64,000 nucleotides of DNA from Bizionia sp. M204 (GTDB lineage: Bacteria; Bacteroidota; Bacteroidia; Flavobacteriales; Flavobacteriaceae), in assembly GCF_023205095.1 (NCBI RefSeq), contig NZ_CP046242.1:398501-462500 (forward strand), given 5' to 3'. Positions 1 to 64,000 of the stretch are shown here, one piece after another (the stretch's first letter is position 1; each line of letters starts with the position of its first letter). The notes under the pieces were generated by a model. The model was not told where the DNA came from. It saw only the letters and a list, made by a program, of their open reading frames with translations, and searched no databases. Made by a program: the position numbers and the translations under genes.

Positions 1-3000
1 CATCTTCTAGACTTTCATAAAAGGTAATGGTTAAATTATCAGTACTACCCAGACTCATGGCAGTTTGAATTTCGGTTAAATCAAAAGATTCTTGAGCATC
101 ATTAGAAATATCATCACATAAAAAGGTGTCTAAAGGCGGATTAAAGATTGGAATAGAACCGACCTCGATAAAAAAGGTGCTTACACCAAAGCAACTGGTA
201 TCACTAATGTTTTCCACACGAATATGAATGGTCTGTGGGTTTGATATGTTTTCATAAACAGCGGTTTTGTCAATTATATTGGTTCTGTTTATGGCGTCAT
301 TGGCATTTTCAAAATACAAAACGCGTTTTCCAGTTTGGCCATTTAAAATATCCGCATCTTTTTCTTCAAAGATGAACTCTGCAATTTGATTACCATCCGT
401 TTCACAGTTATTAAAGTCGGCAATGGGTGTAAACACAGGTAAGGTATTAACGACAATCTCGAAATTTTCAATAGCAAAACATCCTGTGGTTATACGCTCC
501 ACTCGTGAAAACACAGTTTGTGTATTGGCATTATAGGCATTGGTATTTGTAATTCGGTTTGTATTGGATTGTGCATCTGATAATGATGTATGAAACGTAA
601 TATTTAAACCTTCTGTGGCAGTAACAATTTCTGGAATTTTGGCATCTAAATTAATTAGGGTAAAGGCATCCTGGTCATCATCACAAATAATTTCATTACT
701 AGGTTGTGTAGTTGTTGGTGCTGGTAACACTTCAATTTCTAAAGAGGCAATATCAAAACAACCCGTATTACCATTTCTTACGCGAACATAAACTTCAAAA
801 GGATTACTGGTATTGTCATAAAAAGGCGGTAATGGATTCACATTGTCTATAGCATCATTTTCCGTTAGAAAATAGCTTACTTCTGCATTTGGAATTCCTG
901 AACTTACAGAGGTGTTGAAGCTAAATAAATCCACCGATGTCATGGTGTCATCATCCGTATCGCAATAGGTTACCGATCCTAAAGTGGGTAAAATGGTTGC
1001 TGGGTGAATAATAAGTTCTATTTCAGAATCAACCGAACAAGTAGCACCTATAATTGTAATGAACAAAGTGAAAGGTGTTTCTGTAACCTCATAAGGAACG
1101 GTTTGGTCAATGGCATTATTTCCAGCAGTTTGATCGGCTTCAGTTTCATAAAAAGCAACGGTAACATCTAATAGCCCATTAATAATGGTTGTTGCAATAT
1201 TCTCTAGGTTAAAATTGACTATACCATCATTAGATGCATCATCGCAGCGCGAAAAATTTCTAATATTACTTTCATTAAGGAGTAAATTGGTGTGTAATTC
1301 AATAGTAGCAATAGAGGGGCATCCTGTAACGTTATCTACAACTCGAATAAAAACGACTTGAAATAGTGGTGTAGTATTTGTGTAGTTGGTGATATCTGCA
1401 ATGGGATTATCACCTGTTTGGGCATCCTCATAGGTTGTATGAAATGTAGTGGATACATTGGTCAATCCGTTTAAAACATCATCAATAATTGTTGTTAAGT
1501 CAAAATTTTCAAAGCCATCATCGTCTTGTTCACAAGCGTCTATGGTATGTGAGATATTATCAATAGCAGGACTATCAAGAACGCTAACATTTAAAGTTGT
1601 TGTGCTTCTACAGCCAGTAGCCGTATCCAAAACACTCACGAAAAGCTGATCGTTTTGGGTCATGTTAGAGTAGGGTTCAGGTACAGGATTTGCACCAGAT
1701 TCCGCATCTGTTTGGTTGTAATGATATGTTACCGCATAGCCTGGATTTCCTCCCGTAATTTCAGTGTCTTTTACGGATAGGTCTATCAGTGTAAATCCAT
1801 CTCCATTGCCATCGTCGCATACTTCTAAAGTTGTTGGCGGTGTAATGGTTGGTACCGGATTCACAATTAGATTAAATGTACCGAACGCTAAACAGCCATT
1901 ATCAGTATCTAAAATCCGTACATAAATGGTTTGCGGATTTACTGAATTTTGAAATGGTGTTGAAATTGGGAAACTGCCGTCTTGCGCACTGTTAGCGTTG
2001 AAATGGTAAGAGATGTTGTAATTTCCAGTTGGGACAGCTGCAAGAACGTCGGGATCTTTTATGGATAAATCGAAGGTGTAAAAACCATCATTACTTGGGT
2101 CATCACAAACAATGTAATCTGAAATATTTCCAGCTGATTGTTCAGAACTTAAGGTTATAATAGCGGTATCTTCAATTTCGCAAATGGTGCTATTGATAGG
2201 AATAGAAATGGAAACGGTGTATGTCCCAGAGGTGTTTACGGTTAAAGTAGGACTAGTTTCTCCTGAAATTGGTACACCACTCTCAGACCATACATAGGTT
2301 GCTAGTGGGTTTTGAATATCTCCATTTAAAGTGACACTATCAGCACAGGTTGTAATATCTGGCCCTAAATTTACAGATGAATTAAAACTATTTCCTTGTA
2401 TAAAAACAGCCGAATCAAAATTTTCATCTTCTTGATCTGCAATCACTAATTTAATGTGATATTGGACGTTAGGTAGAATAGTTGCTGAAGCTGTAAGAAC
2501 GGTTGTACGCCCATTAAAATTGGTGTCACCTAAATTATAACCTTCAAAATATTGTTCGTTTTCTGCGGGACAAAATCCTACAACTTCTTCATGTATCGTA
2601 CTGGTATTTACGGGTATTGTAGTTCCTGGAATTACGGCAACATTTACATAAGGATCAGTGGTACCGGCTTCTTTAATTAGAAATGCAAAACCATCGGAAT
2701 ACTCACAAGGATAATTAGCAAAATATTCTTCGGAAGCTAGAATGTAATTGAACTGAACTTGGTTTGAAACAGAAATAAAATCGAATTCTATCGATGTGGC
2801 ATTTAGCGTATTCGTAATTCCTAAAGCAGTTTCTAAATCTGAATCTGTAAGCCAATCTGCTTCACCATCATTTAAAGGGTTTGCATTTACAGTATTTCCA
2901 GCTGAAACGGCTGCTCCAGTAGATAATAGGATACCATTTTCAAAAGGAAAAGTGGAATTTGCACGCTCAAAATAACCAAAACTATTTATATTATTTACGG

Positions 3001-3166
3001 AGCCGTTTATAACGGATTGCACATTAGAAATCTCCACACAACCATCAATTAAACGGTCCTCGATAAGTTGCTGTGCTGTAAACGTATCATTTATAGATAT
3101 TTGTTGTGCATAGCTATTATTGATTAACGCTACTAATAGTGAGGTGAATAAGAAGATTTTCTTCAT
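1..3166 (-). CDS. Giant secreted choice-of-anchor L protein with tandem Cys-bounded modules (3' end outside window)
   Basis: The frame is open from the ATG at 3166 to the window edge (1055 codons, no stop). Residues 1-20 are a signal peptide ending NNSYA before Gln. Residues about 30-260 look like a choice-of-anchor L domain (ILLSTGAAVSAGN, then FNYILASEEY). An Ig/PKD-like stretch follows, with YVWSESG and GTYTVSI. From about residue 340 there are at least eight modules of 65-75 residues in a 90-95 residue period, each reading CDD..DGF..FDL, then YH/FY..DA, then IYVRV...GC. The downstream neighbours carry the same module and a type B sorting domain, so I infer that this protein ends the same way and is exported to the cell surface by T9SS. 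Binding target unknown. Confidence 0.85.
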   Translation of the reverse strand, partial: MKKIFLFTSLLVALINNSYAQQISINDTFTAQQLIEDRLIDGCVEISNVQSVINGSVNNINSFGYFERANSTFPFENGILLSTGAAVSAGNTVNANPLNDGEADWLTDSDLETALGITNTLNATSIEFDFISVSNQVQFNYILASEEYFANYPCEYSDGFAFLIKEAGTTDPYVNVAVIPGTTIPVNTSTIHEEVVGFCPAENEQYFEGYNLGDTNFNGRTTVLTASATILPNVQYHIKLVIADQEDENFDSAVFIQGNSFNSSVNLGPDITTCADSVTLNGDIQNPLATYVWSESGVPISGETSPTLTVNTSGTYTVSISIPINSTICEIEDTAIITLSSEQSAGNISDYIVCDDPSNDGFYTFDLSIKDPDVLAAVPTGNYNISYHFNANSAQDGSFPISTPFQNSVNPQTIYVRILDTDNGCLAFGTFNLIVNPVPTITPPTTLEVCDDGNGDGFTLIDLSVKDTEITGGNPGYAVTYHYNQTDAESGANPVPEPYSNMTQNDQLFVSVLDTATGCRSTTTLNVSVLDSPAIDNISHTIDACEQDDDGFENFDLTTIIDDVLNGLTNVSTTFHTTYEDAQTGDNPIADITNYTNTTPLFQVVFIRVVDNVTGCPSIATIELHTNLLLNESNIRNFSRCDDASNDGIVNFNLENIATTIINGLLDVTVAFYETEADQTAGNNAIDQTVPYEVTETPFTLFITIIGATCSVDSEIELIIHPATILPTLGSVTYCDTDDDTMTSVDLFSFNTSVSSGIPNAEVSYFLTENDAIDNVNPLPPFYDNTSNPFEVYVRVRNGNTGCFDIASLEIEVLPAPTTTQPSNEIICDDDQDAFTLINLDAKIPEIVTATEGLNITFHTSLSDAQSNTNRITNTNAYNANTQTVFSRVERITTGCFAIENFEIVVNTLPVFTPIADFNNCETDGNQIAEFIFEEKDADILNGQTGKRVLYFENANDAINRTNIIDKTAVYENISNPQTIHIRVENISDTSCFGVSTFFIEVGSIPIFNPPLDTFLCDDISNDAQESFDLTEIQTAMSLGSTDNLTITFYESLED

Positions 3167-3210
3167 TTTTTTATTTCAGGTTGTCACTAACAGATTTGGG
3201 GCTAGTAAAA

Positions 3211-3218
3211 CAAATGTA
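3211..3218 (-). promoter_or_regulatory. Bacteroidota -7 element for the giant secreted protein
   Basis: CAAATGTA on the plus strand reads TACATTTG on the minus strand, matching TAnnTTTG. It lies 45 bp upstream of the ATG at 3166. I see no clear -33 TTG, so this is a weaker call. Confidence 0.45.
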
Positions 3219-3274
3219 ATAAAATAATCAGATGAAACGCTAATTTTACCGTTTAAATGCAGATTTATATTTAT

Positions 3275-5119
3275 TTAATAGTTTACATACACATAACCGG
3301 TCATAGTTTTATAATTGGAATCATTTAAATAGAGTACATAAAAATAGGTGCCAACTGGCACTAAATTTCCTTGATTTGATATGCCTTTATTAGCTTTTCC
3401 ATCCCATGGTAAATCATTGTTTCCTTCAAAAATTAGTGTTCCCCAACGGTTGTAGATTAATAGTTTATGATTCTCAAAAATAGTGTAAAGCCCTTGAATA
3501 TTAAACCAATCGTTAAATCCGTCATGGTTTGGTGTGAAGACTTGGGGAATATAAGGCGGACAATTTTTTACACGCACATTAAATTTATAAAAATTAAAGC
3601 AGAAATCCGTATCAATACGAATAAAAATTTCTTGAGGTGAGGTGTCGTTGTTAAAATATTCTGGAATTAATATCTGGTTTTCCTGATTAAACAAATCAGT
3701 TTCCGATTCATAATAACTTACATCTTCAATTGATTCATAGTCAATAAATTGAAGTTGTTCGGTTAGATTGAAGGTTGCTTGATTAAATCCAATATCGCAA
3801 GCCTCTAAGGGTCGTAGTTGTGTAACTTCAGGAATAGGTAATAATGTAATGGGTTCTGTTGTTATGTTATTTAATTCATTTAATTCGGTAACAATGCCAG
3901 TTCCATTTCCTACATCATCAATTATAATTTGAAGCGTAAAACTATCTGGAATAATGTCAGGGATATTAACGGTTATGGATTGTGTTTCAAAACCATCTAT
4001 GGGGATCATGTCTTGAGTTTCACTTTGGGCGACTAGAAGCCCATCTGCATAAAAGGCTATTGGTGTGGCTGCTGGTAAAATTTCAGTAGAGTTTATATTA
4101 AACGCTGTATAATCTATAGTAACAATTCTAGTGGCACATTCTAAACGATAGGCATCCAAAATAATAGTTGCGTCGGGTAGCTGACTGTTTAATACCGTAA
4201 TCATGTTATTCAAAATGATTAAATCAGCTTGAAGAATACCAAATTCATCCAAATCACCGGTTGTTAATTTAATTTCAACGGAATTATCGCCAATGGCAAT
4301 ATTATTTTCAATGTTGTACACATCTAAATCACCATTATAAAATGTGTTACTTGCAGTGAAAGAATTTGTGCCGTTGAAGGCATTATTAGCCGGATTTAAA
4401 GGAGGGTTAGAAAGTATGTTATTATTGATTAAAAGCGATTCGCCGTAATTTAAATTCGCATCACCTTCCCACGCTAAAAAGCCAATTTTTGCGCCTTCAT
4501 TATCTAAAACATTAATGTTGTCCAATAAAATGGTTTTTTCTTGCACATTTCTATTAATAATTTCCAACCCTTGAAATAGGTTTATTTGGTTGAGCGGTAG
4601 ATTTGTGTTTTCATAAATAATATAAATACTCCAACCTGCAAAATTAGTCCGGTTATTACAGTAGCCATCATTGGTGGTTAAAATGTTTGAAATGTCAAGA
4701 TCTGAAAACGTATACATACTATTTCTAACTGTACGTATGTATTCTGTAATGTCCGTATAACAGGAAAAATAGGTGAGGAGTCCGTAATTTGGATCGTTAT
4801 AATCTACCAAATGAGTATTATCCGCTAAAAAGGGAATTCCATTTAAGCTGACTTCGGTATCCCCACTTCCGGAGCCGGCCCAATACAAATAGGCGGCTAC
4901 AACATTCCAATCGGGATTTAGGGTTAACTCGGCTTGGGATTGTGGTAAAATTTCACAAAAACTGCGGTCTAAATTGTTTTCAAAAGGATTGAGGGTATTA
5001 CCTATTGCCAAATAATCATACCGACCATTAAATTGCTGAAATAGTGCTATTTCTTGACTGAATGCCACAGAGGTAGCAATACAACAAATGAATACTATAA
5101 TTTTGTTTAACTGAAACAT
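3275..5119 (-). CDS. Secreted protein with CARDB-like domain and T9SS type B sorting domain
   Basis: 614 residues from the ATG at 5119. Signal peptide at residues 1-21 (hydrophobic IIVFICCIATSVAFS, then Q). Residues about 25-300 form a large beta-rich region of no family I recognise, containing AAYLYWAGSG and GWSIYIIYEN. Residues about 330-430 resemble a CARDB-type adhesion domain (NINSTEILPA, LNELNNITTE). One copy of the shared Cys-bounded module follows (ACDIGFNQATFNL to FIRIDTDFC). The last 90 residues are a gliding-motility/type B C-terminal domain (TPNHDGFNDWF, IYNRWGTLIFEG, WDGK, GTYFYVL). It is last in the 10865-to-3275 gene series, 40 bp after the gene before it. Probably a T9SS-exported cell-surface protein; ligand unknown. 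Confidence 0.85.
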   Translation of the reverse strand: MFQLNKIIVFICCIATSVAFSQEIALFQQFNGRYDYLAIGNTLNPFENNLDRSFCEILPQSQAELTLNPDWNVVAAYLYWAGSGSGDTEVSLNGIPFLADNTHLVDYNDPNYGLLTYFSCYTDITEYIRTVRNSMYTFSDLDISNILTTNDGYCNNRTNFAGWSIYIIYENTNLPLNQINLFQGLEIINRNVQEKTILLDNINVLDNEGAKIGFLAWEGDANLNYGESLLINNNILSNPPLNPANNAFNGTNSFTASNTFYNGDLDVYNIENNIAIGDNSVEIKLTTGDLDEFGILQADLIILNNMITVLNSQLPDATIILDAYRLECATRIVTIDYTAFNINSTEILPAATPIAFYADGLLVAQSETQDMIPIDGFETQSITVNIPDIIPDSFTLQIIIDDVGNGTGIVTELNELNNITTEPITLLPIPEVTQLRPLEACDIGFNQATFNLTEQLQFIDYESIEDVSYYESETDLFNQENQILIPEYFNNDTSPQEIFIRIDTDFCFNFYKFNVRVKNCPPYIPQVFTPNHDGFNDWFNIQGLYTIFENHKLLIYNRWGTLIFEGNNDLPWDGKANKGISNQGNLVPVGTYFYVLYLNDSNYKTMTGYVYVNY

Positions 5120-5158
5120 AGAACGGTGTTACAGTTTTAAATGTACGATTTTTTACTG

Positions 5159-7552
5159 TTAACGCAGTAAGGAGAAATGACCTTTGTAAATTGTGCCATC
5201 TTCCAGAGTTACAGAAAACCAATACCCTCCTGACGAGACAGGAACTCCATTAAACGTGCCATCCCAACCTGTTCCTGTAGGCTGAATTTGCTTCAGTAGT
5301 TTTCCGTAGCGGTTAAAAATATATACTTTTGATTTTGGTTGAAATTGGCTTGAAAGCCCTTGGACTTGCCATAAATCATTGTCGCCATCACCATTTGGTG
5401 TAAAAACTTTTGGAAAACCTATAATGGCAAAATTATCTTGGGCTATGCCGCATTCATTTTTATCACGAACAAAAATGGTATGTACACCAGGTTCTAAATT
5501 TGAAAAACTAGAACTGTCCTGATAGGGCCCATCAATATTGTCTACCGCATATTCGTAATCGCCGGTTCCTGAATTTAGGACGGTTATGTTGCTTTCGTTA
5601 AATACAGAAATATTCGTTATTGTAGCAATACTTGAAGAACTTACAGAAACTACACGTTCCGCAAAACAGCCATCAGGGTTGTCTATTGTAATTGTATTGG
5701 TGGGTGTTATTCTAACTGTATAATTACCTTGATTCTGAACTGTTATTTCTGGTGTTGTTTCCATAGATTCTAACCATAAGAAGTTGTAATCCGACAGTGC
5801 GCCTTCTAAAGATCCTACATCAATTGTTACGGACGAATCTTCAGAGTTTTCGCAAAAGAATATAGCTTCTGTTTCTTCTATGATAGGACTTGAAATGGTA
5901 ATTAATTCCAATTCACTTATGCTGTAGCAGTCAACACTGAAAATATTTTGTAATCTAACATATATGATTTGTGAATTTAAAGTACTTTCATAGCGCGTTA
6001 CACCATTAATAGCATTTAATCTATTCTCAGCATCGGTTAAATTTTCATAAAAAGTAATCCCGATATTAGGATTCATGGCAATATCATCGGGAATAGAAGA
6101 GACAAGGTTAAAGGAGGTTGGGCCCATGTCAGCCTCACAATTAATTAGCTGATCAAAGATAACAGAATTCGGTTGTTCAGAAATCGTTAAAGTTCTATAA
6201 ATAATTTGGGTGTCACCTTCAGTTTCAATAGTAATAGTTACAATGTAATCTCCCGGATTTGTAAATATATGTGTGGGGTTTAAATCGGTAGAGGTGTTAT
6301 CATTTCCAGAAGCGGGATCACCAAAATTCCATGATATAGCATCTATAACGGTGGAAGTATTAATGGAAAACTCCGTATTATCTCCAAAGCATGTATTCTT
6401 GAATATATTAGTTGCAAAAAAGTAGGATTGAATAAAGGGAGGAAGACCAAACTGACTTGTATTACCACCTAAAAAAACGTTATTTAAATCAAAGTTTGCT
6501 GATAATCCAGGGGTATTTGGATCTGAAATAACGGCTAAATACTGGGCATCCTTAACAGCTACATAAATTCTTCCATCAATAGCTTGCTGCAATGCGCCAA
6601 ACTGTTTGTTGGCCTCTTGTGCAATTATGATATCAGAATTGACAATTGCAACTTGGTTAGGTAAGGTTATATCGTATTGATGAATTTTACTAACCGAATT
6701 TACGCGATCAATTTCGGAAACATAAAGTAAATTGCTATCTGGAGAAAACTCACAACCGTACGGACCTAAATCCGTTGAGCTGTAATTTGAAATAGTTATA
6801 GGATTTGATAATAAACCTGTCGAGGCATCAAAATCAAAAATTTGTGTCTCATTATTCTCGTATGATTTAACTGAAGCAATTTTTTCTCTATTTGGAGATG
6901 CTTTTAAATAGCCTATGGAATTATTTATGTTACCTTGGTGGAACGATCCTACAGCGCTTCTAACGGCTGTTGTGTTAACGCCTGTATCAGAAACGAGAAA
7001 GGATATAAACTCGTTACTATTCCATTTATGACTAATAACCCAAATACTTCTTCCATCTGAACTTTCAATAGCCGTTATTTTTTCAGTAACCGGATTCGCT
7101 AATAAAACATTTTTAATATTAGTTACAGCTCCTAAACCATTGTCTAATGACATATTAACTTCTGAGTACCTTAAGCCGTCTGGGCCACCACGATCGTCTA
7201 CTGTAAAAATATAGTAAATATTTTCATCGTTTGGTTTAGGAATAATTAAAGCGGATTGGGTTGATGATTTATCTCCAAGCAAGTTTGTCCCATTCTGCAT
7301 AATAGTATTATTTCGATTCCAAACTGTAATTCCATCTGAATAAAATTGCAGATTCCCGAGCTTATCAGAAATTGTTGAGCAGCCTTCAGGCGTATCTATT
7401 AAAGCCCCTAATTCCGGAATTGGATATCCAAAATTAAAGCTTAATCCTGCTTGATTACCGAAGAACCAGTTGGCAGCTTCATTTTGGGCAAATCCCATAG
7501 TGAAGATGCACATAGTAAGCATGAAAAAAGAATATTTTATCTTTGTATTCAA
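5159..7552 (-). CDS. Secreted propeller-PKD protein with T9SS type B sorting domain
   Basis: 797 residues. The first codon is TTG (7552), 4 bp after the stop of the upstream gene. It is preferred over the ATG at residue 11 because it gives the signal peptide its basic N-region (MNTKIKYSFF...GFAQ). Residues about 22-400 repeat beta-propeller-like strands (CSTISDKLGNLQFYSDG, IYYIFTVDD, CEFSPDSNLLYVSE). A PKD domain follows (ISWNFGDPASG, FTNPGDYIVTIT), then one shared Cys-bounded module (NCEADMGP to LQNIFSVDC), an Ig-like part, and the type B C-terminal domain (VFTPNGDGDNDLWQVQG, IFNRYGKLLKQ, GWDGTFNG). The N-terminal half is paralogous to the next gene upstream, so the two probably arose by tandem duplication. 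Surface-exposed, function unknown. Confidence 0.85.
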   Translation of the reverse strand: MNTKIKYSFFMLTMCIFTMGFAQNEAANWFFGNQAGLSFNFGYPIPELGALIDTPEGCSTISDKLGNLQFYSDGITVWNRNNTIMQNGTNLLGDKSSTQSALIIPKPNDENIYYIFTVDDRGGPDGLRYSEVNMSLDNGLGAVTNIKNVLLANPVTEKITAIESSDGRSIWVISHKWNSNEFISFLVSDTGVNTTAVRSAVGSFHQGNINNSIGYLKASPNREKIASVKSYENNETQIFDFDASTGLLSNPITISNYSSTDLGPYGCEFSPDSNLLYVSEIDRVNSVSKIHQYDITLPNQVAIVNSDIIIAQEANKQFGALQQAIDGRIYVAVKDAQYLAVISDPNTPGLSANFDLNNVFLGGNTSQFGLPPFIQSYFFATNIFKNTCFGDNTEFSINTSTVIDAISWNFGDPASGNDNTSTDLNPTHIFTNPGDYIVTITIETEGDTQIIYRTLTISEQPNSVIFDQLINCEADMGPTSFNLVSSIPDDIAMNPNIGITFYENLTDAENRLNAINGVTRYESTLNSQIIYVRLQNIFSVDCYSISELELITISSPIIEETEAIFFCENSEDSSVTIDVGSLEGALSDYNFLWLESMETTPEITVQNQGNYTVRITPTNTITIDNPDGCFAERVVSVSSSSIATITNISVFNESNITVLNSGTGDYEYAVDNIDGPYQDSSSFSNLEPGVHTIFVRDKNECGIAQDNFAIIGFPKVFTPNGDGDNDLWQVQGLSSQFQPKSKVYIFNRYGKLLKQIQPTGTGWDGTFNGVPVSSGGYWFSVTLEDGTIYKGHFSLLR

Positions 7553-7556
7553 AATT

Positions 7557-10500
7557 TTAACGTTTAAGTGTGAAGTGACTTTTGAAAATACGACCGTCTT
7601 GTAGTTTTACAGAAAACCAATAATCGTCATTTGGCATAACTTCACCATTGTAGGTTCCATCCCAGCCACCATTTAATGGGCTTAACTCTTTTAGTAATTT
7701 CCCAAAACGGTTATAAATCTGAATACGTGTACTAGGTTGAAACATCGCAGTAACACCTTGAACGTTCCACGTGTCATTGGTGCCATCGCCATTTGGAGTG
7801 AATACATTAGGGAAACCTATAACGGAAACCATATCCTCAACAATGCCACAATTGTTTTTAACGTCTCGTATGCTAACCGTATAAATCCCTGGATCTACAT
7901 TGGTAAACTCATTACTTGTTTGATAGGCTGTATATAGTGCTCCAGTGGCATCAAATAGCGCAAATTCGTATTCGCCTTCACCCGATACTATAACCGTTAT
8001 CGTATTATTACTTTGAAGTGCATCTTGAATGTTAATAGTTTCAATCGTTGCAATATTAGAAGGTTCAACAGTAATAGAACGCGTTTTTGTACAACCAAAT
8101 GCATTAGTTGCTGTAACTGTATAGGTGCCAACTTCATTTATATTAATACTGTTTGTGGTTTGACCAGAAGTCCATGAATATGTATAATTGTTAGGGGAAT
8201 CATTTAAAATACCTGCATCCAAAGTAATTGTATTCGGAAAGGTGTTTAAACAATATAATACGGTTTCATTTGCCTCCAATTGTGGTCTTGGGTTAATGGT
8301 AAATGAAACTTCACCAATACCATAACAGGCATTATTGTTTTCTACACGTGAATAGATTGTTTGATTATAAGGTATGGTGTTATTAAATGGTGTTGATAAG
8401 GCATTTTGCTCTAATAAGGCATCATTATAATTCGCATAATAGGATACGGGAAATGTAATGGTATTGTCTTGCTGAATGGCTGTAGTTATGGCATTCAAAT
8501 CGAAGGTGTTAATGCCATCTTCCGAATCTAATTCATCACAAACCTCTGGCGCTTGATAATTGTTTATTTGGGTGGTACTTACTTCTAGTGATAAATTGGC
8601 TAAACTGTAACAACCCGTTGTATTATCAATAATTTTTACAATAACTATTTCTGGATTTGCCGAATTAATATAGCCTAAAGGGTCTAACATGCTAATTCCA
8701 GAATCTGCATCTATTGAATTTTCATAATATTCTATAGAAACCGTTGTGGAGTTTCCTGATAAGGCATCAAAAGCTTCGTCTAGATTAAACCTCGTTCTAC
8801 CATCCATATTGCCATCTTCATCACATTGAATTAAGCTGGTATTAAAAGCAGGAGGTAAGGGGTTTATGGTTACCATGAATGATGTTGTACTAAAGCAATC
8901 CGTTTTGATGTCATTTTCAACACGAACAAAAATCTCTTCTTGAAAGGCTGTTTGGTTATAATATGTGTTTGGTAGTGGATTAGCCCCAGTTTCGGCATTA
9001 GCAAACGAATTATGATATGTAACATTAAAATCCATTGAACTTTGCGTATCTAAAACTATTGCGTTAAAATCTAATAAATTAATGTCTGCTTGACCATTCG
9101 TGGCATCTCCATCAGTAGCATCATCGCACCAGATTTGATCGGGAATTGGGTTTGCAGTTGGTGTTATAAACACTTCCACATCAAAGGATGTGGTGTCATA
9201 ACAATTTGGGTTGTTTTTGTTGTGAATACGCGCAAAAATAGGTGTTGGGTTCATGGTATTAGTAAATAAGCCCGTTATCTCGTTTTCGTTATTATCAGCA
9301 TCTAATTGGGATTCAAAATAATGAACTTCATATATACTTGGGTCTTGCGTTCCTAATATGTTCGCATCACGAACGGTTAAATCAATTTCCGCAAGAATCG
9401 TTTCATTACAGATTTCTAATTTTCTGGCAGGATTAGCAACGGGGATTTCATAATATGTTACAATAGCTTCCCCTTCTAAACGATTACAGTTTCCATTATT
9501 TAAATTGATGTCTACGGTATAAGTTCCAGATTCGTTAACTACTAAATCAAAATCAGATTCGGACAAAACCACACCGTCTTTCCTCCACTCATAAGTTGCG
9601 CCTGGAATATTATCCGCTATCAGCGTGTAGGTTTCTCCTTCACAAAGCGGTAAAAATGTTGTTTCGCTAGCACTTCCAATAATATCAATTTTATCAACAA
9701 AAAATGAAGCTATAAAAGGGGGTAATCCTTGTGTTGAGTTGTTTTGTCCTAATGAAACAGCATTATTTACATAATTGCAAGAAGCTCCAAGTTCATTTGG
9801 GTTATTAATAACACTTAAAAAAGGGGAGCCTAGATTATAAGTTCTGGCCATTGATCTGTATATTTTACCATTAGGGCCTAACTGTAAGGCGCTTCTATAA
9901 GCATTTCTGCTATCTATAATAATTGTAGATGCGGAAATATTTGGTGCTGTTAGATCCATTTGAAGTAATACGGACTGATGTGAATTCGGGTCGTCCTGTG
10001 TATTTGTAAAATTATCATTTGAAGCGGAAACATAAAGGAAATGACTATCAGGTGAAAATTCAACCCCATAAGGACTGTCGGTTAATCCCGAAATACCTAA
10101 ACGTTGACTGTTGCTCAAACTTCCATTGCTTGCATCAAAGTCTAAAAGATACAAACCATCACCCATATTGGCACATGCTACTTTACTGCCATCTGGAGAA
10201 AACTTAAGATAACCTCTTAAGTCGTTAACATTCATTCTAGTCAAAGTAGACTCCACAGCTCTATTACTCACACCGCTATCCGTAATTTCAAAGGCATGAA
10301 ATGTGTTTAAATTCGCAGTTTGAGGATTATTGAATGCGCCGTTCTCATTGGAGAAACCAATAACCCATATAGCACCCGATTCACAGTTTTTTACTGCGGC
10401 TATTTTTTCCGCACATTGCGATAACAGTGGAATGTCTTTTCTAACTACTGCGCCATTACCTCCGTCCAACGTCATATCTACTTCTGAATACTTTAGACCA

Positions 10501-10865
10501 GTTAAGGTTTGGTTAGATCCCACCGTAAAGATGTAATATATATTTGGATCGTCCGGTTTTGGAACTACTATTGCCGATTGCGTACTTGAGAAGTTGCCAG
10601 ATAGATTTCTACCATTACTCATGATAGTATGGTTACGATTATAAACAGTAGAACCTTCCGTATAAAATAATAAATTTCCGTCAGCATCTGATATGGAAGA
10701 ACAGCCTTCAACGGTGTTTAACATACCGTCATCTAAAGAAGTGACAGAACCATCGGTGGCAAATTGAATTCCAGCATTTTCGCCAAAATACCAATTGGAC
10801 GCTTGTTGTTGACTATAGGCACCAATAAAACACCATAAAAACGTAAAACAGAGAATTTTTTTCAT
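7557..10865 (-). CDS. Secreted propeller protein with four Cys-bounded modules and T9SS type B sorting domain
   Basis: 1102 residues from the ATG at 10865. A longer frame to 10949 exists but would overlap the permease gene and would bury the signal peptide (MKKILCFTFLWCFIGAYS, then Q). Residues about 20-420 are the same propeller-like domain as the 5159-7552 protein (SNWYFGENAG, GCSSISDADGNLLFYTEG, VVPKPDDPNIYYIF). An Ig-like domain follows (ATYEWRKDG, GTYTVDI), then four shared modules, a second Ig-like domain (YTYSWTSGQ) and a type B C-terminal domain (VFTPNGDGTNDTWNVQG, IYNRFGKLL, GGWDGTYNG). It is first of the three-gene series and probably shares their promoter at 10884-10891. Predicted T9SS cell-surface protein. 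Confidence 0.86.
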   Translation of the reverse strand: MKKILCFTFLWCFIGAYSQQQASNWYFGENAGIQFATDGSVTSLDDGMLNTVEGCSSISDADGNLLFYTEGSTVYNRNHTIMSNGRNLSGNFSSTQSAIVVPKPDDPNIYYIFTVGSNQTLTGLKYSEVDMTLDGGNGAVVRKDIPLLSQCAEKIAAVKNCESGAIWVIGFSNENGAFNNPQTANLNTFHAFEITDSGVSNRAVESTLTRMNVNDLRGYLKFSPDGSKVACANMGDGLYLLDFDASNGSLSNSQRLGISGLTDSPYGVEFSPDSHFLYVSASNDNFTNTQDDPNSHQSVLLQMDLTAPNISASTIIIDSRNAYRSALQLGPNGKIYRSMARTYNLGSPFLSVINNPNELGASCNYVNNAVSLGQNNSTQGLPPFIASFFVDKIDIIGSASETTFLPLCEGETYTLIADNIPGATYEWRKDGVVLSESDFDLVVNESGTYTVDINLNNGNCNRLEGEAIVTYYEIPVANPARKLEICNETILAEIDLTVRDANILGTQDPSIYEVHYFESQLDADNNENEITGLFTNTMNPTPIFARIHNKNNPNCYDTTSFDVEVFITPTANPIPDQIWCDDATDGDATNGQADINLLDFNAIVLDTQSSMDFNVTYHNSFANAETGANPLPNTYYNQTAFQEEIFVRVENDIKTDCFSTTSFMVTINPLPPAFNTSLIQCDEDGNMDGRTRFNLDEAFDALSGNSTTVSIEYYENSIDADSGISMLDPLGYINSANPEIVIVKIIDNTTGCYSLANLSLEVSTTQINNYQAPEVCDELDSEDGINTFDLNAITTAIQQDNTITFPVSYYANYNDALLEQNALSTPFNNTIPYNQTIYSRVENNNACYGIGEVSFTINPRPQLEANETVLYCLNTFPNTITLDAGILNDSPNNYTYSWTSGQTTNSININEVGTYTVTATNAFGCTKTRSITVEPSNIATIETINIQDALQSNNTITVIVSGEGEYEFALFDATGALYTAYQTSNEFTNVDPGIYTVSIRDVKNNCGIVEDMVSVIGFPNVFTPNGDGTNDTWNVQGVTAMFQPSTRIQIYNRFGKLLKELSPLNGGWDGTYNGEVMPNDDYWFSVKLQDGRIFKSHFTLKR

Positions 10866-10883
10866 TTGGATAGCAATATGATC

Positions 10884-10891
10884 CAAATATA
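10884..10891 (-). promoter_or_regulatory. -7 element for the T9SS surface protein gene series
   Basis: CAAATATA on plus reads TATATTTG on minus, an exact TAnnTTTG match 19 bp upstream of the ATG at 10865. No convincing -33 TTG is seen; the upstream half would lie within the end of the permease gene. Confidence 0.5.
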
Positions 10892-11719
10892 TTACAAATC
10901 TCGCTTCTTTAATAATCTTAAGGACAAAAACACAAATATAGCTGTCCAAACTAATACAATTGCAACTTCATACCAATGCACGGCATAGTCATAAGCTAAA
11001 TCGGCCTTTTCAGGAAATTTAGTTATCATAATACGCTGAATGGGTTGATCTATTAATTTGTACATGGACTCTAATGGTAAAAAGCCTTTAACTTTAAACG
11101 CCGTTTCTGAATTTCCAAAAACTTCATAAGCTCCCCAATATACAAGCCATTCAACTATATAAAGCACGAATAAAAATGCTAATGCAAATGCGGATCGCCT
11201 TAAAAGCATGGCAAAAAATAAACAGAGAGTGAAGAATCCAACAAGCTTTACAAAATAAGCTAATAGGAACTCGGTTTCTCTAAAAATGATGCTTGCTTCC
11301 GTATAACTGGAATAGTACATGCCGATTAAAAATGAGGCCACAGCAATTAGAACCGTTGCAAATAATGAGAAAAATACAATGGTGTAAAATTTAGAGAGTA
11401 TAAATTCTTTTTTGCTTAAACCGTCAATTAAATTTTGTTTGATGGTTTTGTTGCTGTATTCATTCCCAATCATACTCACCACAACAATTGCAAAGAACAA
11501 TTTGAAATATGAGGCAAAAAATGTGGTGATATGCCAGATTAATGGGAAGTTAAAAATGCCTAATTCGCCTAATTCTAAAGTGAAAAATCCGAAGAAATTT
11601 ATTTTTATAGATGACAATACCAAAACCGTAAATGGCAAAATGAATGAAATAAATATTAATATTTTATTCGTTCTGCTTAACAGTAATTTTTGCAATTCTA
11701 AATTTACTAGTCGTAACAT
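10892..11719 (-). CDS. ABC-2 type transporter permease
   Basis: 275 residues. Hydrophobic segments sit at about 20-45, 60-85, 110-135, 150-170, 175-195 and 250-270, giving about six membrane helices with a short soluble part before the last one. This is the layout of ABC-2 family permeases that partner with BcrA/CcmA-like ATPases. The N-terminus (MLRLVNLELQKLLLSRTNK) is typical of the antibiotic/lantibiotic exporter or regulatory ABC permease type. The gene follows its ATPase after 18 bp, so they form one operon. The substrate cannot be read from sequence. Confidence 0.85.
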   Translation of the reverse strand: MLRLVNLELQKLLLSRTNKILIFISFILPFTVLVLSSIKINFFGFFTLELGELGIFNFPLIWHITTFFASYFKLFFAIVVVSMIGNEYSNKTIKQNLIDGLSKKEFILSKFYTIVFFSLFATVLIAVASFLIGMYYSSYTEASIIFRETEFLLAYFVKLVGFFTLCLFFAMLLRRSAFALAFLFVLYIVEWLVYWGAYEVFGNSETAFKVKGFLPLESMYKLIDQPIQRIMITKFPEKADLAYDYAVHWYEVAIVLVWTAIFVFLSLRLLKKRDL

Positions 11720-11737
11720 GTGGTTGGTTTTGATTGG

Positions 11738-12631
11738 TTAGTTGTCTGTTAATTGTAAGAATTGTTCTTCAAGACTTTCTTTTCGTTTTACTAAATGGGT
11801 TAAAACGATACCGTTATCAAACAACAATTTGTTAACGCTTTTGGCATCCATAGGTTCATCTAGAAATGCTGTAATTAAACCGTCTTCAACTTTAATTTTT
11901 CCAAACATTTTTTTACTTTCCAAGAACGCCATAAGGTTATTGGTATCCTCTGCTTTAAGTTCTAGAAAACCATGACTGGATATCATTTCGTCTACTGGGC
12001 CAGAATATAATTTTTCGCCTTTTCGAAGAATAACCACGTGTGTACATACCTTTTCTACTTCGTCTAATAAATGGGAGGCTAACAAAATAGTGGTACCTTG
12101 ACTGGCAATTAATTGAATTAAACTTCGTATTTGATGGATACCTTGCGGATCTAAACCATTGGTTGGCTCATCTAAGATTAGAATTTCTGGATCGTTTAAT
12201 AAGGCTGATGCAATAGCTAAACGTTGTTTCATACCCAAAGAAAAGGTTTGAAACTTGCTGTCTTTTCTATCTAAAAGTTTAACGAGTTCTAGCTTTTCAT
12301 CTATTTTACTAAAAGGGACCCCTTTAATTTTGCAAACCAATTTCAGGTTTTGATACGCTGTCATGTATGGATAAAAATTTGGTCGCTCAATAATTGCGCC
12401 TACTTTTTTTAAAGCATCATGTGTTGAGGTATTCCCATCAAACCAATGAAAGTCACCAGATGTTTTATTTACAACATTTAAAACAATGCCTAATGTAGTA
12501 GATTTTCCGCTACCATTAGGTCCTAGGATCCCGTAAACATTCCCTTTGTTGATGGTGAATGATAAATCTTTAACAGCCGTAAGGAAGCCAAATTTTTTAG
12601 TCAGATTATTAATTGTCAGTATGGTTTCCAA
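11738..12631 (-). CDS. ABC transporter ATP-binding protein (CcmA/BcrA type)
   Basis: 297 residues. It carries Walker A GPNGSGKST, signature FSLGMKQRL, Walker B EILILDEPTNGLDPQG and the H-loop LLASHLLDEV, so it is a complete single nucleotide-binding domain. The roughly 80-residue C-terminal tail is typical of multidrug/lantibiotic exporter ATPases. The start codon is TTG at 12631: an in-frame stop lies eight codons upstream and no ATG occurs before the Walker A motif. It is paired with the permease downstream. GldA (gliding) is an alternative family, but the GldF/GldG neighbours are absent and the N-terminus does not look like GldA. Confidence 0.88.
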   Translation of the reverse strand: METILTINNLTKKFGFLTAVKDLSFTINKGNVYGILGPNGSGKSTTLGIVLNVVNKTSGDFHWFDGNTSTHDALKKVGAIIERPNFYPYMTAYQNLKLVCKIKGVPFSKIDEKLELVKLLDRKDSKFQTFSLGMKQRLAIASALLNDPEILILDEPTNGLDPQGIHQIRSLIQLIASQGTTILLASHLLDEVEKVCTHVVILRKGEKLYSGPVDEMISSHGFLELKAEDTNNLMAFLESKKMFGKIKVEDGLITAFLDEPMDAKSVNKLLFDNGIVLTHLVKRKESLEEQFLQLTDN

Positions 12632-12702
12632 AATAGTTCTGTTTTTGGTTAATGGTTACTTGTAGGACGAGCAAGTTATTAATTTGTTACATGCTAAAAT
12701 AA

Positions 12703-12730
12703 AAAAAGCATTCGGTTAAGAATGCTTTTT
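12703..12730 (-). terminator. Rho-independent terminator (bidirectional)
   Basis: An 11-bp perfect stem (AAAAAGCATTC at 12703-12713, GAATGCTTTTT at 12720-12730) with a 6-nt loop and T-runs on both strands. It sits 39 bp after the stop of the 12769-13284 gene and separates it from the ABC operon. Confidence 0.85.
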
Positions 12731-12768
12731 AATAGTAATTGTTGTCTGCTTAATTGACTAGCAAGGTG

Positions 12769-13284
12769 TTAATTCCAATTCTCGTCAAAATCTAAATTAT
12801 CATAATCGTCCACATCTAAATCGTCTTCAAATTCATTGTAGTCGTCATAACTTTCAGCTTCAAAGTTTTTTTCTGGAGCTTCATCCGGAATTTGACCATG
12901 AACAAACATGAGGTTTGGATAATCTGTACCTTCGGTTTCTTCAACAATTTCAGCAAGTTCCACATAAAATGTCCACATGCTTAAAAAATCATACACATAA
13001 ATAAGTTTGTTTAAACCTTCATGCACGGTGTCTTTTAAAACAGATCTACTCATCAGTTTTACAGGATTCAAGCCATCGCTCATATCAAATAATGAAATTT
13101 CTTCACCTTGATTCCATTCATCATCAGACAAATAAAACGAAGCCATTTCTGTACCATCAAATCCAAAGGATTGTGTAATGGTATTATGAAGGTCTTCCAT
13201 GGTATCCGTTTCACGAATTTCTATATCGCGAAAAACGTCCTTGTCCGTGTCGTTATCTAGTACTATTCGAAATCTGTATATCAT
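12769..13284 (-). CDS. PRiA4_ORF3-like (TnpR passenger-like) family protein
   Basis: 171 residues from the ATG at 13284. The pattern YRFRIVLDN...RDIEIRETDTMEDLHNTI, followed by YLSDDEWNQG, fits the plasmid pRiA4b ORF3 / IS1096 passenger family (PF07929). That family is common as an ordinary chromosomal gene in Bacteroidota. The last 40 residues are very acidic (YDDYNEFEDDLDVDDYDNLD). Molecular function is unknown. Despite the family name there is no transposase or recombinase gene nearby. Single gene with its own terminator. Confidence 0.8.
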   Translation of the reverse strand: MIYRFRIVLDNDTDKDVFRDIEIRETDTMEDLHNTITQSFGFDGTEMASFYLSDDEWNQGEEISLFDMSDGLNPVKLMSRSVLKDTVHEGLNKLIYVYDFLSMWTFYVELAEIVEETEGTDYPNLMFVHGQIPDEAPEKNFEAESYDDYNEFEDDLDVDDYDNLDFDENWN

Positions 13285-13320
13285 ATTTTTATTTATGCCG
13301 CAAAGGTAGTTATTTTAAAA

Positions 13321-14334
13321 TTATTTGCTAAATCGATGTAGCGTAAATGTCATAGCTGAAAGCAAGAAAAATGCACCCACTTGATGTGCCACACCTAACC
13401 ACAACGGAACCGCATAAATGATGGTTAATACGCCTAATAAAAATTGAAAACCGACTAAAATCAGCAAAGCATTTATACTCTTTTGTTGGAGGTTTGTAAG
13501 GGTCATTTCGCGCGCTTTAAACCACAAAATAAATATGGATGCTACAACCAAGTAAGCCAATGTTCTATGTATAAATTGAATACCACTTGGATTTTCAATG
13601 AGATTTTTATAAAACGGTTCTAAAATATAAACCGTGTGATGCATAAATTTGCCTTCATTCATAAAAGGCCAATGGTTATGCAGTAAACCAGCTTTTAAAC
13701 CGGCCACAAATCCACCATAAATTATTTGAACAATGAGGATGAGGTAGCTAACAATAATAAGGTTTCTAAACTTTTTGTCAATGACTTTTTTATCAGGATA
13801 TATTAAATCCAAAGCTACCCAAAGTGTTGCAGCAAAGGTTAAGAATGCCGTTGTTAAATGGGCTGCTAATCTGAAATGACTTACATCTGGCATATCTACC
13901 AAACCACTTTTTACCATATACCAACCTAAAAAACCTTGAAATCCACCTAGACCTAATAAAACCAAACATTTTTTGATGGTGCTTTTTGTAAGTTGCTTGC
14001 GAAATAGAAAATATAAGAAAGGAATAATAAAGACTAATCCTATGACTCGGCCAATTAACCTATGAAACCATTCCCAAAAATATATACCTTTAAAATCTTC
14101 TATAGTAAAGTGTGAATGCAACTTTTGAAATTCCGGATACTGCTGATACAATGCAAAAGCATCCTGCCATTCCGCATCATTTAATGGCGGGATAGTTCCT
14201 GTTATAAGTTTGTAGTCGGACATAGATAAACCCGAATCTGTTAATCGGGTAATACCACCAACCACAACCATGATAAAAATAAGAACGCAACCTGTAAGGA
14301 GCCAGTAGATTACTTTTTTATTGTCTTTTTTCAT
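13321..14334 (-). CDS. ctaA: Heme A synthase, COX15/CtaA family
   Basis: 337 residues with about eight membrane helices. It converts heme O to heme A for aa3-type cytochrome oxidase at the inner membrane. Family signs are the first helix followed by GGITRLTDSGLSMSDY, the haem-ligand type histidines in WEWFHRLIGR, VSHFRLAAHLTTAF, FIHRTLAYL and AHQVGAFFLL, and the normal length. The extra loop with two-proline TIPPLNDAEWQ is the usual eukaryote/Bacteroidota type. The cytochrome oxidase genes are not in the window. Confidence 0.92.
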   Translation of the reverse strand: MKKDNKKVIYWLLTGCVLIFIMVVVGGITRLTDSGLSMSDYKLITGTIPPLNDAEWQDAFALYQQYPEFQKLHSHFTIEDFKGIYFWEWFHRLIGRVIGLVFIIPFLYFLFRKQLTKSTIKKCLVLLGLGGFQGFLGWYMVKSGLVDMPDVSHFRLAAHLTTAFLTFAATLWVALDLIYPDKKVIDKKFRNLIIVSYLILIVQIIYGGFVAGLKAGLLHNHWPFMNEGKFMHHTVYILEPFYKNLIENPSGIQFIHRTLAYLVVASIFILWFKAREMTLTNLQQKSINALLILVGFQFLLGVLTIIYAVPLWLGVAHQVGAFFLLSAMTFTLHRFSK

Positions 14335-14341
14335 TTTTTAT

Positions 14342-14375
14342 TGAGTTTTCAGAGTTACAGAGTTACAGAGTTTTG
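14342..14375. repeat. 8-bp periodic tract downstream of the four-helix-bundle gene
   Basis: The plus strand reads TTTTCAGAGTTACAGAGTTACAGAGTTTT in parts: a CAGAGTTA unit twice, plus a partial CAGAGTTT third copy. It lies between the heme A synthase start and the four-helix-bundle stop. Confidence 0.6.
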
Positions 14376-14381
14376 AAAAGG

Positions 14382-14750
14382 TTAGTTTTTTATTTTACGA
14401 ATAAAATTGGAAAGCATCCGTTCAATTTCTCTACTGTCATTATATAATTTAATAAAATTATCTTGTTTCAAAAACTTTAAATTGTAAGCTATTTCAAGTT
14501 GTGTTTGTAATTCAAACAGCGAACTTAAAGCAATGTTCAAAAAACGCAAATAATCTTTCTTTCCTTCTCTACCGTAACCTTCTGCGATATTACTCGGAAT
14601 AGAGGTTGCAGATCTTTTTATTTGAGACGTTAACGCATACAATTCATCAGGCGGAAAAACCATTACTTCACTATAAATTAAAGTCACCAATGCCATAGAC
14701 TTTTGCCAGACTAATAATTTTCTGAAGGTGCTATTTTTTGAACTTTCCAT
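14382..14750 (-). CDS. Four-helix-bundle protein (23S rRNA intervening-sequence protein/Avd-like family)
   Basis: 122 residues. The sequence FRKLLVWQKSMALVTLIY, then ALTSQIKRSATSIPSNIAEGYGR and FLNIALSSLFELQTQLEIA, is diagnostic of the TIGR02436/S23-type four-helix bundle family. That family is known from 23S rRNA intervening sequences and as accessory Avd proteins of diversity-generating retroelements. It is also common as stand-alone genes in Bacteroidota. Here no rRNA and no reverse transcriptase is near, so only the family is claimed. The gene is bracketed by two short-period tracts, at 14342-14375 and 14783-14821. Confidence 0.88.
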   Translation of the reverse strand: MESSKNSTFRKLLVWQKSMALVTLIYSEVMVFPPDELYALTSQIKRSATSIPSNIAEGYGREGKKDYLRFLNIALSSLFELQTQLEIAYNLKFLKQDNFIKLYNDSREIERMLSNFIRKIKN

Positions 14751-14782
14751 TTGTGAATTATGTTTTTTAGTGTCAAATTATT

Positions 14783-14821
14783 TTACCGCTTTACCACTTT
14801 TCAACTTTGTCTCTTTGCAAC
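14783..14821. repeat. 8-9 bp quasi-periodic tract upstream of the four-helix-bundle gene
   Basis: On the minus strand the tract reads as successive GCAAAGAGA / CAAAGTTG / AAAAGTGG / TAAAGCGG / TAAAA, i.e. an NAAAG core every 8-9 bp. It starts immediately after the stop codon of the CCA-adding enzyme gene. Confidence 0.55.
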
Positions 14822-16237
14822 TTATACTCGCGTCAACCCCAAACGTTCCCCTTCTTTCAACATGAGTTGAAAAGCCGCCTCATGTTCATTGGGAATTTCA
14901 CCTTCTAAAATAGCTTCTTTAATTTTTTCTTTAATCGTGCCAATCTCTCGTGAAGGTTTAATGCCAAACGTTTCCATAATTTCTTCACCCGAAACCGGTG
15001 GTTGAAAATTTCGTACCTGATCACGTTCTTCAACTTCTACAATTTTATCACGTACAAGCTTAAAGTTATTGTGGTATTTCTGGAATTTCTTCGGATTCTT
15101 CGTGGTAATATCTGCTTCACACAGCGTCATTAAGTCGTCCACATAATCACCAGCATCAAAAACCAAACGTCTTACAGCCGAATCTGAAACCATATCATCC
15201 GCAAGTGCAATAGGCCTAGAACTCATAAACACCATTTTTTGTACAAATTTCATTTTATCATTCAAAGGCATTTTCAAACGTTTGAATAAATGGTAAACCA
15301 TTTTGGAGCCTTCAAATTCATGGGCATGAAAGGTCCAGCCATTTTTTTTGTGAAAGCGTTTTGTGGGCGCTTTTCCAATATCATGAAGTAAAGCAGCCCA
15401 GCGAAGCCAAAGGTTATCCGTGTTTTCTGCAATATTATCTACGACTTCTAATGTGTGATAAAAATTATCTTTATGACGTTGCCCTTCAATTTCATCAATC
15501 CCTTTTAATGCGGTTAGTTCAGGTAAAATATGTTTTAATAATCCTCTTTCTTCCAACAGTAAAAAACCAATGGACGGTTTTGGCGATTCTAAAATCTTGT
15601 TCAGTTCAACAACAATACGTTCGTTTGTTATAATCTCTAATCTGCTATTATTTTTTGAAATAGCCTGTAAGGATTCGGGCTCAATAGTAAAGTGCAATTG
15701 TGTAGCAAAACGGATGGCCCGCATCATCCGTAAAGGATCGTCACTATATGTAATATCTGGATTTAAAGGTGTACGAATTATCTTGTTTTCTAAATCTAGA
15801 ACGCCTTGGAAAGGGTCTAATAAATTGCCAAAATTAGATTTGTTTAAACTTAACGCTAGAGCATTTATGGTAAAGTCCCGACGATTCTGATCATCTTCCA
15901 GCGTGCCATTTTCTACAACAGGATTCCGGCTGTCCTCATGGTAACTTTCTTTACGAGCACCTACAAATTCTATTTCTATATCTTCAAAACGCAACATGGC
16001 AGTTCCATACGTTTTAAATACTTGAACTTTAGGTTTATTGGGAAGGTTTTTAGCTACTTGTCGGGCTAATTCAATGCCACTTCCAATAGCTACAATATCA
16101 ATATCTTTAGGATTTCCGCGTTTCAGAAGAAAATCGCGAACAAAACCACCAATTACATAACAGTCAACCTGTAATTCTTCAGCAGATTTTGAAATGGTTT
16201 CAAATATAGAATGCTCTAATGCGTTTTTATAATTCAT
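14822..16237 (-). CDS. cca: CCA tRNA nucleotidyltransferase with HD domain
   Basis: 471 residues from the ATG at 16237; a TTG three codons earlier (16246) is the only other option. It adds or repairs the 3' CCA of tRNAs. Nucleotidyltransferase head: YVIGGFVRDFLLKRG then DIDIVAIG (the DxD metal site), and RRDFTINALALSL. The class II polyA-polymerase-like neck follows, with DDPLRMMRAIRFATQ. The HD phosphohydrolase domain begins near residue 250 (WAALLHDIGKAPTKRFH). The length fits the bacterial HD-containing branch. The visible tRNA genes (60 kb) do not encode CCA, so the enzyme is needed. Confidence 0.93.
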   Translation of the reverse strand: MNYKNALEHSIFETISKSAEELQVDCYVIGGFVRDFLLKRGNPKDIDIVAIGSGIELARQVAKNLPNKPKVQVFKTYGTAMLRFEDIEIEFVGARKESYHEDSRNPVVENGTLEDDQNRRDFTINALALSLNKSNFGNLLDPFQGVLDLENKIIRTPLNPDITYSDDPLRMMRAIRFATQLHFTIEPESLQAISKNNSRLEIITNERIVVELNKILESPKPSIGFLLLEERGLLKHILPELTALKGIDEIEGQRHKDNFYHTLEVVDNIAENTDNLWLRWAALLHDIGKAPTKRFHKKNGWTFHAHEFEGSKMVYHLFKRLKMPLNDKMKFVQKMVFMSSRPIALADDMVSDSAVRRLVFDAGDYVDDLMTLCEADITTKNPKKFQKYHNNFKLVRDKIVEVEERDQVRNFQPPVSGEEIMETFGIKPSREIGTIKEKIKEAILEGEIPNEHEAAFQLMLKEGERLGLTRV

Positions 16238-16333
16238 AAGTTTCAAATTCCCTGTCTGATTGATTAACAGACACCCTTCGCATTCAAAATCCCAAGTTGA
16301 ATTTCAGGAATTTACTACTTGAATATTGAAGAT

Positions 16334-16894
16334 TTATGGCCTAATAACTTCAACTTTACCGTCCTTATTTAATTTAATAATTGTGGAAGGCTGTGTCTTG
16401 ATTTTTTCGTTTTGCAAATTTACAACATAGTCCACATCTTTTAAAATGTCTGCATGTATTTCTTTGAATGATTTTGGCGAAGGATAATCGCTCATATTTG
16501 CTGACGTTGAAACAATGGGTTTTTGGAATAATTCAATTAATTCGTAAGCAAAACCTTCATGTACAATCCGGATGGCCAACGTATTATCGCGGGCTAGTAA
16601 ATTTGGTGCCACTAAACGTGGCTTATTATAAATTATAGTCGTTGGTTTTGTTGCTGTTTCTAAAAACTTTAATGCAGCTTCTGGAACCTCCTCAATATAG
16701 GTTTTTAGCATTTCCAAGCTAGATACTAAACAGATTAATGCTTTACTTTCTACACGTTTTTTTAACGCGTAAATTTCTGAAATGGCTTTGGCGTTAGTAG
16801 CATCGCAGCCCAATCCCCAAATGGTATCTGTAGGGTAAAGGATGGTTTTGCCTGCTTTTAAATGGGCTAATGCTTGCTGAATAGTGTTTGTCAT
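16334..16894 (-). CDS. L-threonylcarbamoyladenylate synthase (YrdC/Sua5 family)
   Basis: 186 residues from the ATG at 16894. The frame stays open upstream to 17206, but that part overlaps the divergent aminotransferase and has no YrdC homology. The enzyme makes threonylcarbamoyl-AMP from threonine, bicarbonate and ATP for the t6A37 tRNA modification. Motifs: KTILYPTDTIWGLGCDA near the start, KKRVESKALICLVSS, and SANMSDYPSPKSF near the C-terminus. The length corresponds to the stand-alone YrdC (TsaC) type. It is divergent from the glycan cluster with an 82-bp gap. Confidence 0.9.
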   Translation of the reverse strand: MTNTIQQALAHLKAGKTILYPTDTIWGLGCDATNAKAISEIYALKKRVESKALICLVSSLEMLKTYIEEVPEAALKFLETATKPTTIIYNKPRLVAPNLLARDNTLAIRIVHEGFAYELIELFQKPIVSTSANMSDYPSPKSFKEIHADILKDVDYVVNLQNEKIKTQPSTIIKLNKDGKVEVIRP

Positions 16895-16910
16895 TTCGCA
16901 AAAATAATAA

Positions 16911-16941
16911 TTGGTAACCAATAGTAAACAATTTATATTTG
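16911..16941 (+). promoter_or_regulatory. Promoter of the aminosugar/glycosyltransferase operon
   Basis: TTG at 16911-16913 and TATATTTG at 16934-16941 are 20 bp apart, an exact match to the Bacteroidota TTG-N19..21-TAnnTTTG promoter. It lies 35 bp upstream of the ATG at 16977. Confidence 0.75.
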
Positions 16942-16976
16942 TAATTTGGCATCTAAACGCAATTGCCAGCTCACCC

Positions 16977-18053
16977 ATGATAAATGTTACACAATCCTTT
17001 CTGCCACCAATCCAAGAGTTCGAAGCCATTTTAAAACATGCTTGGGATAAAAAATGGATGACCAATAGAGGTGAATTACTTCTAGAATTAGAATCTAAAT
17101 TATCTACATATTTAGGTGTCTCCAACTTTTTTATAACTACCAACGGCACATTACCGTTACAAATTGCTTTGAAAACATTAGGCATTACAAAGGAAGTGAT
17201 CACCACGCCATTTAGTTACGTGGCAACAACATCGGCTATTATTTGGGAAAACTGCACGCCTGTTTTTGTGGATATTGAGCGCGATATGTTAACTATAAAT
17301 CCTGCAAAAATAGAAGCAGCAATTACCGAAAACACCGAAGCTATTTTAGCAACACATGTGTTTGGAAATCCTTGTGATGTGGAAGCTATTCAGGCAATTG
17401 CTGAAAAACATCATTTAAAAGTCATTTATGATGCAGCACACTGTTTTGCTGTATCCTATAAAGGTAAATCCATTTTTGAATATGGCGATATAATTTCCAC
17501 CAGTTTTCATGCTACCAAATTATTTCATACAGGTGAAGGTGGTGCCATATTTGTTCCTAATGATGCGCTTTTTAAAAAGTGTTATTACCATCATAATTTT
17601 GGGCATAATGGACCATTAGAATATCATGGTTTGGGAATAAATGCCAAAGCTTCAGAAATGCAAGCTGCTATGGGTTTAAGTGTACTTCCTTATATTGATA
17701 CTATTATTGCTAAACGAAAACTGTTAACCGAAACCTATGAGTCTTTACTAAAAGACAATGCGAATATGTCGCTTTTTGGTTTTAGAGAATTTGCAGAGAA
17801 AAATTACTCGTATATGCCTGTTGTCTTTAAAGATGAAATCTTTATGCAACTGGTTTTAGAAAAATTAGCAGCGCTAAAAATATATCCTCGACGCTATTTT
17901 TATCCGTCATTAAATAAGTTGCCTTATGTAGAAAAATCGGTAAGCATGCCGATTTCTGAAGATATTTGCAGTAAAATTCTTTGTTTACCCTTATATTTCG
18001 AATTAGAAAAACAGCAAGTTGCAGAAATCTGTAACGTTATTAATTCTTTATAA
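16977..18053 (+). CDS. DegT/DnrJ/EryC1/StrS family sugar aminotransferase
   Basis: 358 residues from the ATG at 16977; the frame extends 22 codons upstream but the promoter lies inside that part. A PLP enzyme that puts an amino group on a nucleotide-linked keto-sugar. Motifs: N-terminal SFLPP..EFEAIL, TNGTLPLQIAL, TTPFSYVATTSAI, YDAAHCFAVSYKGK (PLP-Asp) and SFHATKLFHTGEGGA (Schiff-base Lys). The Asp/His and Lys sites are complete. The stop touches the start of the acyltransferase (taaATG), so the two are translationally coupled and probably make an N-acylated aminosugar such as a 4-acylamino-4,6-dideoxyhexose. The exact substrate is not readable. Confidence 0.9.
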   Translation: MINVTQSFLPPIQEFEAILKHAWDKKWMTNRGELLLELESKLSTYLGVSNFFITTNGTLPLQIALKTLGITKEVITTPFSYVATTSAIIWENCTPVFVDIERDMLTINPAKIEAAITENTEAILATHVFGNPCDVEAIQAIAEKHHLKVIYDAAHCFAVSYKGKSIFEYGDIISTSFHATKLFHTGEGGAIFVPNDALFKKCYYHHNFGHNGPLEYHGLGINAKASEMQAAMGLSVLPYIDTIIAKRKLLTETYESLLKDNANMSLFGFREFAEKNYSYMPVVFKDEIFMQLVLEKLAALKIYPRRYFYPSLNKLPYVEKSVSMPISEDICSKILCLPLYFELEKQQVAEICNVINSL

Positions 18054-18677
18054 ATGATTGTTCTTGGAGCAAAAGGTCACGCAAAAGATGTGTTAGTTGT
18101 TTTAAATGAAACGACTACAGTAGAAACTGCTTTATCCTTTTTTGACGATTATACAAAACCTGAAGAAGCACTTTTTTTGGGGAAATATCCCATTTTACAT
18201 TCTTTAAGTGCTATTGACTTTAGTAGTAATCCGCATTTTGTGTCAGCAATTGGAACACCTCATTTACGCAAACAGATGGTAGAAAAATTTAGAAAGGCAG
18301 GAGGCATTTATCAAACGCTTATTTCAAAACATGCTATTATTGGTGCTTTGGATGTTCAAATAGGGCAAGGCTCTAATATTATGCCTTTTGTTTTTATTAG
18401 TAATAGTGTTCAAATTGGTGAAGGTTGCTTAATTAATACATCTGCTCACATCCATCATGATGTTAAAATTGGTAATTATTGTGATGTATCTCCAGGTGCC
18501 AAAATATTAGGTCGGGTTACTGTTGGAAACAATTGCAATATTGGTTCGGGTGCTATTATTTTGCCAAATATTATTTTAGGCGACAATGTAACCGTTGGAG
18601 CCGGAAGCGTGGTTGTAGAAAACTGCTTAACAGAAAATACCATAGTTGGAATTCCAGGAAAATTAAAGGATAAATAA
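18054..18677 (+). CDS. PglD/NeuD-like sugar O/N-acyltransferase (left-handed beta-helix)
   Basis: 207 residues. The N-terminal Rossmann-like PglN domain begins MIVLGAKGHAKDVLVVL. After residue about 95 come hexapeptide repeats typical of a left-handed beta-helix (IGEGCLINTSAHIHHDVKIG, GNNCNIGSGAIILPNI, LGDNVTVGAGSVV). The histidine in NTSAHIHHD is the expected catalytic position. It directly follows the DegT aminotransferase, so the inferred job is acylation of the amino group that enzyme creates. The acyl donor (acetyl-CoA or other) cannot be told. Confidence 0.88.
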   Translation: MIVLGAKGHAKDVLVVLNETTTVETALSFFDDYTKPEEALFLGKYPILHSLSAIDFSSNPHFVSAIGTPHLRKQMVEKFRKAGGIYQTLISKHAIIGALDVQIGQGSNIMPFVFISNSVQIGEGCLINTSAHIHHDVKIGNYCDVSPGAKILGRVTVGNNCNIGSGAIILPNIILGDNVTVGAGSVVVENCLTENTIVGIPGKLKDK

Positions 18678-18679
18678 AG

Positions 18680-19510
18680 ATGAAGCCCTTACTAACAATA
18701 TGTTGCACCACCTATAATCAAGAAAAATATTTAAGAGAAACATTGGACGGTTTTTTGATTCAAGAGACAACTTTTCCTATTGAAATCATTATTCATGACG
18801 ATGCTTCAACAGATAACACGGTTGAGATCATAAAGGAATATGCTGCAAAAGACAACAGAATAACTACTATACTTCAAACGGAAAATCAATATTCTCAAAA
18901 CATAGATCCATGGGCAAATTTTGTGTTTCCTGCCGCAAAAGGAAAGTATTTGGCACTTTGTGAGGGAGATGATTATTGGACAGACCCATTAAAACTTCAG
19001 AAACAAGTAGATTTTTTGGAAAACAATTTGGATTTTGAATTGTGTTTTCACAACTCTAAAAAACTATATCAAGAAAGCGGTAAATTTGAATTAAATGAAG
19101 CCTCATCTCAAGTTGCAGAAGTAACCACAGTGATAGATTTGGTAGACTATTGTTTTATTGCAACACTTACGGTGGTTTTAAGAAATAATTTTAAACTACC
19201 AAAATGGATTAATAATTCAGCTGCTGGTACAGATTGGCCTTTGTTTTTTATCCAAGTTGGAAACGGCAAAATTAAGCGACTTAATGATGTTATGGCTGTT
19301 TATAGAATTCATGAAAATGGAGTTTGGACTTCTAAATCGGAATTACAAAAAATGCAAACAGATTTTTCTGTCATTCAGGATATAATTACAAATAAAATAC
19401 TTCCTGAAGCAGCTCATAAAAAAATGAATAAGAAGTTTAAAAAGCTAAAGAAAAAAATGATTAAATATAGATTAAAACAATTTTTTGACTTAAGAAATAA
19501 GTGCAGATAA
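18680..19510 (+). CDS. Glycosyltransferase family 2
   Basis: 276 residues; starts 2 bp after the acyltransferase stop, so it is third in the operon. GT-A fold signs: LTICCTTYNQEKYLRETLDG, IIIHDDASTDNTVEII, and CEGDDYW (the metal-binding DxD equivalent). The C-terminus is a Lys-rich helix (KKMNKKFKKLKKKMIK) that could touch the membrane surface. It transfers a sugar, perhaps the amino sugar made by its neighbours, onto a lipid-linked glycan or LPS on the cytoplasmic side. Donor and acceptor unknown. Confidence 0.87.
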   Translation: MKPLLTICCTTYNQEKYLRETLDGFLIQETTFPIEIIIHDDASTDNTVEIIKEYAAKDNRITTILQTENQYSQNIDPWANFVFPAAKGKYLALCEGDDYWTDPLKLQKQVDFLENNLDFELCFHNSKKLYQESGKFELNEASSQVAEVTTVIDLVDYCFIATLTVVLRNNFKLPKWINNSAAGTDWPLFFIQVGNGKIKRLNDVMAVYRIHENGVWTSKSELQKMQTDFSVIQDIITNKILPEAAHKKMNKKFKKLKKKMIKYRLKQFFDLRNKCR

Positions 19511-19548
19511 CATGCCGTAAGGCTTCTGTTTATTATTATAGCTGTGGA

Positions 19549-20637
19549 TTAAGTTTTCTTACCTAGAAGATATTTTAAGTACATATTTTCAAAGCTCTTT
19601 AAAATATTCTTCTTGTTCGTATTTCGTATCAACTGAAAAGCAATTTTAGGGTCTATTTTTCCATATTTCGTAAAAATATCAAATTGAATGGCTTTTTGAG
19701 GCGTAATATCAAAATGTTTATCAACAGGACAAGATTCCAAATGTGCTTTAATTAAAATGGCTCCTTTAGCTTTATAAGGTAGTTCCTTGTTTTTTTTAAT
19801 AAATCTAAAAAAACCTGCTGTGACTGTAATCTGTAAATTTAAAATATAAGTACCTATAACTATCTTTTTTTCGTCATCTTTCTCCGCCAGATAATATTTT
19901 TTATGGATGGTGTTAATTACAGCTAAATAGGATTCCAGGTTATTAAAACCATAATTTTTTGTTATTGAATTTTGATTGGCAATATTATAAAAATAGGTTA
20001 CTTCAGAGTTAAAAATAATATTTTTGGCTAAATAGAGCGTTTCAAAATACCAAAGCTCATCTTCATGAACTATACCTTCCTGAAATTTTAGTTGATTAGA
20101 AAAAATGAATTCAGCACTATAAAGATTATTCCAACAAACAGTAAGAAAAGGTTTTTTTAAGGCGAGAGCAACAAAGTTCGAATCTGTGAGTTCCTTACCC
20201 GTTTCTATGTTATGTTCTAAAATATTAGCATTTTCCGTTGTTTGATGAAAAACCTCGGCATTTTTGCCAATAACAATATCAAGGCCAGGATGATATATTT
20301 TGGTTAAACTATCCAAACAATCTTTGGATATAACATCATCTGGATCAAAAAAATAAATACATTCTCCCTTGGCATGTCTTATACCTGTATTTCGCGCCGC
20401 AGAAACCCCTTTGTTTTTTTGTGATATTAATTTGAAGCGATCATCTTTATTAGCCCAAGTAAGTATTTCTTTTTCAGTATCATCAAGACTACCGTCGTTA
20501 ACCAAAATACATTCCCAATTATTATAAGTTTGATTTAATATACTCTCTAACCCTTTGTATATATAACTTTCTACATTATAACATGGTATAACAATGCTTA
20601 TAAAGGGTAACTTGTTTTGTTGTTTTTTTAATGACAT
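19549..20637 (-). CDS. Glycosyltransferase family 2
   Basis: 362 residues. N-terminal GT-A domain: FISIVIPCYNVESYIYKGLESIL, LVNDGSLDDTEK, NKGVSAARNTGIRHAKG and YFFDPDDVIS (DxD-type motif). The C-terminal 150 residues have no motif I recognise. The gene is convergent to the 18680 gene with a 38-bp gap. Single gene, probably with its own promoter. Its role in envelope glycan assembly is inferred from context. Confidence 0.85.
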   Translation of the reverse strand: MSLKKQQNKLPFISIVIPCYNVESYIYKGLESILNQTYNNWECILVNDGSLDDTEKEILTWANKDDRFKLISQKNKGVSAARNTGIRHAKGECIYFFDPDDVISKDCLDSLTKIYHPGLDIVIGKNAEVFHQTTENANILEHNIETGKELTDSNFVALALKKPFLTVCWNNLYSAEFIFSNQLKFQEGIVHEDELWYFETLYLAKNIIFNSEVTYFYNIANQNSITKNYGFNNLESYLAVINTIHKKYYLAEKDDEKKIVIGTYILNLQITVTAGFFRFIKKNKELPYKAKGAILIKAHLESCPVDKHFDITPQKAIQFDIFTKYGKIDPKIAFQLIRNTNKKNILKSFENMYLKYLLGKKT

Positions 20638-20745
20638 TTAAAAAAAATGGTCTACATTTTGTGGTTAAAATAGATTGAATAAGTCAATCCACGATTGCAG
20701 CAAATGTATTAAATTGTAACCTCATTGCAAACAATGTAACGTATT

Positions 20746-21741
20746 CTAAAATAAACATTTAAAATAAAAAGTCAGTTTGTCTATAGGTTTGAGCGCCTTA
20801 AAAAATCTAGAATCATGTTTTACAAACTTATAAAACGCTTTATCGTAACTAGCTGCATTTCTAATTGTGCGTACAATTGTTCTATTAATATGCTTTTCAA
20901 ATAGTACTTTATTATATATCTGTAAATTTTTATTGTGTTCCAATAAATCTTGAGCAGCTTTAATGGTTTTTATAACATGCTCTGATGCTTGATCTCGTTG
21001 CAATGAAACAGCATATACATAAAATAAAATATCGGGATTTGATGCTTGAATCCGCAATTGCTCTAATTGTTTCGTTTTAATGAGAATTTCAGATTTCCGA
21101 AGGTTAGCTTCTTTCGTCTGACTTATATTAGCATCATGCCAACGGTATTTTAATAGCGATTCTGGAATATTGTGAAATTGGGTTTTAAAAATGAGTTGAC
21201 TCCATAAGCCATAATCTTCAGCAGGAACATATTGATGTTCAAACCGTAAACCATTTAAAACAGATTTACGGAACATAACTGTAGGATTCCCAATACCACA
21301 ACTGTGCAAAAACTGAACTTTTAGGGCGTCGTGAGAGACTTCGTGCCTAACGGTTTTCTCTTTTTTATCGCCAAAAAATGTAAACCACGTGCCACAAACA
21401 CCCACTTCAGGATGGTTTTTTAAATAGTCTAATTGTTTTTCAAATCGGGTAGGTAAGGCAATATCATCAGCATCTAGCAATGCTATAAATTCAGTGCTGG
21501 CACGTTCAATACCTTCATTTCGTAAGTTAGCAGGCCCTTCATTTTTAGTTTTTGTAATAACGCTAATACGGGAATCCTGCTTTGTATATGTATCTAGAAT
21601 TTCTGACGTTTTATCTGTAGAATTATCATTTAAAACCAATATTGTAAAATCAGTAAATGTTTGATTTAATAGACTGTCCAGCGATTCTTTCAAGAATTTT
21701 TCGCCATTATAAACCGGCATAATTACAGTTAGTACAGACAT
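20746..21741 (-). CDS. Glycosyltransferase family 2
   Basis: 331 residues. MSVLTVIMPVYNGEKFLKESLDSLL, VLNDNSTDKTSEIL, NEGPANLRNEGIERASTEFIALLDADD (DxDD metal site) and EDYGLWSQL (catalytic-base region) define a complete GT-A family 2 domain over about residues 1-230. The remainder is helical and basic. It is separated from the 19549 gene by 108 bp, so may be independently transcribed. Sugar specificity unknown. Confidence 0.87.
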   Translation of the reverse strand: MSVLTVIMPVYNGEKFLKESLDSLLNQTFTDFTILVLNDNSTDKTSEILDTYTKQDSRISVITKTKNEGPANLRNEGIERASTEFIALLDADDIALPTRFEKQLDYLKNHPEVGVCGTWFTFFGDKKEKTVRHEVSHDALKVQFLHSCGIGNPTVMFRKSVLNGLRFEHQYVPAEDYGLWSQLIFKTQFHNIPESLLKYRWHDANISQTKEANLRKSEILIKTKQLEQLRIQASNPDILFYVYAVSLQRDQASEHVIKTIKAAQDLLEHNKNLQIYNKVLFEKHINRTIVRTIRNAASYDKAFYKFVKHDSRFFKALKPIDKLTFYFKCLF

Positions 21742-21797
21742 TTATAGAGATTTTAGTACATTTTAGTAACAAAAGTAGTTATTTCTATGGCTTAAAC

Positions 21798-21805
21798 TAT
21801 ATTTG
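21798..21805 (+). promoter_or_regulatory. -7 element for the 21829 gene
   Basis: TATATTTG matches TAnnTTTG 23 bp upstream of the ATG at 21829. The -33 element is not clear. Confidence 0.5.
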
Positions 21806-21828
21806 TAAAAAATAATCCGCAATTATCC

Positions 21829-22695
21829 ATGAAAAAAATTCACGTAGGTTTTTTACTGTCTTATGATTACGATAAACTAAAAAAATCCATTCCGCCTGTT
21901 TATAAGGAAGCGGATGCTATTTTTATTGCTATGGATCATAAAAATAGAACTTGGTCTGGTGAAACTTTTGAGGTGGATCCAGCCTTTTTTGAATGGTTGG
22001 AAGCTTTTGATGTGGATAATAAAATTCAATTGTATAAAGATGATTTCTACGATGCGGATTTAATTGCTATTGAAAATGATAATCGTGAGCGGCACATGTT
22101 ATCGCTTAAAATGGGTATTGGAAATTGGCTTGTGCAAATTGATAGTGATGAGTATTTTGTAGATTTTGCAAACTATGTTAAAGACTTAAGGCGCTTTGAT
22201 AGTTATCTGGACAATCCGGAAAAGAATAACATTCAAATTGCGGCCTATTTAATCAATTTATACAAGTATACGGATAATGGTGTGTTATTTATAAAGGAGC
22301 CAACACGTGGAATTATTGCCACCAATTACCCGAATTATAAAGTGGCTCGAAACACCAGAAAGCGTATTGTTTATACGCAAAATATTCTACTTCATGAAAG
22401 TATTGCTAGAGATGAAGCGGAATTGGTTTTAAAATTAGATAATTGGGGACACAATATTGAAGTTCATGATAAGGAAGCTTTTTTAGAAAAATGGCGAACC
22501 ACCAATAAGTCTAACTACAAAGAGCGTGAAAATTTCTTCTATATTGAACCCGAAAAATGGAAACATTTGGAGTTTTGTGAAGGAAATACCATTGAAGAAA
22601 TTAGAAAGAATATCAATTTAGAAGGGATTATGCCTTCCAAATTTTTTATTGCTAAAAAGAATTTTGGTCAATACTTCAAACACTTATTTAAGTAG
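21829..22695 (+). CDS. Unrecognised protein with DSDEYF motif, putative glycosyltransferase
   Basis: 288 residues. No family that I can name with certainty. It starts VGFLLSYDYDKLKKSIPPVYKEADAIFIAMD and contains LVQIDSDEYFVDF (residues about 103-115), which resembles the DxD metal site of GT-A enzymes. An aromatic, basic C-terminal region follows. Both neighbours are glycosyltransferases and its 3' end overlaps the convergent GT4 gene by 12 bp. I infer a nucleotide-sugar transferase of the envelope glycan pathway. A structure prediction against GT2, GT25 and GT92 folds would settle this. Confidence 0.6.
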   Translation: MKKIHVGFLLSYDYDKLKKSIPPVYKEADAIFIAMDHKNRTWSGETFEVDPAFFEWLEAFDVDNKIQLYKDDFYDADLIAIENDNRERHMLSLKMGIGNWLVQIDSDEYFVDFANYVKDLRRFDSYLDNPEKNNIQIAAYLINLYKYTDNGVLFIKEPTRGIIATNYPNYKVARNTRKRIVYTQNILLHESIARDEAELVLKLDNWGHNIEVHDKEAFLEKWRTTNKSNYKERENFFYIEPEKWKHLEFCEGNTIEEIRKNINLEGIMPSKFFIAKKNFGQYFKHLFK

Positions 22696-23760
22696 CGTTT
22701 CATAAACTTTTAAATACTGTTTAGCGGTTTCATCCCAAGAATAAGAGTTGGCATGCAGCTGCAGCTTTTCCTTGTAATTCTCCGGGTTTTCATGGTATGT
22801 TCTCATGCCTTGCACAAGGATGTCAGCCATATATTTAGGTTCAAAATGTTCCCAGTAAAATGCGTGTTTACCACCAACTTCTGGGAGCGAACTTTTATCA
22901 GATAAAAACACAGGTTTACCATATTGCATCGCTTCAATTGGGGGAATGCCAAAGCCTTCTCGCAGAGACGGAAAGCAAAACGCATAACAGTTTTTTAAAT
23001 AATAGGCTTTGTCCTCTTCACTAATTTTTCCTGTTAGAAATACGCGATGTTCAAGGTTTAAATCAGCAATTAATTTCATGATGTTTTTAGCGTAATCCGT
23101 TGTGTTTTTTCCAGAAATTATCAAACTCAATTCGGGAAGATGAGCAAGCATATTTACTAATGTGTGAAAATTCTTTTTTTCTAAAAGTTCACCAATTGTA
23201 AATAGGAAATCACCTTTTGGAAGTAATTCAGGGGTATGGGTTTTAGCTAACTCAAAAGGTTTGGCGCTACCATTATAAATAACATATTCAGGAATATTTG
23301 GTACTTTAAAATAGGTGTGTGTCATGCTTTTTGCATATTCTGAAATATAGGTAATTGCATGACTTCGCTTTAGTTTAGCATTAAAAAGTGCAACGCGTTT
23401 ATCTAACTTCTTTCCCGATAATTCTTCCATGAAGTTGACATCATGAACCGTTAATACATATGGTATATTTTTAAAGGGTTCAACTTTGGTATTTTGATTT
23501 AAGGAATGCCATAAGTCGAATTGTTTTTTAATTCGGAATAGTTTTTTTCGCTGTAAGGAATTATATTTTTTATATGAAAACGTGCTGCCAAATTCATCTT
23601 CCAGCTTTTCAGGATGTTTACTAATAAGGGTGATATGGAAATCCAATGCTTCTAAAATAGCTTGATTCTCATAAAACCCTTTAATAAGGTGGTAGTTAAA
23701 CTGACCAAAACCAAAGAAGAGATTATCAATATTATGAGATTCCAAACAAATTGTGGGCAT
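22684..23760 (-). CDS. Glycosyltransferase family 4 (GT-B fold)
   Basis: 358 residues. The GT-B C-terminal domain is clear: ELLEKKNFHTLVNML, FLTGKISEEDKAYYLKNC, FPSLREGFGIPPIEAMQYGKPV (the family 1/4 E-x7-E donor-binding motif) and SLPEVGG. The N-terminus (NIDNLFFGFGQFNYHLIKGF, YVLTVHDVNFM, YISEYAKSM) fits the acceptor domain of family 4 mannosyl/glucosyltransferases. It overlaps the 3' end of the 21829 gene by 12 bp on the other strand. Role in LPS or capsule inferred from neighbours. Confidence 0.9.
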   Translation of the reverse strand: MPTICLESHNIDNLFFGFGQFNYHLIKGFYENQAILEALDFHITLISKHPEKLEDEFGSTFSYKKYNSLQRKKLFRIKKQFDLWHSLNQNTKVEPFKNIPYVLTVHDVNFMEELSGKKLDKRVALFNAKLKRSHAITYISEYAKSMTHTYFKVPNIPEYVIYNGSAKPFELAKTHTPELLPKGDFLFTIGELLEKKNFHTLVNMLAHLPELSLIISGKNTTDYAKNIMKLIADLNLEHRVFLTGKISEEDKAYYLKNCYAFCFPSLREGFGIPPIEAMQYGKPVFLSDKSSLPEVGGKHAFYWEHFEPKYMADILVQGMRTYHENPENYKEKLQLHANSYSWDETAKQYLKVYETLLK

Positions 23761-23851
23761 ACGAAAAGCTTTTGTGCAAATTATTAAAAATGAAAACGAA
23801 CTGCTAATTTAATTCCAGATAAAAATAAAATAAATATTGTAATATTGCAGC

Positions 23852-24613
23852 ATGAATTATACAGTGCATAAGGCGTTTCAGAAGGATAAGCAAGTGCTTA
23901 CATCATATATTGAAAATTATGAAACGTCTGGTGAGGATTTTGGAAATCAGGATCGGAATTCACTAAAACTATACAATTTAAATGGTTTAACGATTAACGT
24001 GAAATCCTTTAAAATTCCAAATTTGGTGAATCAGATTGCCTATCGCTTTTTTAGAAAAAGTAAAGCCCAACGCTCTTTTGAGTACGCTAATCGTCTCCTG
24101 CATCTTGGTATTGGAACGCCGCAACCTATTGCTTTTTATGAGTATAAAACACCTTTTTTATTCAAGAAAAGTTATTATATCAGTGAGCACTTGCCTTATG
24201 ATTTAACCTATCGTGAATTGACTTTCAACTTAACTATGGCGAATCATGAAGCCATTTTACGCGCTTTTACACGATTCACGTTTGGGCTGCATAAAGCCGG
24301 TGTGAATTTTCTAGATCATTCGCCTGGGAACACATTGATTCAATTAAACGGTGGCGCGTATAAATTTTATTTAGTGGATTTAAACCGAATGGAATTTGGT
24401 GACATGGATTTTGAAACCCGAATAAAAAACTTTGCACGCTTAACGACTCACAAATCTATGGTGGAAATTATGAGTGACGAATATGCTAAACTAGGCGGAT
24501 ATGATTATAATCGCGTGTTTCATTTAATGTGGGAAGAAACCGAAGCATTTCAAAATCGGTTTCATAGAAAAAGACGGATTAAAAATAAGGTATTCTTCTG
24601 GCGAAAAAAATAG
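23852..24613 (+). CDS. Lipopolysaccharide kinase, WaaP/InaA (Kdo kinase) family
   Basis: 253 residues. Kinase-like fold: LTINVKSFKIPN gives the candidate ATP-binding lysine, VNFLDHSPGNTLI is the catalytic loop (Asp and Asn present), and FYLVDLNRMEF replaces the DFG metal motif. This combination is typical of Kdo/heptose kinases that phosphorylate the inner LPS core at the cytoplasmic face. It lies between GT4 and the WaaE-like and GT9 genes, which supports an LPS-core role. The last 15 residues are strongly basic (RKRRIKNKVFFWRKK), consistent with membrane association. Confidence 0.82.
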   Translation: MNYTVHKAFQKDKQVLTSYIENYETSGEDFGNQDRNSLKLYNLNGLTINVKSFKIPNLVNQIAYRFFRKSKAQRSFEYANRLLHLGIGTPQPIAFYEYKTPFLFKKSYYISEHLPYDLTYRELTFNLTMANHEAILRAFTRFTFGLHKAGVNFLDHSPGNTLIQLNGGAYKFYLVDLNRMEFGDMDFETRIKNFARLTTHKSMVEIMSDEYAKLGGYDYNRVFHLMWEETEAFQNRFHRKRRIKNKVFFWRKK

Positions 24614-24615
24614 TG

Positions 24616-25368
24616 TTATTTCAAGTTTCTTCGTAAAAGCCACAATTTCACATAACGCATATAAACGACATAACCTTGAATAAAACCAATGGTTAAACCT
24701 ACAACACCATCGCGAAATCCGCTTTGAATAATATAATGTTTAAAAAATCCCCAAAAGGGTTTAATCACAAAATGGTACGGATTTAGTGTCCCCGTTTTTT
24801 TATCGTAATCTTTAGCTTGTTTGGTTGCATACCGATTCATTTTATCCATATAAGCATCCATAGTTGTGTATGTGTTGTGTGATAGTTTGGATTTTAAATG
24901 GCCAACAGATCCTTGTGCAACTATTTCTTCATGCACCAATTTATCTTCGTATAGGCATAAATCGCGTTTAAACAAACGGATAACTTTGTCATTTCGCCAA
25001 CCGCTATAATTAACGCGTTTACCCATAAAATGGTTCATGCGGCCAATCCAAAAAGCAACATCTTGTTGTTCGTTACTTAAAACTTCAAGTATTTCAATTT
25101 GTAATTCAGGTGTTACACGTTCGTCAGCATCAACAATTAAAACCCAATCATGTTTTGCTTGTGGAATTATCCAATTTTTCTGTTCCGCATGGTAGGTGAA
25201 TTTTCGCTGAATAGCGGTAACATTTAATTCTAAAGCTTTTTCATAGGTGCCATCCGTACTAAAGCTATCAACCACAATAATTTCATCTGCAAAACGTACA
25301 GAATCTATAACGGATGCTATATTGAGAATCTCATTTTTGGTTATAATAATAGCTGTTAGTTTTTCCAT
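24616..25368 (-). CDS. Glycosyltransferase family 2, WaaE/KdtX-like
   Basis: 250 residues. ITKNEILNIASVIDSVRFADEIIVVDSFSTDGTYE, FTYHAEQKNWIIPQAKHDWVLIVDADERVTPEL and WIGRMNHFMGKRVNYSGWRNDKVIRLF match the WaaE/KdtX-like subgroup of GT2, which attaches hexoses to inner-core LPS. The DADE metal site is intact. The gene is 1 bp from the GT9 gene, so they form a two-gene operon and jointly suggest LPS-core synthesis. Its stop lies 2 bp from the convergent kinase gene. Confidence 0.88.
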   Translation of the reverse strand: MEKLTAIIITKNEILNIASVIDSVRFADEIIVVDSFSTDGTYEKALELNVTAIQRKFTYHAEQKNWIIPQAKHDWVLIVDADERVTPELQIEILEVLSNEQQDVAFWIGRMNHFMGKRVNYSGWRNDKVIRLFKRDLCLYEDKLVHEEIVAQGSVGHLKSKLSHNTYTTMDAYMDKMNRYATKQAKDYDKKTGTLNPYHFVIKPFWGFFKHYIIQSGFRDGVVGLTIGFIQGYVVYMRYVKLWLLRRNLK

Positions 25369-25369
25369 A

Positions 25370-26431
25370 TTACGAACGGAACATTTTTAGAAACCGATTT
25401 AGCTTATCATAAAATAAATCGGGTATAAATTTATGATATAATTCCATGGCGTGTGGTTTCATATCTTTTTCCCTTTTTCCTTTATATAATTCTGGTTTGT
25501 AATCCTTTAAATGTACGGATTCATTCACGTTCTCCATTTCAAAAATATTCCAAGTATCCTTATCAATCCAAGTAGAAAAAATGGTAAATGTTTTTATGTT
25601 CAATGCTTTTGCCATATTTACAGCGCCACCTTCATTACCAATTAATGCATGACAATGTGCTGTGAGTGCTAAAAATTCGCGCAGACTTTTTCCAAATAAA
25701 TTTAGATAAATATGGTTTTGTGTTTCCAGTTTACAGAGCTTAAAAATGGCTTGAGCATCGGCTTCCTGTTTTGGAATATAATTAAATAAAATCTGACCAT
25801 CTGTTGTGGCTACAATTTGGTCAATTACCTGTGCCATGTATTCAAACGGATAGGTTTTATTAGGGCCACTTCCTAGCACACTAATCATAATAAGTGGTTT
25901 GTCTAGGCTTACCCCGTTTGAAATTAAAAACTGTTTACTTGTTTCAAGCTCTTCAGAAGATAAATAAATTTTAGGTCTTGCCGCTGTGATATAAATATCC
26001 AATGGTTCCAACAACTGCAATCGATTTATAATTGCTAAACCACAAGCTTCATCGGTTTGATTTCTACGTTTTATATTATGATGGTATATGAATGTTGAAT
26101 ACGGCTTATGATACGAAATTTTAGTTTTAGCACCAGATAAAGCTGTAATTAGGTTACTAGATAGTTTTGAATACACATCAATTACCACATCATACTTTTC
26201 CTTTTTTACAGATTTAGCGAAATTCCAAAGCGCTATTTTGCTTTTTTCGGCTTCAGGTGTAAAGAAGATGAAATTATCAATAAAAGGATTGTGTTCAACA
26301 ACAGGAAATGTGTGAGAATTGATTAAATAATCTAATTGCGCCTTTGGGTAACGTTCACGTAACGCTTCAAATAAGACGCTAGATGTGAGTACATCACCAA
26401 TCATTTTTTGTTGTATAACTAAAATTTTCAA
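25370..26431 (-). CDS. Glycosyltransferase family 9 (ADP-heptose:LPS heptosyltransferase-like)
   Basis: 353 residues. The TTG start at 26431 gives the family's usual opening KILVIQQKMIGDVLTSSVLFEALRERYP. C-terminal GT-B features are LIMISVLGSGPNKTYPFEYMAQ, HCHALIGNEGGAVNMAKALNIKTFTIF (donor-site GNEGG) and FSTWIDKDTW. It transfers heptose or a related sugar to inner-core LPS. The pairing with a WaaE-like GT2 and a WaaP-like kinase supports this. Whether this species uses heptose or another core sugar is not visible. Confidence 0.88.
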   Translation of the reverse strand: MKILVIQQKMIGDVLTSSVLFEALRERYPKAQLDYLINSHTFPVVEHNPFIDNFIFFTPEAEKSKIALWNFAKSVKKEKYDVVIDVYSKLSSNLITALSGAKTKISYHKPYSTFIYHHNIKRRNQTDEACGLAIINRLQLLEPLDIYITAARPKIYLSSEELETSKQFLISNGVSLDKPLIMISVLGSGPNKTYPFEYMAQVIDQIVATTDGQILFNYIPKQEADAQAIFKLCKLETQNHIYLNLFGKSLREFLALTAHCHALIGNEGGAVNMAKALNIKTFTIFSTWIDKDTWNIFEMENVNESVHLKDYKPELYKGKREKDMKPHAMELYHKFIPDLFYDKLNRFLKMFRS

Positions 26432-26491
26432 ATAGCTAGGTTTGTTTTTATTCTTTCAAAATTTTACGGAACACTGCTGCTGCAAACTAAA

Positions 26492-27307
26492 TTAAACCGC
26501 TACATCATATTCGCGCAAAGCATCATTTAAGGATGTCTTTTTATCTGTACTTTCTTTACGTTTTCCAATAATTAAAGCACAAGGCACTTGAAATTCGCCA
26601 GCTTTGAATTTTTTGGTATAGCTACCAGGAATTACAACGGATCGTGCAGGTACTATACCTTTCATTTCAACAGGCTCATTACCTGTTACATCAATAATTT
26701 TCGTGCTCATGGTTAAAACAACATTCGCTCCTAAAACGGCTTCTTTTTCTACTTTAACACCTTCAACTACAATACATCGTGAACCTATAAAAGCACCATC
26801 TTCAATAATAACTGGAGCAGCTTGAAGGGGCTCTAAAACACCACCAATACCAACACCGCCTGAAAGATGGACGTTTTTACCAATTTGGGCGCAACTACCA
26901 ACTGTTGCCCAGGTGTCCACCATGGTTCCTTCACCTACATAAGCACCAATATTTACATAACTTGGCATTAAAATAACACCTTTAGAAATATAAGCACCAT
27001 GCCGTGCAACTGCATGCGGAACAACACGAATTCCTTTATCCTTATACCCTGTTTTTAATGGAATTTTATCATGATATTCAAAAATACCGACCTCAAAAGT
27101 TTCCATTTTTTGAATAGGGAAATATAAGACGACCGCTTTTTTTACCCATTCATTCACTTTCCAACCTTTATCGGTTGGTTCAGCAACACGCAAGGTGCCT
27201 TCATCTAATAAATCAATAACGCTTCGAATGCTGTCAATGGTTACTTTATCCGTTAATAATTCGCGATTATCCCACGCATTTTCTATAATTTGTTGTAGTT
27301 GCTTCAT
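26492..27307 (-). CDS. dapD: 2,3,4,5-tetrahydropyridine-2,6-dicarboxylate N-succinyltransferase
   Basis: 271 residues from the ATG at 27307. The open frame to 27361 adds 18 residues that DapD proteins lack. Lysine/diaminopimelate pathway: succinylates tetrahydrodipicolinate using succinyl-CoA. Motifs: LQQIIENAWDNRELL, RVVPHAVARHGAYISKGVILMPSYVNIGAYV and GTMVDTWATVGSCAQIGKNVHLSGGVGIGGVLEPL (left-handed beta-helix), then VIPGSYTKKF. Full length for the family. Divergent from ruvX with a 151-bp gap. Confidence 0.95.
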   Translation of the reverse strand: MKQLQQIIENAWDNRELLTDKVTIDSIRSVIDLLDEGTLRVAEPTDKGWKVNEWVKKAVVLYFPIQKMETFEVGIFEYHDKIPLKTGYKDKGIRVVPHAVARHGAYISKGVILMPSYVNIGAYVGEGTMVDTWATVGSCAQIGKNVHLSGGVGIGGVLEPLQAAPVIIEDGAFIGSRCIVVEGVKVEKEAVLGANVVLTMSTKIIDVTGNEPVEMKGIVPARSVVIPGSYTKKFKAGEFQVPCALIIGKRKESTDKKTSLNDALREYDVAV

Positions 27308-27443
27308 AATAGTTTTACTAAAAAATTGAGCGTCTAGTTGTATAATTCTTGCTCTTTTCACAAAGATAAAGTTATAATTGAATTCTTTATTACGGATTGC
27401 TTTTAAAAAATAGGTTTTCTAATTAAGTTTTAGTTTTAAATGG

Positions 27444-27451
27444 TAACTTTG
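27444..27451 (+). promoter_or_regulatory. -7 element for ruvX
   Basis: TAACTTTG matches TAnnTTTG and lies 7 bp upstream of the ATG at 27459, so the transcript would be nearly leaderless. The -33 element is unclear. Confidence 0.45.
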
Positions 27452-27458
27452 CCTCTAT

Positions 27459-27869
27459 ATGGGACGTATACTTGCAATAGATTTCGGAAAAGTTAGAACA
27501 GGAATAGCTGTTACAGATGAGATGCAAATCATAGCATCTGGCCTAACGACGGTAGATACCAAGAAGCTGATTAGCTTTTTAATGGATTATGTTAAAACGG
27601 AATCGGTAGAGTTATTTGTGGTTGGCGAACCAAAACAAATGAATAATCAGGCATCTGAAAGTGAAGCACTTATTTTACCATTTTTAGAAAAGTTACAAAA
27701 ATCAATTCCTCAAATCCCTATTGCACGTGTTGATGAGCGATTTACATCTAAAATGGCTTTTCAGACCATGATAGACAGTGGTTTATCTAAAAAGAAACGC
27801 CAAAATAAAGCATTGGTTGATGAAATTAGTGCGACGTTAATTCTTCAAAGCTATTTGAGTTCTAAATAG
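27459..27869 (+). CDS. ruvX: Holliday junction resolvase-like RuvX (YqgF family)
   Basis: 136 residues. RNase H-like fold: GRILAIDFGKVRTGIAVTD (first catalytic Asp), ELFVVGEPKQMNNQ, IARVDERFTSKMA, and the final acidic region KALVDEISATLILQSYL. In other bacteria YqgF processes the 16S rRNA 5' end, and a Holliday junction nuclease activity has also been described. Normal length. Single gene. Confidence 0.94.
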   Translation: MGRILAIDFGKVRTGIAVTDEMQIIASGLTTVDTKKLISFLMDYVKTESVELFVVGEPKQMNNQASESEALILPFLEKLQKSIPQIPIARVDERFTSKMAFQTMIDSGLSKKKRQNKALVDEISATLILQSYLSSK

Positions 27870-27969
27870 TTTTTTCTGTAATTATTTTGTAATTCCGTTT
27901 ATCCGGTGTATTTTAAGAATATACCGCAAAGACTAGTTGGAATATCGTTTTTATTAGTCGTTTGGCTAA

Positions 27970-28010
27970 TATTTTTGACAGTGAACTTGCGTTAGAAGTA
28001 TTTTTGACAG
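27970..28010 (+). promoter_or_regulatory. Two tandem promoter-like elements TATTTTTGACAG
   Basis: The same 12-mer TATTTTTGACAG occurs at 27970-27981 and 27999-28010, 29 bp apart. Each contains a TAnnTTTG -7 element. They lie 20-49 bp upstream of the ATG at 28030, which suggests two start sites or one duplicated control element. Confidence 0.55.
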
Positions 28011-28029
28011 AAACCCAATTACGTTTATT

Positions 28030-28626
28030 ATGAAAAAAAACTACATGTTAATGATGCTGTTTGCATCGTTTTTATTTTTTAACCAAGTACAAGCCCAGGT
28101 CTGTCCAGATAACGGATTTTCAAACTCCACCTCTTTGTTCTTCTTTTATGATGCCGGAGCTCCACCATGTGTTGATAGACCAACGACTATCACTGTGGCT
28201 GGTAGTGTTTTTAATTTAATTACTTGTGATAGCTCGTCAGCAGTTTATGATATTGAGCCTGGAGACACACCAATTGCGGATATCACATCATTTACGGCCG
28301 ATTTTGGAGCCGCAACTTGCGAGTACATCAATGGAAACTTGACAAATGAAACCTTATCTATGGAATCTATTGACAAAGCTTTAAATAATTTTACAGTTTT
28401 TCCTAACCCAGTAGTTCAAGGTAATTCATTACATGTTGTTTTTGGAAGCAATCTAAATGCTGAAATCAATTTGTTTTCAGTAACAGGAAAGCGCGTTTTA
28501 ACCAATACCGTTTCTAATTTGGCGAGAAAACAATTAGAAATTTCTAATTTGCCGAATGGCGTATATTTGTTACAAGTAGAAAGTGGATCTTCTACCGTTT
28601 CAAAAAAGGTTGTAATCATGAAGTAA
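28030..28626 (+). CDS. Small secreted protein with T9SS type A sorting domain
   Basis: 198 residues. Signal peptide at residues 1-22 (MLMMLFASFLFFNQVQA, then Q). The middle part, about residues 25-110, is short and Cys-containing (four Cys) and belongs to no family I know. The last 75 residues are a clear type A C-terminal sorting domain: FTVFPNPVVQGNSLHV, INLFSVTGKRVL, LPNGVYLLQVESG, and VSKKVVIMK. Exported by T9SS and probably attached to or released from the surface. It has its own promoters and terminator, so it is monocistronic. Confidence 0.85.
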   Translation: MKKNYMLMMLFASFLFFNQVQAQVCPDNGFSNSTSLFFFYDAGAPPCVDRPTTITVAGSVFNLITCDSSSAVYDIEPGDTPIADITSFTADFGAATCEYINGNLTNETLSMESIDKALNNFTVFPNPVVQGNSLHVVFGSNLNAEINLFSVTGKRVLTNTVSNLARKQLEISNLPNGVYLLQVESGSSTVSKKVVIMK

Positions 28627-28651
28627 ACATTTAAGTTTTATAAAAAAAAGG

Positions 28652-28679
28652 CCTCTTACAATTTGTAGGAGGTTTTTTT
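28652..28679 (+). terminator. Rho-independent terminator
   Basis: A 9-bp stem CCTCTTACA/TGTAGGAGG with one G-U pair and a 3-nt loop, followed by seven T. It lies 25 bp after the stop at 28626. Confidence 0.85.
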
Positions 28680-29148
28680 GATATCCGTTAAAAAAAAGCG
28701 GTAGATAATAGAATCAGGTTTATGTGTTAAGTTTTATAGTAAAACAACTGCCATAGAAGCCTAAACTTTTATAACTTTACTCATTGGTTTATTTATTTTT
28801 CTTATTTCATAATAAGTTCTCGCTAATAAAATCAGGAACTTTCACCCAAGCGTTTCGTTTAAATATCCAATTTACCGTTTATCGAACAGGGTTGTTTTTG
28901 GTCTGTTTTTATATTGTTTTGAATTCAAAAATAGTATGCCACATCCCAATTATGTAAGGTTTGTAGCTACTTTTTATTATTAAAAAATCGATTAAATGTC
29001 GTTTGTTAAGGTCTATTAACAGTGCGTTTATCGATGAAATACACGGCTTTGTCTTGTTAACGATTATATCTCGTGTTTCAACAAATTAATTATATACTTA
29101 CCGTTTATCGATGTTATATTTGTCCTGTTCAATTAAAGTAACATAGTA
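28680..29148 (+). promoter_or_regulatory. 469-bp gene-free region with three CGTTTATCGA sites
   Basis: No open reading frame of note. The 10-mer CGTTTATCGA occurs in the same orientation at 28875-28884, 29025-29034 and 29102-29111. The first and third copies share the longer TTACCGTTTATCGA. The third copy is 3 bp upstream of a -7 element (TATATTTG, 29115-29122) that serves the 29149 gene. I infer a long regulatory region with repeated activator sites. The rest holds nothing I can name. Confidence 0.55.
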
Positions 29149-29394
29149 ATGAAACAGTTTTTATTAATCGGAATTTTTACAGTATTAAGTTTAACAAGTA
29201 TGCAAGCTCAATCTTCTAGTAAAATTGAAGATATTAAGAAAATAGCGCCTACTACCCAAACGACTACAGATGTAAAATCGGATTCTATTGAGATAGCTGC
29301 TAAAAAGAAGGATATATTAACCAATAAGATTGAATCTAAATTAAACGGAAAAATAAATTTATTTGTTTTAAAAGAAACACGACTTATTTGCTAA
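29149..29394 (+). CDS. Small secreted protein of unknown function
   Basis: 81 residues. A good signal peptide (MKQFLLIGIFTVLSLTSMQAQ, cleavage after about residue 20), then a Ser/Thr/Lys-rich polar stretch (IAPTTQTTTDVKSDSIEIAAKKKD) and a short C-terminus. It is preceded by a TATATTTG -7 element and followed by a strong terminator, so a real transcription unit is likely. No domain recognised. It could be the remnant of a longer protein. The exceptionally long upstream region hints at tight regulation. Confidence 0.65.
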   Translation: MKQFLLIGIFTVLSLTSMQAQSSSKIEDIKKIAPTTQTTTDVKSDSIEIAAKKKDILTNKIESKLNGKINLFVLKETRLIC

Positions 29395-29423
29395 AAATAT
29401 TGAAGTTTTAAACATACACTACT

Positions 29424-29450
29424 AAACTCCTTTTTTAAAGGAGTTTTTTT
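29424..29450 (+). terminator. Rho-independent terminator
   Basis: A perfect 10-bp stem AAACTCCTTT/AAAGGAGTTT with a TTT loop and further T residues, 30 bp after the 29394 stop. Confidence 0.85.
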
Positions 29451-29473
29451 ATAGGTATAATTAAGAAGAATTG

Positions 29474-29481
29474 TATTTTTG
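29474..29481 (+). promoter_or_regulatory. -7 element for def
   Basis: TATTTTTG matches TAnnTTTG, 26 bp upstream of the ATG at 29508. No clear -33 TTG. Confidence 0.45.
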
Positions 29482-29507
29482 CAAAGAATTAATAGATAAG
29501 AAAATCC

Positions 29508-30098
29508 ATGATATTACCTGTTGTAGCCTATGGCGATCCTGTATTAAAAAAAGTAGGAAAAGAAATTGCAAAAGATTACCCAAAACTTGATGAGTTGTTA
29601 GCGAACATGTATGAAACCATGTACAATGCGTTTGGTGTTGGTCTTGCTGCGCCACAAATAGGTTTAGATATTCGTTTGTTTCTAGTAGATACATCTCCTT
29701 TTGCGGAAGATGATGTGTTATCAGAGGAAGAACAGGCCTTTTTAAAGGATTTTAAGCAAACTTTTATAAATGCTAAAATACTAGAGGAAACGGGCGATGA
29801 ATGGGCGTTTAATGAAGGTTGTTTAAGTATTCCAGATGTTCGGGAAGATGTGTTTAGAAAACCAACAATTACGATAGAGTTTTACGATGAAAATTTTGAA
29901 AAGCATACCAAAACCTATGATGGGTTAGTAGCACGTGTAATTCAACATGAATACGATCATATTGAAGGTGTTTTGTTTACAGATAAGCTATCATCATTAA
30001 AAAAACGATTAATAAAAAGTAAACTTTCAAACATTTCTAAAGGAAAAATTAATGTGGATTATCGCATGCGTTTCCCAAGTCAAAAAAAGAAACGATAA
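29508..30098 (+). CDS. def: Peptide deformylase
   Basis: 196 residues. Removes the N-formyl group from nascent proteins in the cytoplasm. All three family motifs are present: GVGLAAPQ (residues 43-50), EGCLS with metal-ligand Cys105, and QHEYDH with His147 and His151 around the catalytic Glu. An insertion at about residues 62-82 (FAEDDVLSEEEQ) is usual in Bacteroidota deformylases. First of a possible two-gene unit with the DUF5606 gene 53 bp downstream. Confidence 0.96.
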   Translation: MILPVVAYGDPVLKKVGKEIAKDYPKLDELLANMYETMYNAFGVGLAAPQIGLDIRLFLVDTSPFAEDDVLSEEEQAFLKDFKQTFINAKILEETGDEWAFNEGCLSIPDVREDVFRKPTITIEFYDENFEKHTKTYDGLVARVIQHEYDHIEGVLFTDKLSSLKKRLIKSKLSNISKGKINVDYRMRFPSQKKKR

Positions 30099-30151
30099 TA
30101 TTTGTTTAACATCAGTAAACGTTTGATATTTGCCCTCTTTAAAATGAAAAT

Positions 30152-30583
30152 ATGAGTCTAGAAAAAATATTATCAATAGCAGGAAAACCAGGATTGTATA
30201 AAATGATTGCCCAAACACGAGGTGGCTTTGTAGCCGAATCGTTGTTAGATGGTAAAAAAATGTCTGTAGGCATTCATCATAATGTAAGTATCTTGAGCGA
30301 AATTGCTATTTATACACTTACCGAAGAAAAACCGTTACGTGAGGTTTTTAAATTGATTAAAGAAAAAGAATCAGGTAACGAAACATCTATTAGTCATAAA
30401 GAAAGTAAAGACAAATTAGAAGAATATTTCTTTGAAGTTTTACCAGATTATGATGAAGATCGAGTGTACGCTAGTGATATTAAAAAAATTATTCAGTGGT
30501 ATAATTTACTTCAAAAAAATGACTTGTTAGATTTGGAGGTAGAAGCTGGAACCGAAGCTGTAACAGCGGACGAAGAAGAATAA
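30152..30583 (+). CDS. DUF5606 domain protein
   Basis: 143 residues. MSLEKILSIAGKPGLYKMIAQTRGGFVAESLLDGKKMSVG, followed by VSILSEIAIYTLTEEKPLREVF, matches the Bacteroidota-restricted DUF5606 family, normally encoded next to def as here. The N-terminal half looks like a small beta-barrel. The C-terminal half (YFFEVLPDYDEDRVYASDIKKIIQWYNLL) is helical and ends in an acidic tail. Biochemical function unknown; no membrane segment or signal peptide, so cytoplasmic. Confidence 0.85.
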   Translation: MSLEKILSIAGKPGLYKMIAQTRGGFVAESLLDGKKMSVGIHHNVSILSEIAIYTLTEEKPLREVFKLIKEKESGNETSISHKESKDKLEEYFFEVLPDYDEDRVYASDIKKIIQWYNLLQKNDLLDLEVEAGTEAVTADEEE

Positions 30584-30607
30584 GACCATTTATTATTTTG
30601 AATATAA

Positions 30608-30641
30608 AAAATCCAGTAATGCTTTTGCCTTACTGGATTTT
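30608..30641 (+). terminator. Rho-independent terminator
   Basis: A 12-bp perfect stem AAAATCCAGTAA/TTACTGGATTTT with a 10-nt loop and a T-run, 24 bp after the DUF5606 stop. Confidence 0.88.
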
Positions 30642-30700
30642 TTAGTTTGTTATAATCCTAAAGACACTAAATTTAATTGTAATTTTATCAAAAACCAATT

Positions 30701-31474
30701 ATGAATACCAGAGAAGATCAACTCAAAGCTTTCGGTAGATTATTAACCATTATGGACGAGCTGCGTGTGCAATGTCCTTGGGATAAAAAGCAAACTATGG
30801 AAACTTTAAGGCACTTGACCATAGAAGAAACCTATGAATTAGGCGATGCTATTTTAGATAACGATTTAGAGGAAGTCAAAAAGGAATTGGGTGATGTGCT
30901 GTTGCATATTGTTTTTTATTCTAAAATTGGAAGCGAAACGAATGATTTTGACATTGCGGATGTTTGTAATAGCATTTGCGAGAAACTTATTCATAGACAT
31001 CCACATATTTATGGTGATGTTAAAGTGGATAATGAAGCAGATGTAAAACGAAACTGGGAAAATTTAAAACTTAAAGAAGGCAAAACGAGTGTCCTGGAAG
31101 GTGTTCCAAAAAGTTTGCCAGCATTGGTAAAGGCAAGTAGGATTCAGGAAAAAGTTGCAGGAGTAGGATTCGATTGGGAGGAGCCAAATCAGGTTTGGGA
31201 AAAAGTGGAGGAGGAGCTTCAGGAATTTAAAGATGAAGTGAACGCTGGTAATCAAGAAGCTATGGAGAGTGAATTTGGCGATGTCCTGTTTTCTATGGTA
31301 AATTACGCACGATTTTTAAAAATTAACCCAGAAAACGCTCTTGAACGCACTAATAAAAAATTTACCAAGCGCTTTCAATACTTGGAAGCAAAAGCGAAAT
31401 CTTTAAACAAAAACCTCAAAGACATGACTTTGGGTGAAATGGACGTTTTTTGGGAAGAAGCTAAAAAGCGGTAA
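30701..31474 (+). CDS. mazG: Nucleoside triphosphate pyrophosphohydrolase MazG
   Basis: 257 residues. Hydrolyses (d)NTPs to monophosphates and pyrophosphate (house-cleaning). Two MazG folds: the first has CPWDKKQTMETL, TIEETYELGDAI and EEVKKELGDVLLHIVFYSKI (metal-binding E..E..D set). The second has VEEELQEFKDEV and ESEFGDVLFSMVNYARF. Full length compared with E. coli MazG. The final codons (FWEEAKKR plus stop) are the first unit of the 62-bp tandem array that follows, so the array starts within this gene but does not change the protein. Confidence 0.94.
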   Translation: MNTREDQLKAFGRLLTIMDELRVQCPWDKKQTMETLRHLTIEETYELGDAILDNDLEEVKKELGDVLLHIVFYSKIGSETNDFDIADVCNSICEKLIHRHPHIYGDVKVDNEADVKRNWENLKLKEGKTSVLEGVPKSLPALVKASRIQEKVAGVGFDWEEPNQVWEKVEEELQEFKDEVNAGNQEAMESEFGDVLFSMVNYARFLKINPENALERTNKKFTKRFQYLEAKAKSLNKNLKDMTLGEMDVFWEEAKKR

Positions 31475-32005
31475 TTGAAAACCGTTTTTCAGGTTTTCAA
31501 ATAGTTTCATATTGGGAAGAAGCTAAAAAGCGGTAATTGAAAACCGTTTTTCAGGTTTTCAAATAGTTTCATATTGGGAAGAAGCTAAAAAGCGGTAATT
31601 GAAAACCGTTTTTCAGGTTTTCAAATAGTTTCATATTGGGAAGAAGCTAAAAAGCGGTAATTGAAAACCGTTTTTCAGGTTTTCAAATAGTTTCATAATG
31701 GGAAGAAGCTAAAAAGCGGTAATTGAAAACCGTTTTTCAGGTTTTCAAATAGTTTCATAATGGGAAGAAACTAAAAAGCGGTAATTGAAAACCGTTTTTC
31801 AGGTTTTCAAATAGTTTCATAATGGGAAGAAGCTAAAAAGCGGTAATTGAAAACTGTTTTTCAGGTTTTCAAATAGTTTCATAATGGGAAGAAACTAAAA
31901 AGCGGTATTTGAAAACCGTTTTTCAGGTTTTCAAATAGTTTCATAATGGGAAGAAGCTAAAAAGCGGTAATTGAAAACCGTTTTTCAGGTTTTCAATAGC
32001 TTCAA
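31451..32005 (+). repeat. Nine-copy 62-bp tandem repeat array derived from the mazG 3' end
   Basis: Copies begin at 31451, 31513, 31575, 31637, 31699, 31761, 31823, 31885 and 31947; the spacing is exactly 62 bp throughout. Each unit starts TGGGAAGAAGCTAAAAAGCG (the mazG codons for WEEAKKR, then the stop) and continues into a hairpin-forming 3' segment. The first copy is the real gene end. The last copy decays after about 32001 (TTTTCAATAGCTTCAAC). Single-base variants distinguish copies: CATAT or CATAA at the junction, GAAGCT or GAAACT, one ACTG and one TATT. No spacers occur, so this is not CRISPR. Non-coding and 3'-UTR-like. Confidence 0.97.
31476..31498 (+). terminator. Hairpin after the mazG stop (first of nine repeated copies)
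   Basis: TTGAAAACC and GGTTTTCAA form a perfect 9-bp stem around an 8-nt loop containing TTTTT. An alternative stem pairs CGGT just before the mazG stop with ACCG, followed by TTTTT, which looks more like a classic terminator. The two stems share bases and exclude each other. The same pair recurs in nearly every 62-bp unit. Confidence 0.5.
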
Positions 32006-32256
32006 CTTTGGTGAATGTAAAAATATGTAATTTTATTTTGCTGATTTTTAGTTTGATAGGTTTTTATTAAGTCTTGTTTTAAAAAACTTTCAACCCAAAA
32101 GATCCAAATCAATTTTCTGTGCGTATATATTATAATTGTACGTTGAAAAAGTAGATTAATAGCATAATCAAAAATTATCTTTCCTTATAACGTACATGTA
32201 GGTAGAATTAGTTGTTTAGGTTGGGACAAAACAACTATTAGTTAGTTTAGTTAGAA
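32006..32256. other. Gene-free stretch between the repeat array and the DUF349 terminator
   Basis: No ORF, tRNA or clear promoter is seen. One 8-bp inverted pair (TGTACGTT at 32137-32144 and AACGTACA at 32189-32196, 44 bp between arms) and a repetitive TTAGTTAG stretch at 32239-32254 are the only structure. Confidence 0.6.
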
Positions 32257-32296
32257 AAAATCCTGCTTGACGTTCTTATGCGACAAGCAGGATTTT
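32257..32296 (-). terminator. Rho-independent terminator of the DUF349 gene
   Basis: A 13-bp perfect stem AAAATCCTGCTTG/CAAGCAGGATTTT with a 14-nt loop. The T-run is on the minus strand, 33 bp past the stop at 32330. Confidence 0.88.
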
Positions 32297-32329
32297 GTAT
32301 TTGAGACCTTTATGGTTTGTGGTGTCTTT

Positions 32330-34324
32330 CTAATATAATTCTTTAATTTTGCGCAATTTGGTTTTCCACAATTTCAAATCTTGCTTGTGTTTTTCAATAT
32401 TTTTATGAACGTCTTGTACCAAAGGATTTTCATCATTAACATTCTGAAAAAATTGCAAGTTGTTTTCCAACTGATTTATTTCTGCTTTAATTTCAGTAAT
32501 ACGCTTTCTAATAAAAATACGCTCATTGTCTAAATGCCTAGAATCTTGTGCATTATTAAGGGATTCTAACTTGGTTTCAAACTTGATTAGTTCGGCTTCA
32601 TTTTTATTTAAATTCAATTTTTTGAAAACACCATCCAAGGCTTTATTTAATTTTCCTTCAATATAACGCTTGTTTGAGGGAACATTACCAACCGACTTCC
32701 AGTTTTCAATAAAGGATTTAACGGTTGCTAAATCTGTTTCCTTGTCACCAGATAATTCCAAGGTTTTCAATTCCTCAAGCAATTGCACTTTTTTGGTAAA
32801 AGCTTCATTGCCTTCCGCGTTTACGGCATCTTTAGCCTTGTGCAAACGGTCAAAATAATAGTTGCAAGCTGTTTTAAACTGTTTCCAGATTTTATCACTA
32901 TTCTTCCGAGGTACATGACCAATTTTCTTCCAATCGCTTTGAATTTTCTTCATTAAAGCTGTAGTGCTTTCAAAATCCTCACTATCTTTATTGTCTTCTG
33001 CTATTTGAATTAAATCCATTTTCTTTTGAAGATTATCAAACTGCGATTTCTTTAAATTTTTATAAAAAGCATTTTTCTTGCGATTAAAGTTTCTTACTGC
33101 ATCTTTAAATTTTGCCCAAGTTTCCTCATTTACCTTAATAGGCACTTTTCCAGCACTGAAAAATAAATTGCGAAATTGCTCCACATCTTTAATGCTATTT
33201 TGCCAACCATTATGTGAATCAGCTCCTTTTTCACTGATTTTGTTGATCTGAAGAATTATTTCATTTTTAACTTCTAAATTCTTCTCGTAAACTTGATCTA
33301 ATTCAGCAAAATAAACTTGGCGCCTGTCATGAATGGTTTTCGTGGCAGCTTTAAAACGGTCCCATACGGCTTCACGATGTTCCTTATCAACAGGGCCCAA
33401 TTCTTCCTTCCACATTTTATGTAGCACCTGTAACTCTCTAAATGCACGATTTAAATCTTCGTCTTTTGCTAACTCTTCAGCACGCTCAATAATTTTTAAT
33501 TTCTGATCTAAATTATGTTTGAAATCTAAATCCCGTAAATCCCGATTTAAATGTAGAAAATCATAAAAAACCTCAACATGATGATGGTAACTATTCCAAG
33601 CATTATTGTATTTGTCACGTGGAATTGGGCCAGCCGTTTTCCAACGATCTTGGAGTTCCTTAAAGTGTTTATAGGTAGTATTTATATTTTCCTCATCATT
33701 AAATAATCCTTTTATTTCTTCAATAATTTGAAGCCTATTGGCTAAATTATCTTTTAGGTTATTTTCTATGTTTTTATGATGCGTGTGTAGTTTGCCTTTG
33801 TAATCTTTGTATATATCTTTAAAACGTTTTTGCAGCGGACTGGAAAAAAAGAAATCGATTTCATTTCCGCCTTCGTTTAAAAATTCTTCCTTTTTCTCGT
33901 CTAGTAAAGTGTTAAACTGCGATTTAAATTCCGAACGAATTTCCTCTACTTGCTTTTTAATGGCTTGCACTTTATGGTTTGTAACCAAATGTTCCAGCTC
34001 CTTCACCAAGGCTTCCATAGACATTTTATCATAGTCTTTTTCTTCAATATGATGCCTGTCTGCATTGCCTTCATCCTCGGCGTCTTCCGCATTGGATTCT
34101 TCAATCTCATTAATGACTTCATCATGATCTTCGGTAACCGTTTCTGCTGCTTTTTCAGTTTCATTTGCTGTTTCAGCTTCTACAGGTATTTCTATTTTTT
34201 CTATGGCTTCTGAAGGTGATGATTCATTTGCAACGTCCTGGTTTTCTTGAACGTTTTCAGTAGTTTCCGGTTGTAACTCTTCTGGTTTTCCATCTGCTTT
34301 TGGCAGGTTATCGTGCTCTGACAT
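32330..34324 (-). CDS. DUF349 repeat protein
   Basis: 664 residues. The N-terminal 100 residues are acidic and low-complexity (many Glu, Thr, Asn). From about 180 to 600 five DUF349 repeats follow, each with a ...W...G.VP+....W..F pattern (for example LQDRWKTAGPIPRDKYNNAW, IQSDWKKIGHVPRKNSDKIW, FIENWKSVGNVPSNK). A C-terminal coiled coil is likely (residues 600-664, charged heptads). No signal peptide, so cytoplasmic. The family is widespread in Bacteroidota without an established biochemical role; a nucleic-acid-related role is only a guess. Monocistronic with its own terminator. Confidence 0.88.
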   Translation of the reverse strand: MSEHDNLPKADGKPEELQPETTENVQENQDVANESSPSEAIEKIEIPVEAETANETEKAAETVTEDHDEVINEIEESNAEDAEDEGNADRHHIEEKDYDKMSMEALVKELEHLVTNHKVQAIKKQVEEIRSEFKSQFNTLLDEKKEEFLNEGGNEIDFFFSSPLQKRFKDIYKDYKGKLHTHHKNIENNLKDNLANRLQIIEEIKGLFNDEENINTTYKHFKELQDRWKTAGPIPRDKYNNAWNSYHHHVEVFYDFLHLNRDLRDLDFKHNLDQKLKIIERAEELAKDEDLNRAFRELQVLHKMWKEELGPVDKEHREAVWDRFKAATKTIHDRRQVYFAELDQVYEKNLEVKNEIILQINKISEKGADSHNGWQNSIKDVEQFRNLFFSAGKVPIKVNEETWAKFKDAVRNFNRKKNAFYKNLKKSQFDNLQKKMDLIQIAEDNKDSEDFESTTALMKKIQSDWKKIGHVPRKNSDKIWKQFKTACNYYFDRLHKAKDAVNAEGNEAFTKKVQLLEELKTLELSGDKETDLATVKSFIENWKSVGNVPSNKRYIEGKLNKALDGVFKKLNLNKNEAELIKFETKLESLNNAQDSRHLDNERIFIRKRITEIKAEINQLENNLQFFQNVNDENPLVQDVHKNIEKHKQDLKLWKTKLRKIKELY

Positions 34325-34427
34325 TTTGTAAATGTGTTAGTTTTTTAAAATAACTCTAGCGTTAAAGATAACAACAACTACAATAACTACAAAAGGTTAA
34401 CCCGTATTAATGTTACAAATGGTGTAA

Positions 34428-35165
34428 TTAGTATGTGTTCCAAATACGCCATGCTTTCTCTGCTTGGAATTTCAACATTTGTAAACCGTTAATGGTAGTC
34501 GCGTTTTTAAGGTTGCCATATTTTAAAAACTGGGTCTCTTCAGGATTGTAAATTAAATCGTAAAGAATGTGGTCTTTTGTAAGAAATTCATACGGGAGGT
34601 TAGGAGCGTCCGTGATATTTGGGAAGGTTCCTAAAGGCGTGCAATTTATTATAATTAAATGCTTGGAAATGGTAGCTCCCTTTAATTCATTATAAGTTAA
34701 ATATTCAGGATTTTCACGTGTTCTAGACACAAATTTGTAGGATATGCCTAATTCATCCAATGTAAAAGCTATGGCTTTACTAGCGCCTCCTGTTCCTAAA
34801 ATTAAGGCATGTCTATGAGTAGGCCGTACATGTGGTTTTAATGATTTTTTAAAACCATAACAATCCGTATTATAACCTACTAATTCACCTTTTTTAGTGC
34901 GTTTTATGGTATTTACAGCACCTATTTTATGTGCTTTTTTGTGGAGCTTATCTAAATAAGGAATAATGGTTTCTTTATAAGGAATCGTCACATTTAACCC
35001 GACTATTTCAGTACTTTCAAAAATGCTTAAAACGTCTTCAATATTTGGGATATCAAAATTTTCATAAGAGGCGTCTGTAATAGCTTCCGACGAAAATTTA
35101 TTGGAGAAATAATTTTGAGAGAACGAATACGAAATATTCTTACCAATTAATCCGAATTTACGCAT
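34428..35165 (-). CDS. aroE: Shikimate dehydrogenase
   Basis: 245 residues. NADP-dependent reduction of 3-dehydroshikimate in aromatic amino-acid synthesis. Motifs: FGLIGKNISYSFSQNYF (shikimate-binding Ser pair), GLNVTIPYKETIIPYLD (catalytic Lys), GAVNTI, GYNTDCYGF (Asp pair), and ALILGTGGASKAIAFTL (NADP-binding glycine loop). Slightly short, as usual in Bacteroidota. It overlaps the end of the upstream DUF368 gene by 8 bp, so it is the last gene of that operon. aroK lies elsewhere, at 60435. Confidence 0.94.
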   Translation of the reverse strand: MRKFGLIGKNISYSFSQNYFSNKFSSEAITDASYENFDIPNIEDVLSIFESTEIVGLNVTIPYKETIIPYLDKLHKKAHKIGAVNTIKRTKKGELVGYNTDCYGFKKSLKPHVRPTHRHALILGTGGASKAIAFTLDELGISYKFVSRTRENPEYLTYNELKGATISKHLIIINCTPLGTFPNITDAPNLPYEFLTKDHILYDLIYNPEETQFLKYGNLKNATTINGLQMLKFQAEKAWRIWNTY

Positions 35166-36177
35166 GTTGTTTCTGTGTTTTTTGTCCGTAAAATTCCAAG
35201 GCTAAGACAATGGCAATTCCAAGAATTATATAAACTAAAGCCAAATAGGTTTCCGTGTTCATTTCCGGGAAATAGCGTTCGTAATTTTCAATAATTTTCT
35301 TTCCCGAAGAATCTAATAAAGCGGTTCCATCTGTCTGTAATTTGAAGAGCGTTTTTTTCCAAGGCCAAACCACGCCTAATGATCCGACTATGAATCCAAT
35401 AATTGTTGCCAATGTAATACTTTTATAATGTTTCAGGATGTAACTTAATACATGCGAAAAGGTAACGAGACCCACTACAGAACCTAGGGTAAATACGGTT
35501 AATATTTTAAGCATGCGAATACGAGCGGCATTTTCTATAAAACTGAAATCCCCTTGAATAACTTCTGCAAAGGTATCAAACAAGGCATTTACAGAATCCA
35601 CTAATAATAACACATAGTTACCTAATAAAATAAGTATAAAGGAGCCAGAAAATCCTGGAAGTGTCATGCCTGATACACTAATAATGCCGCAGAAAAATAC
35701 AAACCATAAATTATCATTTTCCATTGCTGGATCTAAAAAGCTGATGCTTACACCTAAAATAATTCCGATAGCAAGTGCTACATAGGTTTTAAAATTCCAG
35801 TCTTTAAAATCCTTACTGATGTAATAAATGGAGCCAATAATCATACCGAAAAACACACTCCAAACATAGAGTTCATAATGTTTTATAAGGTAATCCAGTA
35901 CTTTAGAAATACTAAAATAACTGATAATCATTCCTAAAAAAAGTAAGCTTAAAAACCGCCCATTTATATATTGATAGAAACTTTTAAACCGTCCGTTAAT
36001 TAATAGTTTAAAAGCCTTTCGGTTAATTTTTTGAAGGGAATAAATAAACTCTTCATAAAAACCAGCAACAAAAGCAACTACACCTCCAGAAACTCCAGGG
36101 ACCTTATTAGCAGCTCCCATTCCCAACCCTTTTAAGATTAAGAAAATTTTATCGGTGAAGGTTCGTGTGCTTTGCAT
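35158..36177 (-). CDS. DUF368 membrane protein (putative polyprenyl-phosphate transporter), copy 2
   Basis: 339 residues with about eight to nine membrane helices. Family signature: GLGMGAANKVPGVSGGVVAFVAGFYEEFIYSL near the N-terminus, and the second glycine-rich repeat ISVSGMTLPGFSGSFILILLGNY. DUF368 members have been reported as undecaprenyl (polyprenyl)-phosphate recycling transporters at the inner membrane. That role is established for the family and inferred here. It is a diverged paralogue of the gene immediately upstream, overlapping it by 1 bp, and it overlaps aroE by 8 bp. Confidence 0.87.
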   Translation of the reverse strand: MQSTRTFTDKIFLILKGLGMGAANKVPGVSGGVVAFVAGFYEEFIYSLQKINRKAFKLLINGRFKSFYQYINGRFLSLLFLGMIISYFSISKVLDYLIKHYELYVWSVFFGMIIGSIYYISKDFKDWNFKTYVALAIGIILGVSISFLDPAMENDNLWFVFFCGIISVSGMTLPGFSGSFILILLGNYVLLLVDSVNALFDTFAEVIQGDFSFIENAARIRMLKILTVFTLGSVVGLVTFSHVLSYILKHYKSITLATIIGFIVGSLGVVWPWKKTLFKLQTDGTALLDSSGKKIIENYERYFPEMNTETYLALVYIILGIAIVLALEFYGQKTQKQHA

Positions 36178-37187
36178 TACTTGACTTTTTTACCGATGCG
36201 TTCTAGAATAAAAATAGTTAAGAATCCCGTAATCATAAGGATAACGGCTGGCACTAATTGCGGATCCAATCCGTTGTTTTGAATGGAATACATATTAGGT
36301 AAAATACTGGTTTCCGAAATCACTTTAAACGAATCAAAGTCGGTTATCTGCTGCTGATAAATGGTTAAATTCCCGAATGTTGTAATGTCCGATAATGGCG
36401 TTACTAGTCCAGATGTTTTCTCCATAACTAAATCGGTTAATTTCCATGGCCAAACCTTATTTAAAGAACCAAAAATAAAACCTGTTAATAGGGCTAACGT
36501 GATGTTGTGATAATTTTTAAACAACCATTTTAATACGTGACTAAAACTTAATAAACCAACTAAAGCACCACCAGCAAAAAGGGCAATCCGCTGTAAATCG
36601 AAATCGTGAAAAGCATCACTTAATGTTTTATAAGCGCCTAATATTAGAAGTATAAACGAACCGGAAATACCTGGTAAAATCATGGCGCAAATAGCAATAG
36701 CCCCTGCAATAAATAAAAAGTAAGGCGATTCATTACTTGCCGAAGATGGTAATGTTGTAATGTAAAACGCTAAAACGGTTCCAATAATTAGTGCTAAAAC
36801 GGTGGGTAAATGCCACTTATTTATTTGTTTTCCTACAAAATAAATACTTGCAATAATGAGTCCGAAGAAAAACGACCAAATTAAAACGGGGTGATATTCT
36901 ATCAGGTATTTTGCCAAACGCATGAAGGATACAAAGCTGACAATAATTCCGAGTAATAATGCGACTAGAAAATTACCATTAAATGCTTTCCAAAAGGCAG
37001 AAAAGCCAGACGTTTTAAGCGTTTTAAACAGGCCTAAATTAACATTACTAATGGTTGTAATTAATTCTTCATAAATACCAGAAATAAAGGCAATGGTTCC
37101 ACCGGAAACACCAGGAACTGCATCAGCTGCTCCCATAGCCATTCCTTTAAGCGTAATTAGTAAATAGTCGGATAAACGTCTTTGCAT
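36177..37187 (-). CDS. DUF368 membrane protein (putative polyprenyl-phosphate transporter), copy 1
   Basis: 336 residues, about eight to nine membrane helices. Signature GMAMGAADAVPGVSGGTIAFISGIYEELI and inner repeat ICAMILPGISGSFILLILGAY, both closer to the family consensus than in the downstream paralogue (ADAVPG against ANKVPG). A soluble loop at about residues 255-300 precedes the last helix, as in the paralogue. The 1-bp stop/start overlap with copy 2 implies coupled expression, compatible with two separate transporters or a heteromeric one. First gene of the DUF368-DUF368-aroE operon. Confidence 0.88.
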   Translation of the reverse strand: MQRRLSDYLLITLKGMAMGAADAVPGVSGGTIAFISGIYEELITTISNVNLGLFKTLKTSGFSAFWKAFNGNFLVALLLGIIVSFVSFMRLAKYLIEYHPVLIWSFFFGLIIASIYFVGKQINKWHLPTVLALIIGTVLAFYITTLPSSASNESPYFLFIAGAIAICAMILPGISGSFILLILGAYKTLSDAFHDFDLQRIALFAGGALVGLLSFSHVLKWLFKNYHNITLALLTGFIFGSLNKVWPWKLTDLVMEKTSGLVTPLSDITTFGNLTIYQQQITDFDSFKVISETSILPNMYSIQNNGLDPQLVPAVILMITGFLTIFILERIGKKVK

Positions 37188-37243
37188 GATTTAATTTTAA
37201 GTACAAGAAACCAAAGGTAAATAAATAAAATCAGACGTGTAAC

Positions 37244-38632
37244 TTATAGTTTTGCTTTTAGCAGCGATTTTACGGGTTGCGATTTGTAAATACTTGGAAA
37301 AAGTTCCTCAATAATAAATACGAATTCCGCATTAAAACGCAAACCATTCTTTAAATGATAGGAACCTTTTTCAGTTTCTGAAAGCATATAGTTTAAACCA
37401 GCTAAACGGAATTCAATCTCCGCATTTTCTGGATAGAATTCAGAAGCTTGAATAAAATTATAAATGGCCGCCTCGGTTTCACCTAATTTATGTAAAATAT
37501 CGCCTCGGGTTAACCAGGTATTCAGCTCATGATTGCCTAATTCTAAGGCTTTTTTATAGCCGCGTTCTGCTTCTTCTAAAAGATGTAAACGTTCATTAAT
37601 TTGCGCGTATAACTTCCAATAATGGACATTGTCGCTATCAATATTAATGGCTTTATTAATGTAGTAAAGCGATTTTTGAAAATTTTTCTGACGGTTATAA
37701 AATTTAGTTATCGCAATCCAACCTTTATCTAAAAGTGGATCTTCTTCAACTGTTTTATAGAAATATTGAACAGCTAAATCGTTATCTCCTAATTTTTGAT
37801 GGCATAAACCAATGCGTAATAAGGCAAAGGAAGTAGGATCGTCCAAAGTAAGTGTAATGCTGTAATTTTCAATAGCTTCCGGGAAGCGTTTTAATTTTTC
37901 AAGAACTTTTCCTTTCTCTAGGTAAGCACCAATAAAGCGATCGTCTGAAATAATAGCGAAATCGAAAGCTGTTAGCGCTTTTTCATAATCTTTTAAATCG
38001 TAATATTGTTTGCCCAATTGATGCCACGCTACTTCACTATATGGATTCTTTTCTAAAAACATATTTAAATACGTGATGGCTTCTTCGTGTTGCTCTAAAA
38101 AGTCAAAACAATAAATCATATTGTGCATGGCTGAATAATCTTCCAAATCAGATTCCAAACATTTCATGAAATTGGTTTTAGCTTCTTCAAACTGATCTAA
38201 AAACAAATGTTCCATACCAATCAATGAATAAATATCAATTGGATCCTCGGTAAGTTTTAATGCTTTTTCTAGAACTTCAATTGCCTTTCTATGATCGTCA
38301 CGTTTGGATAGAATATTAGCTTTTTGGATATAGATTTCCTCATTTAATGGTTCTAATAAATAGAGTTCATTAATTAGAGCATCGGCTTTTTCTAAATCGT
38401 TTTCAAAGACGAATATTTCGACTTTAAACAATTTTAAATTCGTAGATGTGGGATGTTGCTGTAAACCCAGCTTTATAGCTTTTTTGGCCAAAGCAATTTT
38501 ACCATGATTCAGATAATGATGAATGATATTCTCAAATTCTTCGGAATCGAAAAACAAAATATGGTTCGTTTTTAACATCGATTCGAATCGGGTAAGGGAT
38601 ATTTTATTGTTGTCGTTTGGACGTAACTCCAT
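37244..38632 (-). CDS. Tetratricopeptide repeat protein
   Basis: 462 residues. About eleven TPR units from residue 30 to the end, e.g. HQLGKQYYDLKDYEKALTAFDFAI, LLRIGLCHQKLGDNDLAVQYFYKTVEEDP and WKLYAQINERLHLLEEAERGYKKALELG. No signal peptide or membrane helix, so cytoplasmic. TPR solenoids bind other proteins; the partner is unknown. It lies 57 bp upstream of the DUF368 pair on the same strand and may share their transcript. Confidence 0.87.
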   Translation of the reverse strand: MELRPNDNNKISLTRFESMLKTNHILFFDSEEFENIIHHYLNHGKIALAKKAIKLGLQQHPTSTNLKLFKVEIFVFENDLEKADALINELYLLEPLNEEIYIQKANILSKRDDHRKAIEVLEKALKLTEDPIDIYSLIGMEHLFLDQFEEAKTNFMKCLESDLEDYSAMHNMIYCFDFLEQHEEAITYLNMFLEKNPYSEVAWHQLGKQYYDLKDYEKALTAFDFAIISDDRFIGAYLEKGKVLEKLKRFPEAIENYSITLTLDDPTSFALLRIGLCHQKLGDNDLAVQYFYKTVEEDPLLDKGWIAITKFYNRQKNFQKSLYYINKAINIDSDNVHYWKLYAQINERLHLLEEAERGYKKALELGNHELNTWLTRGDILHKLGETEAAIYNFIQASEFYPENAEIEFRLAGLNYMLSETEKGSYHLKNGLRFNAEFVFIIEELFPSIYKSQPVKSLLKAKL

Positions 38633-38768
38633 AAGCTAATTTATATAGTTTTTCCTTGAATAAATGTAAGGCTCTAATTGGCGTTGCAGCCCAAAAGGTT
38701 TAAATGTTTTTAACAAAGTAATCAACAATTAAGCCATAATTTGAGCTTAAATACTGTGAAACAGGTTT

Positions 38769-39962
38769 TTATCCTGCTTGATTTCTTTGAATATCATCCA
38801 GAATAGTCGTAATTATTTGACAACCTTTCATGATTTCTGCGTTACTGATGGTTAAAGGTGGTGTGATTCGAATAGCTTTTGTTTCAAATAGCAACCAGAA
38901 CAGTATAAGTCCGGCCTCTTGCGCTTTTAAAACGACTTGGTTTGTAATGTCTGCAGAAGGTGTTAGGGCAGCTAGCATTAAGCCTCGCCCGCGAATTTCG
39001 GTTATCAGTGGATGTTTGAGATGTTTTTTAATCAGTGCTTCTTTTTCTAAAGTTGCTTCCATTAAATTGGATGATACGACTTCAAGTAGGGTAGCGTGTG
39101 CTGCTGCTGCAATTACGGGATGTCCACCAAATGTGGTAATGTGTCCTAATTTCGGGTTGGCTTGTAGGAGTTTCATCAAATCAGTTGAAGCCGTAAAAGC
39201 ACCAATTGGCATGCCACCGCCTAAACCTTTTCCGGTAACTAAAATATCCGGAATACAGTTATAATGTTCAAAGGCAAATAATTTTCCAGTTCTACCAATG
39301 CCTGGTTGAATTTCATCTAAAATCAATAATGCACCAACCTCTTGACAACGTTTTTTTACTTTTTCCAGATAGCCGTTTTTTGGTTCAATAAAACCGGCGC
39401 CTCCTTGAATGGTTTCTAAAATAACACCAGCTGTTTTGGTGGTGATATTTTGAATATCAGCCTCATTATTATAAGCGATAAAACGTACATCTGGAACTAA
39501 TGGACGAAATGCTTTTTTGCGTTCTTCAAAACCCATAACACTTAAGGAACCCATAGTATTTCCATGATACGCGTGGTGGGCCGAAATAATTTCGCTTCTT
39601 CCGGTTGCGCGTTTAGCTAATTTTAAAGCACCTTCTACAGCTTCCGTTCCTGAATTTGTTAAATAGGTATTTTGTAAGGATTCAGGTAAGTGTTCAGCCA
39701 ATAATTTAGTAAGTGCCACAGCCGATTCTTGAATGTATTCGCCATAAACCATGACATGCAAATACTTGTCCAATTGTGTCTTAATGGCTGCTATAACTTT
39801 GGGATGTTTATGTCCTAGAGTACAAGCAGAAACACCTGCAACAAAATCTAAAAAAGCCTTGTTGTTTGTATTATAAATATAGGAACCTTCTGCATGAGAT
39901 ACTTCCATAGCTAAAGGGTGTGGCGATGTTTGCGCCTGATATGTATAGAAATCTGTTTTCAC
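38769..39962 (-). CDS. Class III aminotransferase (acetylornithine/aspartate aminotransferase family-like)
   Basis: 397 residues; starts with GTG at 39962, 2 bp after the OstA-like gene stop. PLP enzyme: FLDFVAGVSACTLGHKHPKV, NSGTEAVEGALKLAKRATGR, AYHGNTMGSLS, LILDEIQPGIGRTG (Asp216) and ILVTGKGLGGGMPIGAF, with Schiff-base Lys245. The fold is the ornithine/GABA aminotransferase group. No other arginine or GABA gene is nearby, so the substrate cannot be assigned. Co-transcribed with the OstA-like gene upstream. Confidence 0.87.
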   Translation of the reverse strand: MKTDFYTYQAQTSPHPLAMEVSHAEGSYIYNTNNKAFLDFVAGVSACTLGHKHPKVIAAIKTQLDKYLHVMVYGEYIQESAVALTKLLAEHLPESLQNTYLTNSGTEAVEGALKLAKRATGRSEIISAHHAYHGNTMGSLSVMGFEERKKAFRPLVPDVRFIAYNNEADIQNITTKTAGVILETIQGGAGFIEPKNGYLEKVKKRCQEVGALLILDEIQPGIGRTGKLFAFEHYNCIPDILVTGKGLGGGMPIGAFTASTDLMKLLQANPKLGHITTFGGHPVIAAAAHATLLEVVSSNLMEATLEKEALIKKHLKHPLITEIRGRGLMLAALTPSADITNQVVLKAQEAGLILFWLLFETKAIRITPPLTISNAEIMKGCQIITTILDDIQRNQAG

Positions 39963-39964
39963 AA

Positions 39965-41818
39965 TTAATTATCATCTGAATTGATCCCGGTTCCAATACT
40001 CGGTTTTTTCTTTGGGTTTTCTTTAATTTCCTTTTTCTCGTCTTTATCAGGATTTAAAGCTTCGTCTGGAATATTTCGAGATACTTTTGATTTTTTTACA
40101 TCGTTAATCTCGGTTGGAACTGCCGTTTTGTTAGTGTTTTTATCAGCTTTTTCAACCCGCTTTAATAAGGCGTCATCAAAAAATTCTTCTTGAGGTACAT
40201 AATCCTCAAGCCCCTTTATTTTAGGTAGATTAAGTGGCGGATCGTCACTAAATAAATCTTCCACACTTTTTGGGCGTTCCTCATCACGCCATACAAACCC
40301 TCTTAACAATCGACCGTTTTCTGGGAACTGTGTTTCGGGTGTTGTTACAGCATCCGGTTGCTTGAATCGAATAAATTGTTCAATATCACCATCGGCAAAT
40401 AGGATTGAAATGCTACCTGATTTGGCTTTGTCAATACCAATTAATTCCTGCTCGTCATTACGCGCATAATAAATGGATTCGGCATTTTTATCAATATCTA
40501 CTTGACGCAAATTATTTTCATCATTAAATAAACCAACTAAAGTTTTTCCTTTAACCTGATTATAGCCATCTTCACTAATAGTATCTCTACTAACAACAAA
40601 GGCATTTTCAAAAACAAAAAGGGAATCTATTTTTTCCGTTTCTGGATTGGATTTTATGTGAATGGTATCACCCGTCATTTGGTTTTGAAGATTCCAAAGA
40701 ACCGGGTCTCGACGCTTGGCAAAGGCATCTTGAGACCCTAATCGTCTTAAATTAATTAACTGGGTTAAACCCGACGCATGGTTAACATGTACCGAATCTG
40801 CTTTACCACTCATATCCGATTTATAGAACTTCGCATTTCTAAATCCGCGTGTAATTCGTTTTTCTGGTTTTCCTGTAACCATCAAGGTGTCCGCATGCAT
40901 ATATATAGAATCGTTTTCTTGAACCGTAATAGCTAATGCACGTTTGGTAATAAACACCGAATCCTTCGCTTTATAAATTTCGGCATAATGGCCTTTTATT
41001 ATGCTTTTATTAATGGTATCTGTGACTTTAATATTATTAGTAGCAGAGGCAAAACTGCGGGTGTTATCAAAATACATACTATCGCCTTCAAAAATACGGT
41101 TGTCATAATCTATACGCGTTTTTTTAATGCCATAACCTGTTTTGTTTTCGGTATCATAAAACCCTTTTTCGCAATAGGTTTTACTTTCATCGGTTACAAT
41201 AGTGGATGGTCCATATAAATAGGCGTGACCGGTTTCTGAATAGAAATCTAGTTGATTGGTATTAATCACGTAATCTGGATTATCCAAAACCACATTATTT
41301 ACAAATTGGTATTTTTTAGCGTTCATATAATAGCGGCCAATTTGGCTGGTAATGGTTCCCGAAGAATCACGCACCACACGACCACCACTTTTATAATACG
41401 ATTCCTGTTTAACACGATCAAAATAAAGGGTATCTGTTGTTAAAATGGAGTTTGGTTCTTCCAGTTCTACTTTGCCACTGGCAAATGCTAGTTGGGTTTT
41501 TCCGCTATATTCTACATATTCGGATTTCATGTTTATGGTATCACCTTGTTTCATGGTGACGTTTCCGTAGGCTTCCACGAAGTTTTCATTACTATACAAA
41601 TTGGCTTGATCGCACCACATGTCTATACCTTCGTGAATAACATGCACTTGACCGGAATCATCACGTGTCATGACTTTTAAACCAGGTTCTACGGCATCAT
41701 CAAAGTTTAAAAAACCCGAATAAACAATTTGAATTTGCTTTTGCTCTTGGGCTGATGCTGATGTAAATACTAACAAGCAGCAGATGAATAAGCTATATAT
41801 AAGGATTGATTGTTTCAA
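39965..41818 (-). CDS. OstA-like (LptA/LptD N-terminal domain) periplasmic protein
   Basis: 617 residues. Starts with TTG at 41818; there is no ATG before the end of the signal peptide (KQSILIYSLFICCLLVFTSASA, then Q). Repeated beta-jellyroll strands follow through about residue 500: DMWCDQANLYSNENFVEAYGNVTMKQGDTINMKSEYVEYSGK, VELEEPNSILTTDTLYFDR, DNPDYVINTNQLDFYSETGHAYLYG. These match the OstA/LptA family that carries LPS across the periplasm. A Lys/Pro-rich tail of about 100 residues is disordered. The family assignment is firm; a role in LPS export is inferred. Confidence 0.86.
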   Translation of the reverse strand: MKQSILIYSLFICCLLVFTSASAQEQKQIQIVYSGFLNFDDAVEPGLKVMTRDDSGQVHVIHEGIDMWCDQANLYSNENFVEAYGNVTMKQGDTINMKSEYVEYSGKTQLAFASGKVELEEPNSILTTDTLYFDRVKQESYYKSGGRVVRDSSGTITSQIGRYYMNAKKYQFVNNVVLDNPDYVINTNQLDFYSETGHAYLYGPSTIVTDESKTYCEKGFYDTENKTGYGIKKTRIDYDNRIFEGDSMYFDNTRSFASATNNIKVTDTINKSIIKGHYAEIYKAKDSVFITKRALAITVQENDSIYMHADTLMVTGKPEKRITRGFRNAKFYKSDMSGKADSVHVNHASGLTQLINLRRLGSQDAFAKRRDPVLWNLQNQMTGDTIHIKSNPETEKIDSLFVFENAFVVSRDTISEDGYNQVKGKTLVGLFNDENNLRQVDIDKNAESIYYARNDEQELIGIDKAKSGSISILFADGDIEQFIRFKQPDAVTTPETQFPENGRLLRGFVWRDEERPKSVEDLFSDDPPLNLPKIKGLEDYVPQEEFFDDALLKRVEKADKNTNKTAVPTEINDVKKSKVSRNIPDEALNPDKDEKKEIKENPKKKPSIGTGINSDDN

Positions 41819-41906
41819 ATTATAAAATTTGCCTCAAAAATAATGATAAAAATGAAGTGATGGGTTTGTTTGTGAAATTTTTAATAGAAATTGAGCGTTA
41901 ACAAAA

Positions 41907-41938
41907 AAACCTGTCAAGAAATTTATCCTGACAGGTTT
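41907..41938 (-). terminator. Rho-independent terminator of the spoT-fur-purA operon
   Basis: A 10-bp perfect stem AAACCTGTCA/TGACAGGTTT with a 12-nt loop and a T-run on the minus strand, 60 bp after the purA stop. Confidence 0.88.
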
Positions 41939-41998
41939 CGTTTTTTTATAAGATGCTTCGCTCTATTTTAAATGATACTTCAATCGTAAAAATAGAAC

Positions 41999-43270
41999 TT
42001 ACATAAAAATCGTCTGTTTTCTATCTGGTCCAACAGAAACTACAGTAATGGGAATTTCTAATTCTTTTTCCAAGAAAGCGATATAATCGTTCAATTCTTT
42101 TGGGAATTGCGATTTTTCAGTCATTTTGGTTAAATCGTCTTTCCAACCAGCGAAATCTGAATAGATAGGTTTAATATTTTCAGGTTCTATATTATAAGGT
42201 AAATGCGTAATGGTTTCACCTTTATATTCGTAAGCTGTACAAATTTTAAGTGTTTCAAATCCGGAAAGGACATCGCCTTTCATCATCATTAATTTGGTAA
42301 CACCATTTACTTGACAAGCATATTTTAAAGCCACTAAATCCAACCAGCCACAACGTCTAGCACGACCAGTAACGGCGCCAAATTCACGACCTATTCTAGC
42401 CATATCTTCGCCAACTGTATCAAACAATTCTGTTGGAAATGGACCAGAACCAACACGGGTTGTATAGGCTTTAAAAATACCATAAACATCGCCAATTTGA
42501 TTTGGCGCCACACCTAAACCAGTACAAGCACCAGCAGCAGTTGTGTTGCTAGAGGTTACAAAAGGATAGGTCCCGAAATCGATATCTAACAGCGAACCTT
42601 GAGCACCTTCGGCTAAAATAGTTTTACCTGCTTTTTGGGCTTGGTATAAATATTCTTCTGAATCAATAAATGTTAATTCCTTTAAGCGCTCTATTGCTTC
42701 AAAAAATTCAGTTTCTAATTCTTCTAAATCATATTCAATCTTCACATTGTAAAAGTCAATCATGGCTTCATGCTTATTAGCAAGCGCACGATATTTATCT
42801 TTCCAGTCAACCAATTCTAAATCGCCAACACGAATACCATTTCTACCTGTTTTGTCCATATAAGTTGGGCCAATACCTTTTAAAGTCGAACCAATTTTAG
42901 CCTTCCCTTTGGAGGTTTCGCTGGCGGCATCCAACATACGGTGCGTTGGTAAAATAATATGTGCTTTTCTAGAAATGATTAATTTCTTTTTATAATCAAT
43001 GTTAAATTGATCAAGTCCTTCTAATTCTTTTACAAACACAACAGGATCAATCACCACACCATTACCAATGACATTTATGGAATCGTCGTGAAAAATTCCA
43101 GAAGGAATCGTTCGTAAAACGTGTTTAATACCATCAAATTCCAAGGTGTGCCCAGCATTTGGTCCGCCTTGAAAACGGGCAATAATGTTGTAGTTGGAGG
43201 TTAAAACATCAACAATTTTTCCTTTGCCTTCGTCTCCCCATTGTAATCCTAGTAGTAAGTCTACTGCCAT
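41999..43270 (-). CDS. purA: Adenylosuccinate synthetase
   Basis: 423 residues, full length. Joins IMP and aspartate with GTP, the first committed step to AMP. Motifs: LGLQWGDEGKGKIVD (GTP-binding P-loop variant), GGPNAGHTLEFDG, LKGIGPTYMDK, EGAQGSLLDIDFGTYPFVTSSNT, TRVGSGPFPTEL and GRARRCGWLDLV. Third gene of a tight minus-strand operon (spoT, fur, purA; gaps of 26 and 11 bp). In other bacteria (p)ppGpp inhibits PurA, so this pairing with spoT is notable. Confidence 0.97.
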   Translation of the reverse strand: MAVDLLLGLQWGDEGKGKIVDVLTSNYNIIARFQGGPNAGHTLEFDGIKHVLRTIPSGIFHDDSINVIGNGVVIDPVVFVKELEGLDQFNIDYKKKLIISRKAHIILPTHRMLDAASETSKGKAKIGSTLKGIGPTYMDKTGRNGIRVGDLELVDWKDKYRALANKHEAMIDFYNVKIEYDLEELETEFFEAIERLKELTFIDSEEYLYQAQKAGKTILAEGAQGSLLDIDFGTYPFVTSSNTTAAGACTGLGVAPNQIGDVYGIFKAYTTRVGSGPFPTELFDTVGEDMARIGREFGAVTGRARRCGWLDLVALKYACQVNGVTKLMMMKGDVLSGFETLKICTAYEYKGETITHLPYNIEPENIKPIYSDFAGWKDDLTKMTEKSQFPKELNDYIAFLEKELEIPITVVSVGPDRKQTIFM

Positions 43271-43281
43271 GTTGTAAAATA

Positions 43282-45983
<2,702 letters not shown>

Positions 45984-46030
45984 AAAAATAAAAATAGTAT
46001 AAAGAATTTTAGTTTACAATAATTGGCTGT

Positions 46031-46489
46031 TTATTTTTTGCGGATTACAGCCGTTTCATTTTCGGCAAAACTTTTAAAATTTTTTAAATAAGTTTTTGTT
46101 TGATTTATAAAGGTTTTAGGCATAACTAAAAGCATCATACGCATTTTAAAATTGGTTGGAATATATTCGTTCCTTGAAGTCCATACGATCTCTGAAACTG
46201 AAATGGCCTTAAAATAATTTTCTTGAATGTTATAAAGCCCATTGCTTTCATAGGTAAAATGCAACTTATGCGGTAATTTGCTTTCAGAAATAGTTTGAAT
46301 TAAAAAGAAAGGCTTTTTATTTAACACATAATGTAGCTGTATTTTAGAGCCTGTTTCACCTGGCGTGCCGTAAATATGATCATAATGAGTAAGTCCCTCT
46401 TGCCAGTGTTTTAAATTTTCCACATTATTAAATTTACAGATAAATGCTTTTAAACTTAAATTAATGTGTATTTCAGATGTGTATGTCAT
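46031..46489 (-). CDS. SRPBCC-like protein
   Basis: 152 residues from the ATG at 46489 (MTYTSEIHINLSL); a longer frame to 46522 adds an unlikely hydrophobic extension. The sequence SEIHINLSLKAFICKFNNVENLKHWQEGL, followed by a run of alternating beta strands (GSKIQLHYVLNKKPFFLIQTISES) and a final long helix (MPKTFINQTKTYLKNFKSFAEN), is the layout of the START/SRPBCC helix-grip fold, which binds hydrophobic ligands. No catalytic residues are recognised. Encoded next to but separate from the spoT operon. Confidence 0.65.
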   Translation of the reverse strand: MTYTSEIHINLSLKAFICKFNNVENLKHWQEGLTHYDHIYGTPGETGSKIQLHYVLNKKPFFLIQTISESKLPHKLHFTYESNGLYNIQENYFKAISVSEIVWTSRNEYIPTNFKMRMMLLVMPKTFINQTKTYLKNFKSFAENETAVIRKK

Positions 46490-46590
46490 GCACAATAGGA
46501 GTTTGTATAAATAAAGATACAATTATTATTGGTTTTGGTATCTATTAATTCCACATACTAAAAAACTTTATTATCCGTTTGTAATGCCAC

Positions 46591-46620
46591 TTGTATTATG
46601 GGTTAATATTCCTATTTTTG
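46591..46620 (+). promoter_or_regulatory. Promoter of the peptidylprolyl isomerase operon
   Basis: TTG at 46591-46593 and TATTTTTG at 46613-46620 are 19 bp apart, an exact Bacteroidota promoter. It ends 25 bp before the ATG at 46646. Confidence 0.75.
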
Positions 46621-46645
46621 CAAGAATTCAAAAAACAAATTTCTG

Positions 46646-48595
46646 ATGTTTAGATCTATATATGTTTTAATATGCTTCGTTGTTTTTGCTGCTACCCAAG
46701 CGCAAACTACTGATAAACCTGTTTTGTTTACGGTTGCGGATACACCCGTTTATTCGGAAGAATTTATTCGAATATTTAATAAAAATCTAGATTTAGTAAA
46801 AGATGAGTCTCAAAAAGATGTGGATTCGTATTTGGAGCTATTCATAAATTATAAGTTGAAAATAAAAGAAGCACAAGCAAAAGGTCTGGATACCATGCCA
46901 ACCTATGTTCGTGAATTGAGTAACTATAAATCCCAATTGGCTAAAAATTATTTAACCGACACGAAAGTTACGGATGCACTTGTAGAAGAGGCATACCATC
47001 GTACAGCCAATGAGGTAAAAGCGAGTCATGTGTTAATTCGTTTGGACGAAAATGCTTCACCACAAGACACCTTAAAAGCTTATAATGAATTATTGAAATT
47101 GCGCGATCGAATTTTAAAGGAAGGTTTTCAGCCTGTTCAAAAGGAGGTTCATAACGGAAAAACTGTATATGCTGAAAATTTAGGTTATTTCTCCGCGTTT
47201 AAAATGGTGTATGATTTTGAAAACGCTGCCTATACTACCAAAGTGGACGATGTTTCCATGCCTTTTAAAACACGTTTTGGATACCATATTGTTTTAGTGG
47301 AAGATGCAAGACCATCCAGAGGTGAACGCACGGTTGCACATATTATGATAAATAATAAGCGTGATGATAAATTGGAAGACGCTGAAACACGTATTCATGA
47401 AATTTATAAAAAAATACAGCAAGGTGAATCGTTTGAGTCTCTAGCAAAACAGTTTTCTGAAGATCGAAGCTCATCAGAAAACGGTGGAAAATTAGCTGCT
47501 TTTAGTGGTGGGCAATTAAGCTCTACAGAATTTGAAGATGTGGCATTTGGACTAAAAAATGAAGGAGACATTTCAGCACCTTTTGAAAGTAGTTTTGGAT
47601 GGCATATTATCAAATTATTAGATAAATCTGAAGTAGCAGATTTTAATACCATGAAATCTGAATTAGAAGCGCGTGTAAAGCGGGATTCACGTTCGCAATT
47701 AATAAATACGTCCATTGTTAATACCTTAAAAGAACGCTATAATGTAAAGGATAATCCAGAAGCTTTAGCGTATTTTGAGTCTATTATGAATGAAGGGTAT
47801 TTTTTAGGTTCTTGGAAATTGCCAGAAGATTTTACAGCTGCCAAAACCTTGGTGGTTATTGATGCCAAAACAATTACATACGATGATTTTGGTCAGTACC
47901 TTTTTAAAAATCAACGTAGAGCAATATCCAGAAAACCGTTTAATGCTATTGTAAAAGAAAACTACGATGCTTTTTTAAATGCGAATTTAATACAGTACCA
48001 AGAAGATAATTTGGAAAATGAAAGCGAAGATTTTGCAAACATCGTCACAGAATATCGTGATGGTTTATTGTTATTTGATTTAATGGAGACTGAAATATGG
48101 AATGCATCAAAAACAGATTCGGTGGCATTACAAGCCTATTTTAATGCTAATAAAAACAAATACAATTGGCGTAAGCGAATAGATGCTGATGTGGCCTCGT
48201 CATCCAATAAAAAGGTTATAAAAAAGGCTCAAAAAATGTTGGAAGCTGGCCAGTCACCAGAAGCCATTAAAGAAGCTTTAAATACAAATGGCGTTGTTGA
48301 CGTCATATTTACATCCGGAATTATGGATAAGGAACACCAAGCCGTTACCGCGGATATGAGTTTTGAAAAAGGTGTTTCTAAAATTTATCGTCATGATGCA
48401 GCTTATGTTGTAGCAAATGTAAAAGAAGTTTTACCCGAATCACCAAAAACCTATGAGGAAGCCAAAGGCCAAATTATAAGCGATTACCAGATTGTTAAGG
48501 AAAAACAATGGCTAGAATCTTTAGAACAGAAATACCCTGTGAAAGTTAATGAGTCAGTTTTAAAAAACGTTAAAGCTGAATTAAAAAACAATTAA
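46646..48595 (+). CDS. Periplasmic peptidylprolyl isomerase with two PpiC/parvulin domains
   Basis: 649 residues. Signal peptide at residues 1-19 (IYVLICFVVFAATQA, then Q). A SurA-type N-terminal helical chaperone part runs over 25-120. The first parvulin domain is at about 125-225 (VKASHVLIRLDENASPQDTL, FKTRFGYHIVLVED), the second at about 230-325 (RTVAHIMIN, RSSSENGGKLAAFSGG, SSFGWHIIKLLD). The roughly 320-residue C-terminal extension has helical repeats. Helps fold outer-membrane proteins. First of three related genes; the next start follows the stop directly. Confidence 0.9.
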   Translation: MFRSIYVLICFVVFAATQAQTTDKPVLFTVADTPVYSEEFIRIFNKNLDLVKDESQKDVDSYLELFINYKLKIKEAQAKGLDTMPTYVRELSNYKSQLAKNYLTDTKVTDALVEEAYHRTANEVKASHVLIRLDENASPQDTLKAYNELLKLRDRILKEGFQPVQKEVHNGKTVYAENLGYFSAFKMVYDFENAAYTTKVDDVSMPFKTRFGYHIVLVEDARPSRGERTVAHIMINNKRDDKLEDAETRIHEIYKKIQQGESFESLAKQFSEDRSSSENGGKLAAFSGGQLSSTEFEDVAFGLKNEGDISAPFESSFGWHIIKLLDKSEVADFNTMKSELEARVKRDSRSQLINTSIVNTLKERYNVKDNPEALAYFESIMNEGYFLGSWKLPEDFTAAKTLVVIDAKTITYDDFGQYLFKNQRRAISRKPFNAIVKENYDAFLNANLIQYQEDNLENESEDFANIVTEYRDGLLLFDLMETEIWNASKTDSVALQAYFNANKNKYNWRKRIDADVASSSNKKVIKKAQKMLEAGQSPEAIKEALNTNGVVDVIFTSGIMDKEHQAVTADMSFEKGVSKIYRHDAAYVVANVKEVLPESPKTYEEAKGQIISDYQIVKEKQWLESLEQKYPVKVNESVLKNVKAELKNN

Positions 48596-49453
48596 TTGAA
48601 ACACGCCTATTTTAGCATATTAATGAGTGCCTTTTTGCTCGTGTCTTGTGAATATTTTTACAAACATGAAGTTGAGCAAACAGCAGTGGCACGTGTTAAT
48701 GATGTTTTTTTATATACTGATGATTTACAACATTTGTTCACCGAAAATATGAGTTCAGAAGACAGTCTACTACGTGTAAATAATTTTATTACACGTTGGG
48801 CTACCCAGCAATTGCTGGTTGCGGGCGCAGAATTAAATCTTAACGAAAAAAAACTTCAGGATTTTAATAGGCTGGCCAAACAGTATAAAAACGATTTATA
48901 TGCAACTTCTTATTTAGATGCTTTAGTTCGTAAAAATATTGATACCGTTGTTACAGAAAGTGAAGCGGAAACATACTACACGAACAATCCGGATATTTTC
49001 ACGCTTAAGGAGAACCTCATCAAGTTTAGATATATTCATGTGGATGAAAACCGATTGGATATAAACGATTTAAAAACCAAGTTTCAACGGTTTGATGCAG
49101 ATGATAAAAGGGAATTGGATTCCATAGCCATTCAGTTTAAATCCTATTCATTAAACGATTCAATTTGGATTAAAGTAACGCAAGCCATCAAAAAAATACC
49201 AGTAGTTACAACTGAAAATAAAAATGAATTGTTAAAAAAATCTAATTTTATACAACTCAAAGATTCATTAGGCCTATATTTGATGCAAATTGAAGATGTT
49301 TTAGAACGTAACAGTGCGGCGCCATTGGAATATATTAAACCAACAATAGACCAAATTGTTATCAATAAACGAAAATTAGAACTCATTAAAGAATTAGAAA
49401 AAGATATTACAAAAGATGCTATTAAAAATAAACAATTTGAAATCTACAATTAG
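48596..49453 (+). CDS. SurA-like lipoprotein lacking the PPIase domain
   Basis: 285 residues. The start is TTG at 48596, immediately after the stop of the preceding gene. It gives the lipoprotein signal KHAYFSILMSAFLLVSC, with the lipobox cysteine at residue 18. The ATG at residue 10 would leave too short a signal. The mature part is helical (DDLQHLFTENMSSEDSLLRVNNFITRWATQQLLVAG) like the SurA/PrsA N-terminal chaperone domain. No parvulin motif (such as GYHI or GWHI) can be found, so it is predicted to be a non-catalytic periplasmic chaperone anchored in a membrane. Confidence 0.78.
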   Translation: MKHAYFSILMSAFLLVSCEYFYKHEVEQTAVARVNDVFLYTDDLQHLFTENMSSEDSLLRVNNFITRWATQQLLVAGAELNLNEKKLQDFNRLAKQYKNDLYATSYLDALVRKNIDTVVTESEAETYYTNNPDIFTLKENLIKFRYIHVDENRLDINDLKTKFQRFDADDKRELDSIAIQFKSYSLNDSIWIKVTQAIKKIPVVTTENKNELLKKSNFIQLKDSLGLYLMQIEDVLERNSAAPLEYIKPTIDQIVINKRKLELIKELEKDITKDAIKNKQFEIYN

Positions 49454-49457
49454 TCGT

Positions 49458-50867
49458 ATGCGCCATATATTTACTGTATTAGCTATACTTTTTTCTGTTG
49501 CTATTCAGGCTCAAGAAATTATTGAAGATGAAGCACCAGCTGCTCAAAAGAAAGTAGATACAACCTTAACATCTGGAGCACAAAAAATTGACGGTGTAGC
49601 GGCAGTTGTTGGAGAATACGTGATATTAGATTCTGATGTGGATGCTAATATTATTCAACTAAAAGCACAAGGTGCTTCTTTAGATGGCGTAACACGTTGT
49701 CAACTATTTGGCAAATTAATGGAAGATAAGCTTTACGCGCATCACGCTGTGCAAGATAGTATTGTCGTGTCAGATGCTGAAATTCGTTCCAATGTAGACT
49801 ACCAATTACAACAGTTCTTGGCGCAATCAGGAAAAACCATGGAGGAACTTCTGGAATTATATAGTCATCCAAATGAAAAAGCCTTCAGAGATGAAATGTA
49901 TGAAATTAATAAGAGTCAGAAATTAGCAAGTGAAATGCAAAAAAAGATTCTTGATGGGATTGAGATTACTCCAGAAGAAACACGCCAATTTTTTAATCAG
50001 ATTCCAAAGGACGAACGTCCAACATTTGGTACAGAATTAAAAGTATCTCAAATTGTAATAGAGCCGAAAATATCAGAAGAAGAAAACCAACGGGTTATCA
50101 ATCAATTAAAGGAATTTAAAGCCGATGTTATAGAAAATGGTGCAAACTTCCGCTCGAAAGTGGTGTTGTATTCAGATGATAAAGCCTCTATTCCCCAAGG
50201 TGGAATGTACACGTTAAACAGGAAACAACCACGAATGGTTAAAGAGTTTCGTGAAGTAGCCTTTTCATTACAAGAAGGTGAAATCTCCGATCCGGTGAAA
50301 ACAGAATATGGTTACCATATTATATATTTAGAAAAAATTAGAGGACAAGAGTTTGACGTACGTCATATTTTGTTAATTCCTAAAGTATCCGATGCAGCAG
50401 TGGCAGAAGCACGTGAGAAATTAACGAAAATCAGACAGCGTATAGTGGATGGTGATATTAGTTTTGCAGATGCAGCTCGAGAGTCAAGTGATGAAAAGGA
50501 AACACGCAGTGAAGGCGGATTTTTAATTAATCCAGAAACACAAGATTATAATTTCGAATTAACAAAGATTGATCCTGAAGTATATGGACAAATTCAAGAT
50601 TTAAAGGAAGGGGATGTCAGTTTGGTACTTACGGATCAAGGACGATCTGGAAATGTGAAATTTAAGATTATGATGGTAAGCGATCGTGTTGAGGAACATG
50701 TTGCTGATTATGCACGCGATTATTTAAAAATTAAAGAACTAGCACTTAACGAAAAACGCATTAGAGCTATTGATAAATGGCAAAATGAAAAAATCATGGA
50801 TACCTATATTAAAATAAATAATGAATATAGAGATTGTGAATTTTCTAGTAACTGGTTAAAACAATAA
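49458..50867 (+). CDS. SurA-like peptidylprolyl isomerase
   Basis: 469 residues from the ATG at 49458, 4 bp after the preceding stop; the longer frame from 49416 overlaps that gene. Signal peptide MRHIFTVLAILFSVAIQA, then Q. The N-terminal chaperone part (KIDGVAAVVGEYVILDSDVDANI) is typical SurA. The first parvulin-like domain is at about 170-275 (LKVSQIVIEPKISEEE, FRSKVVLYSDDKASIPQGGMY, VKTEYGYHIIYLEKI) and the second at about 277-380 (FDVRHILLIPKVSDA, SDEKETRSEGGFLINPE). Closest of the three to canonical SurA. The MoxR gene follows 2 bp later. Confidence 0.9.
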   Translation: MRHIFTVLAILFSVAIQAQEIIEDEAPAAQKKVDTTLTSGAQKIDGVAAVVGEYVILDSDVDANIIQLKAQGASLDGVTRCQLFGKLMEDKLYAHHAVQDSIVVSDAEIRSNVDYQLQQFLAQSGKTMEELLELYSHPNEKAFRDEMYEINKSQKLASEMQKKILDGIEITPEETRQFFNQIPKDERPTFGTELKVSQIVIEPKISEEENQRVINQLKEFKADVIENGANFRSKVVLYSDDKASIPQGGMYTLNRKQPRMVKEFREVAFSLQEGEISDPVKTEYGYHIIYLEKIRGQEFDVRHILLIPKVSDAAVAEAREKLTKIRQRIVDGDISFADAARESSDEKETRSEGGFLINPETQDYNFELTKIDPEVYGQIQDLKEGDVSLVLTDQGRSGNVKFKIMMVSDRVEEHVADYARDYLKIKELALNEKRIRAIDKWQNEKIMDTYIKINNEYRDCEFSSNWLKQ

Positions 50868-50869
50868 AT

Positions 50870-51823
50870 ATGTCTGATGTTGTTGCAATTGAAAGCTTCG
50901 TAAAAAAATATAAACTATTAAAAACCGAGATTGCCAAAGTTATTATTGGTCAAGATGCGGTTGTTGATCAAATTCTAATCTCCATTTTTTCTGGTGGTCA
51001 TGCCTTATTAATTGGTGTGCCTGGTTTAGCAAAAACGTTAATGGTTAATACCATTTCGCAAGCATTAGGACTTAATTTTAAGCGTATTCAATTCACACCA
51101 GATTTAATGCCTAGTGATATTCTAGGAAGTGAAATATTAGATGAAAACAGAAATTTTAAATTCATAAAAGGCCCTGTTTTCGCCAATATTATTCTTGCCG
51201 ATGAAATTAACAGAACACCGCCAAAAACGCAAGCAGCTTTATTAGAAGCTATGCAAGAGCGCTCGGTTACTGTTTCAGGACATCATTATAAATTAGATTT
51301 ACCTTACTTTGTTTTGGCAACGCAAAACCCTATTGAGCAGGAGGGAACGTATCCCTTACCAGAAGCGCAATTGGACCGATTTATGTTTGCTATTAATTTG
51401 GACTACCCAACCTTTGAGGAAGAAGTTGCTGTAGTAAAAGCCACCACTTCCGATGTTCAGAATACAGTGAATCCCTTGTTTACAGCACAAGAAATTGTGG
51501 ATATCCAACACTTATTACGTCGTATTCCTGTGGCGGATAATGTGGTGGAATATGCAGTAAAAATGACGGGTAAAACGAGACCAAATAGCCCACAAGCAGC
51601 AGATTTAGTTAAAAACTACATAGATTGGGGAGCAGGACCTAGAGCCTCACAAAATTTAATTTTAGCTGCCAAGACGCATGCGGCAATTCACGGTAAGTTT
51701 TCGCCAGATATGGAAAACGTTCAAGCTGTAGCATACTCTATTTTTAAACACCGAATTATTAAGAACTATAAGGCAGAAGCGGAAGGTATTACCGAAGAAC
51801 AGATTATTACCAGTTTATTTTAA
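50870..51823 (+). CDS. MoxR family AAA+ ATPase
   Basis: 317 residues. Walker A ALLIGVPGLAKTLM, Walker B ILADEINRTPPKTQAALLEAMQE, sensor-1 FVLATQNPIEQEGTYPLPEAQLDRFM, and sensor-2 GAGPRASQNLILAAK define the MoxR subgroup, which assists assembly or maturation of other proteins. MoxR is commonly followed by a DUF58/von Willebrand gene; here none is present. Instead it is the last gene of the PPIase series, which hints at a client in the envelope-folding context. Cytoplasmic. Confidence 0.93.
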   Translation: MSDVVAIESFVKKYKLLKTEIAKVIIGQDAVVDQILISIFSGGHALLIGVPGLAKTLMVNTISQALGLNFKRIQFTPDLMPSDILGSEILDENRNFKFIKGPVFANIILADEINRTPPKTQAALLEAMQERSVTVSGHHYKLDLPYFVLATQNPIEQEGTYPLPEAQLDRFMFAINLDYPTFEEEVAVVKATTSDVQNTVNPLFTAQEIVDIQHLLRRIPVADNVVEYAVKMTGKTRPNSPQAADLVKNYIDWGAGPRASQNLILAAKTHAAIHGKFSPDMENVQAVAYSIFKHRIIKNYKAEAEGITEEQIITSLF

Positions 51824-52058
51824 GTCGTTCTAAATTAATTCATTTATAATATTTTCACCATTAATTGTTAAATTAATATTTTTTATACAAAAATTTTGAT
51901 TTTAATGTGGTTATTTTCTTTAGAAGTGATATTTCCTTAAATATCCTTCAATGATAAGACGTTTTCGTTACATATTTTTTAATCTTCTTTAAAATTTGTA
52001 TTTTTGCAGTCCCATTAGATTGGAGATAAAAAAGTTTATTCACTATTAAATATATAAT
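51824..52058 (+). promoter_or_regulatory. Leader region of the aconitase gene
   Basis: 235 bp of AT-rich DNA with no ORF and no clear terminator. A -7 element TATTTTTG lies at 51999-52006, 53 bp upstream of the ATG. No good -33 match. Nothing else recognised. Confidence 0.45.
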
Positions 52059-54323
52059 ATGGCATTCGATATTGACATGATCAAAAAGGTTTATGCAAAT
52101 ATGGCTGAACGTGTAGATAAAGCACGTGAAGTTGTTGGTAAACCATTAACACTTTCAGAAAAGATTTTATACGCACATCTTTGGGATGGTAATCCTACTA
52201 AAGCGTTTGTAAGAGGTAAAGATTATGTGGATTTTGCTCCAGACCGTATTGCATTGCAAGATGCTACGGCGCAAATGGCCTTATTACAATTTATGCAAGC
52301 AGGCAAAGCTAAAGTAGCTGTTCCTACAACTACGCATTGTGATCACTTAATTCAAGCGAAACAAGGTGCTGTACCAGATTTAAAGCGTGCAAATGAAACT
52401 AGTAATGAGGTGTTCGATTTTTTAGCCTCTGTTTCTAAAAAGTATGGTCTTGGTTTCTGGAAACCAGGAGCAGGTATTATTCACCAAGTGGTACTTGAAA
52501 ATTATGCATTTCCCGGTGGAATGATGATTGGAACCGATTCACATACTGTTAATGCAGGTGGATTAGGAATGGTTGCCATTGGAGTAGGTGGTGCTGATGC
52601 TGTAGATGTTATGGCAGGAATGGCTTGGGAATTAAAATTCCCGAAGTTAATTGGTGTTAAATTAACAGGTAGCTTAAATGGATGGACATCTGCAAAAGAT
52701 GTAATCCTTAAAGTGGCTGGAATCCTTACTGTAAAAGGTGGAACTGGTGCTATTGTTGAATATTTTGGCCCTGGCGCTAAAAATTTATCATGTACTGGTA
52801 AAGGAACAATTTGTAATATGGGTGCCGAAATTGGTGCGACTACATCTACATTTGGTTATGATGATTCCATGGAACGTTATTTACGTGCAACAGATAGAAA
52901 TGATATTGCCGATGAAGCCAATAAAATCCGTGAGTATTTAACAGGTGATGATGAAGTATATGCATCTCCAGAGCAATATTTTGATCAAGTTATTGAAATT
53001 AATTTAGATACCTTACGCCCACATTTAAATGGACCTTTTACACCAGATTTAGCTACAGAAGTTGGTGAGCTTGGTGAAAAAGCAAGAAAAAATGATTGGC
53101 CTTTAAAAGTTGATTGGGGATTAATTGGGTCTTGTACGAACTCGTCTTACGAGGATTTAACCCGTGCAGCCTCCATTGCAAAGCAAGCGGTAGATAAAAA
53201 TATTAAAGCAAAATCCGATTTTGGTATTAATCCAGGTTCAGAGCAAATTCGTTTTACGGCAGAACGTGATGGCGTTTTAAAAATATTTGAAGATTTAAAC
53301 GCTACTATCTTTACAAATGCTTGTGGTCCTTGTATTGGACAATGGGATAGAAGTGATAGAAAAGGTGATGAAAAGAATACGATTGTACATTCTTTCAACA
53401 GAAACTTCTCAAAACGTGCCGATGGTAATCCAAATACGCATGCCTTTGTAGGTTCGCCAGAAATGGTTGCGGCTATCGCTATTTCAGGCCGTTTGGATTT
53501 TGATCCTATGAATGATACCTTACTAAACGAAGATGGGCAAGAAATTAAATTAGATGAACCAAAAGGTTTAGAGTTGCCACCTTTAGGATTTGATGTTAAA
53601 GAATCTGGTTATGTGGCACCAGTAGAAGATGGTAGTAAAGTAGATGTATCTGTTAATCCTAATTCAGAGCGTTTACAATTATTAGAGCCATTTACACCTA
53701 TTGGAAATAAAATTACAGGTGCTAAATTATTAATTAAAGCTTTCGGGAAATGTACCACGGACCATATTTCTATGGCTGGACCTTGGTTGCGTTTTAGAGG
53801 ACATTTAGATAATATTTCGAACAACATGCTTATTGGAGCTGTTAACGCCTTTGGTAAGAAAACAAACTTTGTTAAAAATCAACTAACAGGTGAGTATGGC
53901 GGTGTTCCAGATGTAGCAAGAGATTATAAAGCTAACGGCATTTACTCAATAGTTGTGGGAGACCATAATTATGGTGAAGGTTCATCTCGTGAGCACGCAG
54001 CTATGGAGCCAAGACACTTGGGTGTTGCCGCTGTTTTAGTTAAATCGTTCGCGCGTATTCATGAAACCAACTTGAAAAAGCAAGGTATGTTAGGTTTAAC
54101 ATTTGCTAATGAAAGTGATTACGATTTAATCCAAGAAGATGATACCATCAACTTCCTTGATTTAGATAGTTTTGCGCCAGATAAGCCATTAACATTAGAG
54201 TTTGTCCATGCAGATGGCTCTAAAGATGTTATAGTAACCAATCATACTTACAACCAAGCACAAATTGATTGGTATAATGAAGGTTCTGCTTTAAATTTAA
54301 TTAAGAAAGAAAACAACGCTTAA
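52059..54323 (+). CDS. acn: Aconitate hydratase (mitochondrial-type aconitase)
   Basis: 754 residues. TCA-cycle isomerisation of citrate and isocitrate with a 4Fe-4S cluster. Cluster ligands appear in [15 protein letters not shown] and [11 protein letters not shown]. Other motifs: [47 protein letters not shown], and the swivel domain [13 protein letters not shown]. Length and order of motifs match the mitochondrial-like family rather than AcnA/IRP or AcnB. Own promoter and terminator. Confidence 0.95.
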
Positions 54324-54347
54324 TATTTAAGTCTGTTTTAAATATTT

Positions 54348-54386
54348 AAACTCCTGATAATTTATTTTTTCAGGAGTTTTTTTTTG
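54348..54386 (+). terminator. Rho-independent terminator of acn
   Basis: A 10-bp perfect stem AAACTCCTGA/TCAGGAGTTT with a 12-nt loop and a run of T, 25 bp after the stop. Confidence 0.88.
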
Positions 54387-54431
54387 TTAGGATTCCGCAA
54401 TGTTAGCGACAAATGAATTTTACTTGACACT

Positions 54432-55001
54432 ATGAAGAAACCGAAGTTTACAACCAGTAATATTATTTTTATTATCGTGATTGCGTTGTTAATTATTCCA
54501 CAAACACGACAGCCAATTCAAATCTTTTTACAGAAAGGCTTGGCAATGATTAGTCCTTCCCAAATTAGCGCTGATAAACGCGAGATTTTAGAATCCTACG
54601 AGAATTGGAAGCTAGTGGACTCAAAAGGAAATCTATTCGATTTTAAACAAGCCGAAGGAAAAGTGGTGTTTATTAATTTCTGGGCAACCTGGTGTCCGCC
54701 ATGTATTGCTGAAATGCCAAGTATTGATAATTTATATGCCGATTATAAGGATCAGGTGGTTTTTCTATTAGTTTCAAATGAAAAATCTAAAACCATCACT
54801 GATTTCAAAAGTAAAAACGATTATAATTTCGAATTTTACCAATCGGTAACCAACACCCCAAAGCAATTTCATACTTCAAGTATTCCACAAACCTATCTTA
54901 TTGATAAATCTGGGGCTATTGTAATGGATAAATCCGGTGCTGCAAACTGGAATAGTGATTCTGTGAGACAATTATTAGATGATTTGTTAGCGTCTGAATA
55001 A
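54432..55001 (+). CDS. TlpA-like membrane-anchored thioredoxin
   Basis: 189 residues. One N-terminal membrane segment (residues 8-24, NIIFIIVIALLIIPQT) anchors the protein with the thioredoxin domain in the periplasm. The domain carries VFINFWATWCPPCIAEMPS (CPPC redox site), FLLVSNEKSK and the cis-Pro motif SSIPQTYLIDKSG. TlpA/ResA-like proteins reduce cysteines in c-type cytochromes or other periplasmic targets; the target is not known. The end overlaps the 3' end of the convergent crtY by 15 bp. Confidence 0.9.
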   Translation: MKKPKFTTSNIIFIIVIALLIIPQTRQPIQIFLQKGLAMISPSQISADKREILESYENWKLVDSKGNLFDFKQAEGKVVFINFWATWCPPCIAEMPSIDNLYADYKDQVVFLLVSNEKSKTITDFKSKNDYNFEFYQSVTNTPKQFHTSSIPQTYLIDKSGAIVMDKSGAANWNSDSVRQLLDDLLASE

Positions 55002-56141
55002 TACACGGAAAAACGCATTAATAAAACGCCATGAAAACAGGGAGCGCATAATTTTTACATCTTCAGTAAAAGATGATTCTTCATCTAAAAACCGAAACAT
55101 GGTAGGGATGGCGTTTTTCGCATAAAATTGCTCGAAAATCCAAACACCTTTCTCGTTATTTGTTTTTAAAACATTAAGGAAAATTTTATCGTAGAATTTA
55201 TATTTCTTTTTAAAGAGCTTATTTGAAGGCTGTTGCCTGTTTTTAATATTGGAAATTATAACCGCTACATTTTTTTCTGTATGCTTAAACGAATAACCCG
55301 TTGAGCCTTTTACCCAACCGCCTCCAGTACCAATTTTAGTTATATGCTTGGTATTATAGTTCCAAAAAGGAAAATCCGTCATAGGAATATTGCCCATTTC
55401 GGTTTCAACAATTTTGTACTTTTCAATTTCTAAATGACTTTCAATATAATCTTTTATAGCATCATCATAAACGGATTCTGAAACAGTTTCCGGTGTAAAA
55501 AAGGTATATTCAATAAGTGCTCGCGTTTCTGAAAAAGGTAGTACATAAACAAAACTTGTGGAATTTTGATGTTGAAACCGATAATCCATCATGGTGATAG
55601 CATTAGGATTAAAATGAGGGGTTTCGGTTTCAATAATCCAACCTTTAAAATGTTGTTGTACTAATGTAAATTTTTCTATTTCGGAGTTATAATCCTTTGG
55701 AATTCTACTATCAAAAACGTGATCTGCTGTGTACGTTTCCACCTTACCTTGTACCAAAACGTTATTCGTTTCGGTTGTAGAAATAATAGAATCGTTTATA
55801 AAATATATGTTTTCCGATTTTTGTAAAATTTCCTTCGCCCAATTATAAAAATCAATAGATCGGATGCTTTTATAGGTGTATGGATTTAAAGGCAGTGTGA
55901 GTGATAGTGAATTGGAGTAAAAACGTGCCGTTTCCCAAGATCTTTCAACTATTGCATCCCATTTGCTCATGCCAATTTCCCAAAAACTCCATGTTTTATC
56001 ATTAGAAGACTTATCAGAAGGGTCAATTAATGCAACCTTTTTATGTTTAAGTACATTATCCTCGGAGAAACCTAAAGCAAGCTGTAAACCTGCGAGACCA
56101 TGTCCAATAATGATATAATCGAAATGATTTTCGTAAGACAT
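54987..56141 (-). CDS. crtY: Lycopene beta-cyclase
   Basis: 384 residues. N-terminal FAD motif FDYIIIGHGLAGLQLALGF and SNDKTWSFWEIG, conserved DYRFQHQ and GTGGGWVKGSTGYSF fit the CrtY-type lycopene cyclase family (Bacteroidota branch). Converts lycopene to beta-carotene at the membrane. Last gene of the crt operon: crtI, crtB, crtZ, crtY. The 15-bp 3' overlap with the convergent tlpA-like gene leaves no room for a separate terminator. Confidence 0.92.
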   Translation of the reverse strand: MSYENHFDYIIIGHGLAGLQLALGFSEDNVLKHKKVALIDPSDKSSNDKTWSFWEIGMSKWDAIVERSWETARFYSNSLSLTLPLNPYTYKSIRSIDFYNWAKEILQKSENIYFINDSIISTTETNNVLVQGKVETYTADHVFDSRIPKDYNSEIEKFTLVQQHFKGWIIETETPHFNPNAITMMDYRFQHQNSTSFVYVLPFSETRALIEYTFFTPETVSESVYDDAIKDYIESHLEIEKYKIVETEMGNIPMTDFPFWNYNTKHITKIGTGGGWVKGSTGYSFKHTEKNVAVIISNIKNRQQPSNKLFKKKYKFYDKIFLNVLKTNNEKGVWIFEQFYAKNAIPTMFRFLDEESSFTEDVKIMRSLFSWRFINAFFRVLFRR

Positions 56142-56162
56142 GAAACGGTTGGTTAATATTGA

Positions 56163-56615
56163 TTATTTTTTGAAGTATTTAAAAGGAACAAATAGCATTC
56201 CGAAGCATTCACCATCATCTTTACCCAAATGTTTATGGTGCATTTTATGCGCACGACGCACGCCTTTGGCGTACCAATTATTGGCATTTCGTAACAATTT
56301 GAAACGTTGGTGGATAAAAATATCGTGAACAAAAAAATAAGCCAGTCCGTAGGCAAAAATTCCCAAACCTAAAGGGAGTCCCGCCCAAAAGTCCGCATAT
56401 CTCCATGTTAAAAACAGGCTAATACTAACCACGGCATAAAAAATAAAAAACAAATCATTTCGTTCAAACCAACTGTCATGCTTTTTATGGTGATGGTCTT
56501 TATGTAAACTCCATAAAATCCCATGCATAATGTATTTATGAGTAAACCAAGCCATGAATTCCATAAAGAGGAATGTGCCAATAAAAACTAATATCCACAA
56601 AATAATATCCATCAT
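56163..56615 (-). CDS. crtZ: Beta-carotene hydroxylase
   Basis: 150 residues. Four membrane stretches and the histidine clusters of the fatty-acid hydroxylase superfamily: HKYIMHG, HKDHHHK, HDIFIHQR and HKMHHKH, which bind the di-iron centre. Length fits CrtZ, which turns beta-carotene into zeaxanthin. Located between crtB (4 bp gap) and crtY (21 bp gap). The ATG at 56615 is taken; a second ATG is directly after it. Zeaxanthin is a common pigment in marine flavobacteria. Confidence 0.93.
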   Translation of the reverse strand: MMDIILWILVFIGTFLFMEFMAWFTHKYIMHGILWSLHKDHHHKKHDSWFERNDLFFIFYAVVSISLFLTWRYADFWAGLPLGLGIFAYGLAYFFVHDIFIHQRFKLLRNANNWYAKGVRRAHKMHHKHLGKDDGECFGMLFVPFKYFKK

Positions 56616-56619
56616 ATTT

Positions 56620-57459
56620 TTACAATAAATTTAGCTGATATTTTACATAACTACGCGTTAATAACTCAATTTTTTTATAATTAGCCACGCGAATTCTCGT
56701 GTTCTTGATTTGTAATGCTGGTGTTTTCTTTAATTTTTTCAAAAGCTGACTATAATATCTGTAAGCGGTAAAAACACCAAACTTGGCTTCAATAGGTAAT
56801 TCCTTAATGCCCTGAAGTCCAATTGCGAAATCGCGCTCTATTTCTTCAATTATTAAAATTTTTGAAGTCTCATCTAGTTTGGATAAATCCGTATTTGGAA
56901 AATATGTTCGACTTAAATCTTCATAATCACTCTTTAAATCTCTTAAAAAATTCACTTTTTGGAATGCAGAGCCTAAATGCATGGCCGAATTTTTAAGGTG
57001 ATTGTATTTCTCATTATCACCTTTTACAAATACTTTCAAACACATAAGTCCAACCACGTCTGCAGAACCGTAAATATAAGTATTGTATTCATCTTGGGTT
57101 AAATAAGTAGTTTTATGTAGGTCTGTACGCATACTTCGCATAAAGGCTTCAACCATATGTTTTTCAATTCCATATTTATGATAGGTTTCTTGGAAGGAAT
57201 TTAAAATGGGATTTAAACTTATTTTACGTTCTAAAGCCAAATACAAATCGCTTTCAAATTCATTAAGCAAGGTTTCTTTATCGTAATCATGGAAACTATC
57301 TACAATTTCATCCGCAAACCTGACAAAACCATAAATATTATAAATATCCTGGCGGATAGAACGGGATAACATTTTGGTTGCCAAAGAGAAAGACGTGCTA
57401 TAGGTTTTAGTAACCGTTTGACTGCACGCATGAGAAACATGGTCGAAAATTGATTTCAT
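56620..57459 (-). CDS. crtB: Phytoene synthase
   Basis: 279 residues. Head-to-head condensation of two geranylgeranyl diphosphates to phytoene. The two aspartate-rich substrate motifs are present: RFADEIVDSFHD near residue 50, and NFLRDLKSDYEDLSRTYFP near residue 170. YIYGSADVVGLMCL is also typical. Second gene of the operon, 61 bp downstream of crtI. The GGPP synthase gene crtE is not in the window. Confidence 0.95.
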   Translation of the reverse strand: MKSIFDHVSHACSQTVTKTYSTSFSLATKMLSRSIRQDIYNIYGFVRFADEIVDSFHDYDKETLLNEFESDLYLALERKISLNPILNSFQETYHKYGIEKHMVEAFMRSMRTDLHKTTYLTQDEYNTYIYGSADVVGLMCLKVFVKGDNEKYNHLKNSAMHLGSAFQKVNFLRDLKSDYEDLSRTYFPNTDLSKLDETSKILIIEEIERDFAIGLQGIKELPIEAKFGVFTAYRYYSQLLKKLKKTPALQIKNTRIRVANYKKIELLTRSYVKYQLNLL

Positions 57460-57520
57460 CTTTTAGTGTTTATTTGTTGCAAGGCTTTTAATTACATTCA
57501 GTAAATAGGATGCGTGGTTT

Positions 57521-58987
57521 TTAGGTTGTATGATGTTTATTAATTAGCTCGGCAACCAGTTTTCCAGAGATTAATGATGGTGGTACTCCAGGTCCTGGAA
57601 CTGTTAACTGTCCTGTAAAATACAAATTATTTACCTTCTTACTTTTTAATTTTGGCCTTAAAAAGGCAGTTTGCAATAAAGTGTTGGCCATTCCATAGGC
57701 ATTTCCTTTATAAGAGTTATAATCCTTAACAAAATCGTTTACACAAAACGATTCTTTAAAAAGGATATGTTCGCGTACCTTTTGAGAGGTTAATGTTTCA
57801 AAGCGATCCATAATTTTTGAAAAATACGTCATCCGTAACTTCGTATTGTCTTTCAATCCAGGTGCTAATGGAATTAAAAAGATGCCAGCTTCTTTCCCTT
57901 CAGGAGCTGCGTGACTATCTGTTATAGAAGGAAAGCTTGCATAAAATAGAGGGTTTTCTGGCCATGCGGGTTTGTCGTAAATAGATTCGGCGTGTTTTTC
58001 AAAATCTACATCAAAAAACAGGGTGTGGTGATTAACATTTTTGATTTTCTTATCAAAACCTACATAAAACAGGAGGGATGAAGGGGCAAACGTTTTAGAA
58101 CTCCAGTAGGCTTCCGAATATTGCTTGTACTCAGGATCCAAAAGTGTTTCTGTGTGGTGATAATCGGCGCCACTTAAAACCACATCGCTCAAATAGGTTT
58201 CGCCATTTGAAATGACGCCTGAAGCGACTTTATTTGCAACGAGTATTTTCTCAATAGGTGCATTGATTTTAATAGTAACATCCAAACTTTTAGCCAATGT
58301 TTCCATGGCTAAAATAACTTGATACATGCCTTTTTTAGGGTGAAATGTTCCTAGTCCAAAATCAGCATAATTCATAAAACTATAAAACGAAGGTGTATCA
58401 CTAGGTTTGGCGCCGAGAAATAATACGGGAAACTCCAAAATGGTAACTAACCGCTCGTTTTTAAACTCTTTACGCACATCCTTTTTAATGGTGCTAAAAA
58501 ACTGTCCTATTTTTTTGAAGGTTTCGGTTGTTACCAATTCAAAAGGCGAAACTCCCGGGTTATAAACCAAATCTTTAATAGCCACATTGTAATTGTCCTG
58601 TGCCTTATTTATGAATTTTTGAAGTGTTTTTGAACTGCCTGGTTCCTCTTTCTCAAAAGCGATAGCAATTTTATCTAAAGTGTCTTCTATCGTTATATAA
58701 TCGTCCTTTCCGTAATAAACAGAATAGGCTGGATTTAGCTTTTCTAATTGATAAAAGTCAGAAGGCTTTGTATTGAAATCGGCAAAAAAGCGTTCAAATA
58801 CATCAGGCATCCAATACCAGGTTGGACCAATATCAAAGGTGAATCCATTTTTAGTTAATTGTCTTGCACGACCGCCAATAGTATTGTTCTTTTCAAATAC
58901 AGTAACATCGTGCCCAGATTTTGCTAAATAGCAAGCTGCAGCTAAAGACGAGAACCCGGAACCTATAATTGTAATTTTCTTTTTCAT
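57521..58987 (-). CDS. crtI: Phytoene desaturase (lycopene-forming type)
   Basis: 488 residues. FAD-binding N-terminus KITIIGSGFSSLAAACYLAKSGHDVTVFEKNNTIGGRARQ, then GFTFDIGPTWYWMPDVFERFF, and the C-terminal motif NLYFTGQLTVPGPGVPPSLISGKLVAELI, all typical of CrtI. It inserts the conjugated double bonds into phytoene. First gene of the crt operon. Its promoter region (58989-59024) holds a perfect inverted repeat that overlaps the -7 element, pointing to repression, probably by the upstream MerR/B12 regulator. Confidence 0.95.
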   Translation of the reverse strand: MKKKITIIGSGFSSLAAACYLAKSGHDVTVFEKNNTIGGRARQLTKNGFTFDIGPTWYWMPDVFERFFADFNTKPSDFYQLEKLNPAYSVYYGKDDYITIEDTLDKIAIAFEKEEPGSSKTLQKFINKAQDNYNVAIKDLVYNPGVSPFELVTTETFKKIGQFFSTIKKDVRKEFKNERLVTILEFPVLFLGAKPSDTPSFYSFMNYADFGLGTFHPKKGMYQVILAMETLAKSLDVTIKINAPIEKILVANKVASGVISNGETYLSDVVLSGADYHHTETLLDPEYKQYSEAYWSSKTFAPSSLLFYVGFDKKIKNVNHHTLFFDVDFEKHAESIYDKPAWPENPLFYASFPSITDSHAAPEGKEAGIFLIPLAPGLKDNTKLRMTYFSKIMDRFETLTSQKVREHILFKESFCVNDFVKDYNSYKGNAYGMANTLLQTAFLRPKLKSKKVNNLYFTGQLTVPGPGVPPSLISGKLVAELINKHHTT

Positions 58988-58988
58988 G

Positions 58989-59018
58989 TGTTTAACAAAT
59001 GTACAAAAATGTTAAACA
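58989..59018. promoter_or_regulatory. Perfect 9+9 bp inverted repeat, candidate operator at the crtI promoter
   Basis: TGTTTAACA (58989-58997) and TGTTAAACA (59010-59018) are exact reverse complements, 12 bp apart (21-bp centre-to-centre, two helical turns). The right arm overlaps the minus-strand -7 element and the left arm ends 1 bp from the crtI ATG. The likely binder is the adjacent CarH-like protein. Confidence 0.7.
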
Positions 59019-59024
59019 AAAATA
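59017..59024 (-). promoter_or_regulatory. -7 element of the crtI promoter
   Basis: Plus-strand CAAAAATA reads TATTTTTG on minus, matching TAnnTTTG. It is 29 bp upstream of the crtI ATG and is directly overlapped by the inverted repeat. No clear -33 TTG is seen. Confidence 0.6.
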
Positions 59025-59031
59025 CTATTTT

Positions 59032-59928
59032 TTAAAGATATTTTTCTAAATCTGCAATAGAATGAAACACTTTAATGGATTTATGTAGCTTGCTTGTATC
59101 AATATGATCTAACATTCGTCCAAAAACCCACAATTCGTTGTTGTTTGTGAGTAATTCATTTTGAAATTCATTTAAGTAACCCGAAATATTTTCTGCCTCT
59201 GGTTTCACAGTAAAGTATGAAAGGAAAATGACGTTCTTGTAATGTTTCAAAATGTCCTTTAAGCTAACAATGGGAACGCTTGGTCCTAAATAAATAGTGT
59301 GATATTCAGATTTTGTTAATTTGTAATTGATGAAGTGAAGACCTAAATCGTGAATTTCGTTGTTAGGAAGAAAGAGAACAAAGGTTTTCTCGTTGTTTTT
59401 TGGGGATATATATTGATGCTTTTCAATATTAATCAATAATTTCTGTTTAATCAGTTCTGAAATAAAATGTTCTTGCGCAGGTGTTATGGTATTTGTTTGC
59501 CAAAGCAAGCCTATTTCACTCATTAGTGGAATGAAGACTTCCAAGAATATTTCCGAAAAACTTTTATTATTTTTTAGTGTATCATAGGTTTTTAAAAAGA
59601 GTGCTTTGTCAAAATTCAGCATGGCTAGCTTAAACATGTTGGTGGCATGATCATCGGCATAATCTTTAGCTGATAGATTACGCACCGTGTCTGCAATATC
59701 TAGCTCATTAATTTTAGCGATTTTGGAAATTTTATAACCATTGTTATAAAGAAACGTAATGTTAAGTAGCTTCTGTAAGCTTTCTAAGCTATAAAACCTA
59801 ATATTAGTTTCGGTGCGGTTTGGTTTTAGAAGGTTGTAACGTTTTTCCCAAATTCTAATGGTATGGGCTTTGACACCTGATAGGTTTTCAAGGTCCTTGA
59901 TGCTGAAGTTATTCTTAATATTGTTCAT
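59032..59928 (-). CDS. CarH-like MerR regulator with B12-binding domain (candidate light-responsive crt repressor)
   Basis: 298 residues. Residues 8-75 are a MerR winged helix: FSIKDLENLSGVKAHTIRIWEKRYNLL, then TNIRFYSLESLQKLL. Residues about 95-170 match the helical capping domain of CarH/CarA; W143 is followed after exactly nine residues by E153-H154, the W-x9-EH signature that contacts adenosylcobalamin. Residues about 180-298 are a cobalamin-binding Rossmann domain with H193 in EIHDLG, where the usual motif is DxHxxG (Asp replaced by Glu191). Known CarH tetramers repress carotenoid genes in the dark and fall apart in light. Co-directional, 44 bp upstream of crtI. Confidence 0.85.
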   Translation of the reverse strand: MNNIKNNFSIKDLENLSGVKAHTIRIWEKRYNLLKPNRTETNIRFYSLESLQKLLNITFLYNNGYKISKIAKINELDIADTVRNLSAKDYADDHATNMFKLAMLNFDKALFLKTYDTLKNNKSFSEIFLEVFIPLMSEIGLLWQTNTITPAQEHFISELIKQKLLINIEKHQYISPKNNEKTFVLFLPNNEIHDLGLHFINYKLTKSEYHTIYLGPSVPIVSLKDILKHYKNVIFLSYFTVKPEAENISGYLNEFQNELLTNNNELWVFGRMLDHIDTSKLHKSIKVFHSIADLEKYL

Positions 59929-59944
59929 ATTTTATTCGAAAATA

Positions 59945-59978
59945 TTAAACAAAAATAATAAATTAATTGGATATACAA
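59945..59978 (-). promoter_or_regulatory. Promoter of the CarH-like gene with candidate operator
   Basis: On minus: TTG (plus CAA at 59976-59978), 18 bp, then TATTTTTG (plus CAAAAATA at 59950-59957). The 13-mer TTAAACAAAAATA (59945-59957) is identical to the one at the crtI promoter (59012-59024), implying that the same protein binds both. The second operator arm is poorly conserved here. Confidence 0.65.
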
Positions 59979-60091
59979 CCAGAAAGCTATTTTTTATGCT
60001 ATGAGTTTAAGCGGTTCTTTGAGATGTAGAATGATAGATACTTGGTAGAAAATGATGAAAACGTCTAAAATTTAGGTTGACGTAATTTTAG

Positions 60092-60175
60092 TGCGCACGA
60101 GAAGACTCGAACTTCCACGGACTAATGTCCACCAACCCCTCAAGCTGGCGCGTCTACCAATTCCGCCACGTGCGC
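60092..60175 (-). tRNA. tRNA-Leu (GAG)
   Basis: 84 nt, class II tRNA with long variable arm. The minus strand begins GCGCACGTGGCGGAATTGG (acceptor GCGCACG pairs with CGTGCGC), anticodon loop CTTGAGG gives anticodon GAG, and GTTCGAGTC is the T loop. The 3' CCA is not encoded. It follows tRNA-Lys on the same strand with a strong hairpin between them. Confidence 0.93.
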
Positions 60176-60195
60176 ATTAAATAATGACTAAAAAT

Positions 60196-60228
60196 AAAAA
60201 AAGTTAAGCAGATTGCTTAACTTTTTTT
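60196..60228 (-). terminator. Rho-independent terminator after tRNA-Lys
   Basis: A 15-bp perfect stem (AAAAAAAGTTAAGCA / TGCTTAACTTTTTTT) with a 3-nt loop and a long T-run on both strands, 3 bp after the tRNA-Lys 3' end. It may end tRNA-Lys transcription before tRNA-Leu. Confidence 0.85.
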
Positions 60229-60230
60229 AG

Positions 60231-60303
60231 TGACCAGGCTGGGGCTCGAACCCAGGACCATCTCCTTAAAAGGGAGATGCTCTACCAACTGAGCTACCTA
60301 GTC
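60231..60303 (-). tRNA. tRNA-Lys (UUU)
   Basis: 73 nt. The minus strand begins GACTAGGTAGCTCAGTTGGT (acceptor GACTAGG with CCTGGTC), anticodon loop CTTTTAA gives anticodon TTT, T loop GTTCGAGC. CCA is not encoded. Confidence 0.95.
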
Positions 60304-60328
60304 ATTTTGTTTCTCTGTAACGAGGGTG

Positions 60329-60358
60329 CAAATATAAAAGCTTTAATTAATAAAACAA
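60329..60358 (-). promoter_or_regulatory. Promoter of tRNA-Lys
   Basis: On minus: TTG (plus CAA at 60356-60358), 19 bp, then TATATTTG (plus CAAATATA at 60329-60336), an exact consensus promoter 26 bp upstream of tRNA-Lys. Confidence 0.78.
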
Positions 60359-60377
60359 GGCTTTTTTTTAATTTTTT

Positions 60378-60410
60378 TTTGTTTTTTTGTTGACCAAGAT
60401 CGTATCTTTT
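60378..60410 (+). promoter_or_regulatory. Probable promoter of aroK
   Basis: TTTG (60378-60381), 21 bp, then TATCTTTT (60403-60410), which is close to TAnnTTTG with the last base changed. It is embedded in a poly-T region (60362-60388) between the divergent tRNA-Lys promoter and aroK. Confidence 0.45.
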
Positions 60411-60434
60411 TAATAATCAATTTTTAAGCTAATT

Positions 60435-60950
60435 ATGAATATTATTTTATTAGGTTATATGACGTCCGGAAAATCGCTAATTGGTGAAAAATTAAGCCGG
60501 ATTTTAAGGAAACCGTTTCAGGATTTAGATGATTATATTGAAAATAAAGAAGGTTTGTCTATTTCTGATATTTTTAAAACCAAAGGTGAAATATATTTTC
60601 GTAAAATAGAGGCCAAGCATTTAGAGACGTTCTTACAGCAAGAAGATATGATATTATCATTAGGAGGAGGGACGCCTTGTTATGGCAGTAATATGAAGCT
60701 CATTAAACAGCAACCGAACAGTAAAAGTATTTACTTGAATGTTTCTGTAGCCGAATTAGGAAAGCGTCTTTTTTTAAATAAAACAAACAGACCTTTAGTA
60801 GCCCATTTAAAAACTCAAGAAGAAACAACGGAGTTTGTAGGGAAGCATATTTTTGAACGACTTAACTTTTATAATCAAGCCGATTTAAATATCCAAGCTA
60901 ATAAATCGCCGGATGATATTATTGACGATATTTTATTAAAATTAATCTAA
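60435..60950 (+). CDS. aroK: Shikimate kinase
   Basis: 171 residues. Phosphorylates shikimate with ATP. P-loop LLGYMTSGKSLIGEKL (Thr and Leu replace the usual Gly and Thr), shikimate-binding DLDDYIENKEG, FRKIEAKHLETFL, GGGTPCYG and RPLVAHLK (lid). Full length. Monocistronic, divergent from tRNA-Lys, and overlapping the 3' end of the next gene by 9 bp. Confidence 0.94.
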   Translation: MNIILLGYMTSGKSLIGEKLSRILRKPFQDLDDYIENKEGLSISDIFKTKGEIYFRKIEAKHLETFLQQEDMILSLGGGTPCYGSNMKLIKQQPNSKSIYLNVSVAELGKRLFLNKTNRPLVAHLKTQEETTEFVGKHIFERLNFYNQADLNIQANKSPDDIIDDILLKLI

Positions 60951-61448
60951 AGAGGCCTCAAAAAATTTTCCTTCCAAAATAACATCAACATGTTCATGAA
61001 GTGAGGTGGATAAAGAAATTCCTTTAAAATCTGCTTTAACAGGATACTTTTTGTGATTCCGGTTCACTAAAACGGCCGTTTTAAATTGTTTTAAGGGCAC
61101 ATCGAGAAAGTGTTTTACTCCGTAAATAAGTGTGGTTCCAGAATTTAATACGTCATCAATTAAAATAACGGACTTATTTGTGTAATCTGAAACCGCTAAA
61201 GAAGTAGTAATAGGGCTTAACGGATTTTTCTTATCAATTTTTACGCGACATAAAATAGGGTTGATTGTCGAAATTTTATTTAAAACGGTTTTTAATTTCT
61301 TGGCTAGAAGGTACCCATTAGAGTCAATGCCAGCCAAAACAACTTCTTCTTCATCCACATTGCTTTCGTAAATTTGATAGGCAATACGTCTTATTTTATG
61401 AACTATCTCATCGTGATTTAAAATCGTATTTTTTTCTGTTGTTTTCAT
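60942..61448 (-). CDS. Phosphoribosyltransferase domain protein (PyrR/Hpt-like)
   Basis: 168 residues. The PRPP-binding loop SVILIDDVLNSGTTLIYG is clear, preceded by a typical type I fold (EEVVLAGIDSNGYLLAKKL). It resembles PyrR-type proteins, which are uracil phosphoribosyltransferases and/or RNA-binding attenuation regulators of pyr operons. No pyr gene is near, so regulation versus base salvage cannot be decided. Convergent with aroK with a 9-bp overlap. Confidence 0.83.
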   Translation of the reverse strand: MKTTEKNTILNHDEIVHKIRRIAYQIYESNVDEEEVVLAGIDSNGYLLAKKLKTVLNKISTINPILCRVKIDKKNPLSPITTSLAVSDYTNKSVILIDDVLNSGTTLIYGVKHFLDVPLKQFKTAVLVNRNHKKYPVKADFKGISLSTSLHEHVDVILEGKFFEASLD

Positions 61449-61491
61449 AAAACTGTTTTTTCAAAGATAATAGAGATAATTATAAATTCTT

Positions 61492-61878
61492 TTAAATATC
61501 GGATTCAATTCCGTTCTCACCACGATATTCTTCAATGTCGCGACGATCTTTTTTAGTCGGTCTTCCTGTGCCTTTTTTGCGGTAGTAATCTTTAGAATAC
61601 TTTAGTAATTCATTGGCTGCAAAGGCTTCTTTTGGTGTAGTGTCCGTTCTATAAATATCAACTAATTTAGCGCCAACACGGTTTGGTGGTAAATCATTAA
61701 TAGTTAGGGTGTAGTTAATTTGATCTTTTCGAACCTCAATTTTATCTGTTGCATACACATCGCGACTAGGTTTTACAGAATCACCATTCACTTTTACATG
61801 CCCTTTCTTGCAAGCCGTTGTGGCTATGGTTCTTGTTTTGAAATATCTAACACACCATAAAAATTTATCTATTCGCAT
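61492..61878 (-). CDS. hslR: S4 domain RNA-binding protein, heat-shock protein 15 family
   Basis: 128 residues. N-terminal S4 domain: MRIDKFLWCVRYFKTRTIATTACKKGHVKVNGDSVKPSRDV. The basic C-terminal tail (YYRKKGTGRPTKKDRRDIEEY) is characteristic of HslR. The family binds stalled 50S subunits carrying a nascent chain with tRNA and helps recycling after heat shock. Promoter not clearly seen. The upstream neighbour is the divergent FKBP gene. Confidence 0.9.
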   Translation of the reverse strand: MRIDKFLWCVRYFKTRTIATTACKKGHVKVNGDSVKPSRDVYATDKIEVRKDQINYTLTINDLPPNRVGAKLVDIYRTDTTPKEAFAANELLKYSKDYYRKKGTGRPTKKDRRDIEEYRGENGIESDI

Positions 61879-61958
61879 ACAAAAGGTCTAAAAACTACGT
61901 TAATGTTGTTGTACAAAATTATTTAAAAATTGTATCTTGCCAACAAAAATAAGCAATA

Positions 61959-62978
61959 ATGAAATTAAGAAAAATTTTACTTTTAATAATAACGGTTTCT
62001 GCGTTATTTGTTTCTTGTGATAACGATGATGAAGCGGCTGTGCCGTATACACCACCTCGAGATGCTGGCGAAGTATATTTAGAGGATATTGCCGATATTG
62101 AAGAATATCTTGAGACACACTTTTACAATTATGAGGAATTTCAGCAAAATAATCCATATAGCGTAGTCAATGATGGGTTTGAGATTGTTTTTGATACAAT
62201 TGCTGGGTTAAATAGTGATAAAACGCCATTAATAGATATGGTACAATTTAAAATGATTAATAGTTATGGCGTTGATTACAAATTGTATTTTTTAAAAGTT
62301 CGTGAAGGTCTCGGAAATGTTATTCATTTTTCAGATCAAGCTACTTTAAATTATGAAGGTAGTAGTATAATTAATGGGTACGTATTTGATAGTGCTGTTA
62401 ACGAGACACAATTTAATCTATTGCCTGTGGGAGCTGTTTCTGGAGTTATTCCAGGGTTAAGGGAAGGTATTATTGAATTTAAAACGAGTAATGATTTTAG
62501 CAATAATATGGATGGAACAACTAATTATCATAACCACGGAATTGGTGCAGTTTTTATTCCATCTGGATTGGCATATTTTGATCAACCTCTCGTGGGTGTT
62601 CCAGGATATACACCCCTTATCTTTAAATTTAATTTATATAAAAGAACCATATTAGATCATGACGGTGATGGTATCCCTTCATTTCTAGAAAACTTAAACG
62701 ACAATGGCGATATTTTTGATGATGATACAGATGGAAATTTTAACCCTAATTTTTTAGATGATGATGATGATGGTGATGGCTATTACACGAGAGATGAAAT
62801 TGATTATAATGAATATATATTAATGACAGGTGATCCAGAGCCTGTGTTTGCGGAAAATGAATTTGAAAGTTCACGTATAGAAAATAATGGCACCATTACA
62901 ATTAAAACTATTATTTTAACGGATAGAAATGGTGATGGAATTCCTGATTATTTGGATATTAATACGATTCCAGAATAA
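61959..62978 (+). CDS. FKBP-type peptidylprolyl isomerase lipoprotein with C-terminal Ca-binding-like repeats
   Basis: 339 residues. Lipoprotein signal MKLRKILLLIITVSALFVSC, cysteine at residue 20. Residues about 110-235 fit an FKBP domain (NYEGSSIINGYVFDSA, LPVGAVSGVIPGLREGI, GIGAVFIPSGLAYFDQ). From residue about 235 there are Asp/Asn-rich motifs resembling type 3 thrombospondin repeats (DHDGDGIPSFLENLNDNGD, DDDDDGDGYYTRDEI, DRNGDGIPDYLD), likely calcium-binding. Periplasmic or outer-membrane protein-folding factor. Followed by a strong terminator. Confidence 0.85.
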   Translation: MKLRKILLLIITVSALFVSCDNDDEAAVPYTPPRDAGEVYLEDIADIEEYLETHFYNYEEFQQNNPYSVVNDGFEIVFDTIAGLNSDKTPLIDMVQFKMINSYGVDYKLYFLKVREGLGNVIHFSDQATLNYEGSSIINGYVFDSAVNETQFNLLPVGAVSGVIPGLREGIIEFKTSNDFSNNMDGTTNYHNHGIGAVFIPSGLAYFDQPLVGVPGYTPLIFKFNLYKRTILDHDGDGIPSFLENLNDNGDIFDDDTDGNFNPNFLDDDDDGDGYYTRDEIDYNEYILMTGDPEPVFAENEFESSRIENNGTITIKTIILTDRNGDGIPDYLDINTIPE

Positions 62979-63000
62979 TATAAATAGACTTATGTAAAAA

Positions 63001-63029
63001 CAAAAAAACCGCAATTTGCGGTTTTTTTG
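63001..63029. terminator. Bidirectional rho-independent terminator
   Basis: ACCGCA/TGCGGT core extended by A and T runs on both sides (AAAAAAACCGCA, 3-nt loop, TGCGGTTTTTTT). It separates the convergent FKBP and outer-membrane protein genes. Confidence 0.88.
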
Positions 63030-63051
63030 TTTTTATAATGTCGTTTCAACT

Positions 63052-63636
63052 TTAGAGTAGCAGTGAAATACTTAAAATGAGTTGATCCGGACGTGTGTCT
63101 ATTCTTCCAATACTTAATCCGTTATCCGTAGCAAATACGGCTTCATTATCACTGAAACCACGTTCATAACGTAAATCAAATCCAATTTTATTTAAGCTAA
63201 AACCGACGCCAAAATTGAGTCCAACCGTAAAATCGTTTTCTATGGAGTCAATATTAATTCCATCAAATTCCGAGTCGATAATATATTGTAATGAAGGACC
63301 GGCAAAAACATTAAGTACTTTTAAAAATCGAACACCAACCAATAGCGGAGCATCAATTTTTTGCATTTTAAAATCACCAGTATTATATTTACTCTTGGTG
63401 GCTGTATAAACCAATTCTGGTTTGGCAAAAATCTTTCCTCCAGCTTTATAGAATAAACCAAAATGGTAGCCTACATTCCGGTCTGGTTTTTCTGCAGCGC
63501 TAACGGCCGATTCATAATAATTACCATTTGCGTTGTAGTTTAATCCACCTTTAAAACCAAAACCACTTGCGGTTTGAGCTGTTGCTGTGCCTATAAATAA
63601 AAAGGAGGCAACCAGACTTAAAACAAGATATTTCAT
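63052..63636 (-). CDS. Small outer-membrane beta-barrel protein (PorT/porin-like family)
   Basis: 194 residues. Signal peptide at residues 1-20 (YLVLSLVASFLFIGTATA, then Q). The mature protein alternates hydrophobic and polar strands from FGFKGGLNYNANGNYYES to LILSISLLL, ending in aromatic/hydrophobic residues as in barrels. About eight strands are expected. Members are annotated as outer membrane beta-barrel or porin family proteins in Bacteroidota. Function not assigned beyond that. Confidence 0.82.
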   Translation of the reverse strand: MKYLVLSLVASFLFIGTATAQTASGFGFKGGLNYNANGNYYESAVSAAEKPDRNVGYHFGLFYKAGGKIFAKPELVYTATKSKYNTGDFKMQKIDAPLLVGVRFLKVLNVFAGPSLQYIIDSEFDGINIDSIENDFTVGLNFGVGFSLNKIGFDLRYERGFSDNEAVFATDNGLSIGRIDTRPDQLILSISLLL

Positions 63637-63684
63637 AATTATTTGTTTTTTTGATTACCTCCTTTAAACGAAAATAAATTTCGT

Positions 63685-64000
63685 TTATTTTCTTTTCACG
63701 ACAGTTTCTGCCGCTTTTACAATAGCTTCTGCATTTAGGCCATATTTTTCCATGAGTTGAGCAGGCGTTCCCGACTCTCCAAACGTGTCATTCGTTGCTA
63801 CAAACTCTTGTGGTGTTGGATAGTTTGTTGCTAATACACGGGAAACACTTTCCCCTAAACCACCTAAATGGTTATGCTCTTCCGCCGTCACTATACAACC
63901 TGTTTTTTTAACTGATTTTAAAATAGCGGCATCATCTAAAGGTTTTATGGTGTGAATGTTAATTACTTCAGCAGAAATACCTTTCTCATTTAAAGTTTTA
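63685..64000 (-). CDS. Transketolase C-terminal subunit (5' part outside the window)
   Basis: The frame is open through the window edge (KTLNEKGISAEVINIHTIKPLDDAAI at the upstream end), so the real start lies beyond 64000. The visible 105 residues are the C-terminal domain of transketolase/DXS-like enzymes: IHTIKPLD, IVTAEEHNHLGGLGESV, and FGESGTPAQLMEKYGLN. In many bacteria the enzyme is split into two genes and this is the pyrimidine-binding/C-terminal subunit. Pentose-phosphate pathway, thiamine diphosphate dependent. Confidence 0.88.
   Translation of the reverse strand, partial: KTLNEKGISAEVINIHTIKPLDDAAILKSVKKTGCIVTAEEHNHLGGLGESVSRVLATNYPTPQEFVATNDTFGESGTPAQLMEKYGLNAEAIVKAAETVVKRK

Follow-up and report, generated by a model that had tools for sequence, protein, structure and literature searches.

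A CarH-type regulator and a conserved inverted repeat point to a candidate adenosylcobalamin-dependent photoprotection switch in Bizionia and other Bacteroidia

Analysis of a 64,000-nucleotide stretch of the genome of Bizionia sp. M204 (hereafter the window) identified a CarH-type adenosylcobalamin (AdoCbl) regulator of carotenoid (crt) genes, an assignment for which there is good support from its domains and residues, its predicted fold, the synteny of the locus and a conserved predicted operator. Our main reading, to which we give a probability of about 0.8, is that this protein is an AdoCbl-dependent dark repressor, a Bacteroidota subtype of CarH/LitR class I that commands a photoprotection regulon. 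We infer cobalamin binding, the sign of repression, release by light and contact with DNA from the family. The type of regulator is already known; in the open literature searched (subscription papers and preprints lay outside this scope), no account was found of the operator or the regulon, of the lack of a His ligand throughout the class, or of the partnership with an ECF sigma factor. The features on which the analysis rests are collected in Table 1.

Table 1. Features of the regulator locus and of the light-repair cluster; nucleotide positions are those of the window unless another sequence is named.
Feature	Position	Strand	Basis or comment
CarH-like regulator gene	59032..59928	minus	real ORF, 298 aa; plus frame broken by many stops
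MerR winged helix	aa 8-73 of regulator
Four-helix cobalamin cap	about aa 91-172 of regulator		Wx9EH = W143, E153, H154
Rossmann cobalamin domain	about aa 178-298 of regulator		E191xH193xxG196; part assigned by predicted fold
crtI, phytoene desaturase	57521..58987	minus	NCBIfam CrtID equivalog, 715.5 bits (cut-off 640)
crtB, squalene/phytoene synthase family	56620..57459	minus	SQS_PSY, 1.5e-47
crtZ-like beta-carotene hydroxylase	56163..56615	minus	His-box pattern and conserved place
crtY, lycopene cyclase	54987..56141	minus	PF05834, 5e-53
Predicted operator	58989..59018	.	exact inverted repeat TGTTTAAC-N14-GTTAAACA; half-site centres 22 bp apart
Predicted crtI promoter -7 box TACATTTG	58996..59003	minus	Bacteroidota TAnnTTTG, inside operator; inferred from consensus
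-7-like box TATTTTTG fused to single half-site TTGTTTAA	59945..59957	minus	upstream of regulator
Light-repair cluster	L103:5997-19499 = G000:C1:1401996-1415498		outside window; two operator copies, sites C1:1401996 and C1:1410541

The open reading frame proposed for the regulator in the first-pass annotation was borne out, on the minus strand, which that annotation had not specified, and the gene is present as one copy in its own genome. A Pfam scan of the protein returned MerR_1 (3e-15) and B12-binding_2 (8e-12) and no match to PF02310. The closest sequence of known structure was CarH of Thermus thermophilus (TtCarH; 5.6e-13 to 6.7e-13), whose structures were matched by the family profile at 7e-16 to 9e-16. 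Among family models, the best match was the NCBIfam CarH equivalog NF052513, at 71.5 bits and so below its 400-bit cut-off. In the AlphaFold model, which was built with 46 homologues and has a mean pLDDT of 88.8, the five-strand Rossmann domain missed by PF02310 is complete. When this model was compared with solved structures, TtCarH ranked first (Z 17.5 at full length, with domain shifts; for the cobalamin part, Z about 16.8 and rmsd 2.6-2.8 Å over about 195 residues), so that TtCarH, or LitR class I (PDB 5C8D, 5C8E, 5C8F and 3WHP), is the best PDB match in both sequence and fold. CtMerR of Chloracidobacterium thermophilum (Z 17.3) and the photocobilins (Z 16.6) also scored highly, with other cobalamin proteins at lower Z than the CarH group. 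By its modelled fold the protein is related to cobalamin domains and closest to the CarH group, which by itself is no proof of cobalamin binding.

Residues of the cobalamin site were counted in 90 Flavobacteriaceae genomes, representing 89 genera, and in a wider set of 40 loci from elsewhere in the class Bacteroidia. The MerR domain and the four cobalamin-site residues named in the first-pass annotation (W143, E153, H154 and H193) are all present where it had placed them, and the four residues align with W131, E141, H142 and H177 of TtCarH. W143, E153 and H193 are found in 90/90 Flavobacteriaceae homologues and H154 in 81/90; G140 and G215 are invariant too across these 90. All four site residues are kept in each of the 40 wider loci. 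The regulator thereby carries Wx9EH, the adenosyl-contact motif of CarH/LitR class I, as well as the lower axial ligand motif D/ExHx2G in the form E191-I-H193-D-L-G196, whose Glu and His occur in 90/90 and whose Gly occurs in 88/90. His154 is replaced by Arg, Gln or Ser in 9/90 loci (L067, L072, L073, L076, L078, L080, L084, L085 and L090), with W143, E153 and H193 kept.

It had been proposed that Glu in place of the Asp of DxHxxG might tune the response to light or cofactor. The Glu is indeed there, but it is not peculiar to this protein, being found in 90/90 homologues and in Thermus CarH (ERHEIG); because the latter carries Glu at the same place, it cannot be a tuning feature, and the proposal was ruled out. 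The GG of the cobalamin-tail loop, on the other hand, was not found as such: G270 is present in 89/90, but R, K, Y, H, Q or N predominate at position 271, and the second Gly is lost family-wide in Flavobacteriaceae. The real differences from Thermus CarH are Gln144 for His132 and this lost Gly rather than the Glu. A further difference lies in the motifs by which SignatureFinder defines a light-responsive cobalamin domain (GxxW, EH, GxxH and GxxxP). GLLW, EH and GPSVP are present in the regulator, whereas the place of GxxH is taken by NEIH, an NxxH; in the wider Bacteroidia loci Gly is the commonest residue at the first position of this motif (21/40).

The Trp of Thermus CarH is followed by His132, which on illumination takes over as the upper ligand of cobalt. 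Gln144 stands at this place in the regulator, and the position is occupied by Gln in 87/90 and His in 3/90 of the Flavobacteriaceae sample, and by Gln in 22, Leu in 7, Ser in 5 and His in 1 of the 40 wider loci. A His after the Trp is common in CarH/LitR class I but not universal. Since Gln144 replaces His132, the bis-His end state of Thermus is ruled out for the regulator. The replacement might also mean a weak or different light switch, because TtCarH H132A stays mostly tetrameric in light, although this variant was first reported to disassemble and the reports conflict (PMC10442372). Absence of the His nevertheless does not exclude a light switch, since CtMerR, with Arg at the His132 place, goes from tetramer to monomer in light; SasPcob has Gln there (PMC11796333).

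The scarcity of His at position 144 in both samples could be taken as a sign that photoswitching was lost, leaving a cobalamin-binding protein that serves as a sensor of corrinoid or redox status, or that needs a partner in the cobalamin-independent manner of CarA. Such a loss would fit the impaired light-driven disassembly of TtCarH H132A (PMC10442372), the variation of H154 in 9/90 homologues and the retention of the regulator by genome G064 without detected AdoCbl enzymes. We regard this account as unlikely, in that Trp143, the residue stacked on the adenosyl group and absent from CarA, is invariant, as are Glu153 and His193; CtMerR responds to light without the His (PMC11796333); and the operator described below lies before photolyase, cryptochrome and carotenoid genes, a light regulon. 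Natural absence of the His132 equivalent throughout the class would make the need of bis-His ligation for the CarH light response testable in natural proteins.

The regulator stop codon is separated by 44 nt from the start of crtI on the same strand. The crtI protein scores over the cut-off of the bifunctional phytoene/3,4-desaturase model, and the crtZ-like protein has no Pfam or NCBIfam match; zeaxanthin would be the product of the pathway. A regulator homologue was matched in 164 of the 199 family genomes sampled. crtI follows it directly in 87/90 Flavobacteriaceae loci, and in 79/80 named loci (Algibacter, Winogradskyella, Flavobacterium, Maribacter, Muricauda and others). The earlier view that the regulator gene heads a crtI-crtB-crtZ-crtY operon held for its position. 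It is not simply the head of one operon, however, because in genomes with a long regulator-crtI gap (35 nt or more), that of Bizionia included, crtI has a probable promoter of its own, with an operator between the two genes.

This predicted operator is the only match to the repeat in the window, where 0.14 would be expected at up to two mismatches, and each half-site contains TnnACA, the core of known CarH sites (PMC9304148). Counting repeats with at most two mismatches, it was found in 47/54 long-gap crtI promoters (45 with a spacer of 14), in 0/33 short-gap ones and in 0/1740 shuffled regions. For the named loci, a set that partly overlaps the 90-locus sample, the figures were 31/37 long-gap against 0/42 short-gap. 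The aligned consensus reads TTTTGTTTAAcTTTTtt.TAtATTTGTTAAACAA, with the ATG no more than a few bases further on, and includes a TAnnTTTG box. In the window the operator ends one base before the crtI ATG, so that the crtI mRNA is probably near-leaderless. Since the operator spans the -7 box, a protein bound there would cover the promoter.

The position of the repeat bears on whether the regulator might instead activate transcription in the MerR manner, by remodelling the promoter in light. Its MerR fold would suit such a role, as would the single half-site fused to a -7-like box ahead of its own gene. At crtI, however, the -7 box itself lies within the repeat, which reaches almost to the start codon and so occupies a blocking position, and the characterised CarH proteins are repressors (PMC9304148, PMC11796333), which makes activation quite unlikely and leaves dark repression as the preferred mode. 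At the half-site before the regulator, TTTAA is found at the corresponding place relative to TTGTTTA in 59 of the 67 homologues that have this anchor, and autoregulation through this half-site is possible. Three tandem TnnACA elements in the window operator, spaced by 10 and 11 bp, were also considered as a CarH direct-repeat operator and rejected: the middle repeat, TGTACA, is not conserved (consensus TAtATT), so the triple is probably a coincidence.

Among the 33 short-gap genomes (e.g. Maribacter, Winogradskyella and Muricauda), no conserved operator was found; the repeat lies before the regulator in 5/33, and direct TTTAAC pairs about 46-47 bp apart occur in a minority only. With the operator absent at their crtI, control of this gene must differ in these genomes.

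Copies of the repeat were then counted across the 3.36-Mb genome against a third-order Markov model. Two exact copies and one with a single mismatch were found, against about 0 and 0.33 expected, whereas copies with two mismatches (4 observed, 5.6 expected) are not evidence on their own. Besides crtI, the exact and one-mismatch copies lie only before two neighbouring operons of a photolyase/cryptochrome/FolE cluster. The first operon encodes a TetR-type protein, an ABC1 kinase-like protein, a flavin reductase-like protein, an NmrA/DUF2867 protein, a photolyase/cryptochrome, a DPRP photolyase-related protein and a photolyase. The second comprises a 149-aa ORF, DUF2805, GTP cyclohydrolase I, a short-chain dehydrogenase, glutathione peroxidase, TspO, a polyketide-cyclase-like protein and a photolyase. 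Within this light-repair cluster, whose arrangement is kept across genera, are at least four photolyase/cryptochrome-family genes together with those for FolE, TspO, glutathione peroxidase and the TetR-type regulator. The 149-aa ORF (L103:14582-15031) belongs to a conserved type of protein of about 145 aa that has no Pfam match and stands first in the second operon in many genera.

In twelve further genomes, 42 operator sites were found against 6 control matches, located at crtI, at both light-repair operons and before fasciclin-domain genes beside a conserved mnmA-like neighbour. In the Bizionia genome, a two-mismatch copy lies 20 nt ahead of the fasciclin gene start; by itself this copy is at chance level, and it is the only one of the two-mismatch copies backed by other genera. 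Fasciclin-domain lipoprotein-like genes with the operator were noted at L104:3648-5127, L127, L131, L134, L135, L138, L144, L148 and L149, mostly beside the mnmA-like gene; the encoded protein is a candidate that might bind carotenoid, as AstaP, a fasciclin protein of algae, does (PMC10147662). The likely targets of the regulator accordingly reach well past zeaxanthin. Recurrence of a conserved site before genes for repair of sunlight damage suggests that the switch probably controls the whole sunlight-protection programme, and the same operator before photolyase/cryptochrome operons lends the light prediction independent support. Comparable targets (phrB, folE and cryB) are controlled by the Class II LitRs of Pseudomonas (PMC9758184).

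In several genera a palindromic site immediately precedes tetR, which raises the question of whether the inverted repeat belongs instead to the TetR-family protein that heads the photolyase operon. Ownership by TetR is very improbable and was ruled out on phyletic grounds. TetR is absent from twelve genomes that have the repeat at crtI; in turn, of eight genomes that carry TetR and lack a close CarH orthologue, seven are without the site, and in the eighth (G025) crtI adjoins a diverged CarH-like gene. The repeat also occurs beside the CarH-like gene in other Bacteroidia families. Across the 27 genomes without a close CarH orthologue there was no excess of sites (7 against 6 in the control), and three of the seven are in G025, at its TetR, 149-aa and DUF2805 genes. 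The pattern argues that the repeat follows the CarH-like protein, a phyletic argument rather than a footprint.

In those other Bacteroidia families, 13/40 loci have the repeat shortly after the CarH-like gene, compared with 0/2000 shuffles, and it often precedes an ECF sigma gene that is followed by crt genes or a photolyase. At L275, L279, L277, L288, L290 and others in L272-L311, this ECF sigma gene, which encodes about 167 aa, separates the CarH-like gene from the crt or photolyase genes.

As to cofactor supply, the Bizionia genome encodes a PduO-type adenosyltransferase and AdoCbl-type mutases of 710 and 1144 aa. An adenosyltransferase is found in 184 of the 199 sampled genomes, so its presence does not discriminate. 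In G064 (L068; 1.7 Mb, 99% complete), the regulator and crt genes are kept, and a search for both adenosyltransferase families and the mutase returned none; this organism may import the coenzyme, or its regulator may work otherwise.

Under the dark-repressor reading, the regulator would bind AdoCbl in the dark, with His193 as the lower cobalt ligand and Trp143 and Glu153 against the adenosyl group. The AdoCbl-bound protein would oligomerise and sit on the inverted repeat, covering the -7 box of the crtI promoter and the promoters of the photolyase/cryptochrome/FolE cluster and of the fasciclin-domain gene. Green to near-UV light would break the Co-C bond and weaken the oligomer, allowing the photoprotection genes to be transcribed. 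A light state that is water-ligated or Glu-assisted, as reported for CtMerR, would be more likely than a bis-His cobalamin.

Abundant and frequently pigmented, flavobacteria for the most part rely on an external source of B12. If the reading is true, tolerance of UV and light in these bacteria would be linked to the availability of B12, and one short operator would serve as a ready readout of the light regulon across hundreds of genomes. A broader proposition, on which we are evenly divided, is that the Bacteroidia hold a CarH-like subtype that has kept the AdoCbl site and given up the bis-His ligand, and that uses one inverted-repeat operator for a whole photoprotection regulon (carotenoids, several photolyases/cryptochromes, pterin synthesis, the fasciclin protein and, in many families, an ECF sigma), such that in a major marine group the degree of sunlight tolerance would be determined by the supply of B12.

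Set beside known systems, the regulator shares with Thermus CarH the MerR domain, the four-helix cap with Wx9EH, the Rossmann domain with ExHxxG and regulation of carotenoid genes. It differs in its operator, an inverted repeat, where the known CarH sites of T. thermophilus and B. megaterium are tandem 11-bp direct repeats. Judged by domains and the Wx9EH and ExHxxG motifs, and allowing for the missing GG and direct-repeat operator, the protein is best classed as a Bacteroidota variant of class I LitR/CarH. CtMerR (PDB 8JBS and 8JBT) is likewise a MerR cobalamin photoreceptor without the His132 equivalent (PMC11796333), but has Arg rather than Gln there and is about 14% identical over the aligned region. 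CarA and CarH of Myxococcus xanthus are also MerR-cobalamin regulators of carotenogenesis; the CarA site has been proposed to contain inverted repeats, as the predicted operator does, and the CarA pathway also involves an ECF sigma, CarQ (PMC9304148). CarA itself is without the Trp of Wx9EH, in contrast to the regulator. PplR/PmlR, class II LitRs of Pseudomonas, have a similar light regulon of photolyase, FolE, cryptochrome and short-chain dehydrogenase (PMC9758184); proteins of that class have the four-helix part only and work with a LOV protein, whereas the regulator model has a full Rossmann domain.

Within the Bacteroidota, a 2020 paper recorded for Flavobacteriaceae strain GF1 a MerR protein that carries a B12-binding domain and is encoded ahead of zeaxanthin genes, in passages that give no operator, regulon or residue analysis (PMC6974559). 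Gene and synteny are the same as here, the GF1 genome being locus L239, at 57% identity. Nothing decisive was found in the open literature on flavobacterial light transcriptomes or regulator studies; a light-induced carotenoid phenotype has been described in Chryseobacterium lacus, with no regulator identified there (PMC7064467). Upstream of the Bizionia regulator, the window carries tRNA-Leu(gag) and tRNA-Lys(ttt) genes at 60091-60303, and several other genera likewise show a tRNA-like end ahead of the regulator gene.
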